Assembly (NCBI GenBank): GCA_016874005.1
Contig: VGVQ01000001.1
Coordinates: 434,001-498,000 of the forward strand
Direction of reading: 5' to 3'
DNA: 64,000 nt
Source: Gemmatimonadota bacterium
Lineage (GTDB): Bacteria > Gemmatimonadota > Gemmatimonadetes > Gemmatimonadales > GWC2-71-9
In this document: positions 1-64,000 of the stretch, piece by piece
Position numbering within the stretch: the first letter of the stretch is position 1
How the letters are laid out: the number at the start of each line of letters is the position of its first letter
Made by a program: the position numbers and the translations under genes
The notes under the pieces: generated by a model
What the model was told of the DNA's origin: nothing
Database searches by the model: none
The model's input: only the letters and a program-made list of their open reading frames with translations

Positions 1-681
1 GTCAACGTCTTCTTCAAGGAGCGCGCGAGCGACGCGGGGTATCTTGCGGAGATGAATCGGCGAGCCGCCGGCGAAGGCGTCTATCAGCACTTGATCATGT
101 GCGATGGCGAGGGCCGGCTGGGCGATCCCGACGCGACGAAACGGACCCAGGCGGTCGAGAATCACCGGAAGTGGCTCGAAGCCGCCAAGACGCTCGGATG
201 CGCCACCATTCGGGTCAACGCGGCCAGCGACGGAAGCTACGAGGAACAACAGAAGTTGGCCGCGGCCGGCCTCCGAGCCCTCACCGAACTGGCCGACCCT
301 CTCGCGCTGAACGTAATCGTCGAGAATCACGGAGGGCTGTCGTCGAATGGGCGGTGGCTCGCCGGGGTCATGCGGATGGTCGACCACCCGCGCTGCGGGA
401 CCTTGCCCGACTTCGGCAACTTCTACGAGTACGATCGCTACCAGGGCGTGGCGGATCTGATGCCGTTCGCCAAGGCGGTGAGCGCCAAATCCCACGATTT
501 CGATGGCTTCGGCGAGGAGCGGACCAAGGACTATCGCCGCCTCCTGCGAACCGTGGTGGATTCCGGGTTCCGATCGTGGGTCGGGATCGAGTACGAGGGC
601 GATCGCCTGCCAGAACGGGTGGGCATCGAGCGAACTCTCGAACTTCTCCGCCGAATCGAAGGGGAGATGAGAACACGATGA
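1..681 (+). CDS. Sugar phosphate isomerase/epimerase (xylose-isomerase-like TIM barrel), 5' truncated
   Basis: The reading frame is open from the first base, so the N-terminus lies outside the window; about 226 residues are visible. The fold is the xylose-isomerase-like TIM barrel that isomerises or epimerises sugars and inositols in the cytoplasm. The expected metal ligands appear in order: Glu in VENHGG, Asp in PDFGNF, His in KSHDFD and Glu near the end in GIEYEG. The stop overlaps the start of the next oxidoreductase gene by four bases (ATGA), so the two are probably translationally coupled. Substrate cannot be read from sequence; the context suggests a (keto)sugar or cyclitol. Confidence 0.85.
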
Positions 682-1973
682 CACGACCCGATCGGCGTGA
701 GTTCGTCTCGACCACGGCCGCCGCGGCCGGCTTTGCCGCCGTCCAAGGCCGGCGCTTCGAACCGGGCCCGATACCCATTGCCCCACCGCCGGCGCCGCTG
801 TCAACCGACGAGCCGGTCCGGATCGGGATCATTGGCACCGGCGGGATGGGCACCGGGCACGCGGAAGCCCTTGCGGCCATTGGCAAGGACGGCCGAGCGA
901 ACGTCAGGGTGGTCGGTCTCGCCGACGTCTGCGCCGCCCGGCTCGCCGAGGCCAAGGCCAAACTCGAGGCGATCCAGGGTTCGGGAACGGTCGAGACTTA
1001 CTACCCCAACTACCGAGCGCTGCTTGGCAACACCGAGGTGCACGGCGTCGTGATCGCCAGCCCGGAGCACTGGCACGCCCGGATGGTGGAGGAGGCCATC
1101 GCCGAAGGCAAAGCCGTCTACGTCGAGAAGCCGATGACCCTCAGGCTCCCAGAGGCGCTTCGGCTGCTTGCGGTCGCCAAGGCCAATCCCCAGGCGCTGA
1201 TCACGGTCGGGACCCAGTTCGTGATGCAGCCGAGTTACCGGAAGGCACGGGAACTGATCGCCAGTGGCGCGATCGGCAAGCCAGTGTGGAGCCAAACCAG
1301 CTATTGCCGAAACTCCAAAGAAGGCGAATGGCTCTATTACTCGATCGATCCGGCCTGGAAGCCAGGCGAGAACCTCGATTGGAAACAGTGGTGCGGCCCG
1401 CTCGGCGAGGTGCCCTGGGACCCCGAGGTCTACGCCCGGTGGCGCCGTTATCGCCGTTACTCGACCGGGATCATCGGCGACCTTCTGGTGCATCGGATCA
1501 CCCCGCTGATCATGGCCCTCGATCTGGGTTGGCCCACCCGAGTGGTCGCGTCAGGCGGGCACTATGTCGACAAGGCAATGGAGAACCACGATCAGGTCAA
1601 CATCAACATCGAATTCGAAGGCGACCACACCATGATCGTCGCGGGCTCGACCGCCAACGAGGTCGGGCTGGAAACGGTGATCCGCGGTCACAGGGGCAAC
1701 ATCTACCTCGGCGGCCGGAATGCCGTGATGCGCCCGGAGCGCCTTTACGCCGACGAAATCGAAGAGCGGAGCATCGAGGGGGAGGATCTCGGCGACGAGC
1801 AAGATCAACTCCGAATCCACTGGCTCAACGCGATTCGGAGCAAGACTCCGTCGGCGAGCCCGGTGGAACTCGGGGCCAAAGTCATGGTCGTGGTGGACTT
1901 GGCGACCAGGTCGCTCTGGGAGGGATCGGCCTTCGGGTTCGACCCGGCGACGCTTCGCGCCCGTAAGCTCTAG
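678..1973 (+). CDS. Gfo/Idh/MocA family oxidoreductase with Tat-type signal
   Basis: 431 residues from the ATG that overlaps the upstream stop; a longer open frame upstream is not coding. The N-terminus carries [15 protein letters not shown], a twin-arginine signal, so export as a folded cofactor-bound enzyme is likely. A Rossmann fold follows with [10 protein letters not shown] (about residues 49-58) for NAD(P), then the family motif EKP at 150-152, where the Lys is the usual catalytic residue. The C-terminal half has the long Trp/Tyr-rich substrate region and IGDLLVHRI. This family oxidises or reduces sugars and cyclitols, often at C3. Its neighbours suggest glycoside or keto-sugar oxidation. 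Confidence 0.9.
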
Positions 1974-1977
1974 GGCC

Positions 1978-2781
1978 ATGACCGCGGCGGCACCCGCTTC
2001 CGGAACCGTTCGGGTCGCGACCCAGGCGATGGGCACCTGGTTCGCGATTACCGCGGAGGACGGCGATTCCCGTCGAGCCCGAGCCGCCGCCGACCTGGCG
2101 GTCGAACTGATCGAGGAGTTGCATGGCACCCTGACGAGATTCGAGTCATCGAGTCTCCTCGCCCACCTCGGCCGAATCGCGCCGCGGGCCGCCCCGGTGG
2201 ACCGGGACATCATTGAACTCCTGCTGGATGCCCGAGCCCTCGGCGCGGCGACCTCTGGCGCCTTCAGCCCGATCATCGCCGGCGGGTGGGACGACATCAC
2301 GATCGACCCGGATCGCGGGACGGTGGCGGTCGCCGACCCGGCCGTTTCGTTGGATTTCGGCGCCATTGCCAAAGGACACGCCGTGGATCGGGCCGTCGCC
2401 GTCCTGAGAGACGCCGGGGTAGCCCGAGGATTCGTCCATGGCGGAACGAGCAGCGGGGCGGGGTTTGGCGATCCGCCGTGGCGGGTGGGGCTGGGCGGTC
2501 CGAAGAGCCTGGTGATCGAATTGGCCGATCAGGCCTATGCCGTCTCGGCCACGGTTCAACGAACCGATGGGGGCGCCTCGATCCATCTGATCGATCGACG
2601 ATCCGGCGCCCCGGTCGCCGTCGACCGCCGCGTTGCGGTCGTCGGCCCCTGCGCCCGACGGGCTGACGGTTGGAGCACCGTGATCGCGATACTCGGCTTC
2701 GTGCCGCCATCGTTCGACGCCGGCAGCCGGGCCTGGGTGGCAAGCGGGCCCGGCCCTTGGAACGAGGTGTCCCGACGATGA
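1978..2781 (+). CDS. apbE: ApbE-like FAD:protein FMN transferase
   Basis: 267 residues. The ApbE motif DFGAIAKGHAVD in mid-protein matches the family's D(L/F)GGIAKGYAVD, and HGGTSSGAGFG fits the following nucleotide-binding turn. ApbE enzymes transfer FMN from FAD to a Ser/Thr of a target protein and use Mg2+. It is shorter than the usual 300-350 residues and has no signal peptide or lipobox, unlike exported ApbE, so it may be cytoplasmic. It sits between two Gfo/Idh/MocA genes, four bases after the first and overlapping the second by ATGA. No flavinylated partner is evident in the window. Confidence 0.82.
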   Translation: MTAAAPASGTVRVATQAMGTWFAITAEDGDSRRARAAADLAVELIEELHGTLTRFESSSLLAHLGRIAPRAAPVDRDIIELLLDARALGAATSGAFSPIIAGGWDDITIDPDRGTVAVADPAVSLDFGAIAKGHAVDRAVAVLRDAGVARGFVHGGTSSGAGFGDPPWRVGLGGPKSLVIELADQAYAVSATVQRTDGGASIHLIDRRSGAPVAVDRRVAVVGPCARRADGWSTVIAILGFVPPSFDAGSRAWVASGPGPWNEVSRR

Positions 2782-4010
2782 CCGAACTCGATCGCCGGGC
2801 CTTCCTCGCTCAGGCGGGTGGATCGGTCCTGGGAACGGCCCTGGTTCCGGAAAGCGACTTGGTGGGACCGCGCCAACTGCCCGCCCCGAAGCACATCGCC
2901 GTCGTCGGAACCGGTCGCCATGGACGGGCCATCCTCACGGAATTGAGTAAGATCGCCGGGGCCAAGGTCGTCGCGGTCTGCGATCTGAACCCGAGCCGGG
3001 TCAAGACCGCGCTCGAGCGTGCCCCGGGAGCCGAAGGCTTCAGCGACCACCGTGCCTTGCTCGAGAAACGGCGGGACCTGGATGCGGTGATCGTCGCGAC
3101 CCCCACCCATCTCCACCGGAAGGTCGTCGAGGACGCACTCCAGGCGGGCAAACACGTCTACTGCGAAGCGCCCCTGGCCCATACCATCGACGATGCCCGC
3201 GCCATTCTCGCCGCGGCCGAGGCAGCCAAACCGCGGCTCTTCATGGCGGGGTTCCAGGCCCGGTCGAACCCCGTCTACCAATTGGCCCGCACGTTCTACC
3301 GGACCGACGCGTTTCGCGATTTCATTGGCGCGACCACCCACTTCCACCGGAAGACCTCGTGGCGGTTCCCAGGGTCCGACCCGGCCTCGGAGGCGGCCGC
3401 CAACTGGCGATTGGACCCGGAGATCTCGCTCGGTCTGGCCGGCGAGGTCGGCGCCCACCAGTTCGATGTGGTGCATTGGTTCCGGGGGCGCTACCCGGCT
3501 TCGGTCACCGGCCACGGCGGCATTCTGCTGCACAAGGATGGTCGCAAGGTTGCCGACACCGTGCACGCCTCGCTCCGGTTCGGCGACGGGACCGCCATCG
3601 GGTTCGAGGCTTCGCTCGCCAATTCCTTCGGGAACCAACACGAGGTCGTTCGCGGCACCAACGGAGCGTTCAAGCTGGCGTGGACCCACGCCTGGATGTT
3701 CAAGGAGGTCGACGCGGCGACGTTAGGGTGGGAAGTCTACGCCCTCCGCCAGCAGTTTCATCAGGATGAAGGCATCATTGTCATAGCGGACGCAACCAAG
3801 CTCGCGGCGATCGGCCAGCTCAAGGCGGGCATCGGCCTGCCCTACCCACCGCTGTATTACGCCCTCGGCGACTTTCTCCGCAGTGTCAGCTTTCCGAACG
3901 TGCCGGTGGCGACCTCGGCCCGGGATGGCTTCCGGTCAACCGTGATCGCGATTCTCGCCAATCAGGCCGTGACATCCGGCTCCACGGTGACGGTACCGGC
4001 CGATCTCTGA
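2778..4010 (+). CDS. Gfo/Idh/MocA family oxidoreductase with Tat-type signal, EKP replaced by EAP
   Basis: 410 residues, starting at the ATG that overlaps the apbE stop. The N-terminus LDRRAFLAQAGGSVLG is Tat-like. The Rossmann motif AVVGTGRHGR is at about 41-50. At residues 130-132 the family motif reads EAP instead of EKP, so the usual catalytic Lys is absent. The second domain keeps GEVGAHQFDVVHWF, which supplies a His/Asp pair found in secreted members. It may be an oxidoreductase using another base, or a glycosidase-like or structural homologue. It is the last gene of the operon and is followed by a GC-rich hairpin. Confidence 0.87.
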   Translation: MTELDRRAFLAQAGGSVLGTALVPESDLVGPRQLPAPKHIAVVGTGRHGRAILTELSKIAGAKVVAVCDLNPSRVKTALERAPGAEGFSDHRALLEKRRDLDAVIVATPTHLHRKVVEDALQAGKHVYCEAPLAHTIDDARAILAAAEAAKPRLFMAGFQARSNPVYQLARTFYRTDAFRDFIGATTHFHRKTSWRFPGSDPASEAAANWRLDPEISLGLAGEVGAHQFDVVHWFRGRYPASVTGHGGILLHKDGRKVADTVHASLRFGDGTAIGFEASLANSFGNQHEVVRGTNGAFKLAWTHAWMFKEVDAATLGWEVYALRQQFHQDEGIIVIADATKLAAIGQLKAGIGLPYPPLYYALGDFLRSVSFPNVPVATSARDGFRSTVIAILANQAVTSGSTVTVPADL

Positions 4011-4025
4011 GGGGTGGGTATTGAC

Positions 4026-4057
4026 GAGCCGCCGCGGCCCACCGGACGCGGCGGCTC
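4026..4057. terminator. Perfect 11-bp GC-rich hairpin between convergent genes
   Basis: GAGCCGCCGCG at 4026-4036 pairs perfectly with CGCGGCGGCTC at 4047-4057 across a 10-base loop. It lies between the converging Gfo/Idh gene (ends 4010) and the beta-barrel gene (ends 4069), so it could stop transcription from both sides. There is no U-tract, so the terminator role is inferred from position. Confidence 0.6.
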
Positions 4058-4068
4058 TGGCGAGGTGG

Positions 4069-4557
4069 CTAGGGTTTGCCGAAGTACACTCCCGCGGCCA
4101 GAACGAACTGCGATCCGTCCTTGATCGCCAATCGGGCCTCCACGAACGGGAGCAAACGGTCCTGGGCCTTGAACCGAAGACCGGCGATGGCGTTCAAGCT
4201 AAAGTCGGAATCGGACCCACCGGGCCCCGGCGAATTGGAGGAGAACCGCCCGAAGAGCACTCCCCCGCCGACGTACGGCTTGACGTCATTTCCTTCGGTG
4301 AAGTGATACAGCGCGTTGCCGCTGAGCTCGAAGTAGTCGAAGCCGTCAGGGAAGAACTAGTCGAAGATCACCAGCCCTTCGAGTCCCTTGCGCTTGAGCT
4401 CGCCCCCAAACGGGAAGCCCAGTCGGGCTCCAATGCCGAAGTCGGTGTCGTCACCCCAAGTCAGTTGGGCGCCGAACCGGGCCTGGGCATCTGCCCGTTG
4501 CCCGGTGGATGCCGCCACCAACACGACCGCTGCCACTGCGATGATGAAACGCCGCAC
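4069..4557 (-). pseudogene. Outer-membrane beta-barrel protein interrupted by in-frame TAG
   Basis: A GTG start at 4557 has a strong CCTCC complement (SD GGAGG, 4565-4569) seven bases upstream. It opens a signal peptide (RRFIIAVAAVVLVAAS, cleavage near RADAQA) and a barrel-like sequence of alternating aromatic and glycine residues. At 4359-4357 the frame hits TAG, then continues in the same frame without another stop to a typical barrel C-terminus (VYFGKP). Reading TAG as one residue gives about 162 residues with FD-x-FFPDGFDYFEL across the site. A single change (TAG to TAC) would restore it. It is either a recent pseudogene or a base error; amber readthrough is less likely. Confidence 0.72.
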
Positions 4558-4593
4558 GTTGCTACCTCCGATGTGACGAGTGAATACCATTCC

Positions 4594-5844
4594 TCACGGT
4601 ACCCGGGTCGATTGCCAGCTGACCAACCGCCATCGACCCTGCCGGCGCTGGTGAACGTTCGTGAACAGTAACTCGAGTCGAGCCGGGACACCGTTCAACC
4701 GGACCTGCACTCGGACTCTCCCGGTCCCAATCGCGGTGCCGCCGTGGACTCGATGGGTCATCCGAACCGGGACCAGGGAGTCGTACTGAATCCGCCCGCT
4801 GGCGACCGATTCGATGAAGTCCTCTTTGTTTTCGATCAGCGCGTTCGAATGTACGTAGACGAGGTCGTCCCCCAAAAGGTTGCGAAGCGCCGCCGTATCG
4901 CGGTTGATCTGCGCGGCAAACCGATCCGCTTCGAGCGCCGCCAACTGTTGAGCCGCGCTCGACGGGGCCAGCGCGGGCTCGATCCGAATGTTTCGGTAAC
5001 GCACTCCCGAGTGATCCCCTTGCAGCATCAACGGCCCGGGCAGCCCTTCGTCGCTGTCGAGCGCGCCGCCCGTGATTCCCGGGATCTCGGCGTTGTCGAT
5101 CACGGTCGTCCCGTTGAGAACGACCGTCACCCGGCGCCCGATCAAGGTGATGACGAACGGCTGCCATTCGCCCGCCGGACCAGCCGCCTGCGCGGTCGGC
5201 GTGACCATCCCGTAGATCCCACCCATGCGCCGGCTGTGCGCCGGCTGGCCGTGATCGTCTTGGACCTGGACTTCGTAGCGACCCCGAAGGTAGATGCCAC
5301 TGTTGCCCCCCGGAGGTACCTTGACCTCGATCCGAAGCCGGAAATCCGAAAAGGTGGCTCGGGACACCAGATCGGAGCTTGGCGGGGTATTGATCAGCTC
5401 CCCGGACCTCGAACGCCATCCGTTGGCTCCCTCTCGAGCCCGCCACCCCGAGAGACCGCCGGCCAACAGATCGATCGGGGGGCCGAACCGCGGCGTATCC
5501 AACCGGAGCAGCGGTGGCGCCCGGCGGCCAGTGAAACTGGCGCTCTTGGCACCGTCGTGAATCGTCCCGGTGATCCGATCGCCGTCGATCTCACCCTCGA
5601 ACTGCCGGGGAGCGACCCCGCGGTCAGCCTCATCCGACCAAGTCAGCCGAAACCGCCGGCCGACTAACTCGGCGCGAGACAACGGGGTGGCATGCCCGAA
5701 ACGGCCTTGCACCCGTCCGCTCAAGGAGCCCGCGGAGTCGGTGATCTCGAGCCAGGAGGGATAGCGGTCCTCTCCCTCGATGACCGAGAGGTTCCACCTC
5801 CCAGCGAAACCGATGAGCTGAAGCAACAGCCCGGCGCTGTTCAT
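4594..5844 (-). CDS. DUF1080 (3-keto-disaccharide hydrolase-like) protein with C-terminal SnoaL-like domain
   Basis: 416 residues in three parts. Residues about 10-110 form a beta-rich region. Residues 115-290 are a DUF1080 concanavalin-like domain with the typical DFRLRIEVKVPPGGNSGIYLRG and MGGIYG stretches. Residues 295-416 resemble a DUF4440/SnoaL cone (AALEADRFAAQI, DDLVYVHSN). DUF1080 proteins include 3-keto-glycoside hydrolases acting after Gfo/Idh oxidases in Bacteroidota. No clear signal peptide is seen, although the first 15 residues are hydrophobic. Its closeness to two Gfo/Idh genes supports a keto-sugar role. The SnoaL-like tail is unusual for DUF1080 proteins and its function is unknown. 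Confidence 0.75.
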   Translation of the reverse strand: MNSAGLLLQLIGFAGRWNLSVIEGEDRYPSWLEITDSAGSLSGRVQGRFGHATPLSRAELVGRRFRLTWSDEADRGVAPRQFEGEIDGDRITGTIHDGAKSASFTGRRAPPLLRLDTPRFGPPIDLLAGGLSGWRAREGANGWRSRSGELINTPPSSDLVSRATFSDFRLRIEVKVPPGGNSGIYLRGRYEVQVQDDHGQPAHSRRMGGIYGMVTPTAQAAGPAGEWQPFVITLIGRRVTVVLNGTTVIDNAEIPGITGGALDSDEGLPGPLMLQGDHSGVRYRNIRIEPALAPSSAAQQLAALEADRFAAQINRDTAALRNLLGDDLVYVHSNALIENKEDFIESVASGRIQYDSLVPVRMTHRVHGGTAIGTGRVRVQVRLNGVPARLELLFTNVHQRRQGRWRLVSWQSTRVP

Positions 5845-5853
5845 TCGAGCGGC

Positions 5854-6618
5854 CTAGTACGAGGCGGTGATCCCAGCCGTCAAGAACCGATCCGTCTTCT
5901 TCAACCGCTCGCCCGTGGTCGACCCAGCCTTGAGACCGGGCAGGTTGTCGTAGCGGACCAGGTAGCCGAGCTTGAGCCCGATGTTCGTCGAAATCGGAGC
6001 GATCAGGGCGCTTTCGCTGTTGAGCCGGAAGTCGTCGCCGTCGTCGAAGTTGGGAATCAGTTCGAGGCTTTGGGTGACGAAGCTCGCCTTGGTGATCACC
6101 CGCTTGTAGAGTCCCGCAACGCGGCCAGCCTTGAAGTTGTCGTCGAACTCGCCTGGGCTCGTCGCGACGACGTTCCGCTGCTGGAAGAGTGACAGGCCGA
6201 CCTCGAGGCCGAGTTCGTCGTTCGGAAGCGCGATCGCTTTGTAGGACAGGCCGATGGTCTCCTCGAATCGCCGCCTAACGCCACCGGGCACGTTTCGATC
6301 CCAGCCGGTCAAACCGAACAAGTAGAGCCGGCCGCCGAGACCGTAGTCGAGACGCAGCTGCCCCCGAAAATTCTCGGCGTTCGTCGCCCCGTCGGCTCGG
6401 CTCCGCACCGCGTTGAAAAGCTGGGTGAAGATCACCCGCTTGTCGACCGAATTGGCCACGAACTTGTTGCCCACGTTCAACGTGGTCACGCTGGTGTTGC
6501 CGGATGCGTTGACGAACCCGAAGTCCGCCGTGAACGACCGAGTCTTCGGCGGTGCCTCCTGCGCTGCGAGACCGGCGGGTAAGAGGGCCAACAACAAGAC
6601 AATTCGAGAAAAAGACAT
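5854..6618 (-). CDS. DUF481 outer-membrane (salt-induced YdiY-like) protein
   Basis: 254 residues from the ATG at 6618; a longer open frame upstream lacks family sequence. A signal peptide (SRIVLLLALLPAGLAAQ) is followed by the DUF481 pattern: SFTADFGFVNASGNTSVTTL, then repeated amphipathic strands with aromatic girdles, and a C-terminal strand ending in Tyr (TAGITASY) typical of BAM-inserted barrels. DUF481 proteins are outer-membrane barrels of uncertain function, some induced by salt. The gene lies ten bases after the DUF1080 gene start on the same strand, so the two may be cotranscribed. It diverges from ada. Confidence 0.85.
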   Translation of the reverse strand: MSFSRIVLLLALLPAGLAAQEAPPKTRSFTADFGFVNASGNTSVTTLNVGNKFVANSVDKRVIFTQLFNAVRSRADGATNAENFRGQLRLDYGLGGRLYLFGLTGWDRNVPGGVRRRFEETIGLSYKAIALPNDELGLEVGLSLFQQRNVVATSPGEFDDNFKAGRVAGLYKRVITKASFVTQSLELIPNFDDGDDFRLNSESALIAPISTNIGLKLGYLVRYDNLPGLKAGSTTGERLKKTDRFLTAGITASY

Positions 6619-6785
6619 TCGACCCCATCTGGGTAGTAGGTGCCGGGAAGAAGGGCAAGTCGATGCGGTACCGCAAGTTGCGTTTCTGGCCTGCGTGATT
6701 TTCGGTCCCCCACTCTGACCGCAAGATCCCGAATGCGCCCCAGTCGCGCCTCGGTTATTCTGGACGTCCAAGGAGGCAGCCCACT

Positions 6786-7850
6786 ATGATCACCTCGCCA
6801 ATGCGAACCTCCGTCGCGTTCGATCCAGCCTGGGAAGCGGTGGTCACCCGCGATCGCGCCCAGGACGGCCGCTTTGTGTACGCGGTGACCTCCACCGGGG
6901 TGTACTGCCGGCCTTCCTGTCCTTCGCGGCGGCCCAAGCCCGCGAACATCCGGTTCTTTGGGTCGCCCGATGACGCGGCGGCCGCCGGGTTTCGACCTTG
7001 TCGGCGGTGTCGTCCGGACATGGTGGTCCCGGACGACCGGGTGGCGCGGGCGCGGGCGCTTCTCGAGACCGACGAGGCAACCGCGGCCCTGAGCGCCTTG
7101 GCCAGGCGGGTCGGCTTGAGTCCGAGCCACCTGCAACGCTCCTTCAAGGCCCGCTACGGCGTCTCCCCGAGGCAGTATCTGGCCGCGCGACGCCAGAGCC
7201 GACTCCGAGAGGCTCTCCGGTCGACGTCGTCGGTGACGCGGGCCATTTACCAAGCCGGGTTCGAGTCGAACAGCGCCGGTTACCAAGCCGCGGCCACGAG
7301 CCTCGGCATGAGCCCGGGGCGGTATGCCAGGGGCGGTGCCGGCCTCGCAATCCGGTATCAAATCGTGCCCTCTCCCCTTGGGCCGATGTTGATCGCCGCC
7401 ACCGAACGTGGGCTGTGCGCCGTATTCTTCGGCACCGACCGCCCGACCCTGGTCGCCTCGTTGCGAACCGAGTTTTTCCGTGCCGAGCTCATCGATGGTG
7501 GCAGCCCGGCCCTCGAAGCGCACACCGCCGCCGTGCTTCGGATCATTGCCACCGGTGCCGCCGAGCCCGGCCTGCCGCTCGACCCGGCCGGGACAGCGTT
7601 TCAGAACCAGGTCTGGTCGGAGCTGGCGAAGATCCCTCCCGGCACCACCATGTCCTACGCCGAGGTTGCCCGGAACATCGGGCGTCCCCGAGCGACCAGA
7701 GCAGTCGCGAGCGCCATCGCCAGCAATCGGCTGGCGCTGGTCATCCCCTGCCATCGGGTCGTTCGGGGGAACGGTGACATCGGCGGCTATCGCTGGGGCG
7801 CCGAACTGAAGGGCCGTCTGCTCGACGCGGAGCATCATCGAGCCCGGTGA
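6786..7850 (+). CDS. ada: Bifunctional Ada: methyl-phosphotriester / O6-methylguanine methyltransferase and regulator
   Basis: 354 residues, the length of E. coli Ada. The N-terminal zinc domain has Cys41, Cys45, Cys72 and Cys75, with spacing identical to Ada's Cys38/42/69/72, so Cys41 should accept the methyl from phosphotriesters. An AraC-type HTH follows (about 85-185). The C-terminal domain has PCHRVV with acceptor Cys322. The methylated protein usually activates its own operon. A GGAGG Shine-Dalgarno lies 9 bases before the ATG. The stop overlaps the alkA start (GTGA), giving a two-gene adaptive-response operon. Confidence 0.96.
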   Translation: MITSPMRTSVAFDPAWEAVVTRDRAQDGRFVYAVTSTGVYCRPSCPSRRPKPANIRFFGSPDDAAAAGFRPCRRCRPDMVVPDDRVARARALLETDEATAALSALARRVGLSPSHLQRSFKARYGVSPRQYLAARRQSRLREALRSTSSVTRAIYQAGFESNSAGYQAAATSLGMSPGRYARGGAGLAIRYQIVPSPLGPMLIAATERGLCAVFFGTDRPTLVASLRTEFFRAELIDGGSPALEAHTAAVLRIIATGAAEPGLPLDPAGTAFQNQVWSELAKIPPGTTMSYAEVARNIGRPRATRAVASAIASNRLALVIPCHRVVRGNGDIGGYRWGAELKGRLLDAEHHRAR

Positions 7851-8683
7851 AGCTTCCGACCGGCTTTCAACCGCGACACTCGATCGGCTTCCTCTCGCGA
7901 CGGGCGGTGACCGGACTGGAGGCGGTCGGACCATTCTGGTACGCCAGGGGCGTTCGCGTTCCCAACCCCACCTGGCTCGTGGTTCAATTCGAAAACGGTC
8001 GAATGTCCGCTACCGCCGACCCCGGCGGCGATCCAGGGACCGCTTGCCGGCTGGCTCGACGCCTGTTTGACCTCGACCTCGACCGATCGCAGTTCCTGGC
8101 GCTGGCGCGGCGCGACTCGGTGCTCGGTCGCCTGGTCCGACGATTGCCCGAGAGGAGGCGGGTTCTTCTTCTCGATCCTTTCGAGGCCGCCGTCCGGGCA
8201 GTCGTCGGCCAGCTCATCAGCGTTGCCGCGGCAACCACGGTGCTGACCCGGGTAATCGACGAGACGGGCATTCCCATCGGCAACCACCCGGGGCGGGTCC
8301 TCTTCCCCAGTCCCGAACGCTTGGCCGACGCGACAGCTCGACTCGCCAGGTGTGGGCTGACGGCGGCGAAGGCGCGGGCCATCGTGGCGCTGGCCCGCCA
8401 TACGGCGGATCGGCCCATGTTGTGGTCGAACCTCACCGCGAACCCCGCCGGAATCGACGAGGCCCTCGGTGGGTTGCCGGGAATCGGGCCCTGGACTCGA
8501 GACTACATCCGGTATCGAGGCCTCGCGGACCCCGACGCCTTCCTCTCGGGTGACCTGGGTGTCGTGAAGGCCATGGCGGCCCTTGGAATCTCGGCTCTAC
8601 GGATCGAGGCCACCGCCGACCGCTGGCGACCATGGCGGGCACTCGCCGTCCCTCTGCTCTGGGCTTCTCTCGAACCGGCTTAG
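7847..8683 (+). CDS. alkA: DNA-3-methyladenine glycosylase II (AlkA-type HhH-GPD)
   Basis: 278 residues from a GTG that overlaps the ada stop by four bases. The HhH motif LGGLPGIGPWTRDYI precedes the catalytic Asp236 in LSGDLGVVKA, matching AlkA's GPD region. The N-terminal third is the beta-rich AlkA-N-like domain. The enzyme flips out and cleaves N-alkylated purines, complementing Ada's direct reversal. It is shorter than Ada-AlkA fusions but the gene pair gives the same combined function. Regulation by methylated Ada is expected through the shared promoter. Confidence 0.92.
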   Translation: MKLPTGFQPRHSIGFLSRRAVTGLEAVGPFWYARGVRVPNPTWLVVQFENGRMSATADPGGDPGTACRLARRLFDLDLDRSQFLALARRDSVLGRLVRRLPERRRVLLLDPFEAAVRAVVGQLISVAAATTVLTRVIDETGIPIGNHPGRVLFPSPERLADATARLARCGLTAAKARAIVALARHTADRPMLWSNLTANPAGIDEALGGLPGIGPWTRDYIRYRGLADPDAFLSGDLGVVKAMAALGISALRIEATADRWRPWRALAVPLLWASLEPA

Positions 8684-8719
8684 CTTGTCGCGGCTGTTGA
8701 GTGGCGATATTTCTCCTTC

Positions 8720-9712
8720 ATGAAATTCACCAGACTCGGATCGTCAGGCCTCTCGGTATCCCGTCTCTGTCTCGGGTGCATGAGCTACGGCTCACCGTCC
8801 TGGCGGCCCTGGGTTCTCGACGAAGCCGCCGCCCGACCCTTCTTCCGGCGAGCGATCGAGCTCGGGATCAACTTCTTCGATACCGCCGACATGTACTCGC
8901 TCGGCGTATCCGAGGAGATCACCGGCAAGCTGCTCCGTGAGTACGCCCGGCTCGACGAAGTGGTGATCGCCACCAAGGTATTCTTCGACATGCGACCCGG
9001 CGCACCGAACATGGGTGGCCTGTCGCGAAAACACATCGTTCAAGCCTGCGACGCGAGTCTCAGACGGCTCAACGTCGAGGCGATCGACCTCTATCAAGTT
9101 CATCGATTCGACGGCGAAACCCCCCTCGAAGAGACCATCGAGGCGCTCGACCATCTGGTGCGTCAAGGCAAGGTCCGCTACCTCGGTTCGAGTTCGACCT
9201 ACGCCTGGAAGATGATGAAGGCGTTGGCCATCGCCGATCGCCGAGGCCTCAGCCGTTTCGCCGCCATGCAAAACCACTACAACCTGATGTACCGGGAAGA
9301 AGAGCGGGAAATGATGCCGCTGTGCCGCGATCAGGGCATCGGTGTGATTCCCTGGTCGCCGCTCGCCCGCGGCCTGCTGGCCCGAAGCCTGCCCGGACCG
9401 GGGGAGACCGCCCGGGCCGGCACCGACCAGCTCACCGGCCAGCTGTACGACCACCCCAGCGACGCCGACATCATTCGAGCCAACGCCGCCGTCGCGGCCG
9501 CGAGGGGAGTCTCCCCGGCGGAGACCGCCCTCGCGTGGCTGCTGGCACGCCCAGGGGTCACCGCCCCGATCGTTGGGGTGACGAAGCTGGACCAGTTGGA
9601 AGCGGCCGTCCGCGCGCTCGAGATCGAACTGACCCCCGACGAAGCCCGGCAGCTCGAGGAACCCTATTCTCCCCGCCCGATCCGAGGTTGGTACGAAGGA
9701 CGCCGGTCCTAG
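8720..9712 (+). CDS. Aldo/keto reductase
   Basis: 330 residues with the full AKR tetrad: Asp54, Tyr59 (DTADMYS), Lys86 (ATKVFF) and His128 (YQVHRFD). The (beta/alpha)8 barrel uses NADPH to reduce carbonyls. The sequence is closest in style to the YajO/AKR-type general reductases (GYGSP, SPLARGLL, GVTKLDQLEAAV). It starts 36 bases after alkA and may be read from the same transcript. Its stop shares CTAG with the stop of the convergent DinB gene. The physiological substrate is unknown. Confidence 0.93.
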   Translation: MKFTRLGSSGLSVSRLCLGCMSYGSPSWRPWVLDEAAARPFFRRAIELGINFFDTADMYSLGVSEEITGKLLREYARLDEVVIATKVFFDMRPGAPNMGGLSRKHIVQACDASLRRLNVEAIDLYQVHRFDGETPLEETIEALDHLVRQGKVRYLGSSSTYAWKMMKALAIADRRGLSRFAAMQNHYNLMYREEEREMMPLCRDQGIGVIPWSPLARGLLARSLPGPGETARAGTDQLTGQLYDHPSDADIIRANAAVAAARGVSPAETALAWLLARPGVTAPIVGVTKLDQLEAAVRALEIELTPDEARQLEEPYSPRPIRGWYEGRRS

Positions 9713-10218
9713 CGACTGGGAGACATCGACCGCGTCGCTACTTCCTCCTCGGTGAGGCCGAAGATCGGTGGGCTTTTGACACCCAGCAGCCCGAGCAACA
9801 GGTAGATCTGCCCCCGGTGATGAGCCTCGTGCTCCACCATGGCGCGGAGCCACTTGTGGGTGGTAATCGGCGTTCCAGCCGGAGTGACCGCCTTGCCGTT
9901 GAGTTCGGCCGGGGTCAGGGCGGAGAAGATCTGGCAGCTTTCTTCATGGAGCCGGTCGAGCAGCCCGGCCACCGAGTCGAGGCCCTCGGCCAGCTCGCGA
10001 CCGTGGCCGGAATAGCGGCTCGGCCGCCCCGCGACGTTCTCCGCGTACATCCACCGCTCGATCAGGGCGAGGTGGCGAAACTGGTCCCCGACCGTCCACC
10101 GCCCGGTGGCCGGGGTCCATTCGAGCTTCTCGGCGGGGACCAGGGGCAGCAGACGCCGGGTCCGGTGGCGGACTCCGCGCCAATAGTCCACGAAACTGCC
10201 GGCGTCGACGATGATCAT
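9709..10218 (-). CDS. DinB family protein
   Basis: 169 residues from the ATG at 10218, with a GAGGGAG Shine-Dalgarno just upstream; the ORF can be extended but the extra 35 residues are not family-like. The four-helix DinB pattern is visible with His residues placed to bind a metal: FRHLALIERW in helix 2 and MVEHEAHHRGQIYLLL in helix 3 to 4. DinB/YfiT-like proteins are metal-dependent, often bacillithiol-type or other thiol transferases, but the activity here is unknown. It converges with the aldo/keto reductase and shares stop bases. Confidence 0.88.
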   Translation of the reverse strand: MIIVDAGSFVDYWRGVRHRTRRLLPLVPAEKLEWTPATGRWTVGDQFRHLALIERWMYAENVAGRPSRYSGHGRELAEGLDSVAGLLDRLHEESCQIFSALTPAELNGKAVTPAGTPITTHKWLRAMVEHEAHHRGQIYLLLGLLGVKSPPIFGLTEEEVATRSMSPSR

Positions 10219-10358
10219 TGTGGCTCCCTCGGATCGGGCAGTCCGGTCCTGGGGGCGGTGGGCCTCGACCCAGGTCGGTCCCCGGTTGACCAGAACGCCG
10301 TTCGTTTGCATTGTATCCGGCACGTGACAATTACCGGCGGCGTCACTCGGACCCCATC

Positions 10359-10772
10359 ATGATGACTCAACCTGACCGAATTCGACAGTATCTGCGACGA
10401 CGCGGCTGCGCCCCGAGCGTCGTCAAAGGGGGCCTCGAGGGTCTCCTCGATCATTGGGACAGCCTGGTCCAGGCGGTCGAGGAAGGCTACGACCTCACCT
10501 TCGACGACTACTTGAACGACATGGAGCTTCGAGATGTCCTCCAGGGCGCCCTCGAAGCCGCCGCGCTCGAGCAACGGCAGGCCGCGGAGAAGAAGGTCAT
10601 CAAGCTCGACCAGCGGTTCCGGGACCTCACGGTGGAGTGTCCCCCGATCGTCGGGGAACGGGCTGCCCGCGAGAATGGCCACGACCCCTCCGAGCATTGG
10701 TGGTTCTTCCGGCGGCCCAAGAAGCCAGCCCCGGACTTCGAAGAGGAACTGCGAGAGGCGGGGATCGTCTGA
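10359..10772 (+). CDS. Hypothetical acidic protein, 137 aa
   Basis: Two adjacent ATG codons (10359 and 10362) open a 137/136-residue protein. It is helical and charged, with acidic stretches (FDDYLNDMELRDVL, LEAAALEQRQAAEKK) and a conserved-looking WWFFRRPKKPAP near the C-terminus. No signal peptide or membrane segment is seen. I do not recognise a family. It stands between divergent and convergent genes with its own 140-base upstream region, so it is probably a single-gene unit. Confidence 0.7.
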   Translation: MMTQPDRIRQYLRRRGCAPSVVKGGLEGLLDHWDSLVQAVEEGYDLTFDDYLNDMELRDVLQGALEAAALEQRQAAEKKVIKLDQRFRDLTVECPPIVGERAARENGHDPSEHWWFFRRPKKPAPDFEEELREAGIV

Positions 10773-10785
10773 ACCGCTCCCCCCG

Positions 10786-11481
10786 TCAATGCGGGCGTCG
10801 GCCCGCGATCCGCTCCACCGCCTCGCGCCGGGCGTCGAGATACTTGGCCCCCTGGGCCCGAACTTGCTGCACGATGTGAGGATCCGCCGTCTCGGGTGAG
10901 CCCGCCGAGAACGGCGGGGCAGGGTTGTATTCGAGCATCAATTGAATTCGCTTGGCCGTGTCCTCCCCCGCCAACATTGCCGCCACGGTGAGCCCGAAAT
11001 CGATGCCCGCGGTCACCCCGCCACCGGTGATGCGATTTCGGTCCACCACGACCCTTTCGGCTACCGGCACCGCGCCGAAACAGGGGAGCAGATCCATCGA
11101 AAGCCAGTGGGTCGCTGCTCGATAGCCCCGGAGCAAACCCGCCGCGCCGAGCAGGAGAGCCCCAGAGCACACCGAGGTGACGAACCGCGCTTGGCGGCCC
11201 TGCTCCGACAGGAAGGCGAGGAACTCCTCGTCCTCCAGCATTTGATTGACCCCCGGACCACCGGGGACACAGATCACGTCGAACGGGGGCGCGTCTTCGA
11301 AGGAGAGATCCGGCACGACATTGAGGCCGGTATCGCTCGCCACCACCTCTTGAGCCGCCGCCACCGCAAAGACCCGCGCTTGGGGAATTCGCCCAAAGAC
11401 CTCGAACGGGCCGGTGAGATCGAGGTGGGTGAAGTTCGGGAACATGACCATGCCGATCACCGTGTTGGTCGACGCCGTCAT
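10786..11481 (-). CDS. DJ-1/PfpI family protein, isonitrile hydratase-like
   Basis: 231 residues, the size of Pseudomonas isonitrile hydratase (InhA). The start MVMFPNFTHLDLTGPFEVF is characteristic of that subgroup. The nucleophile elbow TSVCSGALLLGAAGLL carries the catalytic Cys, and ATHW follows with the partner His. InhA hydrates isonitriles to N-formamides; other members of the subgroup are AraC-associated glutaminase-like domains, but no HTH is present here. The gene converges with the hypothetical upstream gene and diverges from the alpha/beta hydrolase. Confidence 0.87.
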   Translation of the reverse strand: MTASTNTVIGMVMFPNFTHLDLTGPFEVFGRIPQARVFAVAAAQEVVASDTGLNVVPDLSFEDAPPFDVICVPGGPGVNQMLEDEEFLAFLSEQGRQARFVTSVCSGALLLGAAGLLRGYRAATHWLSMDLLPCFGAVPVAERVVVDRNRITGGGVTAGIDFGLTVAAMLAGEDTAKRIQLMLEYNPAPPFSAGSPETADPHIVQQVRAQGAKYLDARREAVERIAGRRPH

Positions 11482-11615
11482 TCGGGATCCTCTCGCTGTT
11501 GGCCGCCGAGGCGTTAGATTCGGCCGCCATGGTGATCTCGTCAGGCCGCCTTGCTGCTGGCCTACTCTTCTTCACAGGCTCGCTGGCTCGGCCAGCGCTG
11601 CGACAGGCTCGAACC

Positions 11616-12491
11616 ATGATCGACCGAGAGGCTACGGTCAACGGGGTCCGCCTTCATTACGTCGAGCAGGGTCAGGGCCCGCTGATCCTCTTCCTCCACG
11701 GGTTCCCCGAGTTCTGGTACGCCTGGCGGGCCCAACTGGAGGAGTTCGGGCGCGATCACCTTGCGGTGGCGCCCGACCAGCGTGGCTTCAACACCTCCGA
11801 GAAACCGCCCGAGCTGGACGCCTACCGAACCTCGGTGCTGGTCGAGGACGTCAGGGCGCTCGCGGCCACCCTCAACGGGGGAGCGCCATTCGTCCTCGTC
11901 GGCCACGACTGGGGCGGAGCCATCGCGTGGAGCGTCGCGGCGAAATACCCGGAGCTCGTTCGCAAGCTCATCATCATCAACGCCCCCCACCCGGCGGTCT
12001 TCAGCCGAGAATTGACCCACAACTCGGCTCAGCAACGGGCCAGTCAATACATGCTCTTCTTCCGGTCGCCCGCCGCCGAGAGCACTCTGGCGGCGGACAA
12101 CTTTGCGATCCTTCGGAGGATGTTCGACGGCGTTCGGCGTGGCGGCCGATTCTCCGATCAGGATGAACAGAACTACCTCCGGGCGTGGGGGCAACCGGGC
12201 GCTCTCACCGGCGGTCTCAACTACTATCGGGCCGCAAGGGTCGGCCCCCCGGTGGCCGGCTCGGAACCGGTAGCCCGTTCGTTCGGCGACGGAGAAATGC
12301 TGGTTCGCTCGCCAACCTTGGTCATTTGGGGTGAACGGGATGAAGCACTGCTGACCGGCAACCTCGACGGGCTCGACCGCTTCGTCCCCAACCTCACGAT
12401 CAAGCGGGTTCCACAGGGGACTCACTGGGTCGTGCACGAGGAACCCGAGCTGGTGAACCGCCTGATTCGTGAGTTTCTCCGAACCCCCTGA
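11616..12491 (+). CDS. Alpha/beta-fold hydrolase (epoxide hydrolase-like)
   Basis: About 291 residues from the ATG at 11616; an in-frame ATG at 11529 would add a hydrophobic 29-residue leader that looks non-native. The sequence has the oxyanion region FLHGFPEFWYAW, the nucleophile elbow VGHDWGGA (Asp nucleophile, as in epoxide hydrolases and dehalogenases), Asp/Glu in WGERDEALL and the catalytic His in GTHWVVHEEP. Asp in the elbow argues for soluble epoxide hydrolase or haloalkane dehalogenase chemistry rather than esterase. It ends two bases before the BNR lipoprotein gene. Confidence 0.9.
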   Translation: MIDREATVNGVRLHYVEQGQGPLILFLHGFPEFWYAWRAQLEEFGRDHLAVAPDQRGFNTSEKPPELDAYRTSVLVEDVRALAATLNGGAPFVLVGHDWGGAIAWSVAAKYPELVRKLIIINAPHPAVFSRELTHNSAQQRASQYMLFFRSPAAESTLAADNFAILRRMFDGVRRGGRFSDQDEQNYLRAWGQPGALTGGLNYYRAARVGPPVAGSEPVARSFGDGEMLVRSPTLVIWGERDEALLTGNLDGLDRFVPNLTIKRVPQGTHWVVHEEPELVNRLIREFLRTP

Positions 12492-12493
12492 CG

Positions 12494-13783
12494 ATGCGCG
12501 GCGGGTCGATCATTCTCCTTGCCGTCGCCGCCTGCGGCCGCGCCGACCCCGGACCGCCGACTCGCCTCGTTGCGCTCCCCGCGCCCGAGTTACGTGAGGC
12601 AGCCTTCGAACCGCACCTCGCCATCGATCCGGACGACCCTGACCGGATCCTGGTAGCGGCGCAATACGGCCTTTCGCGCAACCGAGGCGGCCGGAAGATC
12701 TGGACCTGGCACACCGACGACGGTGGCCGCACCTGGCAAGGCGCCGAGCAACCCCTCCCAGGGGGGCCGCGATCGACGATGGCGGCGGACGCGGTGACGG
12801 CCTTCACCCAGCGGGGCGAAGCGCTGATGGCGTTTCTGTTCGCCGATTCGGCCACCTTCCAAGGCGGGCTGGCATTGACGCGAAGTGGGCCTGGCAACCT
12901 GATCCTGGGTCCGGCTCGGGTCGTCGCGCGCGATGATCTCGACCAAGGTGGTGGCGCCATCGACAAGGGTTGGCTCGCGGTGGACCGCTGGCCGATCAGC
13001 CCTCGGCGTGGCACGGTCTACCTCACCTGGCACCGCAATCGCCCGCTCCCCGGCCGGCGGGTCGAGACCGCCGCCATGGTCGCCGCCTCGAACGATGGCG
13101 GCCGGACCTGGCGCGATCCCCGAATCCTCGGGGCGTGGACCGGCGTCCAAGTGGTCACCCGCCCCACGGGCGAGTATACCGTGGTCGGCATCGACCCCCC
13201 GGAGCGACTGCTCGTCGCGCTTTCCTCGGGGTCCGGCGGCACCGAGATGAGCACCGTCGACACGATCGCCGCGGCCCCGCCTGGCTGGACCGTCGATCTC
13301 CCCTCGGCGGCGGTCACCAGATCGGACCGGCTGGTGGTTTGCTGGAGCGAGATTGGACCGGCCGATTCGACCAGGCTTCGATGCGGCCGCGGCGACGGAC
13401 GATCCCCGTGGCAAGTTGGCGACGTGGCTACCGGGGTTGCACGCGCCGGCTTGCCAGCCCTAGCCGCGGCCGGCGACGACGTCTGGCTCGCCGCCTTGCT
13501 CGCCACCCCGGATTCGGTGGCGCTCGGCCTGTTTCGGTCGGTCGACGACGGGGGCAGTTTCACTCTTGCCCAAAAGCTTGCCGCCCGGCCCTTTCGGCGG
13601 GATCTGCTCTGCCTCGCCTCGGCGGCACCCTGCCGCCGAACCCCACCGGATCGGGTGTATTTCCCTGGCGACTACCTCGGAGCAACCGCCACCCCAAACC
13701 GAGTGGTCGTCGCGTTCCCGATGCCCGAAGGCACCCATCCCAACGTCCAATCGGTCATCCACGTGGCAATCATCCGGCCGTAG
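12494..13783 (+). CDS. BNR-repeat (sialidase-like beta-propeller) lipoprotein, unknown function
   Basis: 429 residues. The first residues give a short hydrophobic leader with lipobox LAVAAC, so it is probably lipid-anchored in the periplasm or on the outer membrane. Asp-box motifs recur: TDDGGRTW, SNDGGRTW and SVDDGGSF, as in sialidase-type propellers. Catalytic sialidase Arg residues cannot be assigned by eye, so glycosidase activity is not claimed. The start ATG is two bases from the preceding hydrolase stop, suggesting cotranscription. Close to WD40/YVTN-like exo-alpha-sialidase families. Confidence 0.78.
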   Translation: MRGGSIILLAVAACGRADPGPPTRLVALPAPELREAAFEPHLAIDPDDPDRILVAAQYGLSRNRGGRKIWTWHTDDGGRTWQGAEQPLPGGPRSTMAADAVTAFTQRGEALMAFLFADSATFQGGLALTRSGPGNLILGPARVVARDDLDQGGGAIDKGWLAVDRWPISPRRGTVYLTWHRNRPLPGRRVETAAMVAASNDGGRTWRDPRILGAWTGVQVVTRPTGEYTVVGIDPPERLLVALSSGSGGTEMSTVDTIAAAPPGWTVDLPSAAVTRSDRLVVCWSEIGPADSTRLRCGRGDGRSPWQVGDVATGVARAGLPALAAAGDDVWLAALLATPDSVALGLFRSVDDGGSFTLAQKLAARPFRRDLLCLASAAPCRRTPPDRVYFPGDYLGATATPNRVVVAFPMPEGTHPNVQSVIHVAIIRP

Positions 13784-13788
13784 CGACG

Positions 13789-14379
13789 TTACCTTGGCCG
13801 AAATCCGGCTAGCACGGTATCCAGGTCCCGTCGCAGGCAATCCCGCGCGCTCCCCGTCCTTGTCAGGGCCCAGGCCAGCAAGGACCCGGTGGCCAAACGC
13901 GGCAGCAGCCGGGCCAGTACCCTTGGCTGCACGGCTGGGCTGAGTGCGCCACTCTCGACCGCGGCCTCGATCAACCCCCTGAGGGCCCGCTCCTGCTCTT
14001 GCTGGTAAGCCGTCAGATTGCGCCGCAGTACCCCGTCGACAAGGTCGAGCTGGAGGTAGGCCAGGGTGTTGTTGATCAAGGCCTCCGGCGTCGGGGCGAG
14101 TCCGGCGAAGCACAACACGAACTCGCGGACGGTATCGAGCGGCGACAATCCCCTCGCCCGCAGGGTGGTCACGAAACCTCCCGACCCCTCTTTCGACGCC
14201 CGGCTCATGGCCCGAAGCAAGCCGAGTTTGGAGCCGTACCGTTGCACCAGCGTCGGGGCGGCGAGGCCCGCCTCTTTCGCGATCCGGGCCAAGGTGAGCT
14301 TGGCGGGGCCATCCCGCGATATCACCAACGCGGCGGCGGCGAATACTTCCCTGTCATGGACCGTGCGGGGCCGGGGCAC
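13789..14379 (-). CDS. TetR family transcriptional regulator
   Basis: 196 residues with an N-terminal TetR HTH (about 10-55): VFAAAALVISRDGPAKLTL and AAPTLVQRYGSKLGLLRAM. The C-terminal ligand domain is helical and not assignable. It diverges from a RibD/DHFR-like reductase gene, and a perfect palindrome lies in the 83-base gap, so it most likely represses that gene and itself. It converges with the BNR lipoprotein gene with a five-base gap. Confidence 0.92.
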   Translation of the reverse strand: MPRPRTVHDREVFAAAALVISRDGPAKLTLARIAKEAGLAAPTLVQRYGSKLGLLRAMSRASKEGSGGFVTTLRARGLSPLDTVREFVLCFAGLAPTPEALINNTLAYLQLDLVDGVLRRNLTAYQQEQERALRGLIEAAVESGALSPAVQPRVLARLLPRLATGSLLAWALTRTGSARDCLRRDLDTVLAGFRPR

Positions 14380-14407
14380 TTGCCACTCCTGGTTGTCGAA
14401 GTATAAT
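14380..14407 (+). promoter_or_regulatory. Sigma-70-type promoter for the RibD/DHFR-like gene
   Basis: TTGCCA at 14380-14385 and a consensus TATAAT at 14402-14407 are spaced by 16 bases. The predicted transcription start falls inside the palindrome that follows, a classic arrangement for repression. Confidence 0.7.
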
Positions 14408-14411
14408 AAAC

Positions 14412-14423
14412 GAACGGCCGTTC
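14412..14423. promoter_or_regulatory. Probable TetR operator, 12-bp perfect palindrome
   Basis: GAACGGCCGTTC is perfectly self-complementary and resembles AcrR/TetR-class operators. It sits directly after the TATAAT and between the divergent tetR and reductase genes. Binding by the adjacent TetR is inferred. Confidence 0.72.
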
Positions 14424-14462
14424 ACTAACGTGAGATCCTTCACGCACAACGGAGACGTCGCC

Positions 14463-14990
14463 ATGCGGAAAATCACGTTCGGCGGAGGCAACAGCTTGGA
14501 CAACTACCTTGCTCGCCCCGATCATGCGGTAGATTGGCTGCTTTGGGGCAAGGAAGCGGCTGCCGTCACGGCGAACTTCTGGACGACCATCGACACCGTC
14601 CTGATGGGCCGCAAGACCTACGAAGTTGCCGCTCGCAGCGGCCAGAAAGGCGGTTATCCTGGGGTCAGGAACTACGTCTTCTCGCGCACGATCACGAGCG
14701 CACCGGACGGCGTGACGATTGTCGAGAGCGATGCGGTTGAGTTCATCCGCGGCCTCAAGAAGTCGGCTGGGAAGGATATCTGCTTGATGGGCGGCGGCGA
14801 GTTGGCACGGCCACTCTTCGAAGCAGGCCTGATCGACGAGATCGGATTCAACATCCACCCGGTGCTCCTTGGATCGGGAGTCCCACTTTTTCACCCGATG
14901 ACGCGCCAGATCAACCTGGAACTGAAGGAGTGCCGCCCCTTCACGAATGGGTGCGTTTACCTCACATACCGGGTCAAGAACGAGAACTAG
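14463..14990 (+). CDS. RibD C-terminal/dihydrofolate reductase-like protein
   Basis: 175 residues from the ATG at 14463, preceded by GGAGA at suitable distance. The fold is that of RibD-C/DHFR: ITFGGGNSLDNYLARPD at the N-terminus, TVLMGRKTYE in the nucleotide loop, CLMGGGELARPLFEAGLIDEI in the NADPH-binding segment, and HPVLLGSG near the end. These YyaP/YwjB-like proteins bind NADPH, but their substrate is usually unknown and they are not folate enzymes by default. The TetR regulator next door and its operator suggest induction by a small molecule. Confidence 0.87.
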   Translation: MRKITFGGGNSLDNYLARPDHAVDWLLWGKEAAAVTANFWTTIDTVLMGRKTYEVAARSGQKGGYPGVRNYVFSRTITSAPDGVTIVESDAVEFIRGLKKSAGKDICLMGGGELARPLFEAGLIDEIGFNIHPVLLGSGVPLFHPMTRQINLELKECRPFTNGCVYLTYRVKNEN

Positions 14991-15157
14991 CCTTGACCGG
15001 AGTCAGTCGCGAAGAACGCAGGGCCGTGAGCCCGGGACCCGTGGTTGAGAGATTCAACACCTTGGCGGCGCGAGCCATCTCGATCCAAGTGGCCGCGCAG
15101 TCACCAACTGACGAAGCAATTTAGCAACAAACGTCCCCGTAGCCGCGAGGTACCCCA

Positions 15158-15679
15158 ATGCGCCGAATCGTCTATTCCGTTGCCTCGAGCCTCGATGGGT
15201 TCATCGCCGGACCGAACGGCGAGTACGACTGGATCCCTCACGATCCGGATATCGACTTCGCGGCGCTCGGAGCCCGCTTCGACACCCTGCTGATGGGGCG
15301 GAAGACCTACCAACCGATGGCGGGCGCCTCCGGCGGCGGGCCCTTCGACGAGATGAAGGTCGTCGTGGCGTCCCGAACCCTCCGCCAGGACGAACATCCC
15401 CGAATCACCATCATTCCAGAGCTCACCGCCCAGCACTGTCGCGACCTGAAAGCCGGCCCGGGTAAGGACATCTGGCTGTTCGGCGGTGGCGACCTCTTTC
15501 GCAGCCTCCTCGAGCTGGGAGAGGTCGACGAGGTCCGGATCGCCATAGTCCCGGTATTGCTCGGCGGTGGCGTTCCCCTCCTCGGACCGCTGGCACAGCG
15601 CGCGAAGCTCACCCTCAAGTCACATCGGCTCTACCCGAAGTCCGGCATCGTGTCGCTCGATTACGGCGTGAAAGCCTAA
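15158..15679 (+). CDS. RibD C-terminal/dihydrofolate reductase-like protein (second copy)
   Basis: 173 residues. It shares the same layout as the upstream reductase: SSLDGFIAGPNGEYDW, TLLMGRKTY, WLFGGGDLFRSLL and VPVLLGGGVPLL. The two proteins are clearly related but diverged, so they are paralogues with probably different substrates rather than a recent duplication. The 167-base gap between them holds no clear gene. It converges with hrpB; a perfect hairpin lies just after its stop. Confidence 0.88.
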   Translation: MRRIVYSVASSLDGFIAGPNGEYDWIPHDPDIDFAALGARFDTLLMGRKTYQPMAGASGGGPFDEMKVVVASRTLRQDEHPRITIIPELTAQHCRDLKAGPGKDIWLFGGGDLFRSLLELGEVDEVRIAIVPVLLGGGVPLLGPLAQRAKLTLKSHRLYPKSGIVSLDYGVKA

Positions 15680-15694
15680 CCCGGGCAGCCCCCA

Positions 15695-15718
15695 GCTGAG
15701 GCGCGAGTGCGCCTCAGC
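15695..15718. terminator. Perfect 10-bp hairpin at the convergent reductase/hrpB junction
   Basis: GCTGAGGCGC at 15695-15704 pairs with GCGCCTCAGC at 15709-15718 over a four-base loop. It overlaps the last codons and stop of hrpB on the minus strand and lies 16 bases past the reductase stop. No U-tract follows on either strand. Probable bidirectional terminator. Confidence 0.6.
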
Positions 15719-18185
15719 CGCGCCGCTTGGCGCGACGAGTCGGAGTTGCCCGCAACGGATCCTCGGGCCATTCGTGACGAGGGTAACGACCGCGCATCTC
15801 ACGGCGAACGTCGAAGTAGCTCGTCCGCCAGAAGCCGGGAAGGTCGGCGGTCACCTGAATCGGACGACCTGCCGGCGAGAGGAGATGGAGCACCAGCGGG
15901 ATCCGGCCAGCCGCGATCGCTGGGGACTCGCCCAGGCCGAACATCTCTTGCAGGCGAACCGCGAGGACCGGAGCCGCGGGATCACCGTAGTCGATGGCGA
16001 TGCGGGAACCGGTCGGGACCTCGAACCGCTCCGGTGCCAACCGATCGAGCGCTTCGCGCTGGGGCCACGACAGCAGGGCCAGCAAATGGCTAGCGAGGTC
16101 GAGCCCTTCGAGTCGAGTCCGGCCAACGACCGCGGGATGGAGCCAGGTGTCGATCGCCCCGATCAGGCCGCTGTCCGACACGTCCGGCCACTCCGGGTCG
16201 TGATGCCGTAAGAAGCCAAGCCTGGCGCGAAGCCGACTGGCCCCATCGGACCACGGCAGCCAATCGAGTCCATTACGGCGGACCGCGTCGAGCCAACCCT
16301 GGCCGATCAGCTCCGCGTCCGGGTCTCGAACGGGGCGTTCCGCCACGACGATCGCGCCGAGCTTCACTTCCTCGGTGACCCGCACCTGTCCCCGCTCCCG
16401 ATCGACCATGACCCGAACGGTCGCGGCCCCGTCCCGAGCAACGAGATCCGCGACCGTGGCGGCATCGAGCCCGGCAGCGATCCGAATCCGGCTCTCGGTT
16501 CCGGCGTCGTCGAGGTCGACCGCCACCAGGTAGTCGAGGCGGGCGAGCGTCTCCGACGGCGGCACCGATGCTCCGCGACCATTCCGGAGCAAGAACCGCC
16601 CGGCCGCCCCGCTCCGGCGCTGGCCAACGCGGTCGGGATAGGCCGACGCCAGTAGCTGCCCCGCCCACTCGGCATCCGCCACCGATCCCTGGGCAACCCC
16701 GAGCCGCCGGCGCCACTCGCGCTCCTCACCCCTCGCCCGGTGCAGCAGGCGTCGATCCGCCGACACCCCCGGATGCGTGACGCCCCGCAAGAGGTCGAGT
16801 CGGACCCGAATGTCGGAGTCAGGGGGCGCTCCGTCGGTCCAGGCCACGATGTCGCGGTCGCCGAGGAGCGCTACCAACGCCGCTGCCAGCGCGCCGTGCC
16901 CCACCGCCTTCGCTTCGAGGCACATGTGCGCCAGTCGGGGATGAAGCGGGAGCCGCGCCAACATCTTGCCCCTCGCGGTCACCCGGCCGTCGGTGGTCAG
17001 GGCCCCGAGAAGCTGGAGCAGTTCGGTCGCCTGACGGACCGCTGGCTCGGCCGGCGGATTGAGCCAGCGCAGCCGAGTCGGATCGACGACGCCGGCCGCG
17101 GCGAGCTCGAGCACTACCGGGGCAAGGTCGGACCCCGCGATGGCCGGGGGGGTGAACTCGAGGAGTTGGCCGTCGTCAGCCCGAGACCAGAGGCGGTAGC
17201 ACACCCCGGGTTCGGTTCGGCCCGCTCGGCCGCGGCGCTGATCGGCGGCGGCTCGGCTCACCCTGGTGGTCACCACCCGGGTAAGCCCGGTCCGCGACGA
17301 GAACCGCGGCACCCGCATGCGTCCCCCGTCGACGACGATCCGGACGCCCGGGATGGTCACGCTGGTCTCGGCGATCGAGGTCGCGAGCACCACTCGGCGC
17401 CGGGAACCGGGGGCCAGCGCCTCCACTTGATCCTCGAGCGGCATCGAGCCATGGAGCGAGAGCACCGCCGCCGAGACCCCCTGCAATCGCTTGGCGACCC
17501 GATTGATCTCGCCGACACCCGGGAGGAAGACCAGCACGTCACCAGCTTCGGAGCGAAGGGCCTCGTCGATGACCCCGGCGACGTGATCCTCGAAGCGGCC
17601 CCCGGCCGGGATCGGGCGGGATCGGGTTTCAACCGGAAAGACCCGGCCAGGTACCTCCACGACCGGGGCGTCATCGAGCAAGGTGGCGACGCCCGCGGCG
17701 TCGATCGTGGCGGACATCACCAGGATCCGAAGCTCCGGCCGCACCAGCGCCTTGGTCTCCAGGGCGAGCGCCAACCCCACATCGCCCGGAAGGCTCCGTT
17801 CGTGGAACTCGTCGAAGATCACCAGGCCATAGCCATCGAGGGTGGGATCGTCGATCAGCATCCTGGTTAGGACGCCTTCGGTGACTACCTCGAGCCGCGT
17901 TGCCGCCGACACCTGGGTATCGAACCGGACCCGATACCCCACGGTCTTGCCAACCGGTTCCCCGAGGTGCCACGCCAGTCTTGCCGCGACCGCTCGCGCC
18001 GCGACCCGGCGTGGTTCGAGCATCACGATCTTTCCGGCGAGCCAGGGGGCGTCGAGGAGCCGGATCGGGACGACGGTCGATTTCCCGGCCCCGGGCGCGG
18101 CTACCAACACGGCTGCGCCGTCGCGCCCGAGCCTGACGATCAGGTCCCCAGTGGCCTGTTCGATCGGAAGCGGCGCTTCGGTCAC
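15714..18185 (-). CDS. hrpB: ATP-dependent helicase HrpB
   Basis: 823 residues from a GTG at 18185, the usual HrpB length; the frame stays open further upstream only as a shadow of the methyltransferase gene. DEAH-family motifs are clear: AAPGAGKST (motif I), IFDEFHER (DEFH-type motif II), MSATID (III), and motif VI DQRRGRAGRTEPGVCYRLW. A helicase-associated domain and HrpB C-terminal region follow (PLVLHLLSPAGRPIQVTADLPGFW split across the last 60 residues). The role is RNA unwinding, with an unclear physiological target. It overlaps the upstream RNA methyltransferase gene by GTGA, suggesting coupled translation. Confidence 0.95.
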   Translation of the reverse strand: MTEAPLPIEQATGDLIVRLGRDGAAVLVAAPGAGKSTVVPIRLLDAPWLAGKIVMLEPRRVAARAVAARLAWHLGEPVGKTVGYRVRFDTQVSAATRLEVVTEGVLTRMLIDDPTLDGYGLVIFDEFHERSLPGDVGLALALETKALVRPELRILVMSATIDAAGVATLLDDAPVVEVPGRVFPVETRSRPIPAGGRFEDHVAGVIDEALRSEAGDVLVFLPGVGEINRVAKRLQGVSAAVLSLHGSMPLEDQVEALAPGSRRRVVLATSIAETSVTIPGVRIVVDGGRMRVPRFSSRTGLTRVVTTRVSRAAADQRRGRAGRTEPGVCYRLWSRADDGQLLEFTPPAIAGSDLAPVVLELAAAGVVDPTRLRWLNPPAEPAVRQATELLQLLGALTTDGRVTARGKMLARLPLHPRLAHMCLEAKAVGHGALAAALVALLGDRDIVAWTDGAPPDSDIRVRLDLLRGVTHPGVSADRRLLHRARGEEREWRRRLGVAQGSVADAEWAGQLLASAYPDRVGQRRSGAAGRFLLRNGRGASVPPSETLARLDYLVAVDLDDAGTESRIRIAAGLDAATVADLVARDGAATVRVMVDRERGQVRVTEEVKLGAIVVAERPVRDPDAELIGQGWLDAVRRNGLDWLPWSDGASRLRARLGFLRHHDPEWPDVSDSGLIGAIDTWLHPAVVGRTRLEGLDLASHLLALLSWPQREALDRLAPERFEVPTGSRIAIDYGDPAAPVLAVRLQEMFGLGESPAIAAGRIPLVLHLLSPAGRPIQVTADLPGFWRTSYFDVRREMRGRYPRHEWPEDPLRATPTRRAKRRG

Positions 18186-19363
18186 TGCGAAACCGAAGCC
18201 GTCAGGAATCGAATCGGAATTCCCCCGTTCTCGGTCCGCGCCAACTCGCGCCATGGAAGTGCCATTTGTCCCGACAGCCGTCGATCGGCGTCGACGATCG
18301 CGACCTGCCAGGAGCGGCAGACTCGCCGAAGCACGTGGCCGAGTTGGGCGTAGAGATCGCGGAGGCCAGCGGCGTCGCCTACCCGGGTGCCGTAGGGCGG
18401 GTTGGTGACCAGCCACCCCGGTTCCGCGGGCACTTCGAGGGCCGACAGCGGGGCGCACCGCCACCGGATGTCCCCGGCGACACCGGCTCGCTCGGCGTTG
18501 GCCGTGGCGGCCGCGATGGCGCCCTGGTCCCGATCGTTCCCCAGGATCACCGACGGTGACCGAGGTAAGATCGCGCTCTCTGTCTCGGAACGGGTCGCGG
18601 CGAATCGAGCCGCGTCGAAGCTCGGGAAGTGTTCGAAGGCGAACCGGCGCCGCCACCCCGGCGGGATTCCGCGGGCTATCATCGCGGCTTCGATGGGAAT
18701 GGTACCCGAACCGCAAAAGGGGTCGGCGAACGGCGCACCCGGCCGCCAACCCGATCCGATGATGAGTCCCGCGGCGAGGGTCTCCCGGATCGGCGCTTTT
18801 CCAGACTCGAGCCGATAGCCCCGGCGGTGGAGCGGTGGCCCCGAGGTGTCGATGCTCAGCTGACACTGGTCGCGGAGGAACCTGACGACGAAGCGCTGCA
18901 CCTTGGGGGGCCCGGTGACGTCGCCCTCGCGCTCGTCGACCTCGCCGCGTCGGGGAACCTCGGCCAGCCCCGGGAACACCCGTCGGGCGGATTCAATCAG
19001 TCGCTCGGCGATCGCGTCTTCGTGATAGAGCTTCGATTTCTTCGAGGTCACTCGGAAATGGACTGGAGTCGTGGGTCTGATCCAGTCTGACCAACGGATC
19101 TTGTTTGCGTGCCGCTCCAGCTCGCCGAAGGTCCGGGCGTGAATGGTGCCGATACGGATCAGCACCCGAGTGGCGCTGCGTAGGCAGAGATTGGCGCGGT
19201 AGATGACCTCCGGCCCCGCGGCGAAGCCCACGCCACCCGGCTCCGGAGCTAGGTCGGTCGCACCGAGCTCCGAGAGTTCACGCCCGAGAATCGACTCGAG
19301 ACCGAGATGGGTAGCCGCGAAGGCGGAGACCCCGACAGCAGGGCCGAGCAGGGGTGCCGCCAC
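18182..19363 (-). CDS. THUMP-domain class I SAM-dependent RNA methyltransferase (RlmL/TrmN-like)
   Basis: 393 residues. The N-terminal THUMP domain (about 10-180) binds RNA; it begins ATHLGLESILGRELSELG. The Rossmann methyltransferase has DPFCGSGTIPIEAAMI (SAM-binding loop) and the catalytic TNPPYGTRVG motif of amino-methyltransferases. Members make m2G in 23S rRNA (RlmL) or tRNA. It lacks the second RlmK half of E. coli RlmKL. The stop overlaps the hrpB GTG, so a helicase and an RNA methyltransferase are produced from one transcript. Confidence 0.92.
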   Translation of the reverse strand: MAAPLLGPAVGVSAFAATHLGLESILGRELSELGATDLAPEPGGVGFAAGPEVIYRANLCLRSATRVLIRIGTIHARTFGELERHANKIRWSDWIRPTTPVHFRVTSKKSKLYHEDAIAERLIESARRVFPGLAEVPRRGEVDEREGDVTGPPKVQRFVVRFLRDQCQLSIDTSGPPLHRRGYRLESGKAPIRETLAAGLIIGSGWRPGAPFADPFCGSGTIPIEAAMIARGIPPGWRRRFAFEHFPSFDAARFAATRSETESAILPRSPSVILGNDRDQGAIAAATANAERAGVAGDIRWRCAPLSALEVPAEPGWLVTNPPYGTRVGDAAGLRDLYAQLGHVLRRVCRSWQVAIVDADRRLSGQMALPWRELARTENGGIPIRFLTASVSQ

Positions 19364-19369
19364 GGCAAT

Positions 19370-20806
19370 TCAGCGAATGCCGACCAGCCCCTTCGCCGAG
19401 GCGAAGAGTTTGGCGCTGTCGTAGCCGATCCCGTCCCGAAACACCGTAACGACCTGCCGGATGTCGGCCGCCCGGGCGGCCGGATCGCCCCGAATCACCA
19501 CCAAATCGGCGGTCTTGCCCGCCTCGATCGAACCCAACCGCCGATCGATGCCCAGTACTCGGGCTCCGTTGAGCGACATCACCTGGATCGCCTCGGCCGG
19601 GGTCAAGCCCGCTTCGACCAACATTTCGAAATTGCGGTGATCTCCGATACCCGCCGGGGTACTCCACGCCGGGTCCACACCGGCCGCCAGCAGGCCACCG
19701 GCTCGGAAGAACATCGCTTCGAACTCCATGCTCTTCTTGAGTGCCCGCGGCATCGAGCTGGTTGCGGCGGTGGTCTCCACCTGGCGATGGCGTTCCTCTT
19801 CTTCGGCCCGGGCGTCGGCCGAGAGCACCTCCCAGAGCCGCGAATCGGTGCCCCAGGGTCGGCCAGGCGTCGAGGCCTCATAGACCGCCAACGTCGAGGT
19901 CATGGCGACCTTCTTGTCGAGCATCGCGTTCAGGGTGGCCCGGACATCGGGGTCGGTTGCGATGTCGCGGCTCGCGATGGCGTCTCGGTACCCGCCGGGA
20001 CAGACGTCTGGCTTCTTGTCGGCGAGGTACTCGGAGTTCGACAGCAAGCCGTGCTCGAGCGCATCGATCCCGAGCGCAACCGCCTCCCGGTAGCCGATCG
20101 AGCAGAGGTGGCCGGTGACCTTGAGACCCCGCTTGTGGGCCTGGTCGGTAATCGCGGCGAGGGTCGCCCGATCGATCTGGGTATAGACCTTGAGCCAGGT
20201 CGCCCCTTCCTCGGCCCAATAGTCCACCACCTTGCGGGCGGCCTCCGGGGATTTCAGCTCGTGCATGCCCAGGTAATCGAGCCGCATGTCGGGGCCGGGC
20301 CCGATCAGGTACGGCCCGGTGACAAAGACTCTAGGCCCTGGAATCTCGCCGCGCTCGATGTTGGCCTTGAGATTCAACTCGGCGTATGGCGACCCGCTGC
20401 CGGTGGACCGGATCGTCGTGACGCCGGCGCCAAGATAGAGCCGGGGAGCGGTGAAGTTCGACTGGGCCGCCCGGGGTGCGGCCGTGTAGTAGAAGGTGTG
20501 GTTGTGGAGCCCGACGAGTCCGGGGATCACCGTGTGACCGGGTAGATCGATCACCTGGGCCTCGGTGGGGATCCGTGCGGCCGACGCCGGGCCAACCCAA
20601 CTGATGGTCCCTGCCGAAACGATGATGGTCTGGTCCGCTCTTGGAGCAGCGCCGGTCCCGTCGATCACTTGGACGTTCCGCAACGCGAACACCGGCCGGT
20701 CCACCGACAGGTACTGGCGGACCGAGGGCGCCATGGACTGGAGCGTTTGCGCGACCGCCGGAACCGCGGCCGCTGATATCGCTACGAAGGATGACAGGGT
20801 TCGCAT
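19370..20806 (-). CDS. Secreted amidohydrolase (imidazolonepropionase-like)
   Basis: 478 residues with a signal peptide (SSFVAISAAAVPAVAQ). Amidohydrolase metal ligands can be traced: GLHNHTF for the N-terminal HxH, Lys in WLKVYTQ, His in TGHLCS and DALEHGL, and Asp in AAGVDPAW. It ends with the composite beta-sandwich (IEAGKTADLVVIRGDP). This group includes exported prolidase- and imidazolonepropionase-like hydrolases; the substrate may be a peptide or N-acyl compound. Its stop is six bases before the methyltransferase start, so it may lead that operon. Confidence 0.92.
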   Translation of the reverse strand: MRTLSSFVAISAAAVPAVAQTLQSMAPSVRQYLSVDRPVFALRNVQVIDGTGAAPRADQTIIVSAGTISWVGPASAARIPTEAQVIDLPGHTVIPGLVGLHNHTFYYTAAPRAAQSNFTAPRLYLGAGVTTIRSTGSGSPYAELNLKANIERGEIPGPRVFVTGPYLIGPGPDMRLDYLGMHELKSPEAARKVVDYWAEEGATWLKVYTQIDRATLAAITDQAHKRGLKVTGHLCSIGYREAVALGIDALEHGLLSNSEYLADKKPDVCPGGYRDAIASRDIATDPDVRATLNAMLDKKVAMTSTLAVYEASTPGRPWGTDSRLWEVLSADARAEEEERHRQVETTAATSSMPRALKKSMEFEAMFFRAGGLLAAGVDPAWSTPAGIGDHRNFEMLVEAGLTPAEAIQVMSLNGARVLGIDRRLGSIEAGKTADLVVIRGDPAARAADIRQVVTVFRDGIGYDSAKLFASAKGLVGIR

Positions 20807-20869
20807 CGAACTTCGTCCATCGGGAAGAGGGAACCCAATAATACCCTCTCCCCGGACCGGCGACTGCCG

Positions 20870-21883
20870 TTAGGACTTGCGGCGGGCTCGGCGAAGCTCC
20901 CGGAAGCCGATCAGCCGGTGGCGCTCCTCGTCGTAGAGCTTGAGGCCGAGGGCTTTGATGCCTTGCCAGAAGGTAATGGTCGGGACCGACTGGAATTCGG
21001 GGTGGGAGTCATGGCACTGCTGGAGCCGATAGTTCGGGATCCGCGGGCTCAGGTGATGGACGTGATGTAGTCCGATGTTGCCGGTGAACCACTGGAGGAC
21101 CTTGGGGAGCTTGAGGTGGGTGCTGCCCTGCAAGGCCGAGGTGGCATAATCCCAGTGGCGGCCCGGTCGCCAATAGGCGTCCTCGAACTGGTGCTGCACG
21201 TAGAACAGCCATACCCCGGCCATCCCGGCCAGGAAGAAGGCGGGGAGGTAGATCGCGGCCGCTTCGTCGAGCACACCGACGACCGCCAGCAGCACCACGA
21301 CCGCGACGAGCACCAGGTTGGTCGCGTGGACGTTCCAGCGCTCCTTGGCCGTCGTCAAACCACCGGGAGTCGGGAACCGGTGCTTGATGACCAGGAAGAT
21401 CGGTCCGAAGACCAGCAGGAAGAAGGCGTTGCGATAGATCCGGTACTTGAAGCGACCCAGTTTCGAGAGCTTGAGGTACTCTTCGACCGTCAGGGTCGTG
21501 ACGTCGCCCCACCCCCGTTTGTCGAGGTTCCCCGAGGTCGCGTGATGGATGGCATGGTCGCGACGCCACTGGACGTAGGGCGTGAACGTCAACACCCCGG
21601 TGATGAAGCCGACGATGTCGTTCCAACGCCGCGAGGAGAAGAAGGAACCGTGACCGCAGTCGTGCATGACGATGAAGGTGCGGATCAGCAAACCGCCGGT
21701 CGGGATGGCCAGGAGCAGCACCAATCCGTAGTGGATCTTCATGGCCCAGACCATCAACCCCAAGCCGACGACCAGGGGAATGATGGTGGTGCAGACCTGG
21801 ATGATGGCCGCCCGGTTATTGGGCACCTGGTATTTGGCCACCAAGTCTCGCCATTTGCCCGCAACGTCGCTCATCGGCTTCAT
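20870..21883 (-). CDS. Acyl-lipid fatty acid desaturase
   Basis: About 337 residues, starting at the ATG at 21883 (alternative ATG 21874); the very long open frame upstream is a shadow of gltS. The three histidine boxes of membrane desaturases are present: HDCGH, then HAIHH and GLHHVHH toward the C-terminus, binding a di-iron centre. Four to six membrane segments flank them (IIPLVVGLGLMVWAM, LVLVAVVVLLAVVGVL, FFLAGMAGVWLFYVQ). The enzyme inserts a double bond into membrane acyl chains using O2 and an electron donor. It suggests aerobic adjustment of membrane fluidity. Confidence 0.93.
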   Translation of the reverse strand: MKPMSDVAGKWRDLVAKYQVPNNRAAIIQVCTTIIPLVVGLGLMVWAMKIHYGLVLLLAIPTGGLLIRTFIVMHDCGHGSFFSSRRWNDIVGFITGVLTFTPYVQWRRDHAIHHATSGNLDKRGWGDVTTLTVEEYLKLSKLGRFKYRIYRNAFFLLVFGPIFLVIKHRFPTPGGLTTAKERWNVHATNLVLVAVVVLLAVVGVLDEAAAIYLPAFFLAGMAGVWLFYVQHQFEDAYWRPGRHWDYATSALQGSTHLKLPKVLQWFTGNIGLHHVHHLSPRIPNYRLQQCHDSHPEFQSVPTITFWQGIKALGLKLYDEERHRLIGFRELRRARRKS

Positions 21884-22075
21884 GGCTCCCGATTGAATAA
21901 GGCCCAGGAATCTAACCCGTCCAGCCGCGGTTGGCGCGGGTCGGGCGCATAACGGTACGGCACGTTTCGGTCCGCGCAAGGACCCCCCCGTGCCGGTTGG
22001 GGTCGGCCGGTGGCCGTTGGGACGTTTCGGGGGTACCGTTGAGCCAACCCGGATCCCGTCTCGGAAGGACCGCGC

Positions 22076-23299
22076 GTGCCGACGACCATCAAGCTCGACA
22101 TGATCCAGACCCTGGCCCTCGCGGCCGTGGTGCTGTTCCTGGGATACGCCGTCCGGAAACGGGTTGGGGTGCTGGACCGATTCAATATTCCCGCCCCCGT
22201 GGTCGGTGGCTTCCTGTTCGCCGCAATCGCGCTGGGGCTCCGGCAGAGCGGGCTGCTGGCGTTCGAGTTCGACACCACCCTGCAAGCGCCCTTCATGGTC
22301 GCCTTCTTCACGACGATCGGCCTGGGCGCGAGTCTCGGACTGCTCAAGGTGGGCGGGCCCCAAGTTCTCTTGTTCTGGGGACTCGCGTCGCTGATGGCCG
22401 CTCTCCAGAGCGGAGTCGGCGTGGCCATCGCCAACGCGATCGGGGTGGATCCCTTGATCGGTCTCATCAGCGGATCGGTCACGATGACCGGGGGACACGG
22501 CACCGGCGCCGCGTTCGGGAAACTGTTCGAGGAGGAGTACGCGGTGGGCGGCGCGGTGACGCTGGCCATGGCGGCGGCCACCTTCGGGCTGATCTCCGGC
22601 GGACTGCTTGGTGGCCCAGTCGCGACGCTCCTGGTCAGCCGGAAACGGCTCGCGATTGGAACGGGCGGACCGGCGCCGGTGGTGGCTCCGGACGGGCTCG
22701 ATGAGGAGATCGACACGGAACCCTCGGGAGAGGCGCCGACCGCCTTCACCATGCTCAAGGCCATTGCCATCATCTTGGTCGCGATGGCACTCGGTACCGT
22801 GGTGAGTGGCTGGCTCCGACAGTATCTCACCCTCCCGGGCTACATCGGGGCGATGGTGGTGGCCGCGGTGTTCCGCAACCTGGGCGACCTCACCAAGTGG
22901 GTCCGGTTCGACCAGCGCGTCATCGACGACCTCGGCACCATCGCGCTGTCGCTGTTCCTCGCCATGGCTTTGATGACACTGAAGCTCTGGGAGCTGCTCG
23001 ATTTGGCGCTCCCGATGCTGCTGATCCTGGTGGCCCAGGTCACCATGATGGGCCTCTTCGCCTACTTCGTCACGTTCCGGGTCATGGGTCGCGACTATGA
23101 CGCCGCGGTCATGGCAGCGGGCCATTCCGGGTTTGGTCTTGGCGCCACCCCGAACGCGGTCGCGAACATGCGGAGCGTCGTCGAGCGGTTCGGCGCCGCG
23201 CCCCGGGCCTTTCTCGTGGTCCCAATCGTCGGCGCGTTCTTCATCGACTTCACCAACGCGCTCATCATCACCGGCTACCTCAATTTGGTGAAGCCCTGA
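22076..23299 (+). CDS. gltS: Sodium/glutamate symporter GltS
   Basis: 407 residues from a GTG with GGAAGGA upstream. The GltS two-repeat pattern is visible, with glycine-rich pore loops SGSVTMTGGHGTGAAFGK in the first half and MAAGHSGFGLGATPNAVANM in the second. Ten or more membrane helices are predictable. It imports glutamate with Na+. A hydrophilic linker (about 200-225, acidic) joins the halves. It diverges from the desaturase gene across a 192-base gap in which I see no further gene. Confidence 0.95.
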   Translation: MPTTIKLDMIQTLALAAVVLFLGYAVRKRVGVLDRFNIPAPVVGGFLFAAIALGLRQSGLLAFEFDTTLQAPFMVAFFTTIGLGASLGLLKVGGPQVLLFWGLASLMAALQSGVGVAIANAIGVDPLIGLISGSVTMTGGHGTGAAFGKLFEEEYAVGGAVTLAMAAATFGLISGGLLGGPVATLLVSRKRLAIGTGGPAPVVAPDGLDEEIDTEPSGEAPTAFTMLKAIAIILVAMALGTVVSGWLRQYLTLPGYIGAMVVAAVFRNLGDLTKWVRFDQRVIDDLGTIALSLFLAMALMTLKLWELLDLALPMLLILVAQVTMMGLFAYFVTFRVMGRDYDAAVMAAGHSGFGLGATPNAVANMRSVVERFGAAPRAFLVVPIVGAFFIDFTNALIITGYLNLVKP

Positions 23300-23336
23300 C
23301 CGATCGCCCGGCCGAGAAATCCAGCGACTGTTCGTT

Positions 23337-23355
23337 TACTCTACGACACAAAGTA
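23337..23355. promoter_or_regulatory. Imperfect dyad TACT-N11-AGTA upstream of the DUF4173-like gene
   Basis: TACT at 23337-23340 and AGTA at 23352-23355 form an inverted repeat in an unusually AT-rich patch. TTGACA follows at 23357-23362, but a good -10 is not evident. It could be an operator for a GntR- or PadR-like regulator; no such regulator is in the window. Confidence 0.3.
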
Positions 23356-23392
23356 CTTGACAATACCGGGAACTCCTGACATCTTTCGGGCC

Positions 23393-25003
23393 ATGGACGA
23401 CCCACCCCCATCCAGTTCCGGTCCCGACCTCCGCCCCCTCGGGTCCGTGTTCCGACCAGTGATTCTCGTCAGCCTTGCACTCGGAATTGCCGGCGACTTG
23501 CTCCTCCGCGGCCGGGATGGCCCCGGGCTCAACTTCTTCCTCCTCGCCCTCGGTCTCGCCGCCGGTGTCTGGAACCTGAGCCGGCGTGCCGGTGTCGAGC
23601 TCAGTCGCGAAGCCCTTGGCACCGTTGGGGTCGGTCTGGCACTCACCTCCGCTTTGTTGCTGCGAGCTTCGGAACCGCTTCGGGTTTTCACGATCCTGGC
23701 GGCCGTCGTGGCGCTCGCGCTGCCCGCGTTGAAGGCCGGGGCGGCGTGGCTTCGGGGAAGCGGGGTCAGCGACCAACTGGAGGCAGTGGGATGGACCGCG
23801 CTGAGTGGGCTGACCGGCCCGCTGCGGCTGCTGGGCTCTCTCCGCGGCGGCACCGCGACCTCAGGCCCCACCGGCGGCGGGATCGATCGAGGCCAAGCCA
23901 GCCGACACCCCGCTTGGGCCGCCGCACGAGGGCTTCTCATCGCGATCCCCTTCTTGATCGGCTTCGGGGCACTTTTCATGTCAGCCGATCGGGTGTTCGC
24001 TGATCTCGTCAACCGCCTGGTCCGTTTCGATTTCGACCTGATCCTGACACACCTGCTCCTGACCGGCTTCCTGACCTGGCTCGCTTCCGGCTATCTGTCA
24101 GGCTTTCTGACCGGCACCAGGTTCTTCGACCTCCGCTCGGCACTCGGCGGCCGGCCGCGTCTTGGTATCGGCGAGGTCGGAACGGCGCTGGCATTGGTGG
24201 ACGTTCTCTTCCTCGCTTTCGTAGCCGTCCAGCTCCGCTACCTCTTCGGTGGTAGTAGTCTGGTCGAGGTGACTCCCGGCCTTTCCTATGCCGAGTACGT
24301 CCGAGAAGGCTTTGGCCAGCTCGCGGTGGCTTGCGCTTTGGTGCTTCCATCCCTGTTGGCCGCCGATTGGCTCCTCGAGTCGAGTGGTCGGCGAGCCACG
24401 CTCGCCTTTCGGGTTCTGGGCGGTCTCCTCCTCGTCCTGCTGCTCGTCATCGTTGCATCGGCATTGCAGCGGGTGCGGGCGTACCAGGCGGCCTACGGCC
24501 TCACGGAGTCCCGGCTGTACGGAGCACTGTTTGTCGGCTGGCTCACGCTGTTGACCGTGTGGTTCGCCGTCACCGTCTTGCGAGGTCGGCGGGAACGGTT
24601 TGCCTTCGGGGCGCTCGCCTCCGGCGCGGTATTCCTGGCGTTCCTCCACCTGGTAAACCCCGACGCCTTGATCGCCCGAACCAATTTGGGGCGCCAGACA
24701 CCGGTTCTGCCGGCACCCAACGGGGGCACCGAGGGACTCGACGCTCGCTACTTGGCTTCGTTGAGCGCGGATGCCGTGCCGGTCGTGCTCGAGGCGCTCA
24801 GTGGCCTTCCGCCGGCTCAGCAGTGCCATCTCGCCCGCGGCATGCTGCGGCGTTGGGGGCCGGACGGCTCCGAAGGGACCGATTGGCGGAGCTGGAACTG
24901 GTCGATCGCTCGCGCCCGGGGGCTGGTGCAAAGCGAGGCGAGCACCCTCGCCGCCACGTCAGCCGGCGCTGACGGGGCCGCTTGTCAGCCCGGGAGGCGT
25001 TAG
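23393..25003 (+). CDS. DUF4173-like polytopic membrane protein
   Basis: 536 residues from the ATG at 23393; an upstream TTG is part of a TTGACA-like promoter element and not a preferred start. About 11 hydrophobic segments are seen, with the DUF4173-type stretch GIGEVGTALALVDVLFLAFVAVQ and YAEYVREGFGQL. A soluble tail of about 110 residues follows the last helix. Function is unknown; related proteins are putative membrane sensors or transporters. It is probably transcribed alone. Confidence 0.75.
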   Translation: MDDPPPSSSGPDLRPLGSVFRPVILVSLALGIAGDLLLRGRDGPGLNFFLLALGLAAGVWNLSRRAGVELSREALGTVGVGLALTSALLLRASEPLRVFTILAAVVALALPALKAGAAWLRGSGVSDQLEAVGWTALSGLTGPLRLLGSLRGGTATSGPTGGGIDRGQASRHPAWAAARGLLIAIPFLIGFGALFMSADRVFADLVNRLVRFDFDLILTHLLLTGFLTWLASGYLSGFLTGTRFFDLRSALGGRPRLGIGEVGTALALVDVLFLAFVAVQLRYLFGGSSLVEVTPGLSYAEYVREGFGQLAVACALVLPSLLAADWLLESSGRRATLAFRVLGGLLLVLLLVIVASALQRVRAYQAAYGLTESRLYGALFVGWLTLLTVWFAVTVLRGRRERFAFGALASGAVFLAFLHLVNPDALIARTNLGRQTPVLPAPNGGTEGLDARYLASLSADAVPVVLEALSGLPPAQQCHLARGMLRRWGPDGSEGTDWRSWNWSIARARGLVQSEASTLAATSAGADGAACQPGRR

Positions 25004-25009
25004 CGGTTT

Positions 25010-25029
25010 CCCGCCGCTGAGCAGGCGGG
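25010..25029 (+). terminator. Weak GC hairpin after the DUF4173-like gene
   Basis: CCCGCC at 25010-25015 pairs with GGCGGG at 25024-25029 over an eight-base loop, seven bases past the stop. The run TTT precedes the stem rather than following it, so termination is only suggested. Confidence 0.3.
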
Positions 25030-25133
25030 ATACTCCAGTTGCGAGCTGGTTCTATTGGGTGTTCGCTACACCCGAGGGGGCGTGCTCGATCCCGTATCCG
25101 CTGGTACCGGGGAGCCGAATCGGTCGTGGGGAA

Positions 25134-25206
<73 letters not shown>

Positions 25207-25220
25207 TCTGAGGGGGCGGG

Positions 25221-25249
25221 AATATACCGAACCGCCCGCCCCCATCCAA
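25221..25249 (-). promoter_or_regulatory. Promoter for tRNA-Phe, lying within a GC hairpin
   Basis: On the minus strand TTGGAT (25249-25244) and TATATT (25226-25221) are spaced by 17 bases. The GC-only arms GGGGGCGGG (25212-25220) and CCCGCCCCC (25235-25243) pair perfectly around the -10 box. The hairpin could also end transcription from the secreted-protein gene upstream. Confidence 0.5.
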
Positions 25250-25265
25250 GCCGGGTTCTGTGGGC

Positions 25266-26249
25266 CTAAAACGGGATCTTCGGCTTCTTGATCAACCCCT
25301 TGAGCTTGTTCGTTGCACCCTGCTTCACCGCATCGACCGCCGCGTTCTTGATCTCCTCTTGCATCGCCTTCATCGCCCCGGCCACGACCTGCCCCATGTC
25401 GAAGTTCTTGAGGACCTCGCAGGCCTGGCGCATCTGTTCCTTCTGCTCGGCCGTCATCTCCGTGGGCTTCCCTTGCGCGGCAGCCTCCGCCTTGGCCTGT
25501 TCCAACTCGGCCCTGGCAGCCGCGAGCGAGTCGCTCAAGGCCTGACTCGACAGATAACCGACCACCCCGCGAGCCGCTGAGTCGGCGTCGGCCATCGGCA
25601 ACGGCGTGAACTTGACCCCGGCCGGCTTCTCGAACGCCGACCCCGGCGGCGCGTTGAGCGAAACCGAAGTGGCGGTCTGCTCGAACCGGAAGCAGAGTAG
25701 ATCGCCACTGCTCTTGAGCATCAGCGGCGCACCCTTCTTCATCGAACAGACCGTGAAACTCGCGAACCGCCGATTCTCACAGACCTCACCGGCCACGGTT
25801 TCGTCGCCGACCTTTTCTCCGAGCGAGTTGACCGGTCCCATCCCGAACGCTCGAGACATCAGGGCACCCATGTCCTTGATGTTCTCGTGGAATCGGCGCT
25901 TGCCGGCGCCATCCAATTGGTCGTAGGCCTTGGCGTAATACGGCAGGAGGTTGGCCATGACCGTCCCCTCCTTCTTCTCGAGATCGGCGCTGTACATCGA
26001 GTCCCCGGTGACGAGGGTCCAGGTCGACATCTTGGTCGACTTGCCCATCATCTTGACCGTCCCCTCGGACAAACTGAGTTGTCGGTCCCCGTCGAACGCG
26101 GTCTTCGCGGTCCCGGTCTGGTCCCCGGACAGCGGGTAATTCACTTCGCCCTTGAGGTTGGATTTTGCGACCTTGAACGGGTTGGGCTGGCCCGCGGCGC
26201 TGAGCGTCGTTCCTGCCAGCAATCCAACGACAATTGACCAGGTCCTCAT
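25266..26249 (-). CDS. Secreted protein of unknown function, 327 aa
   Basis: A signal peptide ([17 protein letters not shown]) is followed by a region rich in beta-strands and polar residues (about 25-210) with four Cys at [18 protein letters not shown] and QACEVL. An Ala/Glu-rich helix with coiled-coil character ([15 protein letters not shown]) lies near 240-260, and the C-terminus is basic ([11 protein letters not shown]). Part of it resembles DUF4412-type stress proteins, but I cannot assign a family. It diverges from upp and sits upstream of tRNA-Phe. Confidence 0.75.
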
Positions 26250-26294
26250 AAGCTATCTCCTTGTCCCGATTCAAGTTGCCAGCCATATTTGGGG

Positions 26295-26939
26295 ATGGCC
26301 CACCTCGGCTTCCCCACCCTGACCGTGCTCGATCATCCGCTGATCCGCCACAAACTTGCCATCATGCGGGACCAGAGTACAGCAACGAAGAACTTCCGGC
26401 AGTTACTCGGGGAGATCGCGATGCTGATGACCTACGAGGTCACTCGGGATCTGCCGACCGAGCCCGTCGAAGTCGCCACCCCGCTCGAGACCGTGCAGTC
26501 CGAGCGGGTCGCTGGAAAGAAGCTGGTCTTGGTCCCGATCCTTCGAGCCGGATTGGGCATGGTGGACGGAATCTTGCAGCTGGTTCCCTCGGCGCGGGTC
26601 GGCCACATTGGGTTGTTTCGCGACCACGACACTTTGAAACCGGTGAGCTATTACTTCAAGGTGCCGCAGGGCGAGGCAGGACGCGAGTTCCTCATTCTCG
26701 ACCCCATGCTCGCCACCGGTGGTTCGGCCGTCGCGGCCGTCGACAAGCTCAAGGCCGTTGGCGCCAGCCGGATCAAGTTCCTCTGCCTGGTGGCCGCGCC
26801 GGAAGGCGTGGCGGCCCTGGCCCAGGCGCACCCCGAGGTGCCGATCTTCGCGGCGGCCCTCGACCGGGAGCTGAACGACGTGGGGTACATCCTCCCCGGT
26901 CTCGGAGACGCCGGCGATCGGCTGTTTGGGACCCGGTGA
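26295..26939 (+). CDS. upp: Uracil phosphoribosyltransferase
   Basis: 214 residues; a TTG two codons earlier is possible but ATG at 26295 fits the family start. The PRPP loop is [13 protein letters not shown], and the N-terminal [12 protein letters not shown] is diagnostic for UPRTases. The C-terminal uracil-binding segment is [18 protein letters not shown]. It converts uracil and PRPP to UMP in pyrimidine salvage. The usual uraA permease is not adjacent. Confidence 0.97.
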
Positions 26940-26961
26940 CCCATAGCCAGGAGGACGACAC

Positions 26962-28356
26962 GTGAGTGGGGTTCGCCTAACGTTCTGGGGTGCCGCCGGC
27001 GAGGTGACCGGCTCGATGCACTTGCTCGAGGCGGCCGGGGCCCGGATCCTCCTCGACGCCGGCCTGTTCCAGGGTCGCCGAGCCGAAGCGGCCCAGAAGA
27101 ACCGTGAGCTGCCGTTCGATCCCCGCCGGATCGACTCGATCGTCCTGAGCCACGCCCACATCGACCATGCCGGTCGTCTCCCGCTCCTGGTCCGGCACGG
27201 GTTCCACGGTCCGATCTACGCCACCCCCGCAACCCGCGATCTGACCGCCATCATGTTGCCGGACGCGGCCCAGATCCAGATGAAGGACGCCGATTTCTTG
27301 GCCCGGCACCGGCGCAGCAAGGGGCCGGAGAGCGAACCCCTCTACAACCTCGCCGATGCGTTGGCCGTCCAGGATCTGATGATCGGGGTACCGTACCGGC
27401 GGATCAACCACCTCCGCCGCCACCTCGCCTTCGAGTTCACCGAAGCCGGTCACATTCTCGGATCAGCATCGGTCGACCTCCGTCTCACCGAAGACGGTGG
27501 CCACCGCCTGGTCTTCTCCGGCGACATCGGTCGCAGCGGGCTTCCCATCATCCGCGACCCGGATCCCCCGGTCGGACCGATCGACACCCTCATCGTCGAA
27601 TCGACCTACGGAGCTCGGGAACACGAGTCCACGGCCGAGGCCGAACGCCGGCTGGCCGAGCTGATCAAGCGGGTCGCGGGGCGGGGCGGCAAGATCATGA
27701 TCCCGTCATTCGCGGTCGGCCGGACCCAGGAATTGGTCTATTCGATTCATCAGCTCCACCGAGCCGGGGCCATTCCGGGCGTCCCGGTCTACGTGGACAG
27801 CCCGCTCGCGGTCGACGCCACCACCGTGTTCCGGATGCACCCGGAGGTCTTCGACCGGCGCGAGAAGCTGATCGATCGAACCGATCACATCTTCGATTTC
27901 CCGCTGGTCCGCTACGTCCGCGACGTCAACGAATCGAAGCAGCTCAACTCGCTCTCGGGACCGGCCATCATCATCGCCGCCTCGGGGATGGCCGAAAGTG
28001 GTCGGATCCTCCATCACTTCTCGAATCATCTGGGCGACCACAAGAACTGCGTCCTGTTCGTCGGCTTCCAGGCCGAACACACCCTCGGTCGCCGGATCCA
28101 AGAGGGGCAGACTCAAGTAAAGATCTTCGGTGAAATCGTCGAACGCCGAGCCGAGGTCGAGACCATCGGAGGGTACTCCGCCCACGCCGACAAACACGAG
28201 CTTCGGGCCTGGGTCAAGAAGCTCGGCGGACCGATCAAGCGGGCGTTCGTGGTGCACGGCGAACCAGGACCGGCCGAGGCGATGGCGGGAATCCTCGAGG
28301 AGTGCGGCGTCGGCGAAGTCGCCATCCCGAAATTGGGGCAGTCGTTCGAACTCTAG
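26962..28356 (+). CDS. MBL-fold beta-CASP exoribonuclease/RNA hydrolase
   Basis: 464 residues from a GTG. The metallo-beta-lactamase motif SHAHIDHAGRLP and the distal FSGDIGRSG supply the zinc ligands, and the beta-CASP region has SGPAIIIAASGMAESGRILHH and the final YSAHADKHEL. Such proteins (KH-less CPSF-type, YsH1/RNase J relatives) process RNA with Zn2+. It is 22 bases after upp and may be in its transcript. Confidence 0.93.
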   Translation: MSGVRLTFWGAAGEVTGSMHLLEAAGARILLDAGLFQGRRAEAAQKNRELPFDPRRIDSIVLSHAHIDHAGRLPLLVRHGFHGPIYATPATRDLTAIMLPDAAQIQMKDADFLARHRRSKGPESEPLYNLADALAVQDLMIGVPYRRINHLRRHLAFEFTEAGHILGSASVDLRLTEDGGHRLVFSGDIGRSGLPIIRDPDPPVGPIDTLIVESTYGAREHESTAEAERRLAELIKRVAGRGGKIMIPSFAVGRTQELVYSIHQLHRAGAIPGVPVYVDSPLAVDATTVFRMHPEVFDRREKLIDRTDHIFDFPLVRYVRDVNESKQLNSLSGPAIIIAASGMAESGRILHHFSNHLGDHKNCVLFVGFQAEHTLGRRIQEGQTQVKIFGEIVERRAEVETIGGYSAHADKHELRAWVKKLGGPIKRAFVVHGEPGPAEAMAGILEECGVGEVAIPKLGQSFEL

Positions 28357-28399
28357 ACCGGCGGGTCCCGCCACCGGTCGTCGAAGAAGGGAAACGCCT

Positions 28400-28963
28400 T
28401 TGCTGGTGACGTCGGAGCGCAAGTACACCGGCCGGGTCATCCATGTCGACCACGACGTTGTAGCGTTCCCCAACGGCTCCCGGGGTACCCTCGAGATGAT
28501 CCGGCACCCCGGAGCGTGCGCCGTCGTGCCGATGCTCGATTGCCCCACCGATGACGATCCGCGGGTGGTTCTGATCCGCCAATTCCGGCACGCGGCGGAT
28601 GGCTTCATCTGGGAGATCCCCGCCGGGACCTTGGGACCCGGAGAGGACCCCGACCGGTGTGCCCGCCGGGAACTCGTCGAAGAGGCGGGTTGCACGGCCG
28701 GACAACTCGAGCGACTGACCTCGGTGTTCACCACCCCCGGCTTCACCGACGAAATCATCCATCTGTATTTGGCTTGGGACTTGAGCCGCGGGAGCGCCCA
28801 GCCCGAACATGACGAGTTCCTCTCGGTACACGATTTCCGCTGGTCCGAAGTCGGCCGGATGATCGAACGGGGCGAGATCCGCGACGGGAAGTCGCTCACG
28901 GCCTTGATGTTCGTCCAGTGCTTTGCCAGGAAACGCCCGCCGCTCGTCTCCCCGGGAGAGTGA
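28400..28963 (+). CDS. NUDIX hydrolase, ADP-ribose pyrophosphatase-like
   Basis: 187 residues from a TTG at 28400, chosen because AGAAGGG lies 9 bases upstream; no ATG lies near the domain start. The NUDIX box G-x5-E-x7-REL-x-EE-x-G is intact (GTLGPGEDPDRCARRELVEEAG). The upstream VVLIRQFRHAADGFIWEIPAG is typical of ADP-ribose pyrophosphatases. It cleaves ADP-ribose or similar nucleoside diphosphates to limit toxic metabolites. Confidence 0.92.
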   Translation: MLVTSERKYTGRVIHVDHDVVAFPNGSRGTLEMIRHPGACAVVPMLDCPTDDDPRVVLIRQFRHAADGFIWEIPAGTLGPGEDPDRCARRELVEEAGCTAGQLERLTSVFTTPGFTDEIIHLYLAWDLSRGSAQPEHDEFLSVHDFRWSEVGRMIERGEIRDGKSLTALMFVQCFARKRPPLVSPGE

Positions 28964-29001
28964 GCTTAGATTGGCCGGGAGCCCCGGAGTCCGCCTGACG
29001 C

Positions 29002-30057
29002 ATGCCGATCCAGCCGTTTGATACCTTCTTCAAGGCCGTCCGAAAAGGCGAGATCCCGCCGGTCGTCTACCTCCACGGCCAGGAAAGCGTTCTCAAAGAG
29101 GAGATCGTCGCCGCCATCGTCGACCGGCTGCTCGATCCGTCCCTGCGAGACTTCAACCTCGATCAGCGATCGGCAACCACCCTGGACCCGGAGCAGGCCG
29201 AATCGATCTGCAATACCCTCCCGATGATGGCCGAGCGACGGGTGGCGATCATCCGAGACGTGGAGGCCTGGAACAAACGCGCCAAGGCCAAGAACGTGGT
29301 GGTTCGGTACCTCGCCAAACCGGCCGCCGAAACCGTCCTGATCCTGGTTCAGGGCGACGAGGATGAGATCGATCCCGACCTGGCGGCCGGAGCGATCACG
29401 GTCGCCGCCGCTCCCCTTTCGAATGACCGGGCGAAGAAGTGGCTCCTGCTCCATGCCGGGCGCCTCGGACTCGAGATGGAGGACACCGCGGCGGAGCACA
29501 TGGTCCAGGCCACCGACGGCAGCCTCGCCGCGATCCGCTCCGAACTCGAGAAGTTGGCCGGGCTCGCGAGCGACGTTCCCTTGACGCTGGAGCGAGTATC
29601 GGCCTTCCTGGGGGTTCGCCACGGCGAAACGCAGTACGATTGGCGAGACGCCGTCCTGGCCGGCAAGACCGGTGCGGCCGCCGCCATGCTGCCCAGGATC
29701 TTGGCTCAATCGGGCGTGTCGGGCGTCGGACTGGTCTCGCTGCTCGGGACCAGCGTGGCGGGGCTCGGGCTCGCCCGGACGCTCCACGACCGAGGCCAAC
29801 GCGGTACCGCCCTGGCTCAAGCGATCAAGAACGCCCTGTTCAAGTCCCGGCCGGCTCGGGTCAACTACGAAGCGGCCGCCGCCCAGTGGAGTCGACTCGC
29901 CGGGTCGTGGCCGCGCCCGCGGGTCGAGGCCGCCTTTCGAGCCTTGCTCGCGGCCGACGAACGTCTCAAGAGCACCACCGTGGCCGACGAGGCCGCGGTC
30001 ATGTTCGACTTGATCATGGAGCTCGGTATCCCATGGCATACTGCCGCCGTTGCCTGA
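29002..30057 (+). CDS. holA: DNA polymerase III delta subunit
   Basis: 351 residues with the HolA layout: PVVYLHGQESVLKEEIV at the N-terminus (degenerate AAA+ module without a canonical P-loop lysine), a middle lid, and the helical C-terminal collar (AKKWLLLHAGRLGLEMED, ALAQAIKNALFKS). Delta opens the beta clamp during loading. The gene starts a chain of overlapping genes that includes mutS and ddl. Its 3' end overlaps the next gene by 25 bases. Confidence 0.92.
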   Translation: MPIQPFDTFFKAVRKGEIPPVVYLHGQESVLKEEIVAAIVDRLLDPSLRDFNLDQRSATTLDPEQAESICNTLPMMAERRVAIIRDVEAWNKRAKAKNVVVRYLAKPAAETVLILVQGDEDEIDPDLAAGAITVAAAPLSNDRAKKWLLLHAGRLGLEMEDTAAEHMVQATDGSLAAIRSELEKLAGLASDVPLTLERVSAFLGVRHGETQYDWRDAVLAGKTGAAAAMLPRILAQSGVSGVGLVSLLGTSVAGLGLARTLHDRGQRGTALAQAIKNALFKSRPARVNYEAAAAQWSRLAGSWPRPRVEAAFRALLAADERLKSTTVADEAAVMFDLIMELGIPWHTAAVA

Positions 30058-30929
30058 CGCTCGGGGTCGGGTTCGCGCTCATGGTGGCCGCGCCGGCGAC
30101 CACGGCTCGCGCCCAAAGCGATGCTCGGCTCGTCGCGGCCGTCAAGCTGGCTGAGAACGGACTCAACGATTCGGCCCGCGCGGTGGTCCGACGGATCCTG
30201 GCCGCGACCGCCCCGACCGACTCGGGCTACCCCGAAGTGCTCTACACCACGGGCGTCCTCGCGGCCACCGACTACGAACGTCGGGTCGCGCTTCGGCGGG
30301 TCATTCTCGAACACAGCCAGTCGCCCTGGGCCGACGACGCGCTACTCATGCTCGCGCAAGTCGAGTACGCGAACGGCAACCCCGGTGCCACGGTCGCGCA
30401 CGCCACCCGCCTGGTCAACGACTACCCGACGACCCCTCTCAAGGCCGTCGGGGCGTTCTGGGGCGCTCGAGCCGCGGGGGACATGCGGGATCCATCCGCC
30501 TGCCGCCTCGCCGAGGCCGGCCTGAGCGCGATGACCGAGGATGTCGAGCTTCGCAACCAGCTCCAGTTCCAGCTCCAGCGGTGCCGAGCGCTCGCCCAAG
30601 CTGCATCGGACACCCCCAGCAAGCGGCCGAGCCCGCCTCGCGACAGCGCGGCCGCGGCATCGCCCCCACCCCCGGCCCCAGCGCCGGCGGTCGGCCCCCG
30701 GGTCTCGAAAGGGTTCCGCGTTCAGGTCATCGCCGCGCCGACTCGAGCCGCCGCCGAGTCGATGGCAGGCCGCCTAACGGCCGCCGGATTCGAAGCCACC
30801 ATCGTGTCCGAAACTGGCCTCTTCAAAGTCCGAACTCAGCCGTTCGCCACCCGCGCCCAGGCCCAACAGGCCCTCGTCAAGATCCGCTCGGCGCTGAGAA
30901 CCCAACCCTTCATCGTGGCCGATAAGTGA
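30033..30929 (+). CDS. SPOR-domain periplasmic protein with TPR-like repeats
   Basis: 298 residues starting within the last 25 bases of holA. A signal sequence (LTLGVGFALMVAAPATTARAQ) precedes helical repeats (AARAVVRRILAATAP, ARVVEYANGNPGATVAH). A Pro-rich linker (about 200-222) leads to a C-terminal SPOR domain (FRVQVIAAPTRAAAESMAGRL, LFKVRTQPFATRAQAQQAL), which binds denuded septal peptidoglycan. A role in envelope maintenance or division is inferred. Its stop overlaps the mutS GTG. Confidence 0.85.
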   Translation: MAYCRRCLTLGVGFALMVAAPATTARAQSDARLVAAVKLAENGLNDSARAVVRRILAATAPTDSGYPEVLYTTGVLAATDYERRVALRRVILEHSQSPWADDALLMLAQVEYANGNPGATVAHATRLVNDYPTTPLKAVGAFWGARAAGDMRDPSACRLAEAGLSAMTEDVELRNQLQFQLQRCRALAQAASDTPSKRPSPPRDSAAAASPPPPAPAPAVGPRVSKGFRVQVIAAPTRAAAESMAGRLTAAGFEATIVSETGLFKVRTQPFATRAQAQQALVKIRSALRTQPFIVADK

Positions 30930-33550
30930 CGGGGACGGCGGCAGACAACAGTCCGCTCCTCAAGCAGTATCGCGACATCAAGGCCCGCCATCCGGGAGAC
31001 ATCCTGTTCTTTCGGATGGGGGATTTCTATGAAATGTTCTACGGCGACGCCGAGCTCGCCGCCCGGCTCCTCAACATCACCCTGACCTCCCGAGGCGATG
31101 GCGTCCCCCTGGCCGGGGTCCCCGTCAAAGCCGCGGCCGATTACCTGAAACAACTGGTCGCCAAGGGCCAACGGGTGGCCATCTGCGAGCAGGTGGAGGA
31201 CCCCAAGAAGGCCAAGGGGATCGTTCGGCGCGAAGTGGTCGAAACCGTGAGTCCCGGGGCCTTGATCGAGGAGGATTGGTTACCGGGCAGCCGGAACAAC
31301 TTCATCGCGGCCGTCCATCCCGGCGATTCCCGATTCCCAGGCGGTGCCGGCGTCGCCGCGGTCGACCTATCCACCGGAGAGTTCATCCTCGAACCCTGCC
31401 GATTGGATCGGCTCGCCGAGACCTTGGGGCGGCTTTCGCCCGCGGAGCTGGTTACCGTCGCCGGCGTCGATTTCGGCGCCGAGTCGGACTGCTTCCGGAC
31501 CAACCGGGAGCGGTGGGAGTTCGACCCGGAGCTCGCCAGCGAGGAGCTCTGCCGCCGGTTCACCCTGGTTTCGCTCGACGGGCTCGGGATCGAACCGGCG
31601 GATGGCCCGGCCGTGGGAGCCGCCGGGGCGTTGCTCCGCTATCTCGGCGAACTCAAACCGAGCGGCCTTCCCCACCTTCGGCGACCTGTCGTCCACCGAA
31701 GCCAACGGCACCTCTGGCTCGACGAAATGACCAGGCGCAACCTCGAACTCGTCGAACCGCTCCGCCAGGGTAATCGCGCCGTCACCCTGCTCGAGACCAT
31801 CGACCGGACCGTCACACCGATGGGGGCGAGACTGCTGCGGTCCTGGGTCCTGGCTCCCCTTCGCGACGCCACCGCCATCAATGCTCGGCTCGACGCGGTC
31901 GCCTTGGCCGTGGACCGGCAAGGCCCCCGCGGCGCGGTGCGAGCGGCCCTCGACGGTGTCCGAGATCTCGAACGACTCGCCGGCCGCGCCGCCGCCGGTC
32001 GGGCCAATCCTCGCGAGCTGGGGGGGCTCCGAGATTCTTTCCGCCGGCTCCCGGCCCTAGCCGCGGCTCTCTCGGATCTGATCAACCGATCGGGAGGGGG
32101 CAATCCGCTGACCGTGATGTCCGACGGCCTCGATCAGCTCGCCGATCTCCGCGCCGAGCTCGAGGCGGCCCTGGAAGAACGGCCGCCGGTTTCGCTGGCT
32201 GAAGGAGGAGCCATCCGAACCGGCTACGATCGAGAGCTGGACGAGGTCCGGTCGCTTCGAGACGGAGGCAAGCAGCATATCGCCGCGATTCAGCAGCGGG
32301 AACGCGAGCGAACCGGGATCCCCTCGCTCAAGGTGGGCTACAACCGGGTGTTCGGGTATTACCTCGAGGTCACCCACGCCCACTCCGCCCGGGTTCCGCC
32401 CGATTACGAACGCCGCCAGACCCTGGCCACGGCCGAACGTTACGTCACTCCGGAGCTCAAGGAATACGAAGCCAAGGTGCTCGGCGCCGAAGAACGCATG
32501 ACCGAGCGCGAAGCGGAGCTCTTTGCCGCCGTCAGAGCCCGGGTCGGGGCCGCCATCGACCGGATCCAGCGGACCGCCGGGATACTGGCCCATCTCGACG
32601 TCTGGACGAGCCTGGCGGAAGTGGCGATCGCCGAGCGGTACCGGCGACCGACCGTCGACGACGGCTACGAGATGGCGCTCATCGGAAGCCGTCATCCCGT
32701 GATCGAACGATTGATGCCGCGGGAAGCCTTCATCCCCAACGACGTTCGGTTCGATGCCGCCAGCAGAGTGCAGTTGGTCACCGGTCCCAACATGGCAGGG
32801 AAATCAACCATCCTCCGCCAGATCGGATTGGTCGTCATTCTCGCCCAGATCGGGTCGTTCGTTCCGGCCGACTCCGCCACGATCGGCGTCGTCGACCGGC
32901 TGTTCACCCGGGTCGGGGCGAGCGACAACCTCGCTCGCGGTCAGTCCACCTTCATGGTCGAGATGAGCGAAACCTCGGCCATCCTGCACAATGCGACCCC
33001 CACCAGCCTGGTCTTGCTCGACGAGATCGGCCGGGGCACCTCCACCTACGATGGGGTCGCCATCGCTTGGGCGGTGACCGAGCACCTTCACGACGTCATC
33101 GGCTGCAAGACGATGTTCGCCACCCACTACCACGAGTTGATGCAACTCCCAGAGCGATTGGCCCATGCCAGGAACCTCAACGTCGCTGTGCGAGAAACCG
33201 ATGACGCGGTCGTCTTCTTGCACCGGCTCGAGGCCGGCGGCACCGATCGATCATACGGAGTGCACGTGGCCCAACTTGCCGGATTGCCCGCATCGGTGGT
33301 CGACCGCGCAGCCGAGGTTCTCGGCAAGCTGGAGGGCGAGCATCGCATGGTCCCGGGCAACCCCCCGGCGTCCGACCTCGGCCAGCTCGGGCTCTTTGGT
33401 GAAGCCGCCCCCCGGCGAGCCCCACGAAGCCCCGCCCCGAATCCGGACCGGCTCCGGACCGAACTGGCGAAATGCGACCCCGATGCCATGACCCCGCTCG
33501 AGGCGTTGAACCAATTGGCGGCCCTGAAGCGCCTGGTCGACGAGAAATGA
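30926..33550 (+). CDS. mutS: DNA mismatch repair protein MutS
   Basis: 874 residues from a GTG. The mismatch-binding Phe-x-Glu is present (FYEMFYGD near residue 35). The ATPase has GPNMAGKST at about 619, LLDEIGRGTSTYDG (Walker B) and the final TMFATHYHEL. The C-terminus carries the beta-clamp-type tail AKCDPDAMTPLEALNQL. It recognises mispairs in DNA. It overlaps the SPOR gene upstream and the TonB-C gene downstream by four bases each. MutL is not in the window. Confidence 0.98.
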   Translation: MTGTAADNSPLLKQYRDIKARHPGDILFFRMGDFYEMFYGDAELAARLLNITLTSRGDGVPLAGVPVKAAADYLKQLVAKGQRVAICEQVEDPKKAKGIVRREVVETVSPGALIEEDWLPGSRNNFIAAVHPGDSRFPGGAGVAAVDLSTGEFILEPCRLDRLAETLGRLSPAELVTVAGVDFGAESDCFRTNRERWEFDPELASEELCRRFTLVSLDGLGIEPADGPAVGAAGALLRYLGELKPSGLPHLRRPVVHRSQRHLWLDEMTRRNLELVEPLRQGNRAVTLLETIDRTVTPMGARLLRSWVLAPLRDATAINARLDAVALAVDRQGPRGAVRAALDGVRDLERLAGRAAAGRANPRELGGLRDSFRRLPALAAALSDLINRSGGGNPLTVMSDGLDQLADLRAELEAALEERPPVSLAEGGAIRTGYDRELDEVRSLRDGGKQHIAAIQQRERERTGIPSLKVGYNRVFGYYLEVTHAHSARVPPDYERRQTLATAERYVTPELKEYEAKVLGAEERMTEREAELFAAVRARVGAAIDRIQRTAGILAHLDVWTSLAEVAIAERYRRPTVDDGYEMALIGSRHPVIERLMPREAFIPNDVRFDAASRVQLVTGPNMAGKSTILRQIGLVVILAQIGSFVPADSATIGVVDRLFTRVGASDNLARGQSTFMVEMSETSAILHNATPTSLVLLDEIGRGTSTYDGVAIAWAVTEHLHDVIGCKTMFATHYHELMQLPERLAHARNLNVAVRETDDAVVFLHRLEAGGTDRSYGVHVAQLAGLPASVVDRAAEVLGKLEGEHRMVPGNPPASDLGQLGLFGEAAPRRAPRSPAPNPDRLRTELAKCDPDAMTPLEALNQLAALKRLVDEK

Positions 33551-33954
33551 CCAAGTGGTGGATGGCAGTGGCGGTAGCCGCCGCGGCGGCATGCCGAGAC
33601 CAGGGCAGGACCACCCCGCTCATCGAGGGGGACCGAGACCCAACCGCCCCCCGCGGCGACGAGCCCCCGGTACCGATCGATCCGACTCCGCCCTTCGAAT
33701 ACCCGGCCGCGATCGCCGCACAGCGGCTGGGCGGCGCGGTCTTACTTCGGCTATTCGTCGATACGGCCGGCCGAGTCGTCCCGGAATCGACCTCCGTTCA
33801 AGAGTCGAGCGGCGTGCCCGCACTCGACACCGCGGCGATTCAGGGAGCACCTCGACTCCGCTACGCTCCAGCGCTTCGGGACGGACTGCCCGTTGCCACC
33901 GTCTTCCTCCAGCTGATAACCTTCCGAACCCAGCGGCGCGGAGGATTACCGTGA
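33547..33954 (+). CDS. TonB C-terminal domain lipoprotein
   Basis: 135 residues starting at the ATG within the mutS stop overlap. A short leader with lipobox-like AAAAAC suggests an anchored lipoprotein. The C-terminal 85 residues follow the TonB-C pattern (EYPAAIAAQRLGGAVLLRLFVDTAGRV, RYAPALRDGLPVATVFL). ExbB/ExbD partners are not nearby, so it may be an energy-independent TonB-like protein. The GTG of ddl overlaps its stop. Confidence 0.8.
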   Translation: MTKWWMAVAVAAAAACRDQGRTTPLIEGDRDPTAPRGDEPPVPIDPTPPFEYPAAIAAQRLGGAVLLRLFVDTAGRVVPESTSVQESSGVPALDTAAIQGAPRLRYAPALRDGLPVATVFLQLITFRTQRRGGLP

Positions 33955-34976
33955 CGATACCGAGAATGAAGATCACGGTGCTCACTGGCGGAACATCCTC
34001 CGAGCGCGAAGTTGCCATCGCGTCCGCCGTCCAGGTGGTGGCGGCGCTACGGAGTCGGCGGCACGCCGTGTCGGTCGTGGATACCGCCCGAGGCTTCATT
34101 CCCGAGGCTGACGAGCCCAAGCTCCTCAGCGGCTCGGTCGGATCGACACCTCCGCCCATCGAGCACCTCGTGGAGTTGGAGCGCGGGGTGCTCCTCTCGA
34201 GCCTGGCCACGCTGCCAGTCATTCGGGACGCGGAGGTCGTGTTCCTGGCCCTCCACGGCGGCCGAGGGGAGGATGGCACCCTCCAGGCAGTGCTCGACGT
34301 CCTCGGGGTACCCTACACCGGCTCGGGTGCCTTGGGCAGCGGACTGGCGATGGACAAGGACCTCTCCAAACGACTCTTTCGAGCCGCCGGGATTCCCACC
34401 GCGGACTGGCTGATGTCGCCAGCGACGGCTAAGCAGGTCGAGACCGCCATTGGCTGGCCGGCGGTCGTCAAACCGAGCAGAGAGGGATCGACGGTAGGCC
34501 TCACCTTGGTCAAATCGTCAGGGGAGTACTCGCAAGCCATCGAGCTGGCAGCCAGGTACGACTCCGAAATCATGATTGAGGCGTTCGTTCCTGGGCGGGA
34601 GTTGACTGTCGGGATCCTGGACGGGGCGCCGCTCGCCGTCGGCGAGATCTTCCCCAAGCACGAAATCTTCGATTACGAATGCAAGTATACTCCTGGCATG
34701 GCGTTGGAGGTCTTTCCCGCGGATCTTGCCCCGCCGGAGACGGCCGAAGTCCAACGGCTTGGCGTTCTGGCTCACAACGTCTTGAAACTGGGCGGGTACA
34801 GTCGGGTCGATTTCCGCCTGCCCCCCGCGGGGCCGCCGATTTGCTTGGAGGTCAACACCTTGCCCGGCCTGACCGGAACCAGCCTCCTGCCCCAGTCCGC
34901 CCAAGCGGCCGGTATCGACTTTGCTGAATTGTGCGAGCGGATTTGCCTGACCGCGAGGATTCGTAGTAAGGTTTAA
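33951..34976 (+). CDS. ddl: D-alanine--D-alanine ligase
   Basis: 341 residues from the GTG at 33951, which has GGAGGA five bases upstream; the ATG at 33966 is 20 bases from it. ATP-grasp motifs are present: LTGGTSSEREVAIAS, ALHGGRGEDGTLQ, PAVVKPSREGSTVG, and the C-terminal CLEVNTLPGLTGTSLLPQSA. It makes D-Ala-D-Ala for peptidoglycan. Presence in a DNA-repair chain rather than the mur cluster is unusual but the sequence is standard. Confidence 0.96.
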   Translation: MTIPRMKITVLTGGTSSEREVAIASAVQVVAALRSRRHAVSVVDTARGFIPEADEPKLLSGSVGSTPPPIEHLVELERGVLLSSLATLPVIRDAEVVFLALHGGRGEDGTLQAVLDVLGVPYTGSGALGSGLAMDKDLSKRLFRAAGIPTADWLMSPATAKQVETAIGWPAVVKPSREGSTVGLTLVKSSGEYSQAIELAARYDSEIMIEAFVPGRELTVGILDGAPLAVGEIFPKHEIFDYECKYTPGMALEVFPADLAPPETAEVQRLGVLAHNVLKLGGYSRVDFRLPPAGPPICLEVNTLPGLTGTSLLPQSAQAAGIDFAELCERICLTARIRSKV

Positions 34977-34984
34977 GCAGACCT

Positions 34985-35821
34985 ATGGACCGGCCAACTC
35001 ACCCCCGCCTGACCCCTTGGGTGACCCGCTTGCTGATCGCGAACGGGGCCGTCCTCTTATTGCTCGAAACGGTCTTCACCGCGCCCCGATTCGCCAACGC
35101 GCTGTTGTTCGACCCAGCTCGGTTCGGCGACCGGCCTTGGACCGTGCTCACTTATTTCGCCGTCCACCGCAACCCGACCCATCTGCTGGTCACAGCCGCG
35201 ATGTTGCTGCTCTTCGGCCCCGCCGTCGAGCGACGGCTCGGGTCGACTCGTTTCATTGGCTTCTACGTCTATTGCGGCATCGGGGCCGCCTTATTCGCGC
35301 TCGGGCTGAGTTCGGTCCTTCGGCTCGACCCGTTCGCGGGAGCCTCTGGCGCGGTCTACGGCATCATGTTGGCCTACGTGATGTATTGGCCCGATGCCCA
35401 GCTCTCGCTCCACCCACTGCCGATTTCGCTCACCGCGCGGTCGGTGTTCGCGGCCCTCCTGATAGCGGATGTCGCTCTCGGCCTGCTCGGCCGCACCAAC
35501 ATGGCCCACTTCGCCCACCTCGGTGGCGCCGCGGCCGGCTATGCGTTCATCCGCCTCCAGATGCTCACCACCCGTCGGCCCACCCCGCGGCCGAGCCTGC
35601 CGACCAGACAGCCGGTGGTGACGCCGATGCGGGTCCACGAGTCGGCCGCGCAGTTGCGACCGGCTGCGCCAGTCTCGCCGGATGCCGCACCCGAGGTTTC
35701 TGGCGACGAAGTCGACCGGCTGCTCGACAAGATCGCCCGGTCCGGCATGAACAGTTTGACGACCCAAGAACGAAAATACCTCCACGACGCGTCCGCGAAG
35801 AAACGTCGCGATCAAGTCTGA
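34985..35821 (+). CDS. Rhomboid-family intramembrane serine protease
   Basis: 278 residues with six hydrophobic segments. The catalytic Ser is in GASGAVYGIM and the His in AHFAHLGGAAAGY, the rhomboid dyad. The N-terminal LTYFAVHRNPTHLLVTAAMLLLFG fits helix 1-2. A long cytoplasmic tail (about 190-278) is unusual: Pro/Arg-rich, ending in SGMNSLTTQERKYLHDAS, as in other tailed rhomboids. It cleaves membrane substrates. Confidence 0.92.
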   Translation: MDRPTHPRLTPWVTRLLIANGAVLLLLETVFTAPRFANALLFDPARFGDRPWTVLTYFAVHRNPTHLLVTAAMLLLFGPAVERRLGSTRFIGFYVYCGIGAALFALGLSSVLRLDPFAGASGAVYGIMLAYVMYWPDAQLSLHPLPISLTARSVFAALLIADVALGLLGRTNMAHFAHLGGAAAGYAFIRLQMLTTRRPTPRPSLPTRQPVVTPMRVHESAAQLRPAAPVSPDAAPEVSGDEVDRLLDKIARSGMNSLTTQERKYLHDASAKKRRDQV

Positions 35822-35869
35822 TCGCGGTGACACCTTGATTTTCGATGCGGGACACTCGTATTCTGTCCC

Positions 35870-36814
35870 GTGCTCATCAATCTGCTCCCCGAATTCCTCG
35901 AGATCCTCGCTTCACCCAATCGCGAAGCCGCGTACCAGCGGTACCTTGATGCGCACCGAGCCGTGTTGTCCGCCTACTGGAGCAACTACGTGCTCGATCT
36001 GGACAGCCCCCATGCAGCCGAGGTGATCGCCACCGCACTTCGGGCGGATCGCAGCGACCTGAAGGCCGTTCTCCAGTCCGTCCGGGTCTCGGAGATGGTC
36101 CAGGACACCGTTGCCCGGGCAGCGGACATCCTCCAAATCGACGCCCCGACCGATGTCTATCTGATGGTTGGTGTGGGGGCCGCGAACGCTGGCGAGTTGG
36201 TCGTGGGAGGTCGCGGGGTCGCTTTCGTCTGTCTCGAGCATTTTACCGGGCGAACCAACCCCACCACCTACGGACTCGGCCTTTCGCCAGACCTGATTCC
36301 GCTCTGGGTCGCCCATGAGCTCGCGCACACGGTTCGGTACACCTCGCCCAGCAGTCGCAGCACGATGCGACGTCTCGTCGCTGAGAACGGCGGCAATTAC
36401 GACTACTGGCATACGGCGAGCCGAGCACCGCTGCGCGAGCTGTTGGTCAACGAGGGGCTCGCCGTGCACGCCGCCCAGAAGATCGCTCCAGGGTTCGACC
36501 TGTCCGACTACTTCGGCTACCCCAAGCGCCAGTTCCAGCGGATGAGGGAACTCGATGCCCTCCTCCGACGAGCCGCCCACCATGACCTCGATCGGTCCGG
36601 AATCGGTCTCCGACTGAGGTTCCTCTCCGGCGGCCTCAGCCCGTCGTCACGGTTGGCCCTCGGTCGGGTCCTCCCGGAACGGTCAGGCTACTATCTCGGC
36701 TACCGAATGGCGGAGGCGCTGGTCCAAGAGATCGGGCTGGGAGCGGCCCTCCGGGCACCCGCCGAGCAATTCGAAGCCGCCGAAGACGCCGCCCGCGAGG
36801 TGAGAACCGCCTAG
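35870..36814 (+). CDS. Putative zinc metalloprotease (DUF2268/YjaZ-like)
   Basis: 314 residues from a GTG. HELAH in the middle (HELAHTVRY) is a zincin motif, and a downstream Glu in LLVNEGLAVHAAQKIAPG matches the third ligand position in DUF2268 proteins, which are putative Zn-dependent proteases. No signal peptide is seen. It converges with mnmE (five-base gap). Substrate and function are unknown. Confidence 0.72.
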   Translation: MLINLLPEFLEILASPNREAAYQRYLDAHRAVLSAYWSNYVLDLDSPHAAEVIATALRADRSDLKAVLQSVRVSEMVQDTVARAADILQIDAPTDVYLMVGVGAANAGELVVGGRGVAFVCLEHFTGRTNPTTYGLGLSPDLIPLWVAHELAHTVRYTSPSSRSTMRRLVAENGGNYDYWHTASRAPLRELLVNEGLAVHAAQKIAPGFDLSDYFGYPKRQFQRMRELDALLRRAAHHDLDRSGIGLRLRFLSGGLSPSSRLALGRVLPERSGYYLGYRMAEALVQEIGLGAALRAPAEQFEAAEDAAREVRTA

Positions 36815-36818
36815 CAAG

Positions 36819-38147
36819 TCACTTGCCGACGCAAAATCGTTGGAACAGCTTCCCGAGAACCTCGTCCAAGTCCACCACCCCCAGCACCTCTTCGAGTCCG
36901 GCCACCGCTCGCTGAACCTCGTGGGCAACGAGCACCGCCTCACCGCGGGCCGCCAGCAGGCGTCTGGCGGCATCGATGCCCTCGGCCGCTCGTTCGAGGC
37001 CGAGCCGATGCCGCTCGCGGGTCAGGAGCGGTTCGGCCGAGTCGACGACCTCGGGGCTGAAGCAGCGGTCTCGTAACTGACCCCGAAGCCGATCCAGTCC
37101 CGAGCCGTTCACCACCGAGACCGAGAGTTCATCGGCCGGGCCGGCCGGGCCCAGGTCCGATTTGGTAAACACCAGGAGAGTCTCGGGCCGGTTGGCGATT
37201 TCCCGCTCCTGATCATTGAGCGGTCCCCCGGATTCGTGACAGAGAAGAACGAGGTCGGCCTGGTCGAGATATCGGTGACTCACTTCGATACCGAGCCGCT
37301 CGATCCGGTCCTCGGATGGGCGCAGGCCAGCGGTGTCGACCAGTCGAAGCGGCCACCCGTCGATCTCGAGCGGGGCCTCGACCGCGTCTCGGGTGGTACC
37401 GGGCAGTTCGGTGACGATCGCCCGCTCGATCCCTAGCAAGGCATTGAATAGCGACGACTTACCGGCGTTGGGTCGGCCGGCGAGCACCACCAATGCGCCG
37501 TGCTGGAGTCGGATTCCCGTCGCTGCCGTTCGGAGCAGCCGGCCGACCTGGGCGCCAACCTCGGTCAGGCCCTGGTCGATCTGGGCACGGCTGATCGGGC
37601 CATCGTCCTCCTCGGGAAAGTCGATGTCGTACGCCTGCATCGCCAGGAGGTCGAGAAGTGAGGCTCGGAGGGATGCGAGCCGACGGGACAATCCACCCTC
37701 CAACTGGTGGATCGCGGCTCTCCCCTGCGCGCCGCTGGTGGCATCGATGAGGTCGCCAATCGCCTCGGCCTGGATCAAGTCGAGACGCCCCGAAAGCACG
37801 GCCCGCCGGGTGAATTCGCCAGGCAAGGCAAGCCGAGCCCCCGCGCCGATCACTCTGGACAGGATCTGGTTCGGAACCAAAAGGCCGCCATGACACGAGA
37901 TTTCGACCGTATCCTCGCCGGAATAGCTCGCCGGACCGGGGAAGAAGGTCACCAGAGCCGTGTCGAGCACGCCGCCGGTCGAGTCCCGGATCCGGGCGAG
38001 CGTCGCGACCCTGGGCGCGACGGTCCGGCCGGCGGGCCAGCCGAGCACTTCTCGGGCGATGGTGAAGGCGTCAGGGCCTGAAAGACGAACCACCGCCAGA
38101 GCCGATCGGCCGCTGGCGGTGGCAAGTGCGCAAATGGTGTCTGCCAC
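36819..38147 (-). CDS. mnmE: tRNA modification GTPase MnmE
   Basis: 442 residues from a GTG whose first base is shared with the last base of the yidC stop. The N-terminal folate-binding domain begins DTICALATASGRSALAVVRLSG. The inserted G domain has the P-loop GRPNAGKSSLFNALLG, GTTRD and DTAGLR. The C-terminus FQRFCVGK keeps the essential Cys. With MnmG it adds the xm5 group to wobble U34. It sits in the conserved rpmH-rnpA-yidD-yidC-mnmE order. Confidence 0.97.
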   Translation of the reverse strand: MADTICALATASGRSALAVVRLSGPDAFTIAREVLGWPAGRTVAPRVATLARIRDSTGGVLDTALVTFFPGPASYSGEDTVEISCHGGLLVPNQILSRVIGAGARLALPGEFTRRAVLSGRLDLIQAEAIGDLIDATSGAQGRAAIHQLEGGLSRRLASLRASLLDLLAMQAYDIDFPEEDDGPISRAQIDQGLTEVGAQVGRLLRTAATGIRLQHGALVVLAGRPNAGKSSLFNALLGIERAIVTELPGTTRDAVEAPLEIDGWPLRLVDTAGLRPSEDRIERLGIEVSHRYLDQADLVLLCHESGGPLNDQEREIANRPETLLVFTKSDLGPAGPADELSVSVVNGSGLDRLRGQLRDRCFSPEVVDSAEPLLTRERHRLGLERAAEGIDAARRLLAARGEAVLVAHEVQRAVAGLEEVLGVVDLDEVLGKLFQRFCVGK

Positions 38148-39844
38148 TATTTCTTCGGCCGGCTCGCTGGCGGGGCGGCCGGGGCCGGTGGAGGAGGCGG
38201 GTGCTTCCGGAGTCGTTCTTTCGCGATCCACCACTGCTGCGGGATGCTCGCGATGTTCTGGACGGCGTAGTACAGGTTGAGGCCGGACGCGAAGTTGAGG
38301 AAGAGGATCAACATCATCGCCGGCATCATGTACAACATCATCTTCATCTGCGGGTTGGGCGGGAGGCCGATCTGGCCGATCTTGGTCACCCCATACATCG
38401 ACAGTGCCATGAGCACCGGGATGACGAAGATCGGGTCCGGGCGCGACAGATCCGGGATCCAGAGGAAGGACTGGCCCCGCAGCTCGATCGAGTTCTGGAA
38501 CACGAAGAACAGGGCGATCATGATCGGCCACGGCAGGAGCAGCGGCCAGCAGCCACTGAATGGGTTGACCTTGTTCTCCTTATAGAGCTTGAACATCTCT
38601 TGCTGCAAGCGCTGGGGCTCGTTCTGGTAGCGATCCTGGATTTCCTTGAGCTGGGGTTGGATCGCCTGCATCGCCATGCTGGCACGCATCGCCTTCTGAT
38701 TGAGCGGCCAGAGCACTATTCGGATCAAGATGCCGAAGATGACCAACCCGAGTCCGTAGGCGATCCCCGCCTTCTCATGAAACGCCACCAGCAACCACCG
38801 CGCCCCGACGGCCACCGGACGAATTACCGGCTGGAGCCACGCCCACCCGTATGGGTTGGTGTCGTCGAAACCGTAGCCGATCGCGCGAAGCCTCGGATAC
38901 TCCATCGGCCCGACGTAAAGCGAATAGCGGAATCGGCCGTCCGCCCCGATGTTGAGGCTCGCCTGCAAATCCGCGGCTTCCGGCGTCCGGTGGATTCGGT
39001 CGTTCGACACCATCTGGACGCCACCGATTCGGCCCCCCTGGCCGGGCCCACTGTCGGCGGCGATCAGCGCCGTCACGAAGTACTTCGACTTGACCGCCAC
39101 CCACTGGAACGGACCGCTCAAAACCACAGGAACGCCCGGATCCAGGGCCGAGAAGGAATGGAGTTCGGATCGCTGGGCCCGGGTCACCACCGCCAGTTCC
39201 CGGGCATGCTCGACGCTGTCGGATTCGGTATTGCGAGGCCCCGGCCCGAGGCCGACCAGGAGCGTTGCGCCGGTCGGGCCGACCCCCCGCACGGTACCGC
39301 TCACTTCGATCCGGTAGTCGCGAGGAACGAAGGTGTACTCGATGTCGACGCCGACGAGCGAATCCCGCCGCGCCGTGAAGCTGATCGTTCGACCCTCGGG
39401 CTCGTCGGCCGTCAGCTCGAGCCGAAGGGTAGCCGGTTGGAAATCGAGGGATCCGAAGGACAGGGTGTCCCCGCCCCGCAGCAGCGACAACCGGAGCAAG
39501 TCGCTCTCGGACGCAATGATCTGCGCCGAGCGATCCCGTTCGTTGGGGCGCATCGACCGAAAGCCGAGAAAATCGGCCTCCAGCAGCCGGCCGCCGCGGG
39601 TGGAGAACGAATAGCGGTACAGAGGCGAACTGACCGTCACGGTATCTTCCGCCACCGGGGCGCCGCTGTCGATTCGGATCTGACCGATCGCCGGCGGCGC
39701 CGCCGGCGGCTGCGCCGAGGAGACCGCGGTTGGAGGGGCCGGCGGGGTCGCCGCGGGACGGGGGGCCGGTCGCTTGATGAACAGTGGTGGCACCACGAAC
39801 ACCACCATCATCAGCACGATGGCCAGAACGAATCGACGATCCAT
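38147..39844 (-). CDS. yidC: Membrane protein insertase YidC
   Basis: 565 residues, a Gram-negative-type YidC with an N-terminal anchor (FVLAIVLMMVVFVVPPLF), a Pro-rich linker, and a large periplasmic domain (about 65-340). The conserved core has GYGFDDTNPYG, LNQKAMRASMAMQ and the final insertase helices ending LNFASGLNLYYAVQNIASIPQQWW. A basic Pro-rich tail follows. It inserts membrane proteins and assists Sec. The gene is last but one of the leftward origin-proximal operon. Confidence 0.97.
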   Translation of the reverse strand: MDRRFVLAIVLMMVVFVVPPLFIKRPAPRPAATPPAPPTAVSSAQPPAAPPAIGQIRIDSGAPVAEDTVTVSSPLYRYSFSTRGGRLLEADFLGFRSMRPNERDRSAQIIASESDLLRLSLLRGGDTLSFGSLDFQPATLRLELTADEPEGRTISFTARRDSLVGVDIEYTFVPRDYRIEVSGTVRGVGPTGATLLVGLGPGPRNTESDSVEHARELAVVTRAQRSELHSFSALDPGVPVVLSGPFQWVAVKSKYFVTALIAADSGPGQGGRIGGVQMVSNDRIHRTPEAADLQASLNIGADGRFRYSLYVGPMEYPRLRAIGYGFDDTNPYGWAWLQPVIRPVAVGARWLLVAFHEKAGIAYGLGLVIFGILIRIVLWPLNQKAMRASMAMQAIQPQLKEIQDRYQNEPQRLQQEMFKLYKENKVNPFSGCWPLLLPWPIMIALFFVFQNSIELRGQSFLWIPDLSRPDPIFVIPVLMALSMYGVTKIGQIGLPPNPQMKMMLYMMPAMMLILFLNFASGLNLYYAVQNIASIPQQWWIAKERLRKHPPPPPAPAAPPASRPKK

Positions 39845-39875
39845 AACGTGGGGGTGCCGAGTCTATCCGAAAGAG

Positions 39876-40103
39876 TTAGGGAACCGGATCGTAGCCGCCA
39901 GGGTGCCATGGATGGCACTTGGCGAGTCGCACGAAGCCAAGCCAGCATCCTCGCACAAACCCGTAGCGATCGATCGCCTCGAGGGTGTACTGCGAGCAAC
40001 TCGGACTGAACCGGCATCGCGGCGGAAACGCCGGCGAAATGTACCGCTGGTATCCACGAATCAACCCCATCCCGGCCGCACGCGGCCACTGCAGCCATCT
40101 CAT
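39876..40103 (-). CDS. yidD: YidD membrane protein insertion efficiency factor
   Basis: 75 residues from the ATG at 40103 that overlaps the rnpA stop (ATGA). The signature is intact: [27 protein letters not shown], with three Cys and the final [11 protein letters not shown]. This small peripheral membrane protein aids YidC-dependent insertion. Gene order rnpA-yidD-yidC is conserved in bacteria. Confidence 0.96.
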
Positions 40104-40540
40104 CGCTCCGGCCGCCGCCCGAGCCCCTGGGTCCATTCGCGCAGCGCCGTCGCGAGATCTGCCGATTTCGACCGGTAGCTCTCCCGGTGCGCCCGGAGAA
40201 TCACGTCGACGCTCCCCACCTGCTGTTGTCCGCTCCGCCGCCACAGCTCTTTCAAACGCCGCCGCAAACGATTACGGGCCACCGCGCTGGACTGGAACTT
40301 CGGAACGACCAAGCCCAGTCTTGGGTGACCCGCGTCATTCGCCAGCCAGAAGATGTCGAAACTCGCCGTCCGGTACCTCCGACCCTCCGCCAGGATCCGC
40401 CGATAATCGGCGCTATCGACGACGCGGCGGGATCGGGGTAGCCGCTCCGACGTCAGCGACCCCCGTGTTTGTTCGGGGTCCGCAGGGTTAGTTGCTTGCG
40501 GCCCTTCTTCCGACGCCGAGCAAGAGTCTGCCGGCCCCAC
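40100..40540 (-). CDS. rnpA: RNase P protein component, start uncertain
   Basis: The RnpA core is clear: [17 protein letters not shown], the RNA-binding loop VAKRxR-like [15 protein letters not shown], and RLGLVVPK. The only ATG/GTG/TTG start in frame is the GTG at 40540, inside rpmH, giving 147 residues and an 88-base overlap. A CTG at 40456 that overlaps the rpmH stop would give 118 residues and matches the usual domain start. Such overlap is known in Thermus. It pairs with rnpB at 45.3 kb to process tRNA. Confidence 0.88.
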
Positions 40541-40614
40541 TTGGTCGCCATTCGCGCCCGAAAGCCGTGTTTGTTGACCCGCTTGCGGTTACGCGGGCGA
40601 TATGTGGGCTGCAT
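40453..40614 (-). CDS. rpmH: Ribosomal protein L34
   Basis: 53 residues, too short for many gene finders. The L34 signature [20 protein letters not shown] and [12 protein letters not shown] is unmistakable. The C-terminus has nine extra residues (RTPNKHGGR) beyond typical L34, which partly reflects overlap with rnpA. Start is ATG at 40614 with AAGGG upstream. It is the first gene of the leftward origin-proximal operon, divergent from dnaA. Confidence 0.97.
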
Positions 40615-40678
40615 CCTGGTTCCCTTAGGCCATCAGTTAGCCCGAGAAGCTAGCCTCTGGACCCGATTCCGGTCAAGG

Positions 40679-40707
40679 TTGACTTTTCCACACGCGGACC
40701 GTAAAAT
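40679..40707 (+). promoter_or_regulatory. dnaA promoter with a DnaA box in the spacer
   Basis: TTGACT (40679-40684) and TAAAAT (40702-40707) are spaced by exactly 17 bases. A near-consensus DnaA box TTTTCCACA (40684-40692, 8 of 9 to TTATCCACA) overlaps the spacer. This suggests DnaA autorepression. Opposite-strand TTGACC (40676-40671) is a possible rpmH -35. Confidence 0.75.
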
Positions 40708-40749
40708 CGTCGCCCCTTCGCGGTACCCCTTCGGATTCATTGAGGCGAA

Positions 40750-42144
40750 ATGCAGGTGTCCCCGAAAGACGCGTGGAAGCGAATCCTCGAAGAGGCCCGC
40801 CGAGAGATCCCTGAGCAGGCCGTAACGACTTGGCTCTCGCCGGCCGAGCCGCTCGCCCTGGACGATACCACCCTCGTGCTCGGGGTCCCCGACGAGTTCG
40901 CTGTGAAGTGGAATGAGGCCAAACACGCCGAGCTGCTGTCCCGGCTTGCCAATCAGGTACTCGGGAGGCCGGTTGAGGTTGCCTTCCGCGTCCCGGAGGA
41001 CCGCCTTCAGCGGCCGCAGATCGACTTCTTTGTCGCGCCGCCGCCCGAGCAGCCTGCCCCGGCCGGCCCGATCCGTGTTACCCCGTCCCCCCTACCCCTC
41101 AACGAGCGGTACACCTTCGATTCTTTCGTCGTCGGGAAGTCCAACGAGCTGGGAGCGGCCGCGGCGTACGCCGTCGCCGAGGCCCCGGGCAAGACCTACA
41201 ACCCGCTTTTCATCTACGGTGGGACTGGGCTCGGCAAAACCCACCTGATGCAGGCTATCGCCCACGCCGTGCTTCGGAAAAACCCCGCGACCCGCGTGGT
41301 CTACGTCGGGGCCGAGCATTTCATCAACGAGGTGATCGAGGGCATCCACGGCCGGACGATGCCGGACCTCCGGCGTCGCTACCGGAGCGAAGTCGACCTC
41401 TTCTTGGTCGATGACGTCCACTTCCTCGAGGGCAAGGAAGCAACCCAAGAGGAGTTCTTCCATACCTTCAATACCCTGTACGAGGCCGGTCGCCAGATCG
41501 TCCTGACGTCCGACCGGCCGCCAAAAGAGATGCCTGGCCTGGAAGACCGCCTGGTCAGTCGGTTCGGCTGGGGCATGGTCGCCGACGTTGGCATGCCGGA
41601 CCTCGAGCACCGGATCGCCATCCTCCGTAAGAAGCAGGAGCAAGATCACCTCGAGACGACGATCCCCGACGACGTGCTCCACTTCATCGCGGAACACGTC
41701 TATTCGAATGTTCGGGAACTCGAAGGGTCGATCATCAAACTCCTCCTCTACGCCTCGCTGCGCCATCGCGAGGTGTCGGTGGACCTAGCCCGCGAGGCCC
41801 TCGCCGACCGAATTCGACCCAGTCAGCCAGCGCCTGGCGACCGTCCCCAGGCTCTGCCATCCATCGACAGGGTGCAAGACGTGGTAGCCCGGCGCTGGGG
41901 TGTGACACCCGATGGCCTGCGGTCGAAGGCTCGAATCAAGAGCCTCACCGTTCCTCGCCAGATCGCCATGTACTTGGCTCGCGAGGTGCTCAACATGCAG
42001 CTCGTCGAGATTGGACAGGCTTTTGGCGGCCGCGACCATTCCACAGTGATCCACAGCGTGGATAAGGTTCAACGACAGTTGGCTCGCGACCGGTCGTTTC
42101 GCGAACGCGTCGATTCGGCACGTTCGGAGTTGATCGCCACATGA
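40750..42144 (+). CDS. dnaA: Chromosomal replication initiator DnaA
   Basis: 464 residues. All domains are present: domain I (WKRILEEARREIPEQAVTTWLSP), AAA+ with GGTGLGKTHLMQAIAH (Walker A near 157), LFLVDDVHFLEGK (Walker B), and domain IV DNA-binding HTH with GGRDHSTVIHSVDKV. It binds DnaA boxes and melts the origin. It has GAGG upstream of ATG and the promoter described separately. It reads away from rpmH. Confidence 0.98.
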   Translation: MQVSPKDAWKRILEEARREIPEQAVTTWLSPAEPLALDDTTLVLGVPDEFAVKWNEAKHAELLSRLANQVLGRPVEVAFRVPEDRLQRPQIDFFVAPPPEQPAPAGPIRVTPSPLPLNERYTFDSFVVGKSNELGAAAAYAVAEAPGKTYNPLFIYGGTGLGKTHLMQAIAHAVLRKNPATRVVYVGAEHFINEVIEGIHGRTMPDLRRRYRSEVDLFLVDDVHFLEGKEATQEEFFHTFNTLYEAGRQIVLTSDRPPKEMPGLEDRLVSRFGWGMVADVGMPDLEHRIAILRKKQEQDHLETTIPDDVLHFIAEHVYSNVRELEGSIIKLLLYASLRHREVSVDLAREALADRIRPSQPAPGDRPQALPSIDRVQDVVARRWGVTPDGLRSKARIKSLTVPRQIAMYLAREVLNMQLVEIGQAFGGRDHSTVIHSVDKVQRQLARDRSFRERVDSARSELIAT

Positions 42145-42386
42145 AATGTGGATCGCACTGTGGGCGATGTGGAGCCTTCGAGGAGAATCGGTCGATTCGC
42201 GCCGATCTTCCCCACTGTGAACATGGGGTGAGGACGTGACCAGGGCAGCAAGCGGCTGAATCGACTGTGGTTACTGCATCCGTCCACAACGGCCGCCCTC
42301 TACGACGACGACTAGTTATTATATCAGTTGGTTACTAAAAGAAACCCGTGGTGATAAACTCGGGTGGGAATACTGGAGCAGACCCA
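42145..42386. other. Probable replication origin (oriC) between dnaA and dnaN
   Basis: This 242-base gap holds degenerate DnaA-box-like sites: TGTGGATCG (42147-42155), TGTGGGCGA (42159), TGTGGAGCC (42168), TGTGGTTAC (42266) and CCGTCCACA (42280-42288). An AT-rich tract at 42312-42350 is the best candidate for the unwinding element. Two more boxes (TGATCCACA, CGTGGATAA) lie in the dnaA 3' end but are also codons conserved in DnaA. No box is a perfect consensus. Confidence 0.65.
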
Positions 42387-43496
42387 ATGAAGTTCACGAT
42401 AACGCGAGAAAAGCTGCACGAAGGCCTCGGAGCCGTGGCGGCCAGCATTCCAACCAAGACCACGTTGCCGGTGCTTTCCAACATTCTCGTCGAAGCAACC
42501 AAGGACGGGCTCCGGCTTTCGGGAACCGACCTCGATCTTTCCGTCAGCACGATCATCCCGGCTCAGGTCGATCAAGAGGGGGCGACCACCCTCCCGGCCC
42601 GAAAACTGACCGAGATCGTCCGGGAGCTTCCGAGCGCGAGTATTCGGGTGACTGGTTCCGGCGAGCAGCGAGTTCAGATCGACTGCGGTCGGTCCCGATT
42701 CAAGCTCCTCGGACTCTCCCGGGACGAGTTTCCAGCCTTCCCCGCGGTGAAGTTCGATGGCGGATGGAAGATCGCCGCGAAAGACTTGCAGAAGCTCATC
42801 GGCCATGTCGCCTTCGCGGCCAGCACCGAGGAAAGCCGGCCCATTCTCAACGGGGTGCTTTGGGAATTGCGGTCGGATCGGATGCGGATGGTTGCTACCA
42901 ATGGGCACCGGTTGGCCAGAATGGACGTCCCGATCAAGGGTACCGGAGGCCAAGCGGATCTCATCGTGCCCCCGAAGGGGCTCGAGCAGATTCGTCGACT
43001 CTTCGGTCCAGAAGAAGAGATCGAGATTGCCAAGAGCGACAACCACCTCGGCTTTCGATCGGCCGGAACCCAGGTGTTCACCCGGCTCATCGAGGGCCCC
43101 TACCCCAACTATGAGCAAGTCATTCCGCGGGAGAACGACAAGATCATGACGGCGGACCGGGCGGCCTTCGCGGCGGCCTTGCGCCGGATGAGTATCGTCG
43201 CGAGCGACCAAACCCACCGAATCCGCTTGGCCTTCTCCAGCGGGGCATGCAAGCTCTCGGTGACCACACCGGATCTCGGGGAAGCCCAAGAGGAACTCAC
43301 GGTCTCGTATGAGGGCGACCCACTCGAGATCGGTTTCAACGCCGCCTACTTGCTCGAGATCCTGAAGTACCTCCCGACTGACGAAGTCCGGATGAGCTTC
43401 AAGGCTCCGGAGCGGGCGACGACCTGCGAGCCGGTTGGCTGGGACGATCCCGCGAGCTACCTCACCCTGGTGATGCCACTGCGCCTGCTCGACTAA
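42387..43496 (+). CDS. dnaN: DNA polymerase III beta sliding clamp
   Basis: 369 residues from the ATG at 42387 with GGAG eight bases upstream; upstream frame is non-coding. The three clamp domains are seen: MKFTITREKLHEGLGAV, the middle LIGHVAFAASTEESRPIL (with NGVLWE), and the third EEELTVSYEGDPLEIGFNAAYLLEILK. The C-terminus is LVMPLRLLD, close to the family's VMPMR(L/I). It overlaps the convergent mtgA stop (CTAA). Confidence 0.98.
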   Translation: MKFTITREKLHEGLGAVAASIPTKTTLPVLSNILVEATKDGLRLSGTDLDLSVSTIIPAQVDQEGATTLPARKLTEIVRELPSASIRVTGSGEQRVQIDCGRSRFKLLGLSRDEFPAFPAVKFDGGWKIAAKDLQKLIGHVAFAASTEESRPILNGVLWELRSDRMRMVATNGHRLARMDVPIKGTGGQADLIVPPKGLEQIRRLFGPEEEIEIAKSDNHLGFRSAGTQVFTRLIEGPYPNYEQVIPRENDKIMTADRAAFAAALRRMSIVASDQTHRIRLAFSSGACKLSVTTPDLGEAQEELTVSYEGDPLEIGFNAAYLLEILKYLPTDEVRMSFKAPERATTCEPVGWDDPASYLTLVMPLRLLD

Positions 43497-44407
43497 CGGT
43501 TGGCCGCGGAATCGTCCGGGATTTCCTTTTGATCGCCAAAGGCATCGGCCGGGATCTCGATCAGCTCGCCTCGCATTCGTCGTAACACCAGTTGCTGCCT
43601 CCAGCGCATCCGCCCGGGTCGGTAGGCTGGGTTCGACCGAAGCGGGAACGGAAGGGTCCCGGCGAGGGCGGCTGCCTGTTCGACCGTCAGCTGGGCAGCG
43701 GGCCGGCGGAAATAGTGCTGGGCGGCGGCCTCGATTCCCCAGATTTCGGGCCCAAACTCGACCACGTTGAGGTAGAGTTCGAGGAGGCGGGTCTTGTCCA
43801 TCGCCCACTCCAGCCGGTAGGCTGTCATCGCCTCCTTCGCCTTCCGAAGCGGGTTACGCGAGGGGGAGAGGTAGAGGTTCTTGGCCAGTTGCTGGGTGAT
43901 GGTGCTTGCTCCGCGGACTTGGTCGCGACGCTCCCAGGTGCGCCCAAGCACTCGCCACAACTCGGCCCGGTCTCGTGGGTCGCTCCACTCGAACCCGACC
44001 CGCCGATAGCCCAGGGCCGTTCGGATCGCGGTCAAGTCGACCCCGCCGTGCTCGAAGAACCGATGATCCTCGGCGATCAGAACCGCGGTAGGGACGGCGC
44101 GGGCAACGGCGCCGAGCGGAACCGGGCGGTACAACCGGGGCAACTCATCGGCCACAACATCGCGGCGACGTTGAACGTGGCGGACCAGGCTATCGGCCTG
44201 CCGATCGCGCATGGCCATGAACGCCGTCTCTCGGGGCCAGAACCATCGGTACCACAGAGGCGGCGGCCAGACCGCGAACATCCAAAGCCAGAACAAACCG
44301 GCGAACGCAACCAGGCCGAGCAGGATGGTCCTGATCGGCCGTCGGCGTGAACTAACGGTTGGACGTGGCTCTGGACCGGGGACCGCCGCTGGCGAGTTAG
44401 CGGGCAA
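43493..44407 (-). CDS. mtgA: Monofunctional peptidoglycan glycosyltransferase (GT51)
   Basis: 304 residues with one N-terminal membrane segment (TILLGLVAFAGLFWLWMFAVW). The GT51 motifs are clear: AEDHRFFEHGGVD (catalytic Glu), RGASTITQQLAKNLYLSP, and RLLELYLNVVEFGPEIWGIEAAA. No transpeptidase domain is present, so it polymerises glycan chains only. It shares stop bases with dnaN. Confidence 0.95.
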   Translation of the reverse strand: MPANSPAAVPGPEPRPTVSSRRRPIRTILLGLVAFAGLFWLWMFAVWPPPLWYRWFWPRETAFMAMRDRQADSLVRHVQRRRDVVADELPRLYRPVPLGAVARAVPTAVLIAEDHRFFEHGGVDLTAIRTALGYRRVGFEWSDPRDRAELWRVLGRTWERRDQVRGASTITQQLAKNLYLSPSRNPLRKAKEAMTAYRLEWAMDKTRLLELYLNVVEFGPEIWGIEAAAQHYFRRPAAQLTVEQAAALAGTLPFPLRSNPAYRPGRMRWRQQLVLRRMRGELIEIPADAFGDQKEIPDDSAANR

Positions 44408-44432
44408 CTGGCGTCCTGTGTCCCTGGTCCGT

Positions 44433-45215
44433 CTACTTGAGAACGGTCACCTTGGTGGTAGATACCGAGGTCAGGGGAATGGCATCGGGAACGACCGCCG
44501 CCCGAATCTTGCCATTCATCGTCGTCTTGCTCTCCCCGCCCAGGTAGGTGCCATCCGACCCGAGGTAGAACGCCTCGGTCCCGCTGCTGGTCGTTTCCAA
44601 CTCCATCGTTCCGGCCATCGGGTTCTCGAGCGTGCCTGCCGCGCTGGCGGTCCCGGCGGCATCCAGGCGGACGGCAGTCTCGCCACTCCAGGTCGACGCG
44701 CCGCCAAGGGTGAAGTTGGTGACCCGGGTCGTCTTCATCGCTCGGTTGGGCGTCTTGGTGTCGACGGTGGCAGTGTCGGTCCAGGTATCGCCGGCCTTGG
44801 CCCCTGGGCGCATCACCGGGAAAAACCGCGCGAACATCGACCGGAATTCACCGACGATTTCATTCGCGTCGGTCGACGCCGCGGTCATCGTGGCCCGGCC
44901 CCACGAGTCGAGAAACCCATGGATCCAGGCTCCCTTGGCTCCCGCGAGCGCCGAAGCCATGTCGGGCGCGGGAACGTCGCTCGTTACCGAGTCGATGACG
45001 ACGTGCATGACTCTCCCACCGGCGGAATCGGTCAGCGTCACCGACACCAAAGCGATCTGGTTCATCGTCACCTCCTGCTTGGGGCCGCCGGCCCCCGTCA
45101 GGTCGACGACCTGTTCGTTCTTCGTTTCGATCTTGTAGCGAATCGTCCGCGGTGCCGCAGGCTCGAGCCCGAGGATGCCAACGAGTGGAACGAATCCCAA
45201 TGCCAGGCGAATCAT
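44433..45215 (-). CDS. Secreted protein of unknown function, 260 aa
   Basis: Start at the ATG at 45215 (the longer frame crosses the rnpB terminator and is unlikely). A hydrophobic leader (LALGFVPLVGILGLEP) suggests export. The body is Thr/Ser-rich beta structure (TIRYKIETKNEQVVDL, TRVTNFTLGG, GTMELETTSSGTEAF) resembling a lipocalin or DUF6263-like barrel, but I do not assign it. It lies between rnpB and mtgA on the same strand, so readthrough could link it to rnpB unless the terminator acts. Confidence 0.7.
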   Translation of the reverse strand: MIRLALGFVPLVGILGLEPAAPRTIRYKIETKNEQVVDLTGAGGPKQEVTMNQIALVSVTLTDSAGGRVMHVVIDSVTSDVPAPDMASALAGAKGAWIHGFLDSWGRATMTAASTDANEIVGEFRSMFARFFPVMRPGAKAGDTWTDTATVDTKTPNRAMKTTRVTNFTLGGASTWSGETAVRLDAAGTASAAGTLENPMAGTMELETTSSGTEAFYLGSDGTYLGGESKTTMNGKIRAAVVPDAIPLTSVSTTKVTVLK

Positions 45216-45253
45216 CTCGAGAACCCCTTTCTGGGTGCAACGAAGGAATGGCT

Positions 45254-45296
45254 GCAAAACAGCCCCCTCTTTCGCGGAGACCGCGTCGAGGGGGCT
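45254..45296 (-). terminator. Rho-independent terminator of rnpB
   Basis: On the minus strand AGCCCCCTC and GAGGGGGCT (45296-45288 and 45269-45261) form a perfect 9-bp stem enclosing an inner GCGG/CCGC stem, followed by GTTTTG. It lies four bases past the mature end of RNase P RNA. Confidence 0.8.
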
Positions 45297-45299
45297 GCC

Positions 45300-45678
45300 G
45301 GGGTCGAGCCGTAAGCCGAGTTCTGTTCGGACCGCCGAGGCGGCCCGCATCGGTCATCTCTCTGGGATGATCGTCGCCGATCACCTCGAGCGGCCTACCC
45401 GCGACTCCCGGCGGCTCATCGCCACCCGTGGTGTGGGTCACACCTCGTCGCTGCTTGGCCTTGCTCCGACTGGGGGTTGCCGTGCCACACCCGTTGCCGG
45501 GTGCGCGGTGGGCTCTTACCCCACCGTTTCACCCTTACCGGGCCACGAGGGCCCGGCGGTTTGTTTTCTGTGGCCCTATCCGTCGCCTTGCGGCGCCCAG
45601 GCGTTACCTGGCAGTCTACCCTGTGGAGCTCGGACTTTCCTCGGGGGGGATACCCCCGCGACCAATCCACTCGGCCCC
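45300..45678 (-). ncRNA. rnpB: RNase P RNA (bacterial type A)
   Basis: The universally conserved GAGGAAAGTCCG (complement at 45631-45642) begins helix P4, and ACAGAACTCGGCTTACGGC near 45309-45330 closes it. The terminal helix P1 pairs GGGGCCGAG (45678 side) with CTCGACCCC at 45300. Internal signatures GGTAAGGGTGAAACGGTG and AGAGCCCACCG fit the type A core. Length about 379 nt is normal. It supplies the catalytic RNA for tRNA 5' processing. Confidence 0.95.
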
Positions 45679-45699
45679 GAGCGGGAAAGGTAACCTGGG

Positions 45700-47115
45700 T
45701 CAGCCCCCTTCGCCGACCCCCGTTACCCTGGCCAGGCCTCGCTGAGCCTGCTGGAGGAACGGCCGCAATTCGGGGTCGCCCGCCTGCCATTGGCCAAGCA
45801 CCGCCCGATACTCGGTGGCGGCGTCCGCGACTCGGCCCAGCTGCTCGAGCGCCTGGCCGCGCAGAAGGCGGACTCGGGGCAAGAGGATCCAGCGGGCATC
45901 GAAACCCCGGGTCCCAAAGGTGCCGGGGTCGAACTCTTCCAGGGTCTCGACGACCTCGCGGTAGTCGCCCAGCGCGAAATAGGCTTCGGCGACGATCGGT
46001 CGCTTGTCGCCAGGGAACAGCCACTCGGCGTGGGCGGAGTCGTGTTTCGCACCGCCTTGATCCAGCAGTAGCCGCGCCCCGGTCGAGTCGCCTTCCCTGG
46101 CGGCGATCAAGGCTCGCAGAACGGCGGGACTCCGCTTCCGGGTCAGCCGTTCGAGCTCGCGCAGTGGGCGTTGGTCTTCGGACGGGCCGAGCAACAGTCC
46201 GACGGCGGTGGACCCGATGACTTCCGGGGCTCTCAGCCGTTCCTTTTCCGTTCCAGCGGCAACGATCGCGAGGCCTCGGTCCCAAACCTTCCGCAGTTGG
46301 TCGTGACGGGTCCCACTGGCGCTCAGGAGGGCACCAAGGCGGGCCAATTCCCAGAGATCGTCGGCCCGTCTCTTCTCCGCCGAATCCCGGGCTTCCGGGC
46401 GCTCGTTGAAGAGACGCCGACCAAGCAGGATGACCTGCTCGGCGCCTTCCACGTCGCCGAGATAACCGAGGGCGTCGGCGCCAGTCAGAACCTCGTAGAT
46501 CGGGTCGGGAGCAAAATCCAGCTCGCGGAACACCCTGGGTCGCACCCGGGGCAGCACGCTTCGCACCGTCTGGGCCGAACCTTCGATGTCGCCCCCGACA
46601 AACTGAGCTCGGGCGTCGAGGAACCCAAAGAACGGCTGCACCGAATCCGGAAAGAGCCCCCGCAATTGACTCACCGTCTGCCGGGCCTCGCTCACTCGAC
46701 CACCGGCCAGCAATGCCTTGTACAGGTGATAGTAGGCTCGAGGCGTGTTGGGTTGACGCCTGGTCCAGGCCCGGGCGAGTTCGACCGCTTGCCTCTGCGC
46801 GATGCGGCGGTTCTCCCGCTCCAGGGAACTATCGGGCTCGGTGGCTCCCCCTCGAGCGGTGACCAGCGTGTCGCCGGCAACGAGACGAAGCCAGCCATCG
46901 CGCTGCCCGGCGTCCGTCAGAAGAGCGCCAACGTGCTCGTAGGCCAGCGCGAATCCGGAGTCGAGGCCAATGACCCTGCTAAAGCCACGAAGCGACTGAT
47001 TGAGGAGGTTCGTTTCCCCCCGGGCATACCCGGAGTGGAAGGCGGCATCCGCCCAGCCGTACCAAGCCTCGACGTCGTTGGAGTCCTTGGCAACCAACTG
47101 GGCGTAGAGCGACAA
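45700..47115 (-). CDS. TPR-repeat C-terminal part of a frameshifted Ser/Thr kinase
   Basis: 471 residues from a TTG. The sequence is helical repeats: DVEAWYGWADAAFHSGYA, ALAYEHVGALLTDAGQ, and later DYREVVETLEEFDPGTFG. It continues directly from the upstream kinase ORF if one base is added in the GGGG run at 47130-47133. It therefore looks like the C-terminal half of a 1040-residue protein rather than a separate gene. The RnpB gene lies just after its end. Confidence 0.75.
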   Translation of the reverse strand: MSLYAQLVAKDSNDVEAWYGWADAAFHSGYARGETNLLNQSLRGFSRVIGLDSGFALAYEHVGALLTDAGQRDGWLRLVAGDTLVTARGGATEPDSSLERENRRIAQRQAVELARAWTRRQPNTPRAYYHLYKALLAGGRVSEARQTVSQLRGLFPDSVQPFFGFLDARAQFVGGDIEGSAQTVRSVLPRVRPRVFRELDFAPDPIYEVLTGADALGYLGDVEGAEQVILLGRRLFNERPEARDSAEKRRADDLWELARLGALLSASGTRHDQLRKVWDRGLAIVAAGTEKERLRAPEVIGSTAVGLLLGPSEDQRPLRELERLTRKRSPAVLRALIAAREGDSTGARLLLDQGGAKHDSAHAEWLFPGDKRPIVAEAYFALGDYREVVETLEEFDPGTFGTRGFDARWILLPRVRLLRGQALEQLGRVADAATEYRAVLGQWQAGDPELRPFLQQAQRGLARVTGVGEGG

Positions 47116-48830
47116 CCCCCGCTCGTAGTCCCCTCCAGGAAGGATTGGTACCCCTCGATCAGTTGCCGCTCCCGGGCGGGGAGCCGCTCGGAACTCAGGG
47201 CGGCCCGCCGGATCGCGCTCGAACCGATGGTATCAATCGGGCTGATCCAGCCCCGGGTGACCGCGAGCTTGTAGTTCGCCAGCGCGAAACCAGGGTCTCG
47301 ACGAACCGCCGCCTCCAGCGCCGCGCTCGCTTCCGAAAGCCGCCAGTGGTTGAGGGCGTCCACCCCTCGGAGGTAATCACGATAGGCTTCCAACGACGTC
47401 GTGGTGGCCGAGGCAAGTGTGGTTCGGGATTCGGCCGGAGCGCCGGTCAGTTCGAGCAGACGGGTGGCGAGGTCGTCGAACACCGGCCGAACGTCCCCAC
47501 TCGCGGTACCCCGCACCTCGATCAGGTCCAGTCGTCGACCGGTTGCCACGTCGTAGCGCCGCGCCGTTACCCTCAAGCTGTCGCCAACTTGGTTGAACTC
47601 GCCGAGCACCACGGTCCAGGCTCGACTGCGCCGGGCCATTCGGCGGGCCTCCGCGAGCCCGATCGGTTGCTCCGGGTCGCTCCGCTCGCCAACCAGATCG
47701 TGGACCCGTTCCTGGTCGACGACCGTCAGATCCTGCCACTGGGACAGCGCCAGCGACAGCATGTTGACGCTCCCCTCCCTCAGCCACTCGTATTGGGGGT
47801 CGTTGCGGAGGTTGTCGAACGGCAGTACCAGGAGCGAGAGCCCGGGATCCGTGCCGGGAGGCGGGCCGGTTGGCCGGAAGAGAGCGACGACCAGCGCGAC
47901 CGCGGCCACGCCGGCCGCGATGGCCACCGCCACGCCGCTTCGTTGCCGTCGGGTCCGGGCCCGGGAGAAGCGGACCATCGCGGGGACGCCGCCACCGAGG
48001 GCGGCTCGAAAGGCGGCCCCGGTCTGCCACCGGTGATCGGGCACCTTCTCCAACAGGGTCATCACCGCGTCGGAAATCGGCGGCGCCAGGTCGGGCACGA
48101 GTTCCCCGACTGGGGTGGGTGCGTCGAGGATCTGCTTCGAGATCACCGCCCGCTGCGAGCCGACGAACGGAGGTCGTCCGGTGAGCATCTCGTAGGAAAC
48201 CACCCCGAGCGAATACAGGTCGCTTCGGCCATCGATGACCTCGCCGGCGGCCTGTTCCGGGCTCATGTAGGCCGGGGTGCCCATCACCGCTCCGGGCCCG
48301 GTTCGGTTCGAGTCGGCCTCGCTGAGCCGAGCGATCCCGAAGTCGGCCAAGAGCGCCCGGGGCCGTTCGGCGGATCCCTCGAGGAGGATGTTCTCGGGCT
48401 TCAGATCGCGGTGGATGATCCCGGCGGCGCGAGCGGCATCGAGCGCCGAGGCAATCTCCCCGGCGATGGCCATCGCCAGATCGGCCGTTAGGCGGCCCTC
48501 GCGGGTCAGGCACGCTCGGAGGGTCTCCCCGGCGTGATAGTCCATCACGAAATAGAACAACCCGTTGACTTCGCCGCCGGCATGGACGGCGACGATGTTC
48601 GGATGGCGGAGCTTGGCGATGGCGCGAGCTTCCGAAAGGAAGCGCTCGGCCACCGTCGGGTTGGAGCCGAGTTCGGGCTGAATGACTTTGATCGCGACGG
48701 GTCGGTCGAGCGTCAGGTCGTGGGCGAGGTAGACGACCCCCATGCCACCGCGCCCGAGTTCGGGTTCGATCCGGTACTGCCCACCCAGCGCCTGGGCCAG
48801 GGGTCCGAACTCGTCCGCTGCACCGGTCAT
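46917..48830 (-). CDS. Serine/threonine protein kinase, N-terminal part (frameshifted)
   Basis: The intact frame holds a full kinase: GRGGMGVV (26-33), Lys48 in VAIKVI, HRD at 140-142 (HRDLKPEN), DFG at 163-165, and a single membrane helix near 305-325 (GVAVAIAAGVAAVALVVALF). After it come a FlgO/TolB-like segment and the first TPRs. The natural reading frame ends around residue 565; the rest of this ORF (Pro/Ser-rich) is out-of-frame. See the downstream ORF for the missing half. Confidence 0.82.
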   Translation of the reverse strand: MTGAADEFGPLAQALGGQYRIEPELGRGGMGVVYLAHDLTLDRPVAIKVIQPELGSNPTVAERFLSEARAIAKLRHPNIVAVHAGGEVNGLFYFVMDYHAGETLRACLTREGRLTADLAMAIAGEIASALDAARAAGIIHRDLKPENILLEGSAERPRALLADFGIARLSEADSNRTGPGAVMGTPAYMSPEQAAGEVIDGRSDLYSLGVVSYEMLTGRPPFVGSQRAVISKQILDAPTPVGELVPDLAPPISDAVMTLLEKVPDHRWQTGAAFRAALGGGVPAMVRFSRARTRRQRSGVAVAIAAGVAAVALVVALFRPTGPPPGTDPGLSLLVLPFDNLRNDPQYEWLREGSVNMLSLALSQWQDLTVVDQERVHDLVGERSDPEQPIGLAEARRMARRSRAWTVVLGEFNQVGDSLRVTARRYDVATGRRLDLIEVRGTASGDVRPVFDDLATRLLELTGAPAESRTTLASATTTSLEAYRDYLRGVDALNHWRLSEASAALEAAVRRDPGFALANYKLAVTRGWISPIDTIGSSAIRRAALSSERLPARERQLIEGYQSFLEGTTSGGCRSTPSWLPRTPTTSRLGTAGRMPPSTPGMPGGKRTSSISRFVALAGSLASTPDSRWPTSTLALF

Positions 48831-49009
48831 TGGGCCACCCGTCCGAATACCCGCCAGAATTCAAGATACACCGCCTCGGCCAGCGGGATTCCCAGGCCTA
48901 GCAGCCGGTGCCTCGTAGCGAAAACGATGCGCCGGGCGTGGGCATCGTCGCCAGAATGGTCCGACGAACCGACGTTTGGGACTTCGGGGTAGGTTGATGG
49001 TCGGTTGAG

Positions 49010-49942
49010 GTGACGGCGCCACTGTTGACCCGGTTCCCTGCCCCAAAGGCCCCGATGCCCGAGTTCCCGCGGTTGACCATTGCGGCGGTGGTCGCGCCGG
49101 CGGAACGTCCCCACCTCGACGCCGCGGCCGCCGGGTGCTTTTCGATCGTTCACCGGCAGTCTCTTCCCGAGGCGGCGCGAAGCGTCCGGGAGCAGCCGGT
49201 CGACGCGGTGGTCTTTTCGGTCGACCATTGCCGTGGTCCCCAGGTGGCGTACGTCGACGACTTCATTCGTCGATATCCGGACGTACCGACGTTCGCGTTG
49301 GTTACGCGGGCCGAGCCGGAAACCTCCGAGGCGTTGCTGCGGCTCGGAGCCAGCGGCGTCCGCCACGTGGTCGACGTCACCGGACCCCGGGGTTGGCAAC
49401 GGCTTCGGCAGGTGCTCGCCGAGCCCGCTTCGCGACCGGCGGCCAGGATCCTGGCTCGATTCCTCGATGCCCTGCCCGAGCTGGTGCCCAGCACCCGGAT
49501 GTTCCTCGAGCTGGTCGTTCGAATGGCCCCCTCCGTACCGGTCGCACGCCGGTTGGCCCGTCACACCCGGTTGCGGCCGAGCACCCTGATGTCCCGGTTC
49601 GCCCGAGCTGGCCTGCCCTCACTCAAGACTTACGTCGCTGCGATCCGCCTTCTATACGCCGCTCAATACTTCGAGACGGAGGGCCTTTCCGTCGGCGACG
49701 TCGCCTACCGCCTGGAATGCTCCTCCCCGCAGAGCTTTGGGAGGCACCTGCGGGCCATGCTGGGTATCACGGCGGGCGAGTTCCGGCGCCGCTACTCCTT
49801 CGACGCCGCAGCCACCCGGTTCGTTGCGCTGCTGTTTGAGCCCTACCGGGAGAATTGGCGACTGTTCAAGCCGCTGGAGGGAGCCTTCAGGGACGGAACG
49901 GCGCTGAAACCCCTACGGCGCCGGGTGAAGGCCAAGCGCTGA
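49010..49942 (+). CDS. AraC-family regulator with degenerate receiver-like domain
   Basis: 310 residues from a GTG (ATG at 49055 is an alternative). Residues 30-150 resemble a response-regulator fold (VDAVVFSVDH, FIRRYPDVPTFALVTR, LLRLGASGVRHVV) but lack the clear phospho-acceptor Asp. Residues 190-290 are a two-HTH AraC domain (RPSTLMSRFARAGLP, LSVGDVAYRLECSSPQSFGRHLRAMLG). It diverges from the first kinase gene. Its 3' end overlaps the convergent pyrE by 30 bases. Confidence 0.82.
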   Translation: MTAPLLTRFPAPKAPMPEFPRLTIAAVVAPAERPHLDAAAAGCFSIVHRQSLPEAARSVREQPVDAVVFSVDHCRGPQVAYVDDFIRRYPDVPTFALVTRAEPETSEALLRLGASGVRHVVDVTGPRGWQRLRQVLAEPASRPAARILARFLDALPELVPSTRMFLELVVRMAPSVPVARRLARHTRLRPSTLMSRFARAGLPSLKTYVAAIRLLYAAQYFETEGLSVGDVAYRLECSSPQSFGRHLRAMLGITAGEFRRRYSFDAAATRFVALLFEPYRENWRLFKPLEGAFRDGTALKPLRRRVKAKR

Positions 49943-50470
49943 GGTAGTTGTTATAAATACTACTTTGATTCCGAGGTCGGCAATTCGCGCTGCCCCGCCC
50001 TGCTCGCGATCGACTACCGCCAAGACGCCCAACACCTCCCCTCCCTCGTTTCGGATCGCCTCGATCGCTTGGACGGTCGAGCCGCCAGTCGTCACAACGT
50101 CTTCGACGACGACCACTTTGGACCCCGGATCGAAGTTGCCCTCCACCCGGCGTTTGGTGCCGTGTTCCTTGGCGGCCTTTCGGACGCTGAACGCCTGGAT
50201 GACTGGGGGGGCGTCCAGGCTGGCCCGCGCAATTGCGTAGGCGACCGGGTCGGCGCCCATAGTGAGTCCGCCGACGGCCTCAGGCGCCCAGCCGGCCTGA
50301 CGAATGGCTGCCAGGCCGAGTCGTCCGATGACTGCCTGACCCTCGGCCGACATGGTGGTTTTGCGGGCATCGATGTAGTAGCGGGATTTCTGGCCGGACG
50401 CGAGAACGAAGTCTCCGAAGCGAACCGAGCGGGCCAGAAGGAGGGTATTGAGTGCGGCCTGGTCGCTCAC
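49913..50470 (-). CDS. pyrE: Orotate phosphoribosyltransferase
   Basis: 185 residues from a GTG at 50470. The PRPP-binding motif VVVVEDVVTTGGST is complete, and SGQKSRYYIDARKTTM is typical PyrE N-terminal sequence. It makes OMP from orotate and PRPP. The GTG overlaps the stop of a Ser/Thr kinase gene (GTGA), an odd partner for a pyrimidine gene. Its 3' end overlaps the convergent AraC gene. Confidence 0.95.
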   Translation of the reverse strand: MSDQAALNTLLLARSVRFGDFVLASGQKSRYYIDARKTTMSAEGQAVIGRLGLAAIRQAGWAPEAVGGLTMGADPVAYAIARASLDAPPVIQAFSVRKAAKEHGTKRRVEGNFDPGSKVVVVEDVVTTGGSTVQAIEAIRNEGGEVLGVLAVVDREQGGAARIADLGIKVVFITTTSALGLHPAP

Positions 50471-51369
50471 TCTTTGCCGCGGCGAAAAAGCGACGAGAGG
50501 AAGCCGCTCTTCTCCTTGGTGGGCTGACCGGCTGCGCATTGGCCAAAGGCCGTGGCGAAGTCGCCGACGGTCTTCCACCTCTTGTCGAGGTCGCGTTCCA
50601 GCCCCTTCATTACCACCGCCTCGAGCTCGGGGTTCATCTTGATACCCTTGGCGGCCTGGCCGATCGGAATCGGTGGTTTGCTGAGTAGTTGCTGGAACAA
50701 CTCTCTCGGATTCTTCCCGGGATATGGGAGTTGCCCGGTCAGCAGGTGATACGCGATTGTGGCGAGGCTGTAGACGTCGGCTTGCTCCTTGACGAGCTCG
50801 CCGCTCAAGGCCTCGGGGGCGACATACTGGAGTGTCCCGACGAAGAACCCGGCCCGGGTCAGGCGCTGGGCCGGGTCGTCCTCGGCGTCACGGGCAATGC
50901 CGAAGTCGAGGAGTCGTGCTGTCTGGGTTGCCGGGTCATACATGATGTTTGCCGGCTTGAGATCTCGATGGATGATGCCGGCACCGTGAGCCACGCCGAG
51001 GGCCGCGCCCAATTGGCTGACGATCTTGCCAACCAAGTCAGGGGCCAAGGGCCCCGCCGCTGTCAGGAAGCTGGCGAGTGGTTCTCCGGCGGCCCACTCC
51101 AAGGCGAGGTAATACATCCCCTCGGCCTCTCCGAACTCGTAGGTGCGAACGATGTTCGGGTGATTCAGCCGGGCGCCGAACTCTGCTTCTCGGAGGAACC
51201 GCTTGACCACGACCGGATCCTGCGCCATTCGACCCCGGAGGATTTTCACGGCGGCAACGCCCTTGTCGGGATGCTGGGCGCGATACACCGTCGCGGTTCC
51301 GCCTTCGCCTACGTGGGCGAGCAGCTTGTACCCGGCCACGGTGCGACCGACGAGATTATCTTGGCTCAT
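50467..51369 (-). CDS. Serine/threonine protein kinase
   Basis: 300 residues from the ATG at 51369 (a TTG three codons earlier is possible). A complete Hanks-type kinase: GEGGTATVYR, Lys42 (AAVKILRG), HRD at 134-136, DFG at 155-157, and the activation segment GTLQYVAPEALSG. No membrane helix; the C-terminus is basic (FLSSLFRRGKE), which may favour membrane or RNA contact. It lies four bases over pyrE. Confidence 0.93.
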   Translation of the reverse strand: MSQDNLVGRTVAGYKLLAHVGEGGTATVYRAQHPDKGVAAVKILRGRMAQDPVVVKRFLREAEFGARLNHPNIVRTYEFGEAEGMYYLALEWAAGEPLASFLTAAGPLAPDLVGKIVSQLGAALGVAHGAGIIHRDLKPANIMYDPATQTARLLDFGIARDAEDDPAQRLTRAGFFVGTLQYVAPEALSGELVKEQADVYSLATIAYHLLTGQLPYPGKNPRELFQQLLSKPPIPIGQAAKGIKMNPELEAVVMKGLERDLDKRWKTVGDFATAFGQCAAGQPTKEKSGFLSSLFRRGKE

Positions 51370-51453
51370 GGGGATCAAATGAAGCTATACCGCGGCTCGG
51401 GCACCAGCAAGAGACGCGGAGCGGCGTTCCCTCGTTCGACGAAGGACCATCTC

Positions 51454-52827
51454 ATGGATGCAATGAAGCGATCGAGTCTCGCCAGTTGGATTCTGGCGCT
51501 CGGGCTCGTGGCGGGTTGTGGCGGTGCCCGCGGCAACCCCGGCGGTCCCCCGGGAACCGTGACCGATCAGACGCTCACCGAGCTGTTCAATCTCCAGGCC
51601 GTCTACCAGCGGCTTGGCCGACTCGCCGGGATCGGCCCGATTCCGTTCGTGGGCAACGTCGCGCTGCTCGCCGGGCGCGGCGACTCCACCCTGCTCCACC
51701 TGGGCTTGTCGCTCGAGAATCGGTCGCTGTCGTTTCAGCGCGATGGCGGGACCTTCGCCGCCCGGTATCGGGTCGACGTCAGTCTCCAACGACAGGGTGC
51801 CACGCCGGTCCAGAGCTCGACCACCAACCTGGTCCGAGTGGGGTCGTTCCAAGAAGCGCAGCGAGGGGAAGAGTCGATCTTCTTCCACCAAGGCTTCCTC
51901 CTGGTACCCGGGACGTACAGCCTAACGGTCGTCGTCGCCGATTTGGCCGCCAACGCCGCCAGCCGCGTCGAGCGTACGGTCGACGTGCCGTCGTTCGGGC
52001 CCGGTTCGCTCTCGGTTCCGGCAATGGTCTACGAGGTCCGCTCGCGAACCGCCGCCGCCGAGTCGCTCCATGCGATCCTCAACCCCAGGGGCACCGTGGC
52101 GCACGGTGGCGGCGATACCCTCTACCTCTACGTCGAGGGTTATCGGTATCCCGGGCCAACCAGACTCCCGGTGGAAGTCCGTGACGAGCAGGACAGCGTC
52201 GTGTATCGAGGTCAAGTTGAATTCGCGGGGGGCAGGGCAGTGGAGGGTCGGATCGTCAGGGTGGCGTCCGACGCGCCGCCGCTGGGCGAGTTGACCATCT
52301 CCATCGGGGAGGGCACATCGGCTCGCCGAACCAAGGCGCTGGTCTCGTTCGCGCGCGGATGGGTGGTCACCAACTATGAGAACCTCCTGAGCCTGTTGCG
52401 TTTCTTCCCCTACGAGCCGGGGCTGCTGGGCCAACTCCGAGGGGCGCGAGCCTCCGATCGAGCGAGATTGTGGCGCCAATTCTGGGAATTGACCGACCCG
52501 ATGCCGGAGACACCGGAGAACGAGGCGCTCGATCGGTACTTCACCCGGATTGCGATCGCCAACGAGCGGTTCCGCGATGAGGCTGGGGAAGGATGGCGCA
52601 CCGATCGAGGCGAGGTCTTCATCACCCTCGGCGAACCCGATCAGGTCTACGAGACGCCTCCGTCGTCGGACCGGCGGCAGTATCGCTGGATCTACAACGA
52701 ATACCGGGTGGTGCTCGACTTCGAGGGGACGCTCGGATTCTCCCGGATCAGGCTGACGCCGAGTTCGCGATCCGAGTTCGCTCGCGCCCGCTCGCTCGTG
52801 GGGCGGGACGTCCGGCGCCAGCGCTAG
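51454..52827 (+). CDS. GWxTD-domain lipoprotein
   Basis: 457 residues from the ATG with AAGGA seven bases upstream. The lipobox is LVAGCG in a short hydrophobic leader. The GWxTD motif is seen as GWRTDRGEVFITLGEPDQVYE near residue 390, followed by RQYRWIYNEYRVVLDF. The middle is beta-rich. GWxTD proteins are common in Acidobacteria and Gemmatimonadota but have no assigned function. It diverges from the second kinase gene and ends before a strong hairpin. Confidence 0.85.
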   Translation: MDAMKRSSLASWILALGLVAGCGGARGNPGGPPGTVTDQTLTELFNLQAVYQRLGRLAGIGPIPFVGNVALLAGRGDSTLLHLGLSLENRSLSFQRDGGTFAARYRVDVSLQRQGATPVQSSTTNLVRVGSFQEAQRGEESIFFHQGFLLVPGTYSLTVVVADLAANAASRVERTVDVPSFGPGSLSVPAMVYEVRSRTAAAESLHAILNPRGTVAHGGGDTLYLYVEGYRYPGPTRLPVEVRDEQDSVVYRGQVEFAGGRAVEGRIVRVASDAPPLGELTISIGEGTSARRTKALVSFARGWVVTNYENLLSLLRFFPYEPGLLGQLRGARASDRARLWRQFWELTDPMPETPENEALDRYFTRIAIANERFRDEAGEGWRTDRGEVFITLGEPDQVYETPPSSDRRQYRWIYNEYRVVLDFEGTLGFSRIRLTPSSRSEFARARSLVGRDVRRQR

Positions 52828-52869
52828 ACCAGCCTGGCATCAACTGGCCGCTCGGCGACCGAGAGCGGG

Positions 52870-52907
52870 GCGGGGGCGAGCCGGAGTGGCACGCCCCCGC
52901 TTAGTTT
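52870..52907 (+). terminator. GC hairpin with T-rich tail after the GWxTD gene
   Basis: GCGGGGGCG (52870-52878) pairs perfectly with CGCCCCCGC (52892-52900), loop 13, followed by TTAGTTT. It ends only seven bases before polA, so it probably separates the two transcripts. Confidence 0.7.
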
Positions 52908-52913
52908 CCCCTG

Positions 52914-55673
52914 ATGGCGCATAGTCCCCCTCAGCTGTTCTTGATCGACGGCCACGCCCTCATCTATCGAGCGTTCTTCGCCCTGATCAGCCGGCCGCTG
53001 CGGACATCCCGGGGAGAGAACACATCGGCGGCTTGGGGCGTGATCAACTTCCTCCTGCGCCTGGATACCAAATACCAGCCAGACTACCTGGTCTGGGTTC
53101 TCGATAAGGGCGACTCGTTCCGGACCGCTCTGTATCCCGACTACAAGTCGACTCGCCAGAAGCTCGATGCCGAGCTGCAGCAGGACTTCGACCTCGCCCT
53201 GGCCCAAGTGAACGAGCTGCTCACCGCTCTGCGAGTGCCGGTGTTGGCGGTCGAGGGCTACGAGGCGGACGACGTCATCGGGACACTGTCTCGCCAAGCG
53301 GTCGAACAGGGAACCCAGGTGGTGATCGTCTCGGGCGACAAGGACTTCTACCAACTGATCGCGCCGCGGGTCGCACTGCTCAATCCGGGCCGGGGCGGCC
53401 CCGCCCAAGTGGACGAGCAGTGGGTCGACCTGAGCAACGCGACCGAACGGCTCGGTGTTCCGCCTGAGCGGGTGGTCGACTACCTGGCCTTGGTCGGCGA
53501 CTCGTCAGACAATGTCCCGGGCGTTCGCGGGGTCGGCGAGAAAACGGCGATTCAGCTCATCGCCGATTTCGGCGGCCTCGATTCCATTCTTGCTCATCGC
53601 GACCAAGTGAAGGCCAAACGGGCCCGGGAGAGCCTGGCGACAGACGCGGAGAACGCCAAGCTGTCCCGCAACCTGGTCACCATTCGGGACGACGTCCCGC
53701 TCGAGTTCGACCTGACGGCCGCGGCGCGGGCGCGACCTGACGTGGAGGCGCTCCGACGGGTGCTGACTCGTCTCGAATTCCACACTCTCATCGCCAAGCT
53801 CGATCTGGCGGCCGAAGCGCCGCCCGCGACCGGGCCGTCGCCGTCCGGAAGCCCGCCATCGGTTGCCGCCGTCGAAGGGACCGACTCGCTTCTGGCGGTC
53901 ATCGACAGCTGCCGTCGGGCCCCGATGGTGGCGATCCGTACCGTATCCCTGGGCGCCGATTCGCGGCTGCCGCAGTTGCTCGGTGTCGGCCTCGCCGTCC
54001 CTGGACAGGCCTGGTACCTGCCGATCGGGCACCGGCCGGCGGACGGTGAGTTGGCCGCGCCACCCCCGGTTGCCAATCTTCCAGCCCTTGGCGACCCGGC
54101 GATGTCGCCGCTTCGAGAACTGCTCGCCGATTCGGGCGTGGCGAAAGCTTGCCACAACGCCAAGCAGGATTGGCTCCGCCTCAGAGCATTGGGAATCGAG
54201 CTGGCCGGGCTCAGGTTCGACACCATGCTGGCGAGCTTCGTCCTCGACCCAGGCAAACGGTCGCACGATCTCGATGTCTTGGCCCTCGATCACCTGGGGC
54301 GACAAATCCCGAACCTGCCGGCCACCGGGGCCGGCCAGGACCCCGCCACGGTGGCGATATCGGCCGCGGCCGCCAGCCATGGGGGCGCCGCCGAGACGAT
54401 CTTGGCGCTTGCCGATCACCTGAGTTGCCGACTCGACGAGACTTCGTTGCGACCGCTCTTCGAAGGGGTCGAGCTGCCGCTGGTCGAAGTCTTGGTCGAC
54501 ATGGAATGGACCGGGATTGCGATCGACCAAAGCGTGTTTCAACGCCTCTCACAAGAACTCACCGCGGACCTGGTGCGGCTGGAGCGCGAGTTGGCCGCCG
54601 GGGCAGGGGGAGCGATCAACCTCAACAGCCCCAAGCAGCTGGCCACCATTCTTTTCGATCGGCTCGGCCTCCCGGTGCTCAAACGGACGAAAACCGGGCC
54701 GTCGACGGATGCGGACGTGCTGGAACAGCTCGCGGAGATGGGCCACGCCGTACCGAAACTCCTCCTCGAGTACCGGGAGCTCCAAAAACTCAAGAGCACC
54801 TACGTCGACGTGCTGCCGGGCCGGGTGTCCAAAGTGACCGGCCGAATCCACACGACCTTCAACCAGACCGGCGCCGCCACCGGCCGGCTGTCCTCGTCTG
54901 ATCCGAATCTCCAGAACATTCCGGTTCGCACGCCGCGCGGCGAGGCCATCCGGCGCGGCTTCGTGCCCGCCTCGGGCTGGAAGTTCGTTGTCGCCGACTA
55001 CTCGCAGATCGAGTTACGGTTGATGGCCCATCTCTCCGGCGATCCGGCCTTCGTCGCGGCGTTTCGGGAGGGGGGGGACATCCACCGCCAAACGGCGGCC
55101 ATCATCTTCGGGGTCCCCCCGGAAGCGGTCACCGGCCAGATGCGAGCCCAAGCGAAGACCATCAACTTCGGTACCATCTACGGTCAGGGGCCGTTTGCCT
55201 TGAGCAAGCAGCTTGGAATCTCGCTCGACGAGGCCAAGCGCTTCATCGCCGAGTACTTTCAGCGATTCGCGGGGGTCCGCAGCTATCTCGACCGCCAGGT
55301 CGAGATCGCACGAGCACAGGGGTATGTCGAGACCCTCTTCCACCGACGGCGCTACATTCCCGAGATCAAGGACAAGAACTTCAATACCAGGGCCTTCGGT
55401 GAGCGTCTGAGCCAGAACTCCCCGCTTCAGGGCTCCGCGGCCGACCTCATCAAGCTCGCCATGATCCGGCTTCATCAAGCGTTCGAGGTCGAGGCCTTGC
55501 GGGCCCGGCTGCTGCTCCAGGTGCACGACGAACTGGTGATCGAGACGCCCCAGGACGAAACAGCCAGGGTCTCGACCCTCGTCAAACATCACATGGAGAG
55601 TGTAGCCGAGTTGACGGTGCCGCTCGTGGTCGATGTCGGTGTGGGAGACAACTGGCTCGACGCGAAGAGCTGA
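52914..55673 (+). CDS. polA: DNA polymerase I (Klenow type, proofreading site lost)
   Basis: 919 residues. The N-terminal 5'-3' exonuclease (1-290) is complete (DGHALIYRAFFAL, GYEADDVIGTL, GDSSDNVPGVRGVGEKTA). The middle exonuclease domain keeps the fold (CHNAKQDWLRL, FDTMLASFVLDP), but the DxE of exo I reads IRTVS near residue 338 and the exo III Tyr/Asp motif is absent. The polymerase has VADYSQIELR, RAQAKTINFGTIYGQG and LQVHDELVIE. It fills Okazaki gaps and repair tracts, probably without proofreading. No Shine-Dalgarno is seen. Confidence 0.96.
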   Translation: MAHSPPQLFLIDGHALIYRAFFALISRPLRTSRGENTSAAWGVINFLLRLDTKYQPDYLVWVLDKGDSFRTALYPDYKSTRQKLDAELQQDFDLALAQVNELLTALRVPVLAVEGYEADDVIGTLSRQAVEQGTQVVIVSGDKDFYQLIAPRVALLNPGRGGPAQVDEQWVDLSNATERLGVPPERVVDYLALVGDSSDNVPGVRGVGEKTAIQLIADFGGLDSILAHRDQVKAKRARESLATDAENAKLSRNLVTIRDDVPLEFDLTAAARARPDVEALRRVLTRLEFHTLIAKLDLAAEAPPATGPSPSGSPPSVAAVEGTDSLLAVIDSCRRAPMVAIRTVSLGADSRLPQLLGVGLAVPGQAWYLPIGHRPADGELAAPPPVANLPALGDPAMSPLRELLADSGVAKACHNAKQDWLRLRALGIELAGLRFDTMLASFVLDPGKRSHDLDVLALDHLGRQIPNLPATGAGQDPATVAISAAAASHGGAAETILALADHLSCRLDETSLRPLFEGVELPLVEVLVDMEWTGIAIDQSVFQRLSQELTADLVRLERELAAGAGGAINLNSPKQLATILFDRLGLPVLKRTKTGPSTDADVLEQLAEMGHAVPKLLLEYRELQKLKSTYVDVLPGRVSKVTGRIHTTFNQTGAATGRLSSSDPNLQNIPVRTPRGEAIRRGFVPASGWKFVVADYSQIELRLMAHLSGDPAFVAAFREGGDIHRQTAAIIFGVPPEAVTGQMRAQAKTINFGTIYGQGPFALSKQLGISLDEAKRFIAEYFQRFAGVRSYLDRQVEIARAQGYVETLFHRRRYIPEIKDKNFNTRAFGERLSQNSPLQGSAADLIKLAMIRLHQAFEVEALRARLLLQVHDELVIETPQDETARVSTLVKHHMESVAELTVPLVVDVGVGDNWLDAKS

Positions 55674-55683
55674 CCGCTCGGCG

Positions 55684-57948
55684 CTAGTGGCGCCGCGCCG
55701 CGGCGCGGCGCCCGCCAGGCCACCAGTTCCAACGACCCATCAAATGCATGAAGGCCGGAACCAGCACCATGCGGATGATGGTCGCATCGAGGAGGACGGC
55801 GACCGCGAGACCGAACCCCAGGAACTGCATCACGAGCACCCGAGCGAAAGCGAAGGCACCGAAGACGCAAATCATCACCAGCGCGGCCGAGGTGATCACC
55901 GAGGCGGTCGCGCTCAAGCCTTCCATGGTCGCTTCGGTATTCCGGCCGGTTCGGTCGAACGCCTCCTTGATGCGGCTCAGCAGAAACACCTCATAGTCCA
56001 TGCTCAAGCCGAAGACGACCGCGAACACCAATACCGGGACCATCACGAAGATGGCTTCCGTCGCCCCGGGGAGCCCAAAAAACCTCGCGCCGAGGCCCGC
56101 TTGGAACACCACGACGATGAGGCCGAACGTGGCGCTGACCGATAGCGAGTTCATCAAGACGGCCTTCAGGGGCACCAGAACCGATCGGAAAGCGATGGCC
56201 AACATGATCGCCGTGGCGGAGAGAACCAGGACGATCAGGGTGGGGAACCGCCGCAACATCTCAGCTTGCAGATCGACGGCGTTCGCTACGTAGCCGCCAA
56301 CCGCGACTCGGGTGTCACGCAGCTGCCGGATCGCGCTGTCCGCGACCAGCTGCCGAGTCCGCTCGACGATGGCCATGGCGGATGTCAGCGAGGTGGTATC
56401 CGCCGGGATGACATCCACCAGCGCCACCCGCTCGTCGCGGCTCAGGTAGGCGTCCAAGAACTCGCCGTACCGGACCCGGGCCGAATCGAGGTCCGAATAG
56501 AGGAGCGAATAGCCGAGAATGGATGTTCCAGGGGCGAGATCGACCAGGCTGCGGACGTCGGACACCCGCGGGTCGGCCCGGAGCGAGTCCGACAGGGCCC
56601 GCATCGCTCGGAGCGTGACGGCCTGCGTCGCGGTCCTACCCTCGGGCACCTCGACCAAGACCCGAATCGGGGTGATGTAGCCCGCGACGCCCATGTCATC
56701 GAGTTGCTGGAGGCCGGCGCCCGCCTCGGTCTGGAGCGGCCACCACCCGCGCGCCGGGAGTCCAACTCGAATCCAGAACACTGGGAGGGTGAGGATCAGC
56801 ACCGCGGCGCCACCCAAGGCAAGGGCTCGAATCGGATGGCGGGCCAGGGAACGGGCCCACTTCTCCCACACTTGGGGAGCGTGGTACCAGGTCAGGCGCC
56901 GTGCCAGCCAGCGGGGGTGATCGATGCCTCGACCCAGTGCCGCGAGCAGGGCAGGCAGCAACGTGACACACAACAGGATGGCGACGGCGACGACAACGAG
57001 TCCCGCCAGACCGACGCTCTGGGTCTCGACCATCGGTGTCAGCAGGAGAGCGGCGAATCCGACGATGACAGTCAGGCCGGAGTTGAAGACCGCCACACCG
57101 GCCGTGAGAATGGTCCGCTCCGCCGCCTCGCGCCGCCGATATCCGTGGGTGAGCTCCTCGCGGAACCGGGTCACCATCAGGAGTGAGTAGTCGATGCCGA
57201 CGCCCAGTCCGATCATGGTGGTGAGGTTCAAGACGAAAACCGACATCGGGGTGAACGCCGCGATCACGCCGATGATGGTCAACGACATCGCGATGGTGAG
57301 CACCCCGATGATCACGGGAAGCACCGCCGCAATCAATGCCCCGAACGCCAACACCAAGATCCCGAGCGTCACCGGAAGCAGTCGTAACTCGAAGCGACGG
57401 CCATCGACCGCACTAACGGTTCGGACGTCGAGGTCGAGCGCCGATCGGCCGGTGACCCGGACCTGGTAGGAGGGTCGATTGGGGAGTCGCGAGAGCGTCT
57501 GGGAAAGTTCCGCTCGCAGTGGAGCGACGAGCCCGCCGGTGCTATCGCCGCTCACCGAAAGCGATACCAGGAAGAAGGTCACCCGACCGTCGTCGCTGAG
57601 GAACAGGCTGTCGCGTTGAGTCGTGAAAGAGACCACGTTCTGGACGTACGGAAGCCGGCGGGCGGCAGCGGTGAGAGAGTCGAGAACGGTGCTCGCCGGC
57701 TCGCTCGAGAAACTCGACGGTCCGGTGAGAGTAACGGCGAGGAACTCACCAAAGGGCCGGGCAAACCGGTCAACGAGCAGTCGATCGGCCAGCCGGGCCT
57801 CGGTGGGTCGACTGGTGCCACCTCGCAGGGCAAGCCGACTGGGGGTGTCCGGCGCCCTGATCATGGCGAACAGCCCGACCGCCGCCCAAGACGCAATCAC
57901 GAGCCAGCGCCAGCGGACCAGGCTCCGAGCCAAGCCTCCGAGAATCAA
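55684..57948 (-). CDS. MMPL-family RND transporter
   Basis: About 754 residues; the start (TTG at 57948) is uncertain because no ATG fits the first helix. RND topology: a first helix (LVIASWAAVGLFAMI), five more around 190-375 including GLGVGIDYSLLMVTRFREEL, and the same pattern again near the end with FGLSMDYEVFLLSRIKEAF. These Asp/Tyr motifs carry protons. MMPL proteins export lipids or hopanoids. A Pro-rich tail with GGRRAAARRH follows; the last codons lie in a 24-bp palindrome. Confidence 0.92.
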   Translation of the reverse strand: MILGGLARSLVRWRWLVIASWAAVGLFAMIRAPDTPSRLALRGGTSRPTEARLADRLLVDRFARPFGEFLAVTLTGPSSFSSEPASTVLDSLTAAARRLPYVQNVVSFTTQRDSLFLSDDGRVTFFLVSLSVSGDSTGGLVAPLRAELSQTLSRLPNRPSYQVRVTGRSALDLDVRTVSAVDGRRFELRLLPVTLGILVLAFGALIAAVLPVIIGVLTIAMSLTIIGVIAAFTPMSVFVLNLTTMIGLGVGIDYSLLMVTRFREELTHGYRRREAAERTILTAGVAVFNSGLTVIVGFAALLLTPMVETQSVGLAGLVVVAVAILLCVTLLPALLAALGRGIDHPRWLARRLTWYHAPQVWEKWARSLARHPIRALALGGAAVLILTLPVFWIRVGLPARGWWPLQTEAGAGLQQLDDMGVAGYITPIRVLVEVPEGRTATQAVTLRAMRALSDSLRADPRVSDVRSLVDLAPGTSILGYSLLYSDLDSARVRYGEFLDAYLSRDERVALVDVIPADTTSLTSAMAIVERTRQLVADSAIRQLRDTRVAVGGYVANAVDLQAEMLRRFPTLIVLVLSATAIMLAIAFRSVLVPLKAVLMNSLSVSATFGLIVVVFQAGLGARFFGLPGATEAIFVMVPVLVFAVVFGLSMDYEVFLLSRIKEAFDRTGRNTEATMEGLSATASVITSAALVMICVFGAFAFARVLVMQFLGFGLAVAVLLDATIIRMVLVPAFMHLMGRWNWWPGGRRAAARRH
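55689..55712. repeat. 24-bp perfect GC palindrome at the polA/MMPL junction
   Basis: GGCGCCGCGCCG (55689-55700) is followed directly by its reverse complement CGGCGCGGCGCC (55701-55712). It encodes the final residues of the MMPL protein and lies 16 bases after polA. It can form a strong hairpin on either strand. Confidence 0.7.
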
Positions 57949-58090
57949 ATCAGTTCCATGTGGCGGTGGGACAAGGGTTTCGCATCTGCCACGGGGGGCC
58001 TTCGGACGGCAAATGTAGCGGGGTGCCCGGAGTTGAACCAGCGAAGCCCGGCGAATACTGCCGGGCTCCCGTTTTGCACCGAGTGCCTCC

Positions 58091-58882
58091 ATGAGTCGGG
58101 TTCTGGCGCTTCTGATTCTGGCGGTCGGGGGATTGGTGATCGGCCAGCGCGTTGTTCGGCTGTTACCGGACCCTCCTCCCGGGTCGCCGGCCGTCTCCCA
58201 GCCGGCCGGGCCAGAGGTGGTTGTTGCCGCTCACCGGAATACCTCAGTGGCTCCCGTTGCCCCGGCCGTACGGGATGCCGCGAGAGCTCGCGTCGTCGCC
58301 GCCGGAACGAGCACCTATCTGGATTCGCTGCTGGCGACCACGGATAGCACCGTTCGACGCTGGGCCGACCGGCGCTCGCTACCGATCCGGGTGGCAGTGC
58401 TCGAGCCGCCAGCCGGTGCCCCCTCGGCCGCGCTGCGAACGCTCGTCGGCTCGCTGCTCGGTGTCTGGGACAACGCCCAAGTTGGGGTCCGGCTCGCCCT
58501 GGCGGCCGACTCGGCCGGGGCGGATGTCACCATCGGCTGGGTAGAGAAGTTCAAACCGGCTGGGGACTCCGGGGCCTCGGCTCAAACGGGCCTCACCACC
58601 GTGGTTACGACCCTCGAGGGGACGATCATCGAGGCGCGGGTGCAATTGGCGCTCGCCGATGGTTTCGGGCGCCACCTCTCCGACGACGAGATTCGCGCCG
58701 TTGCCCTCCATGAGCTGGGGCATGCGCTGGGCCTGCCGCATTCCAGCGATCCGGCCGACATCATGTTCCCGACCGTCCGGGTCGCCGCACCTTCCCGCCG
58801 AGATCGAGTGACCCAGGCGTTGCTCTACCAGTTGCCGCCAGGAACCCTTCGGGCCGGCCTGCCCGGATCCGGTCAACCCTGA
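58091..58882 (+). CDS. Matrixin-like secreted zinc metalloprotease
   Basis: 263 residues with a signal or anchor (VLALLILAVGGLVIGQ). The C-terminal third has HELGHALGLPHS (HEXXHXXGXXH) with DPADIM as the following Met-turn, the metzincin pattern of matrixins. The rest is low-similarity beta/alpha sequence. It is likely an envelope or secreted peptidase. It diverges from the MMPL gene across about 140 bases in which I see no gene. Confidence 0.85.
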   Translation: MSRVLALLILAVGGLVIGQRVVRLLPDPPPGSPAVSQPAGPEVVVAAHRNTSVAPVAPAVRDAARARVVAAGTSTYLDSLLATTDSTVRRWADRRSLPIRVAVLEPPAGAPSAALRTLVGSLLGVWDNAQVGVRLALAADSAGADVTIGWVEKFKPAGDSGASAQTGLTTVVTTLEGTIIEARVQLALADGFGRHLSDDEIRAVALHELGHALGLPHSSDPADIMFPTVRVAAPSRRDRVTQALLYQLPPGTLRAGLPGSGQP

Positions 58883-58937
58883 ACACGACTACCTTCCCTG
58901 TCCGGTCGGGGTATTCTCGAGCAAGGAGGGGAGAGCG

Positions 58938-59234
58938 ATGGTGACGCCAGAAATCGTCCGAAAAGCCCTACGGGGCGTCAAGGACCCTGAACTCGGACTC
59001 AATATCGTCGATATCGGTCTGGTCTACGACATCACCGTTTCCGACCAAGGAGATGCCCACGTCAAGATGACGCTCACCTCTCCGGGGTGCCCCTCCGGGC
59101 CCGAGATACTCGAGGATGCCCGAGTGGTGGTGCAGCAGGTCGAAGGAGTGAACAGCGCCGAAATCGAGCTGGTGTGGGAGCCCTATTGGACCCCGGACCG
59201 AATGGACCCGCGGGTTCGCGCCTTTCTCGGCTAG
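58938..59234 (+). CDS. MIP18/SufT-like Fe-S assembly factor
   Basis: 98 residues. The MIP18 signature LRGVKDPELGLNIVDIGLVYDI and TSPGCPSG with the conserved Cys identify a DUF59 protein (SufT/PaaD-type). Such proteins mature Fe-S enzymes. Its stop overlaps the convergent RNase D stop (CTAG). sufBC lies 2.5 kb to the right. Confidence 0.92.
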   Translation: MVTPEIVRKALRGVKDPELGLNIVDIGLVYDITVSDQGDAHVKMTLTSPGCPSGPEILEDARVVVQQVEGVNSAEIELVWEPYWTPDRMDPRVRAFLG

Positions 59235-60370
59235 TCCGCGATCGCCTCAATCAGGGTCGGACCGATCTCGGTCACCTGCCAACGCCTGACCGACGGGATC
59301 TGACCCAACGCCGCGATGGTGCGCGGCGCCGCCCTGGCAATTGCCTCGAGTGTCGCGTTCGGTGCCACGAGTCCCGCCGGTAGCTGGAGCCGCTCCGCCA
59401 CGGCCGTTCGGGCGGCCTTGAGACGTTCCAGCCTCGCCTCGAATGTGGGGTCAGGTCGATGACGGGGCCTCCGCTCGAAACCGGGCAGTGCCGCCTCCGG
59501 GATGGCGAGCCCTCGCCGGATTGCACTGATGATGTCCGCACCATGTCGGGCAGCGATCTCGGTTCCGATGCCTCGAAGACGGACCAGGGCGTCTGGAGTG
59601 TCAGGGCGGCGTGCCGACAGTTCGATCAGCACCTCGGTTGACACGATACGGAACAGGGCCCGATCGAGTCGAGCGGCGAGCCGTTCCCGCCACGAAAAGA
59701 GCTCTCGCAGTACCGCGAGGCCGCGCCGATCGAGGTCGCGGGCACCTTTCGCCTTCAGGAACGCCACCTCGGGGGGATCGGCCAGGCCCCATTCGACCGA
59801 CCGCGAGAGCTGGCATTCCTCCTCGACCCACCCGAGTCGGCCCTTGGCCTCCAATTCGGCCCGAAACTGATCGCGCACCGCGGTCAAGTATCGGGTGTCG
59901 GTGGCGGCGTATTCGATCATTTCTGGCGAGAGGGGACGGGCCGACCAGTCGGCCCGCTGCCATTTCTTGTTGGTCGCCACGCCGAAGCGCTCTTCGAGGA
60001 TCGCGGCGAGGCCGATTCGCTCGAGGCCAAGGAACTGAGCGGCGATTCTGGTATCAAACAGCCGCCGGAGGCGGAATCCGAACTGCTTGTGGAGCAGCCG
60101 GAGATCGTAGTCGGCATCGTGGAAGACGAACTCGGTGTCGTTCCCCTGAAACCAGCTCCCGAAGGTTTCCAGGCTCCCCACTGCGACGGGGTCGACGACC
60201 GCCGTCTCCCGGGGCGTAGAAATCTGGAGGAGATAGACTCGATCGTGGAATCGGTGGAAGCTCGCCGCCTCGGTGTCGATCCCGACCACGGGTTCCTGGC
60301 GAAAGCGTTCTAGCACGGCAGCGAGCGCGGTGGGCGTCTCGATCAAGTCAGTGGGGGCTTTCGGGGTCAT
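59231..60370 (-). CDS. rnd: Ribonuclease D
   Basis: 379 residues from the ATG at 60370. The DEDD exonuclease residues: VGIDTEA (D, E), DADYDLRLL (D), and YAATDTRYL (Tyr and final D, DEDDy type). An HRDC domain follows (about 215-295, LARELFSWRERLA). It trims 3' ends of tRNA and other RNAs. It converges with the SufT-like gene. Confidence 0.95.
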   Translation of the reverse strand: MTPKAPTDLIETPTALAAVLERFRQEPVVGIDTEAASFHRFHDRVYLLQISTPRETAVVDPVAVGSLETFGSWFQGNDTEFVFHDADYDLRLLHKQFGFRLRRLFDTRIAAQFLGLERIGLAAILEERFGVATNKKWQRADWSARPLSPEMIEYAATDTRYLTAVRDQFRAELEAKGRLGWVEEECQLSRSVEWGLADPPEVAFLKAKGARDLDRRGLAVLRELFSWRERLAARLDRALFRIVSTEVLIELSARRPDTPDALVRLRGIGTEIAARHGADIISAIRRGLAIPEAALPGFERRPRHRPDPTFEARLERLKAARTAVAERLQLPAGLVAPNATLEAIARAAPRTIAALGQIPSVRRWQVTEIGPTLIEAIAD

Positions 60371-60529
60371 GCGGCGGGGGCCGGTCCGGGGCAAATGGGG
60401 CGACCGCGAAAGGTAACCGGGAGATGAAACCATCCGGGCGTCTCAGGCGTCATAACTAGTGGCGGTCTCGATTCGAAACTCTTCGGGTCTCCGCCAAGCC
60501 TCAGAGCGGTTCCTCCATTCCCTAGGCCT

Positions 60530-60599
60530 GGGGGTCGGCGGTTCGCCGGCCCCCGGGCTGACCCACCTAACGCCAGCGCGGCCCCGTAGGGGGCCGCGC
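60530..60599. other. Two adjacent GC hairpins in the 261-base gap after the ferredoxin gene
   Basis: The gap 60371-60631 holds GGGGGTCGGCG/CGCCGGCCCCC (60530-60540 and 60544-60554, one G-U pair, loop 3) and GCGCGGCCCC/GGGGCCGCGC (60576-60585 and 60590-60599, perfect, loop 4). They lie 33-100 bases past the ferredoxin stop on its transcript. I see no gene and no U-tract there. Confidence 0.5.
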
Positions 60600-60631
60600 C
60601 GATGGATCCTGGAGCCGGCGACGAACCCTCG

Positions 60632-60895
60632 CTAGCGTTGGGGTTTGCCGGGAGGGTTGGGGGAATTGAACGCCTCTTTGTTCTTGGCGATGTAAGCCGT
60701 CATGTTGTCGGGAACCTCTTCCTCCGGGAAGATGGCCGTGACCGGGCATTCCGGTTCGCAGGCCCCGCAGTCGATGCATTCGTCGGGATGAATGTACAGC
60801 TGGTCATCGCCCTCGTAGATGCAGTCCACCGGACAGACATCCACGCAGGCGCGGTCCTTCACGCCGATGCAGGCTTCGGTGATGATGTAAGTCAT
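60632..60895 (-). CDS. fdxA: Ferredoxin, [3Fe-4S]/[4Fe-4S] type
   Basis: 87 residues. Cysteines 9, 17, 21, 25 (CIGVKDRACVDVCPVDC) and 40, 43, 46, 50 (CIDCGACEPEC) match the Azotobacter FdI-type 7Fe/8Fe ferredoxins. The acidic tail ends PGKPQR. It is a low-potential electron carrier. It is near SUF genes but transcribed separately. Confidence 0.96.
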   Translation of the reverse strand: MTYIITEACIGVKDRACVDVCPVDCIYEGDDQLYIHPDECIDCGACEPECPVTAIFPEEEVPDNMTAYIAKNKEAFNSPNPPGKPQR

Positions 60896-60940
60896 GCTGC
60901 GGACAACTCCGTTGTGGCATCGTTGAGTCTGGCGCGGAGG

Positions 60941-61540
60941 TTATCCGGCCACTGGGGGCGACGCAAGGGGGGGCGCAATGGTGGCTCCAGGCGCCGATAG
61001 GTGGCTTCTGGGCGCTGGCTTGCCGTAGCGTCCCGCCGGGCGGTGGCGGCGGTTCCATTCCTCCGCGAGACAGAGGGAGTCGGGTCCGTCGGCCCGATCC
61101 GTTGCCAGGATACCGTCGAGGTGATCGATCTCGTGTTGGAGGAGTTCGGCTCGGTCCCCCTCGGCCGTCACCTCCAGCCAGTTGGCCCTGAGGTCTTGGT
61201 ATCGCACCGTGATCAGGTAGGCCCGGCGGACCCGAACCCAAAGGTCGGGGAAGGAGAAACAGTCGTCCCAGACCTCGAAGTCTTCGGCCCCGATCGAGAC
61301 GATTTCGGGGTTCACTAGGGTCCATGGCTCGTCGAGCTCGACGTGGAGCAGGCGGATCGGAGCCCCGATCTGCGGGGCCGCGATTCCCCGACCGCTGTCG
61401 AACCGCCGCCGCCAATCGAGGAGGGTGTCCCGGAGGTCGTCAGCGATCAGCCGAACTGCGGCAGACTGGGGTCTCTCGATCGGCTCGCAAGCGACCCGGA
61501 GGATAGGATCGCCCAGGGCCCGAATCCGATGCACGGCCAT
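60941..61540 (-). CDS. def: Peptide deformylase, divergent motif 2
   Basis: 199 residues from the ATG at 61540 (alternative 61579). Motif 1 is GRGIAAPQIG, motif 3 is LQHEIDHLDG with HEXXD/H. Motif 2, normally EGCLS, reads DDCFS (FEVWDDCFSFPDLWVRVRR); the Cys that binds the metal is kept. The C-terminus extends about 30 residues, Arg/Pro-rich. It removes the formyl group of N-terminal fMet, or a related activity. It diverges from sufB. Confidence 0.85.
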   Translation of the reverse strand: MAVHRIRALGDPILRVACEPIERPQSAAVRLIADDLRDTLLDWRRRFDSGRGIAAPQIGAPIRLLHVELDEPWTLVNPEIVSIGAEDFEVWDDCFSFPDLWVRVRRAYLITVRYQDLRANWLEVTAEGDRAELLQHEIDHLDGILATDRADGPDSLCLAEEWNRRHRPAGRYGKPAPRSHLSAPGATIAPPLASPPVAG

Positions 61541-61646
61541 GGCACCGATAATGGGATTCGGTTGGAGATTCCGCAACATGAAGAATGAGTAGCAAAGAAT
61601 ACTACCATACTGGTCCTGGGATCATATCACGCTGACACAGCGTCGT

Positions 61647-61675
61647 TTGACAATTCCGACTTTTTCACTTAGGAT
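61647..61675 (+). promoter_or_regulatory. Strong sigma-70 promoter for the suf operon
   Basis: TTGACA (61647-61652) and TAGGAT (61670-61675) are spaced by 17 bases, 52 bases before the sufB GTG. The upstream region 61590-61640 is AT-rich but no perfect IscR/Rrf2 dyad was found. Confidence 0.7.
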
Positions 61676-61726
61676 TTCGCCTCGGCACGCTTGGCGCGGT
61701 CCCAAGTAAGGAAGGAACACCTCGCA

Positions 61727-63163
61727 GTGAGCGAGTCCGTCGAAGCCCTGGTCAATCGTGAGTACAAGTGGGGGTTCGTCACTGACATCGAGTCGGAAAC
61801 GATCCCGCCTGGTCTCAACGAAGATGTCGTTCGACTGATCTCGACGAAGAAGGGAGAGCCGACCTTCCTGCTCGAGTGGCGGCTCAAGGCCTTCCGGGCC
61901 TGGCTCAAGATGACCGAGCCCCATTGGCCGAACGTGCAGTACGATCCGATCGATTATCAACGAATCGTCTACTACGCGGCCCCGAAGACCGCCAAGCCGC
62001 TCGGGAGCCTCGACGACGTCGATCCCAAGATCCGAGAGACTTACGACAAACTCGGGATTCCGCTGACCGAACAGAAGATTCTTTCGGGAGTCGCGGTCGA
62101 CGCGGTGTTCGACAGCGTTTCAGTCGGAACGACGTACAAGAAGCAGCTCGCCGAACTCGGTATCGTCTTCTGCTCGTTCTCGGAGGCGGTTCGCGAGCAT
62201 CCGGACCTGGTGCAGCGGTACCTGGGGTCGGTGGTGCCCTCGAGCGACAACTTCTTTGCCGCGCTGAACTCCGCTGTGTTCAGCGACGGGTCGTTCGTGT
62301 ACGTGCCGAAGGGCGTTCGCTGCCCGATGGACCTGTCGACCTATTTCCGGATCAATGCCCAGAACACCGGTCAGTTCGAGCGAACGCTGATCATCGCGGA
62401 TGAAGGCGCAACGGTCAGCTACCTCGAGGGGTGTACCGCGCCGAAGCGGGACGAGAACCAGCTCCATGCGGCGGTCGTCGAGCTGGTGGCGCTGGGGGGC
62501 GCGACGATCAAGTACTCCACGGTACAGAACTGGTATGCCGGAGACGAGCAGGGGCGGGGCGGGATCTATAATTTCGTCACCAAGCGCGGAAAATGTGTCG
62601 GCCCCCGGAGCAAGATCTCCTGGACTCAGGTCGAAACCGGATCCGCGATTACCTGGAAGTACCCCAGCGTGATCCTTCAGGGCGACGGCTCGGTTGGCGA
62701 GTTCTACTCGGTGGCCGTCGTCAATGGCCGCCAGCAGGCCGACACTGGCACCAAGATGATTCACATCGGCCGCGACACCAAGAGCACGATCGTATCGAAG
62801 GGCATTTCCGCTGGGCGCGGCCAGAACAGCTATCGGGGGCTGGTCAAGGTAATGCCCCGGGCGGAACGAGCCCGCAACTACACCCAGTGCGATTCCATGC
62901 TGATCGGCAACGCCTGCGGGGCGCACACCTTCCCGTACATCGACGTCCGGAGCCGGACGGCGGCCGTCGAGCACGAGGCGTCGACGTCGAAGATCGGTGA
63001 AGATCAGATCTTCTATCTCAAGCAACGCGGCCTCAACACCGAGAACGCGATTTCAATGATCGTCAACGGCTTCTGCAAAGAAGTCTTCCGTGAGCTGCCA
63101 ATGGAGTTTGCGGTCGAGGCCCAGAAGCTCCTCGGCATCAGCCTCGAAGGCAGCGTCGGGTAA
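61727..63163 (+). CDS. sufB: Fe-S cluster assembly protein SufB
   Basis: 478 residues from a GTG with AAGGA upstream (the upstream ATG would add 12 residues over the promoter region). The SufB beta-helix fold is evident: [27 protein letters not shown] with the conserved Cys, [23 protein letters not shown], and [20 protein letters not shown] at the end. With SufC and SufD it builds clusters. First gene of sufBCD. Confidence 0.98.
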
Positions 63164-63179
63164 CCAAAGGAAGCGGACC

Positions 63180-63953
63180 GTGGCTTTACTCGTGATCAAG
63201 GATTTGCGGGCGGCAATCGACGAAAAAGAAATCCTCAAGGGCATCAACCTGACGGTCGATGCCGGCCAGGTTCACGCCATCATGGGGCCCAACGGGTCAG
63301 GAAAGAGCACCCTGGTTCAGGTGATCGCGGGTCATCCGGGGTATCAAGTGACCTCCGGTGAGATCTGGTTCAAGGGTCAGAACCTGTTGGACCTTGAACC
63401 TGAGGAGCGGGCCCAGGCCGGGGTTTTCCTTGCCTTTCAGTACCCGGTCGAGATTCCCGGGGTTACCAATGCCTACTTCCTCCGGGCGGCCTACAACGAA
63501 CAGCGCAAGGCCCGGGGGCTGGAGGAGGTCGATCCGATCGATTTCCTCGACCTGTTGGAAGCGAGGCTCCGGTTGGTCGAATGGGGTCCGGAGATCATGC
63601 AGCGTGCGGTCAACAGCGGCTTCTCCGGCGGCGAGAAGAAGCGCAACGAGATTCTCCAGATGGCGGTGTTGGAGCCGACCCTCGCCTTGCTCGATGAAAC
63701 CGACAGCGGCTTGGACATCGACGCCCTGCGGATCGTGGCACAAGGCGTCAATGCCCTGAGGCGCCCTGACAATGCCTTCGTGCTGGTCACCCACTACCAG
63801 CGCTTGCTCAACCACATCGTCCCTGACGTGGTGCACGTGCTCGCCGACGGTCAAATCGTGCGATCGGGCGGCAAGGAGCTCGCCCTGGAACTCGAGGCGC
63901 GCGGTTACGACTGGACGACGGAGCGTGCAGCGACCGCGGGAGCGGCGAGGTGA
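63180..63953 (+). CDS. sufC: Fe-S assembly ATPase SufC
   Basis: 257 residues from a GTG with AAAGGAAG upstream. ABC motifs: GPNGSGKSTL (Walker A), SGGEKKRNEI (signature) and ALLDETDSGLDIDAL (Walker B, SufC-specific). It drives the SufBCD scaffold. The stop overlaps the next gene's GTG. Confidence 0.98.
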   Translation: MALLVIKDLRAAIDEKEILKGINLTVDAGQVHAIMGPNGSGKSTLVQVIAGHPGYQVTSGEIWFKGQNLLDLEPEERAQAGVFLAFQYPVEIPGVTNAYFLRAAYNEQRKARGLEEVDPIDFLDLLEARLRLVEWGPEIMQRAVNSGFSGGEKKRNEILQMAVLEPTLALLDETDSGLDIDALRIVAQGVNALRRPDNAFVLVTHYQRLLNHIVPDVVHVLADGQIVRSGGKELALELEARGYDWTTERAATAGAAR

Positions 63954-64000
63954 TCGAGCCCTATCTCCGTCAGTTCGACGCGTTCGCGGCGAACGGCGGA
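63950..64000 (+). CDS. sufD: SufD, 5' part cut by the window end
   Basis: A GTG overlapping the sufC stop begins IEPYLRQFDAFAANGG, consistent with a SufD N-terminus in position. Only 17 codons are visible, so the identification rests on operon order (sufB-C-D). Confidence 0.6.
   Translation, partial: MIEPYLRQFDAFAANGG

Follow-up and report, generated by a model that had tools for sequence, protein, structure and literature searches.

Palindromes kept within coding sequence around pyrE in Gemmatimonadota, candidate operators for a TrmB-family regulator

The lac and gal operons have auxiliary operators inside lacZ and galE, and the roadblock operator of purB lies inside the purB coding region. 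In E. coli this operator is a site for PurR (He and Zalkin, 1992, cited in PMC6640053). Archaeal TrmB, TrmBL1 and Tgr recognize the sites TACT-N3-AGTA or TATCAC-N5-GTGATA and have sugar genes as targets (PMC4158304). The PASTA kinases StkP and PknB affect pyrimidine metabolism (PMC7011611; PMC8537086).

We compared these systems with a kinase-pyrE gene pair in the window, by which we mean the whole stretch of 64,000 nucleotides analysed here, taken from a 3.88 Mb genome in 49 contigs. We consider it rather likely, from comparison of sequences, that a TrmB-family autoregulator controls pyrE through operators predicted to lie within genes. The literature that we searched contained no report of a TrmB regulator or of pyrE regulation in Gemmatimonadota, and we found in it no paper on a kinase-pyrE or TrmB-pyrE association.

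The first gene of the pair encodes a Ser/Thr protein kinase of 300 aa (50467..51369, - strand; Pfam Pkinase, 4.2e-47). The second is pyrE, encoding an orotate phosphoribosyltransferase of 185 aa (49913..50470, - strand), which was identified by profile search (TIGR00336, 140.1 bits against a cut-off of 106.8). Full-length pyrE is single copy in the genome, the other match being weak and partial (38% over 69 aa, E 5e-5). The 4-base overlap of the two genes described in an earlier note on this DNA was confirmed: both lie on the - strand and the 3' end of the kinase gene and the 5' end of pyrE share GTGA, so that pyrE has a GTG start within the kinase stop. The catalytic Lys, HRDxxxxN and DFG of Hanks-type kinases are kept in 50 of 50 orthologues and the kinase is probably active as an enzyme. 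We expect it to have no transmembrane segment. It resembles StkP and PknB in being a Hanks-type Ser/Thr kinase linked to pyrimidine metabolism, here by gene adjacency. However, StkP and PknB are transmembrane PASTA kinases that act genome-wide, whereas the present kinase is small, lacks PASTA domains and is encoded beside pyrE. We rejected an identity as a PASTA kinase (PknB/Stk1) because NF033483 scored 239 bits against 450 and matched the kinase domain alone.

The C-terminal tail of the kinase, KSGFLSSLFRRGKE (window 50467-50510), is conserved. Its Gly-(F/L)-(L/F) is kept in most orthologues, within a GFLSSLF-like motif G-(F/L)-(L/F)-S-S-(L)-F. This tail resembles the membrane-targeting tail of MinD, and the kinase may be located at the membrane. 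As a MinD-like membrane anchor the tail is no more than an idea, since its helical moments were unremarkable despite the conserved motif.

The pairing of the two genes is widely kept. In 29 of 29 relatives with a fetched pyrE locus, the gene immediately upstream of pyrE, in the same orientation, encodes an orthologue of the kinase (57-86% identical). The exact 4-bp overlap occurs in about half of all locus records, and the remaining records have a gap that is mostly <70 bp. In family f2, the orthologue (52-56% identical) was located in 11 of 12 genomes tested, with the same orientation as pyrE and between 46 bp and 1.9 kb upstream of it, and most genomes of this family have an insertion of ~1 kb between the two genes. 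No kinase orthologue at E 1e-60 was found in the tested genomes of families f4-f10. The pairing is thus conserved across the order (f1, f3 and most f2 genomes tested), and chance is excluded. The earlier note had named a lack of conservation in relatives as the ground for dropping its claim; with these counts the ground does not apply to the kinase-pyrE pair, and the part of the claim that concerned the AraC overlap fared differently (see below). Divergent from the kinase is a gene for a GWxTD-domain protein (51454..52827, + strand; PF20094, TIGR04514), followed by polA (52914-55673), and this order is kept in most relatives.

More distant relatives, in which kinase and pyrE are separated, hold a palindrome in the gap, for example GGTAGTAGCCATCACTACTACC, with the consensus GTAGTWGY-N4-RCWACTAC. 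A scan of 295 genomes of the class found the strict palindrome in 25, nearly all of them in f1 (some genera) and f3, and found none in f2 genomes. It usually occurs exactly twice per genome, and reversed-pattern controls gave 0 matches in those genomes. In f1, one of the two copies usually falls in the kinase-pyrE spacer and the other just before the start of a TrmB-like regulator gene. About 20 further genomes, some of them from the window's lineage, likewise have such a palindrome immediately 5' of the TrmB-like start codon. Paired sites at the regulator start and in the kinase-pyrE spacer are the signature expected of a protein that controls its own gene and acts mainly on pyrE. The f3 genomes differ, their second palindrome being near greA and not near pyrE. 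In three f3 records (L159, L162 and L163) this second copy falls within a thioredoxin-like gene (named by eye), at its 3' end and ~200 bp upstream of greA. Additional perfect sites occur in two genomes, G019 and G022, close to def/sufR, rnd and other genes. Those near def/sufR are at the junction of def and sufB, beside a SufR-like gene, and at the same junction in the window, between def (60941-61579, - strand) and sufB (61691-63163, + strand), there is a weaker copy that agrees at 13/16 positions (61586-61605).

In the window itself, where kinase and pyrE overlap, two copies of the palindrome are found within coding sequence. O1, GTAGTTGCTGGAACAACTCT (reverse strand AGAGTTGTTCCAGCAACTAC), occupies 50685..50704 in the kinase codons E-L-F-Q-Q-L-L, with its centre ~225 bp 5' of the pyrE start. 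O2, GTAGTTGTTATAAATACTAC, occupies 49944..49963 in the final pyrE codons V-V-F-I-T-T-T, ~517 bp 3' of the pyrE start and 741 bp from O1. When O1 was found, the motif had already been defined, from spacer and regulator sites of sister clades. With up to 2 mismatches allowed (<=2), O1 and O2 are the only matches in the whole 3.88 Mb genome, and O2, with 1 mismatch, is the best match that the genome contains. The count of palindromes in this genome is not in excess (the reversed control gave 12), but their position is non-random. Across 15 genomes of the lineage, 21 of 61 matches at the same threshold are O1 or O2, in a stretch that makes up ~0.02% of the DNA searched in those genomes. A wide regulon in the window's own genome was considered and rejected, a 3-mismatch pattern having given 14 matches vs 203 in the control.

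The codons at both sites are constrained beyond what the protein sequence requires. For this we permuted synonymous codons using each gene's own usage. At O1, 20 of 36 kinases of the lineage reached p<0.05 in this codon shuffle (Fisher 4e-16) vs 2 of 14 elsewhere, and at O2 so did 15 of 33 pyrE genes of the lineage (Fisher 6e-10) vs 1 of 33 elsewhere; these combined p-values overstate independence because the genomes are related, and we delimited the lineage by hand instead of taking it from a tree. The codon choices behind the O1 result include TTG for the first Leu in 21/36 kinases, compared with 9.5% overall, and CTA for the second in 14/36, compared with 3.6% overall. GC3 dips at the O1 and O2 codons in the window's lineage only. 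O1 and O2 also tend to occur together, with both in 14 genomes, neither in 9 and a single one in 9 (Fisher p 0.03). Seven lineage genomes with the regulator have neither site (L011, L040, L044, L049, L050, L056 and L062). A plain profile of synonymous conservation, in which O1 is the top window of the kinase gene, was left unused since the genomes had been chosen for having O1.

The candidate binder is encoded elsewhere in the genome (G000 C7:45200-45889), and the TrmB-like gene is single copy in 50 of the 54 genomes tested. Among these 54 it was not found in the f2 genomes (3/3 tested) or in G002, a genome that has O1 and O2 with 2 mismatches each though no regulator was found in it. All 40 regulator orthologues contain the PF01978 winged-helix DNA-binding domain (best E 2e-16). 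A profile search matched Pyrococcus TrmB 3qph over 164 residues (E 3e-17), and Foldseek returned 3qph (TM 0.64 by query length), the sugar-binding domain 2f5t and PLD-family matches. Profile and Foldseek results together give the full-length TrmB architecture, with a linker helix and a phospholipase-D-like effector domain, although PF11495 was recognized by sequence in 1 of 40 orthologues only. By these profile and fold matches the regulator is a TrmB-family protein. Its identity as archaeal TrmB or TrmBL1 was rejected (NCBIfam equivalog scores of 35 bits vs 600 and 32 vs 650).

Like the archaeal proteins, it combines a PF01978 winged helix with an effector-like C-terminal domain that has the TrmB fold, and as in the archaeal group there are palindromes at promoters, with autoregulation having been proposed for Tgr (PMC4158304). 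By contrast, this is a bacterial protein, the site is of the form GTAGT...ACTAC and the proposed main target is pyrE. About a dozen genomes, besides the window's own, have the regulator gene packed against its upstream neighbour and no palindrome before it; because this palindrome is gone, autoregulation appears to have been lost in these genomes. The neighbour directly upstream of the regulator is a conserved gene of ~370 aa (L168, about 2091-3195; orthologues in L145-L156), for which a Pfam search returned no family.

We propose that the TrmB-family regulator binds the palindrome, presumably as a dimer. In sister genera such a dimer would occlude the region of the pyrE promoter in the spacer as well as the regulator's own promoter. 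The kinase and pyrE genes of the window's lineage have drawn together, and there O1, within the 3' region of the kinase gene, and O2, in the last codons of pyrE, would serve as the pyrE operators, both retained through synonymous codon choice and bracketing pyrE at a distance of 741 bp. Most probably the effect would be repression of pyrE, through a roadblock to elongating polymerase, through an O1-O2 loop or through a blocked internal promoter near O1, and it would be relieved by a ligand in the phospholipase-D-like effector domain. The kinase would probably be made together with PyrE. We infer the binding, the repression, the ligand and the roadblock or loop from the arrangement of sites and genes. 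Against the proposal count the lineage genomes that have the regulator and neither site, the presence of both sites in G002 without a regulator being found, the f3 site at greA, the additional perfect sites of G019 and G022, and the lost palindrome before the regulator gene in the window's own genome and others.

The position of O1 and O2 within transcribed coding DNA fits that of a roadblock operator of the purB type, a fit of location only. The purB system (cited in PMC6640053) too has a nucleotide-synthesis gene repressed by roadblock, which is the likeness to our reading of pyrE. However, PurR is a LacI-type protein acting in the purine pathway, whereas the candidate binder here is TrmB-like and the roadblock is only proposed. 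In addition, unlike purB, two sites bracket pyrE, one of them within the upstream gene. The likeness to lac and gal is that operators lie in coding DNA, in lac several hundred bp from another operator, which permits looping; the repressor family differs, and the loop at pyrE is only proposed.

A stronger form of this model, in which a bacterial TrmB-family repressor serves pyrE almost wholly and its operators moved, as the genes closed up, from the spacer into synonymous codons on either side of pyrE, perhaps with DNA looping over the entire gene, is possible but in our judgment somewhat doubtful. If true, the operators would have passed in the course of evolution from one spacer site to two sites within genes. 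Control of pyrE by a TrmB-family regulator, if true, would be a new way of regulating a pyrimidine gene, in place of PyrR, attenuation or PurR. It would also be a clear example from nature of regulatory DNA being kept within codons as the protein sequence evolves. The regulon would consist of two genes and two sites, small enough for full testing, in a phylum with almost no experimental genetics. Ordinary annotation would miss such in-gene control of pyrE.

Several other explanations were weighed against control by the TrmB-family regulator. The palindromes could be real operators of another winged-helix protein, for example the SufR-like one, or of the adjacent AraC-type protein. The perfect sites near def/sufR in G019 and G022, together with the weaker copy between def and sufB in the window, suggest that another binder or a wider regulon is possible, and an AraC gene adjoins pyrE in many genomes. 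Nevertheless, most genomes that have strict sites carry one of the two immediately 5' of the TrmB-like gene, and the SufR-like gene has no such pattern beyond the two genomes. As for AraC, O2 is present without a nearby araC in L006, L013, L014, L015 and L052. We therefore hold a different binder to be unlikely. Because O2 is retained where no araC follows pyrE, its main function is not to shield against convergent transcription. Alternatively, the sites might act as RNA hairpins in mRNA stability or attenuation. Palindromes always permit hairpins and these are in transcribed DNA. However, positions 8 and 13 vary independently as Y and R, and the combinations include C-A, which disrupts base pairing on the transcribed strand; each half-site holds its own consensus, as expected for a dimeric DNA binder, and sites before the start of the regulator are typical of operators. 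This makes a role as RNA very improbable.

It is distinctly unlikely, in our view, that the operon mainly matches a kinase with its substrate, the kinase phosphorylating PyrE or a partner and the palindromes being secondary. The catalytic residues are kept in all 50 orthologues and the kinase-pyrE neighbourhood is order-wide. PyrE has been found in the phosphoproteome of Streptococcus thermophilus (PMC6593474) and loss of pneumococcal phpP raises the abundance of PyrE (PMC7011611). Against this, the ~1 kb insertion separates kinase and pyrE in most f2 genomes. Genomes in which the kinase adjoins pyrE keep Thr39 and Ser/Thr128 of PyrE more consistently than other genomes do, but this comparison is confounded by ancestry, and we rejected phosphosites proposed from conservation for this reason. 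Action of this kinase on PyrE is a guess for which gene adjacency is the sole evidence. Finally, the codon bias might be a by-product of local AT-richness, rare-codon pausing or shared ancestry, with a coincidental match to the sister palindrome. The genomes are related and GC3 at the 3' end of pyrE is generally low in the window's lineage. On the other hand, none of 150 letter-permuted palindromes equalled the excess of the true one, at O1 or at O2, the sole two genome-wide matches are 741 bp apart around pyrE, and sister clades have no bias at the same codons. A by-product of this kind is hardly probable at all.

Convergent with pyrE is the gene for the AraC-type regulator (49055..49942, + strand; HTH_18, E 3e-11). 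Because orthologues place the start there, ATG 49055 is the more likely start than the alternative GTG 49010. In an AlphaFold2 model the N-terminal domain has the (beta-alpha)5 fold of a receiver (pLDDT 89), with Foldseek matches to FixJ, CheY-type proteins and PhoP, and the C-terminal region is all-helical and contains the AraC-type DNA-binding domain. In the alignment, Ser55 is at the phospho-acceptor position and is invariant in 25 orthologues. The absence of the Asp identifies the domain as a pseudo-receiver, in agreement with the earlier description of a receiver-like domain lacking the acceptor Asp. Two Ser/Thr kinase genes are near this pseudo-receiver with its invariant Ser at the acceptor position, and it might be a kinase target.

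The 30-base overlap of pyrE and the AraC gene is also real: their 3' ends are convergent, with the AraC stop at 49942, and the AraC gene is antisense to pyrE within the last 30 bp only. The idea that this antisense arrangement is a regulatory feature did not hold up. Many genomes have the AraC gene in convergent orientation to pyrE, but in some there is no araC in the vicinity. The distance between the stops of pyrE and araC ranges from -30 bp to several kb, and the genes overlap in four genomes only. Because the overlap is so variable and rare, we ruled it out as regulation, and on this comparison it is incidental and no conserved device.

Near the AraC gene is the second kinase gene, which has a TPR-type C-terminal region (45700..48830, - strand). 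Its reading frame in the window is broken by a frameshift at about 47112-47133, and the break is a sequencing error, an assembly error or the mark of a decayed gene. In relatives the kinase-TPR protein is encoded without interruption, in a single frame of 1058-1108 aa (stop to stop) to which the two window frames align.
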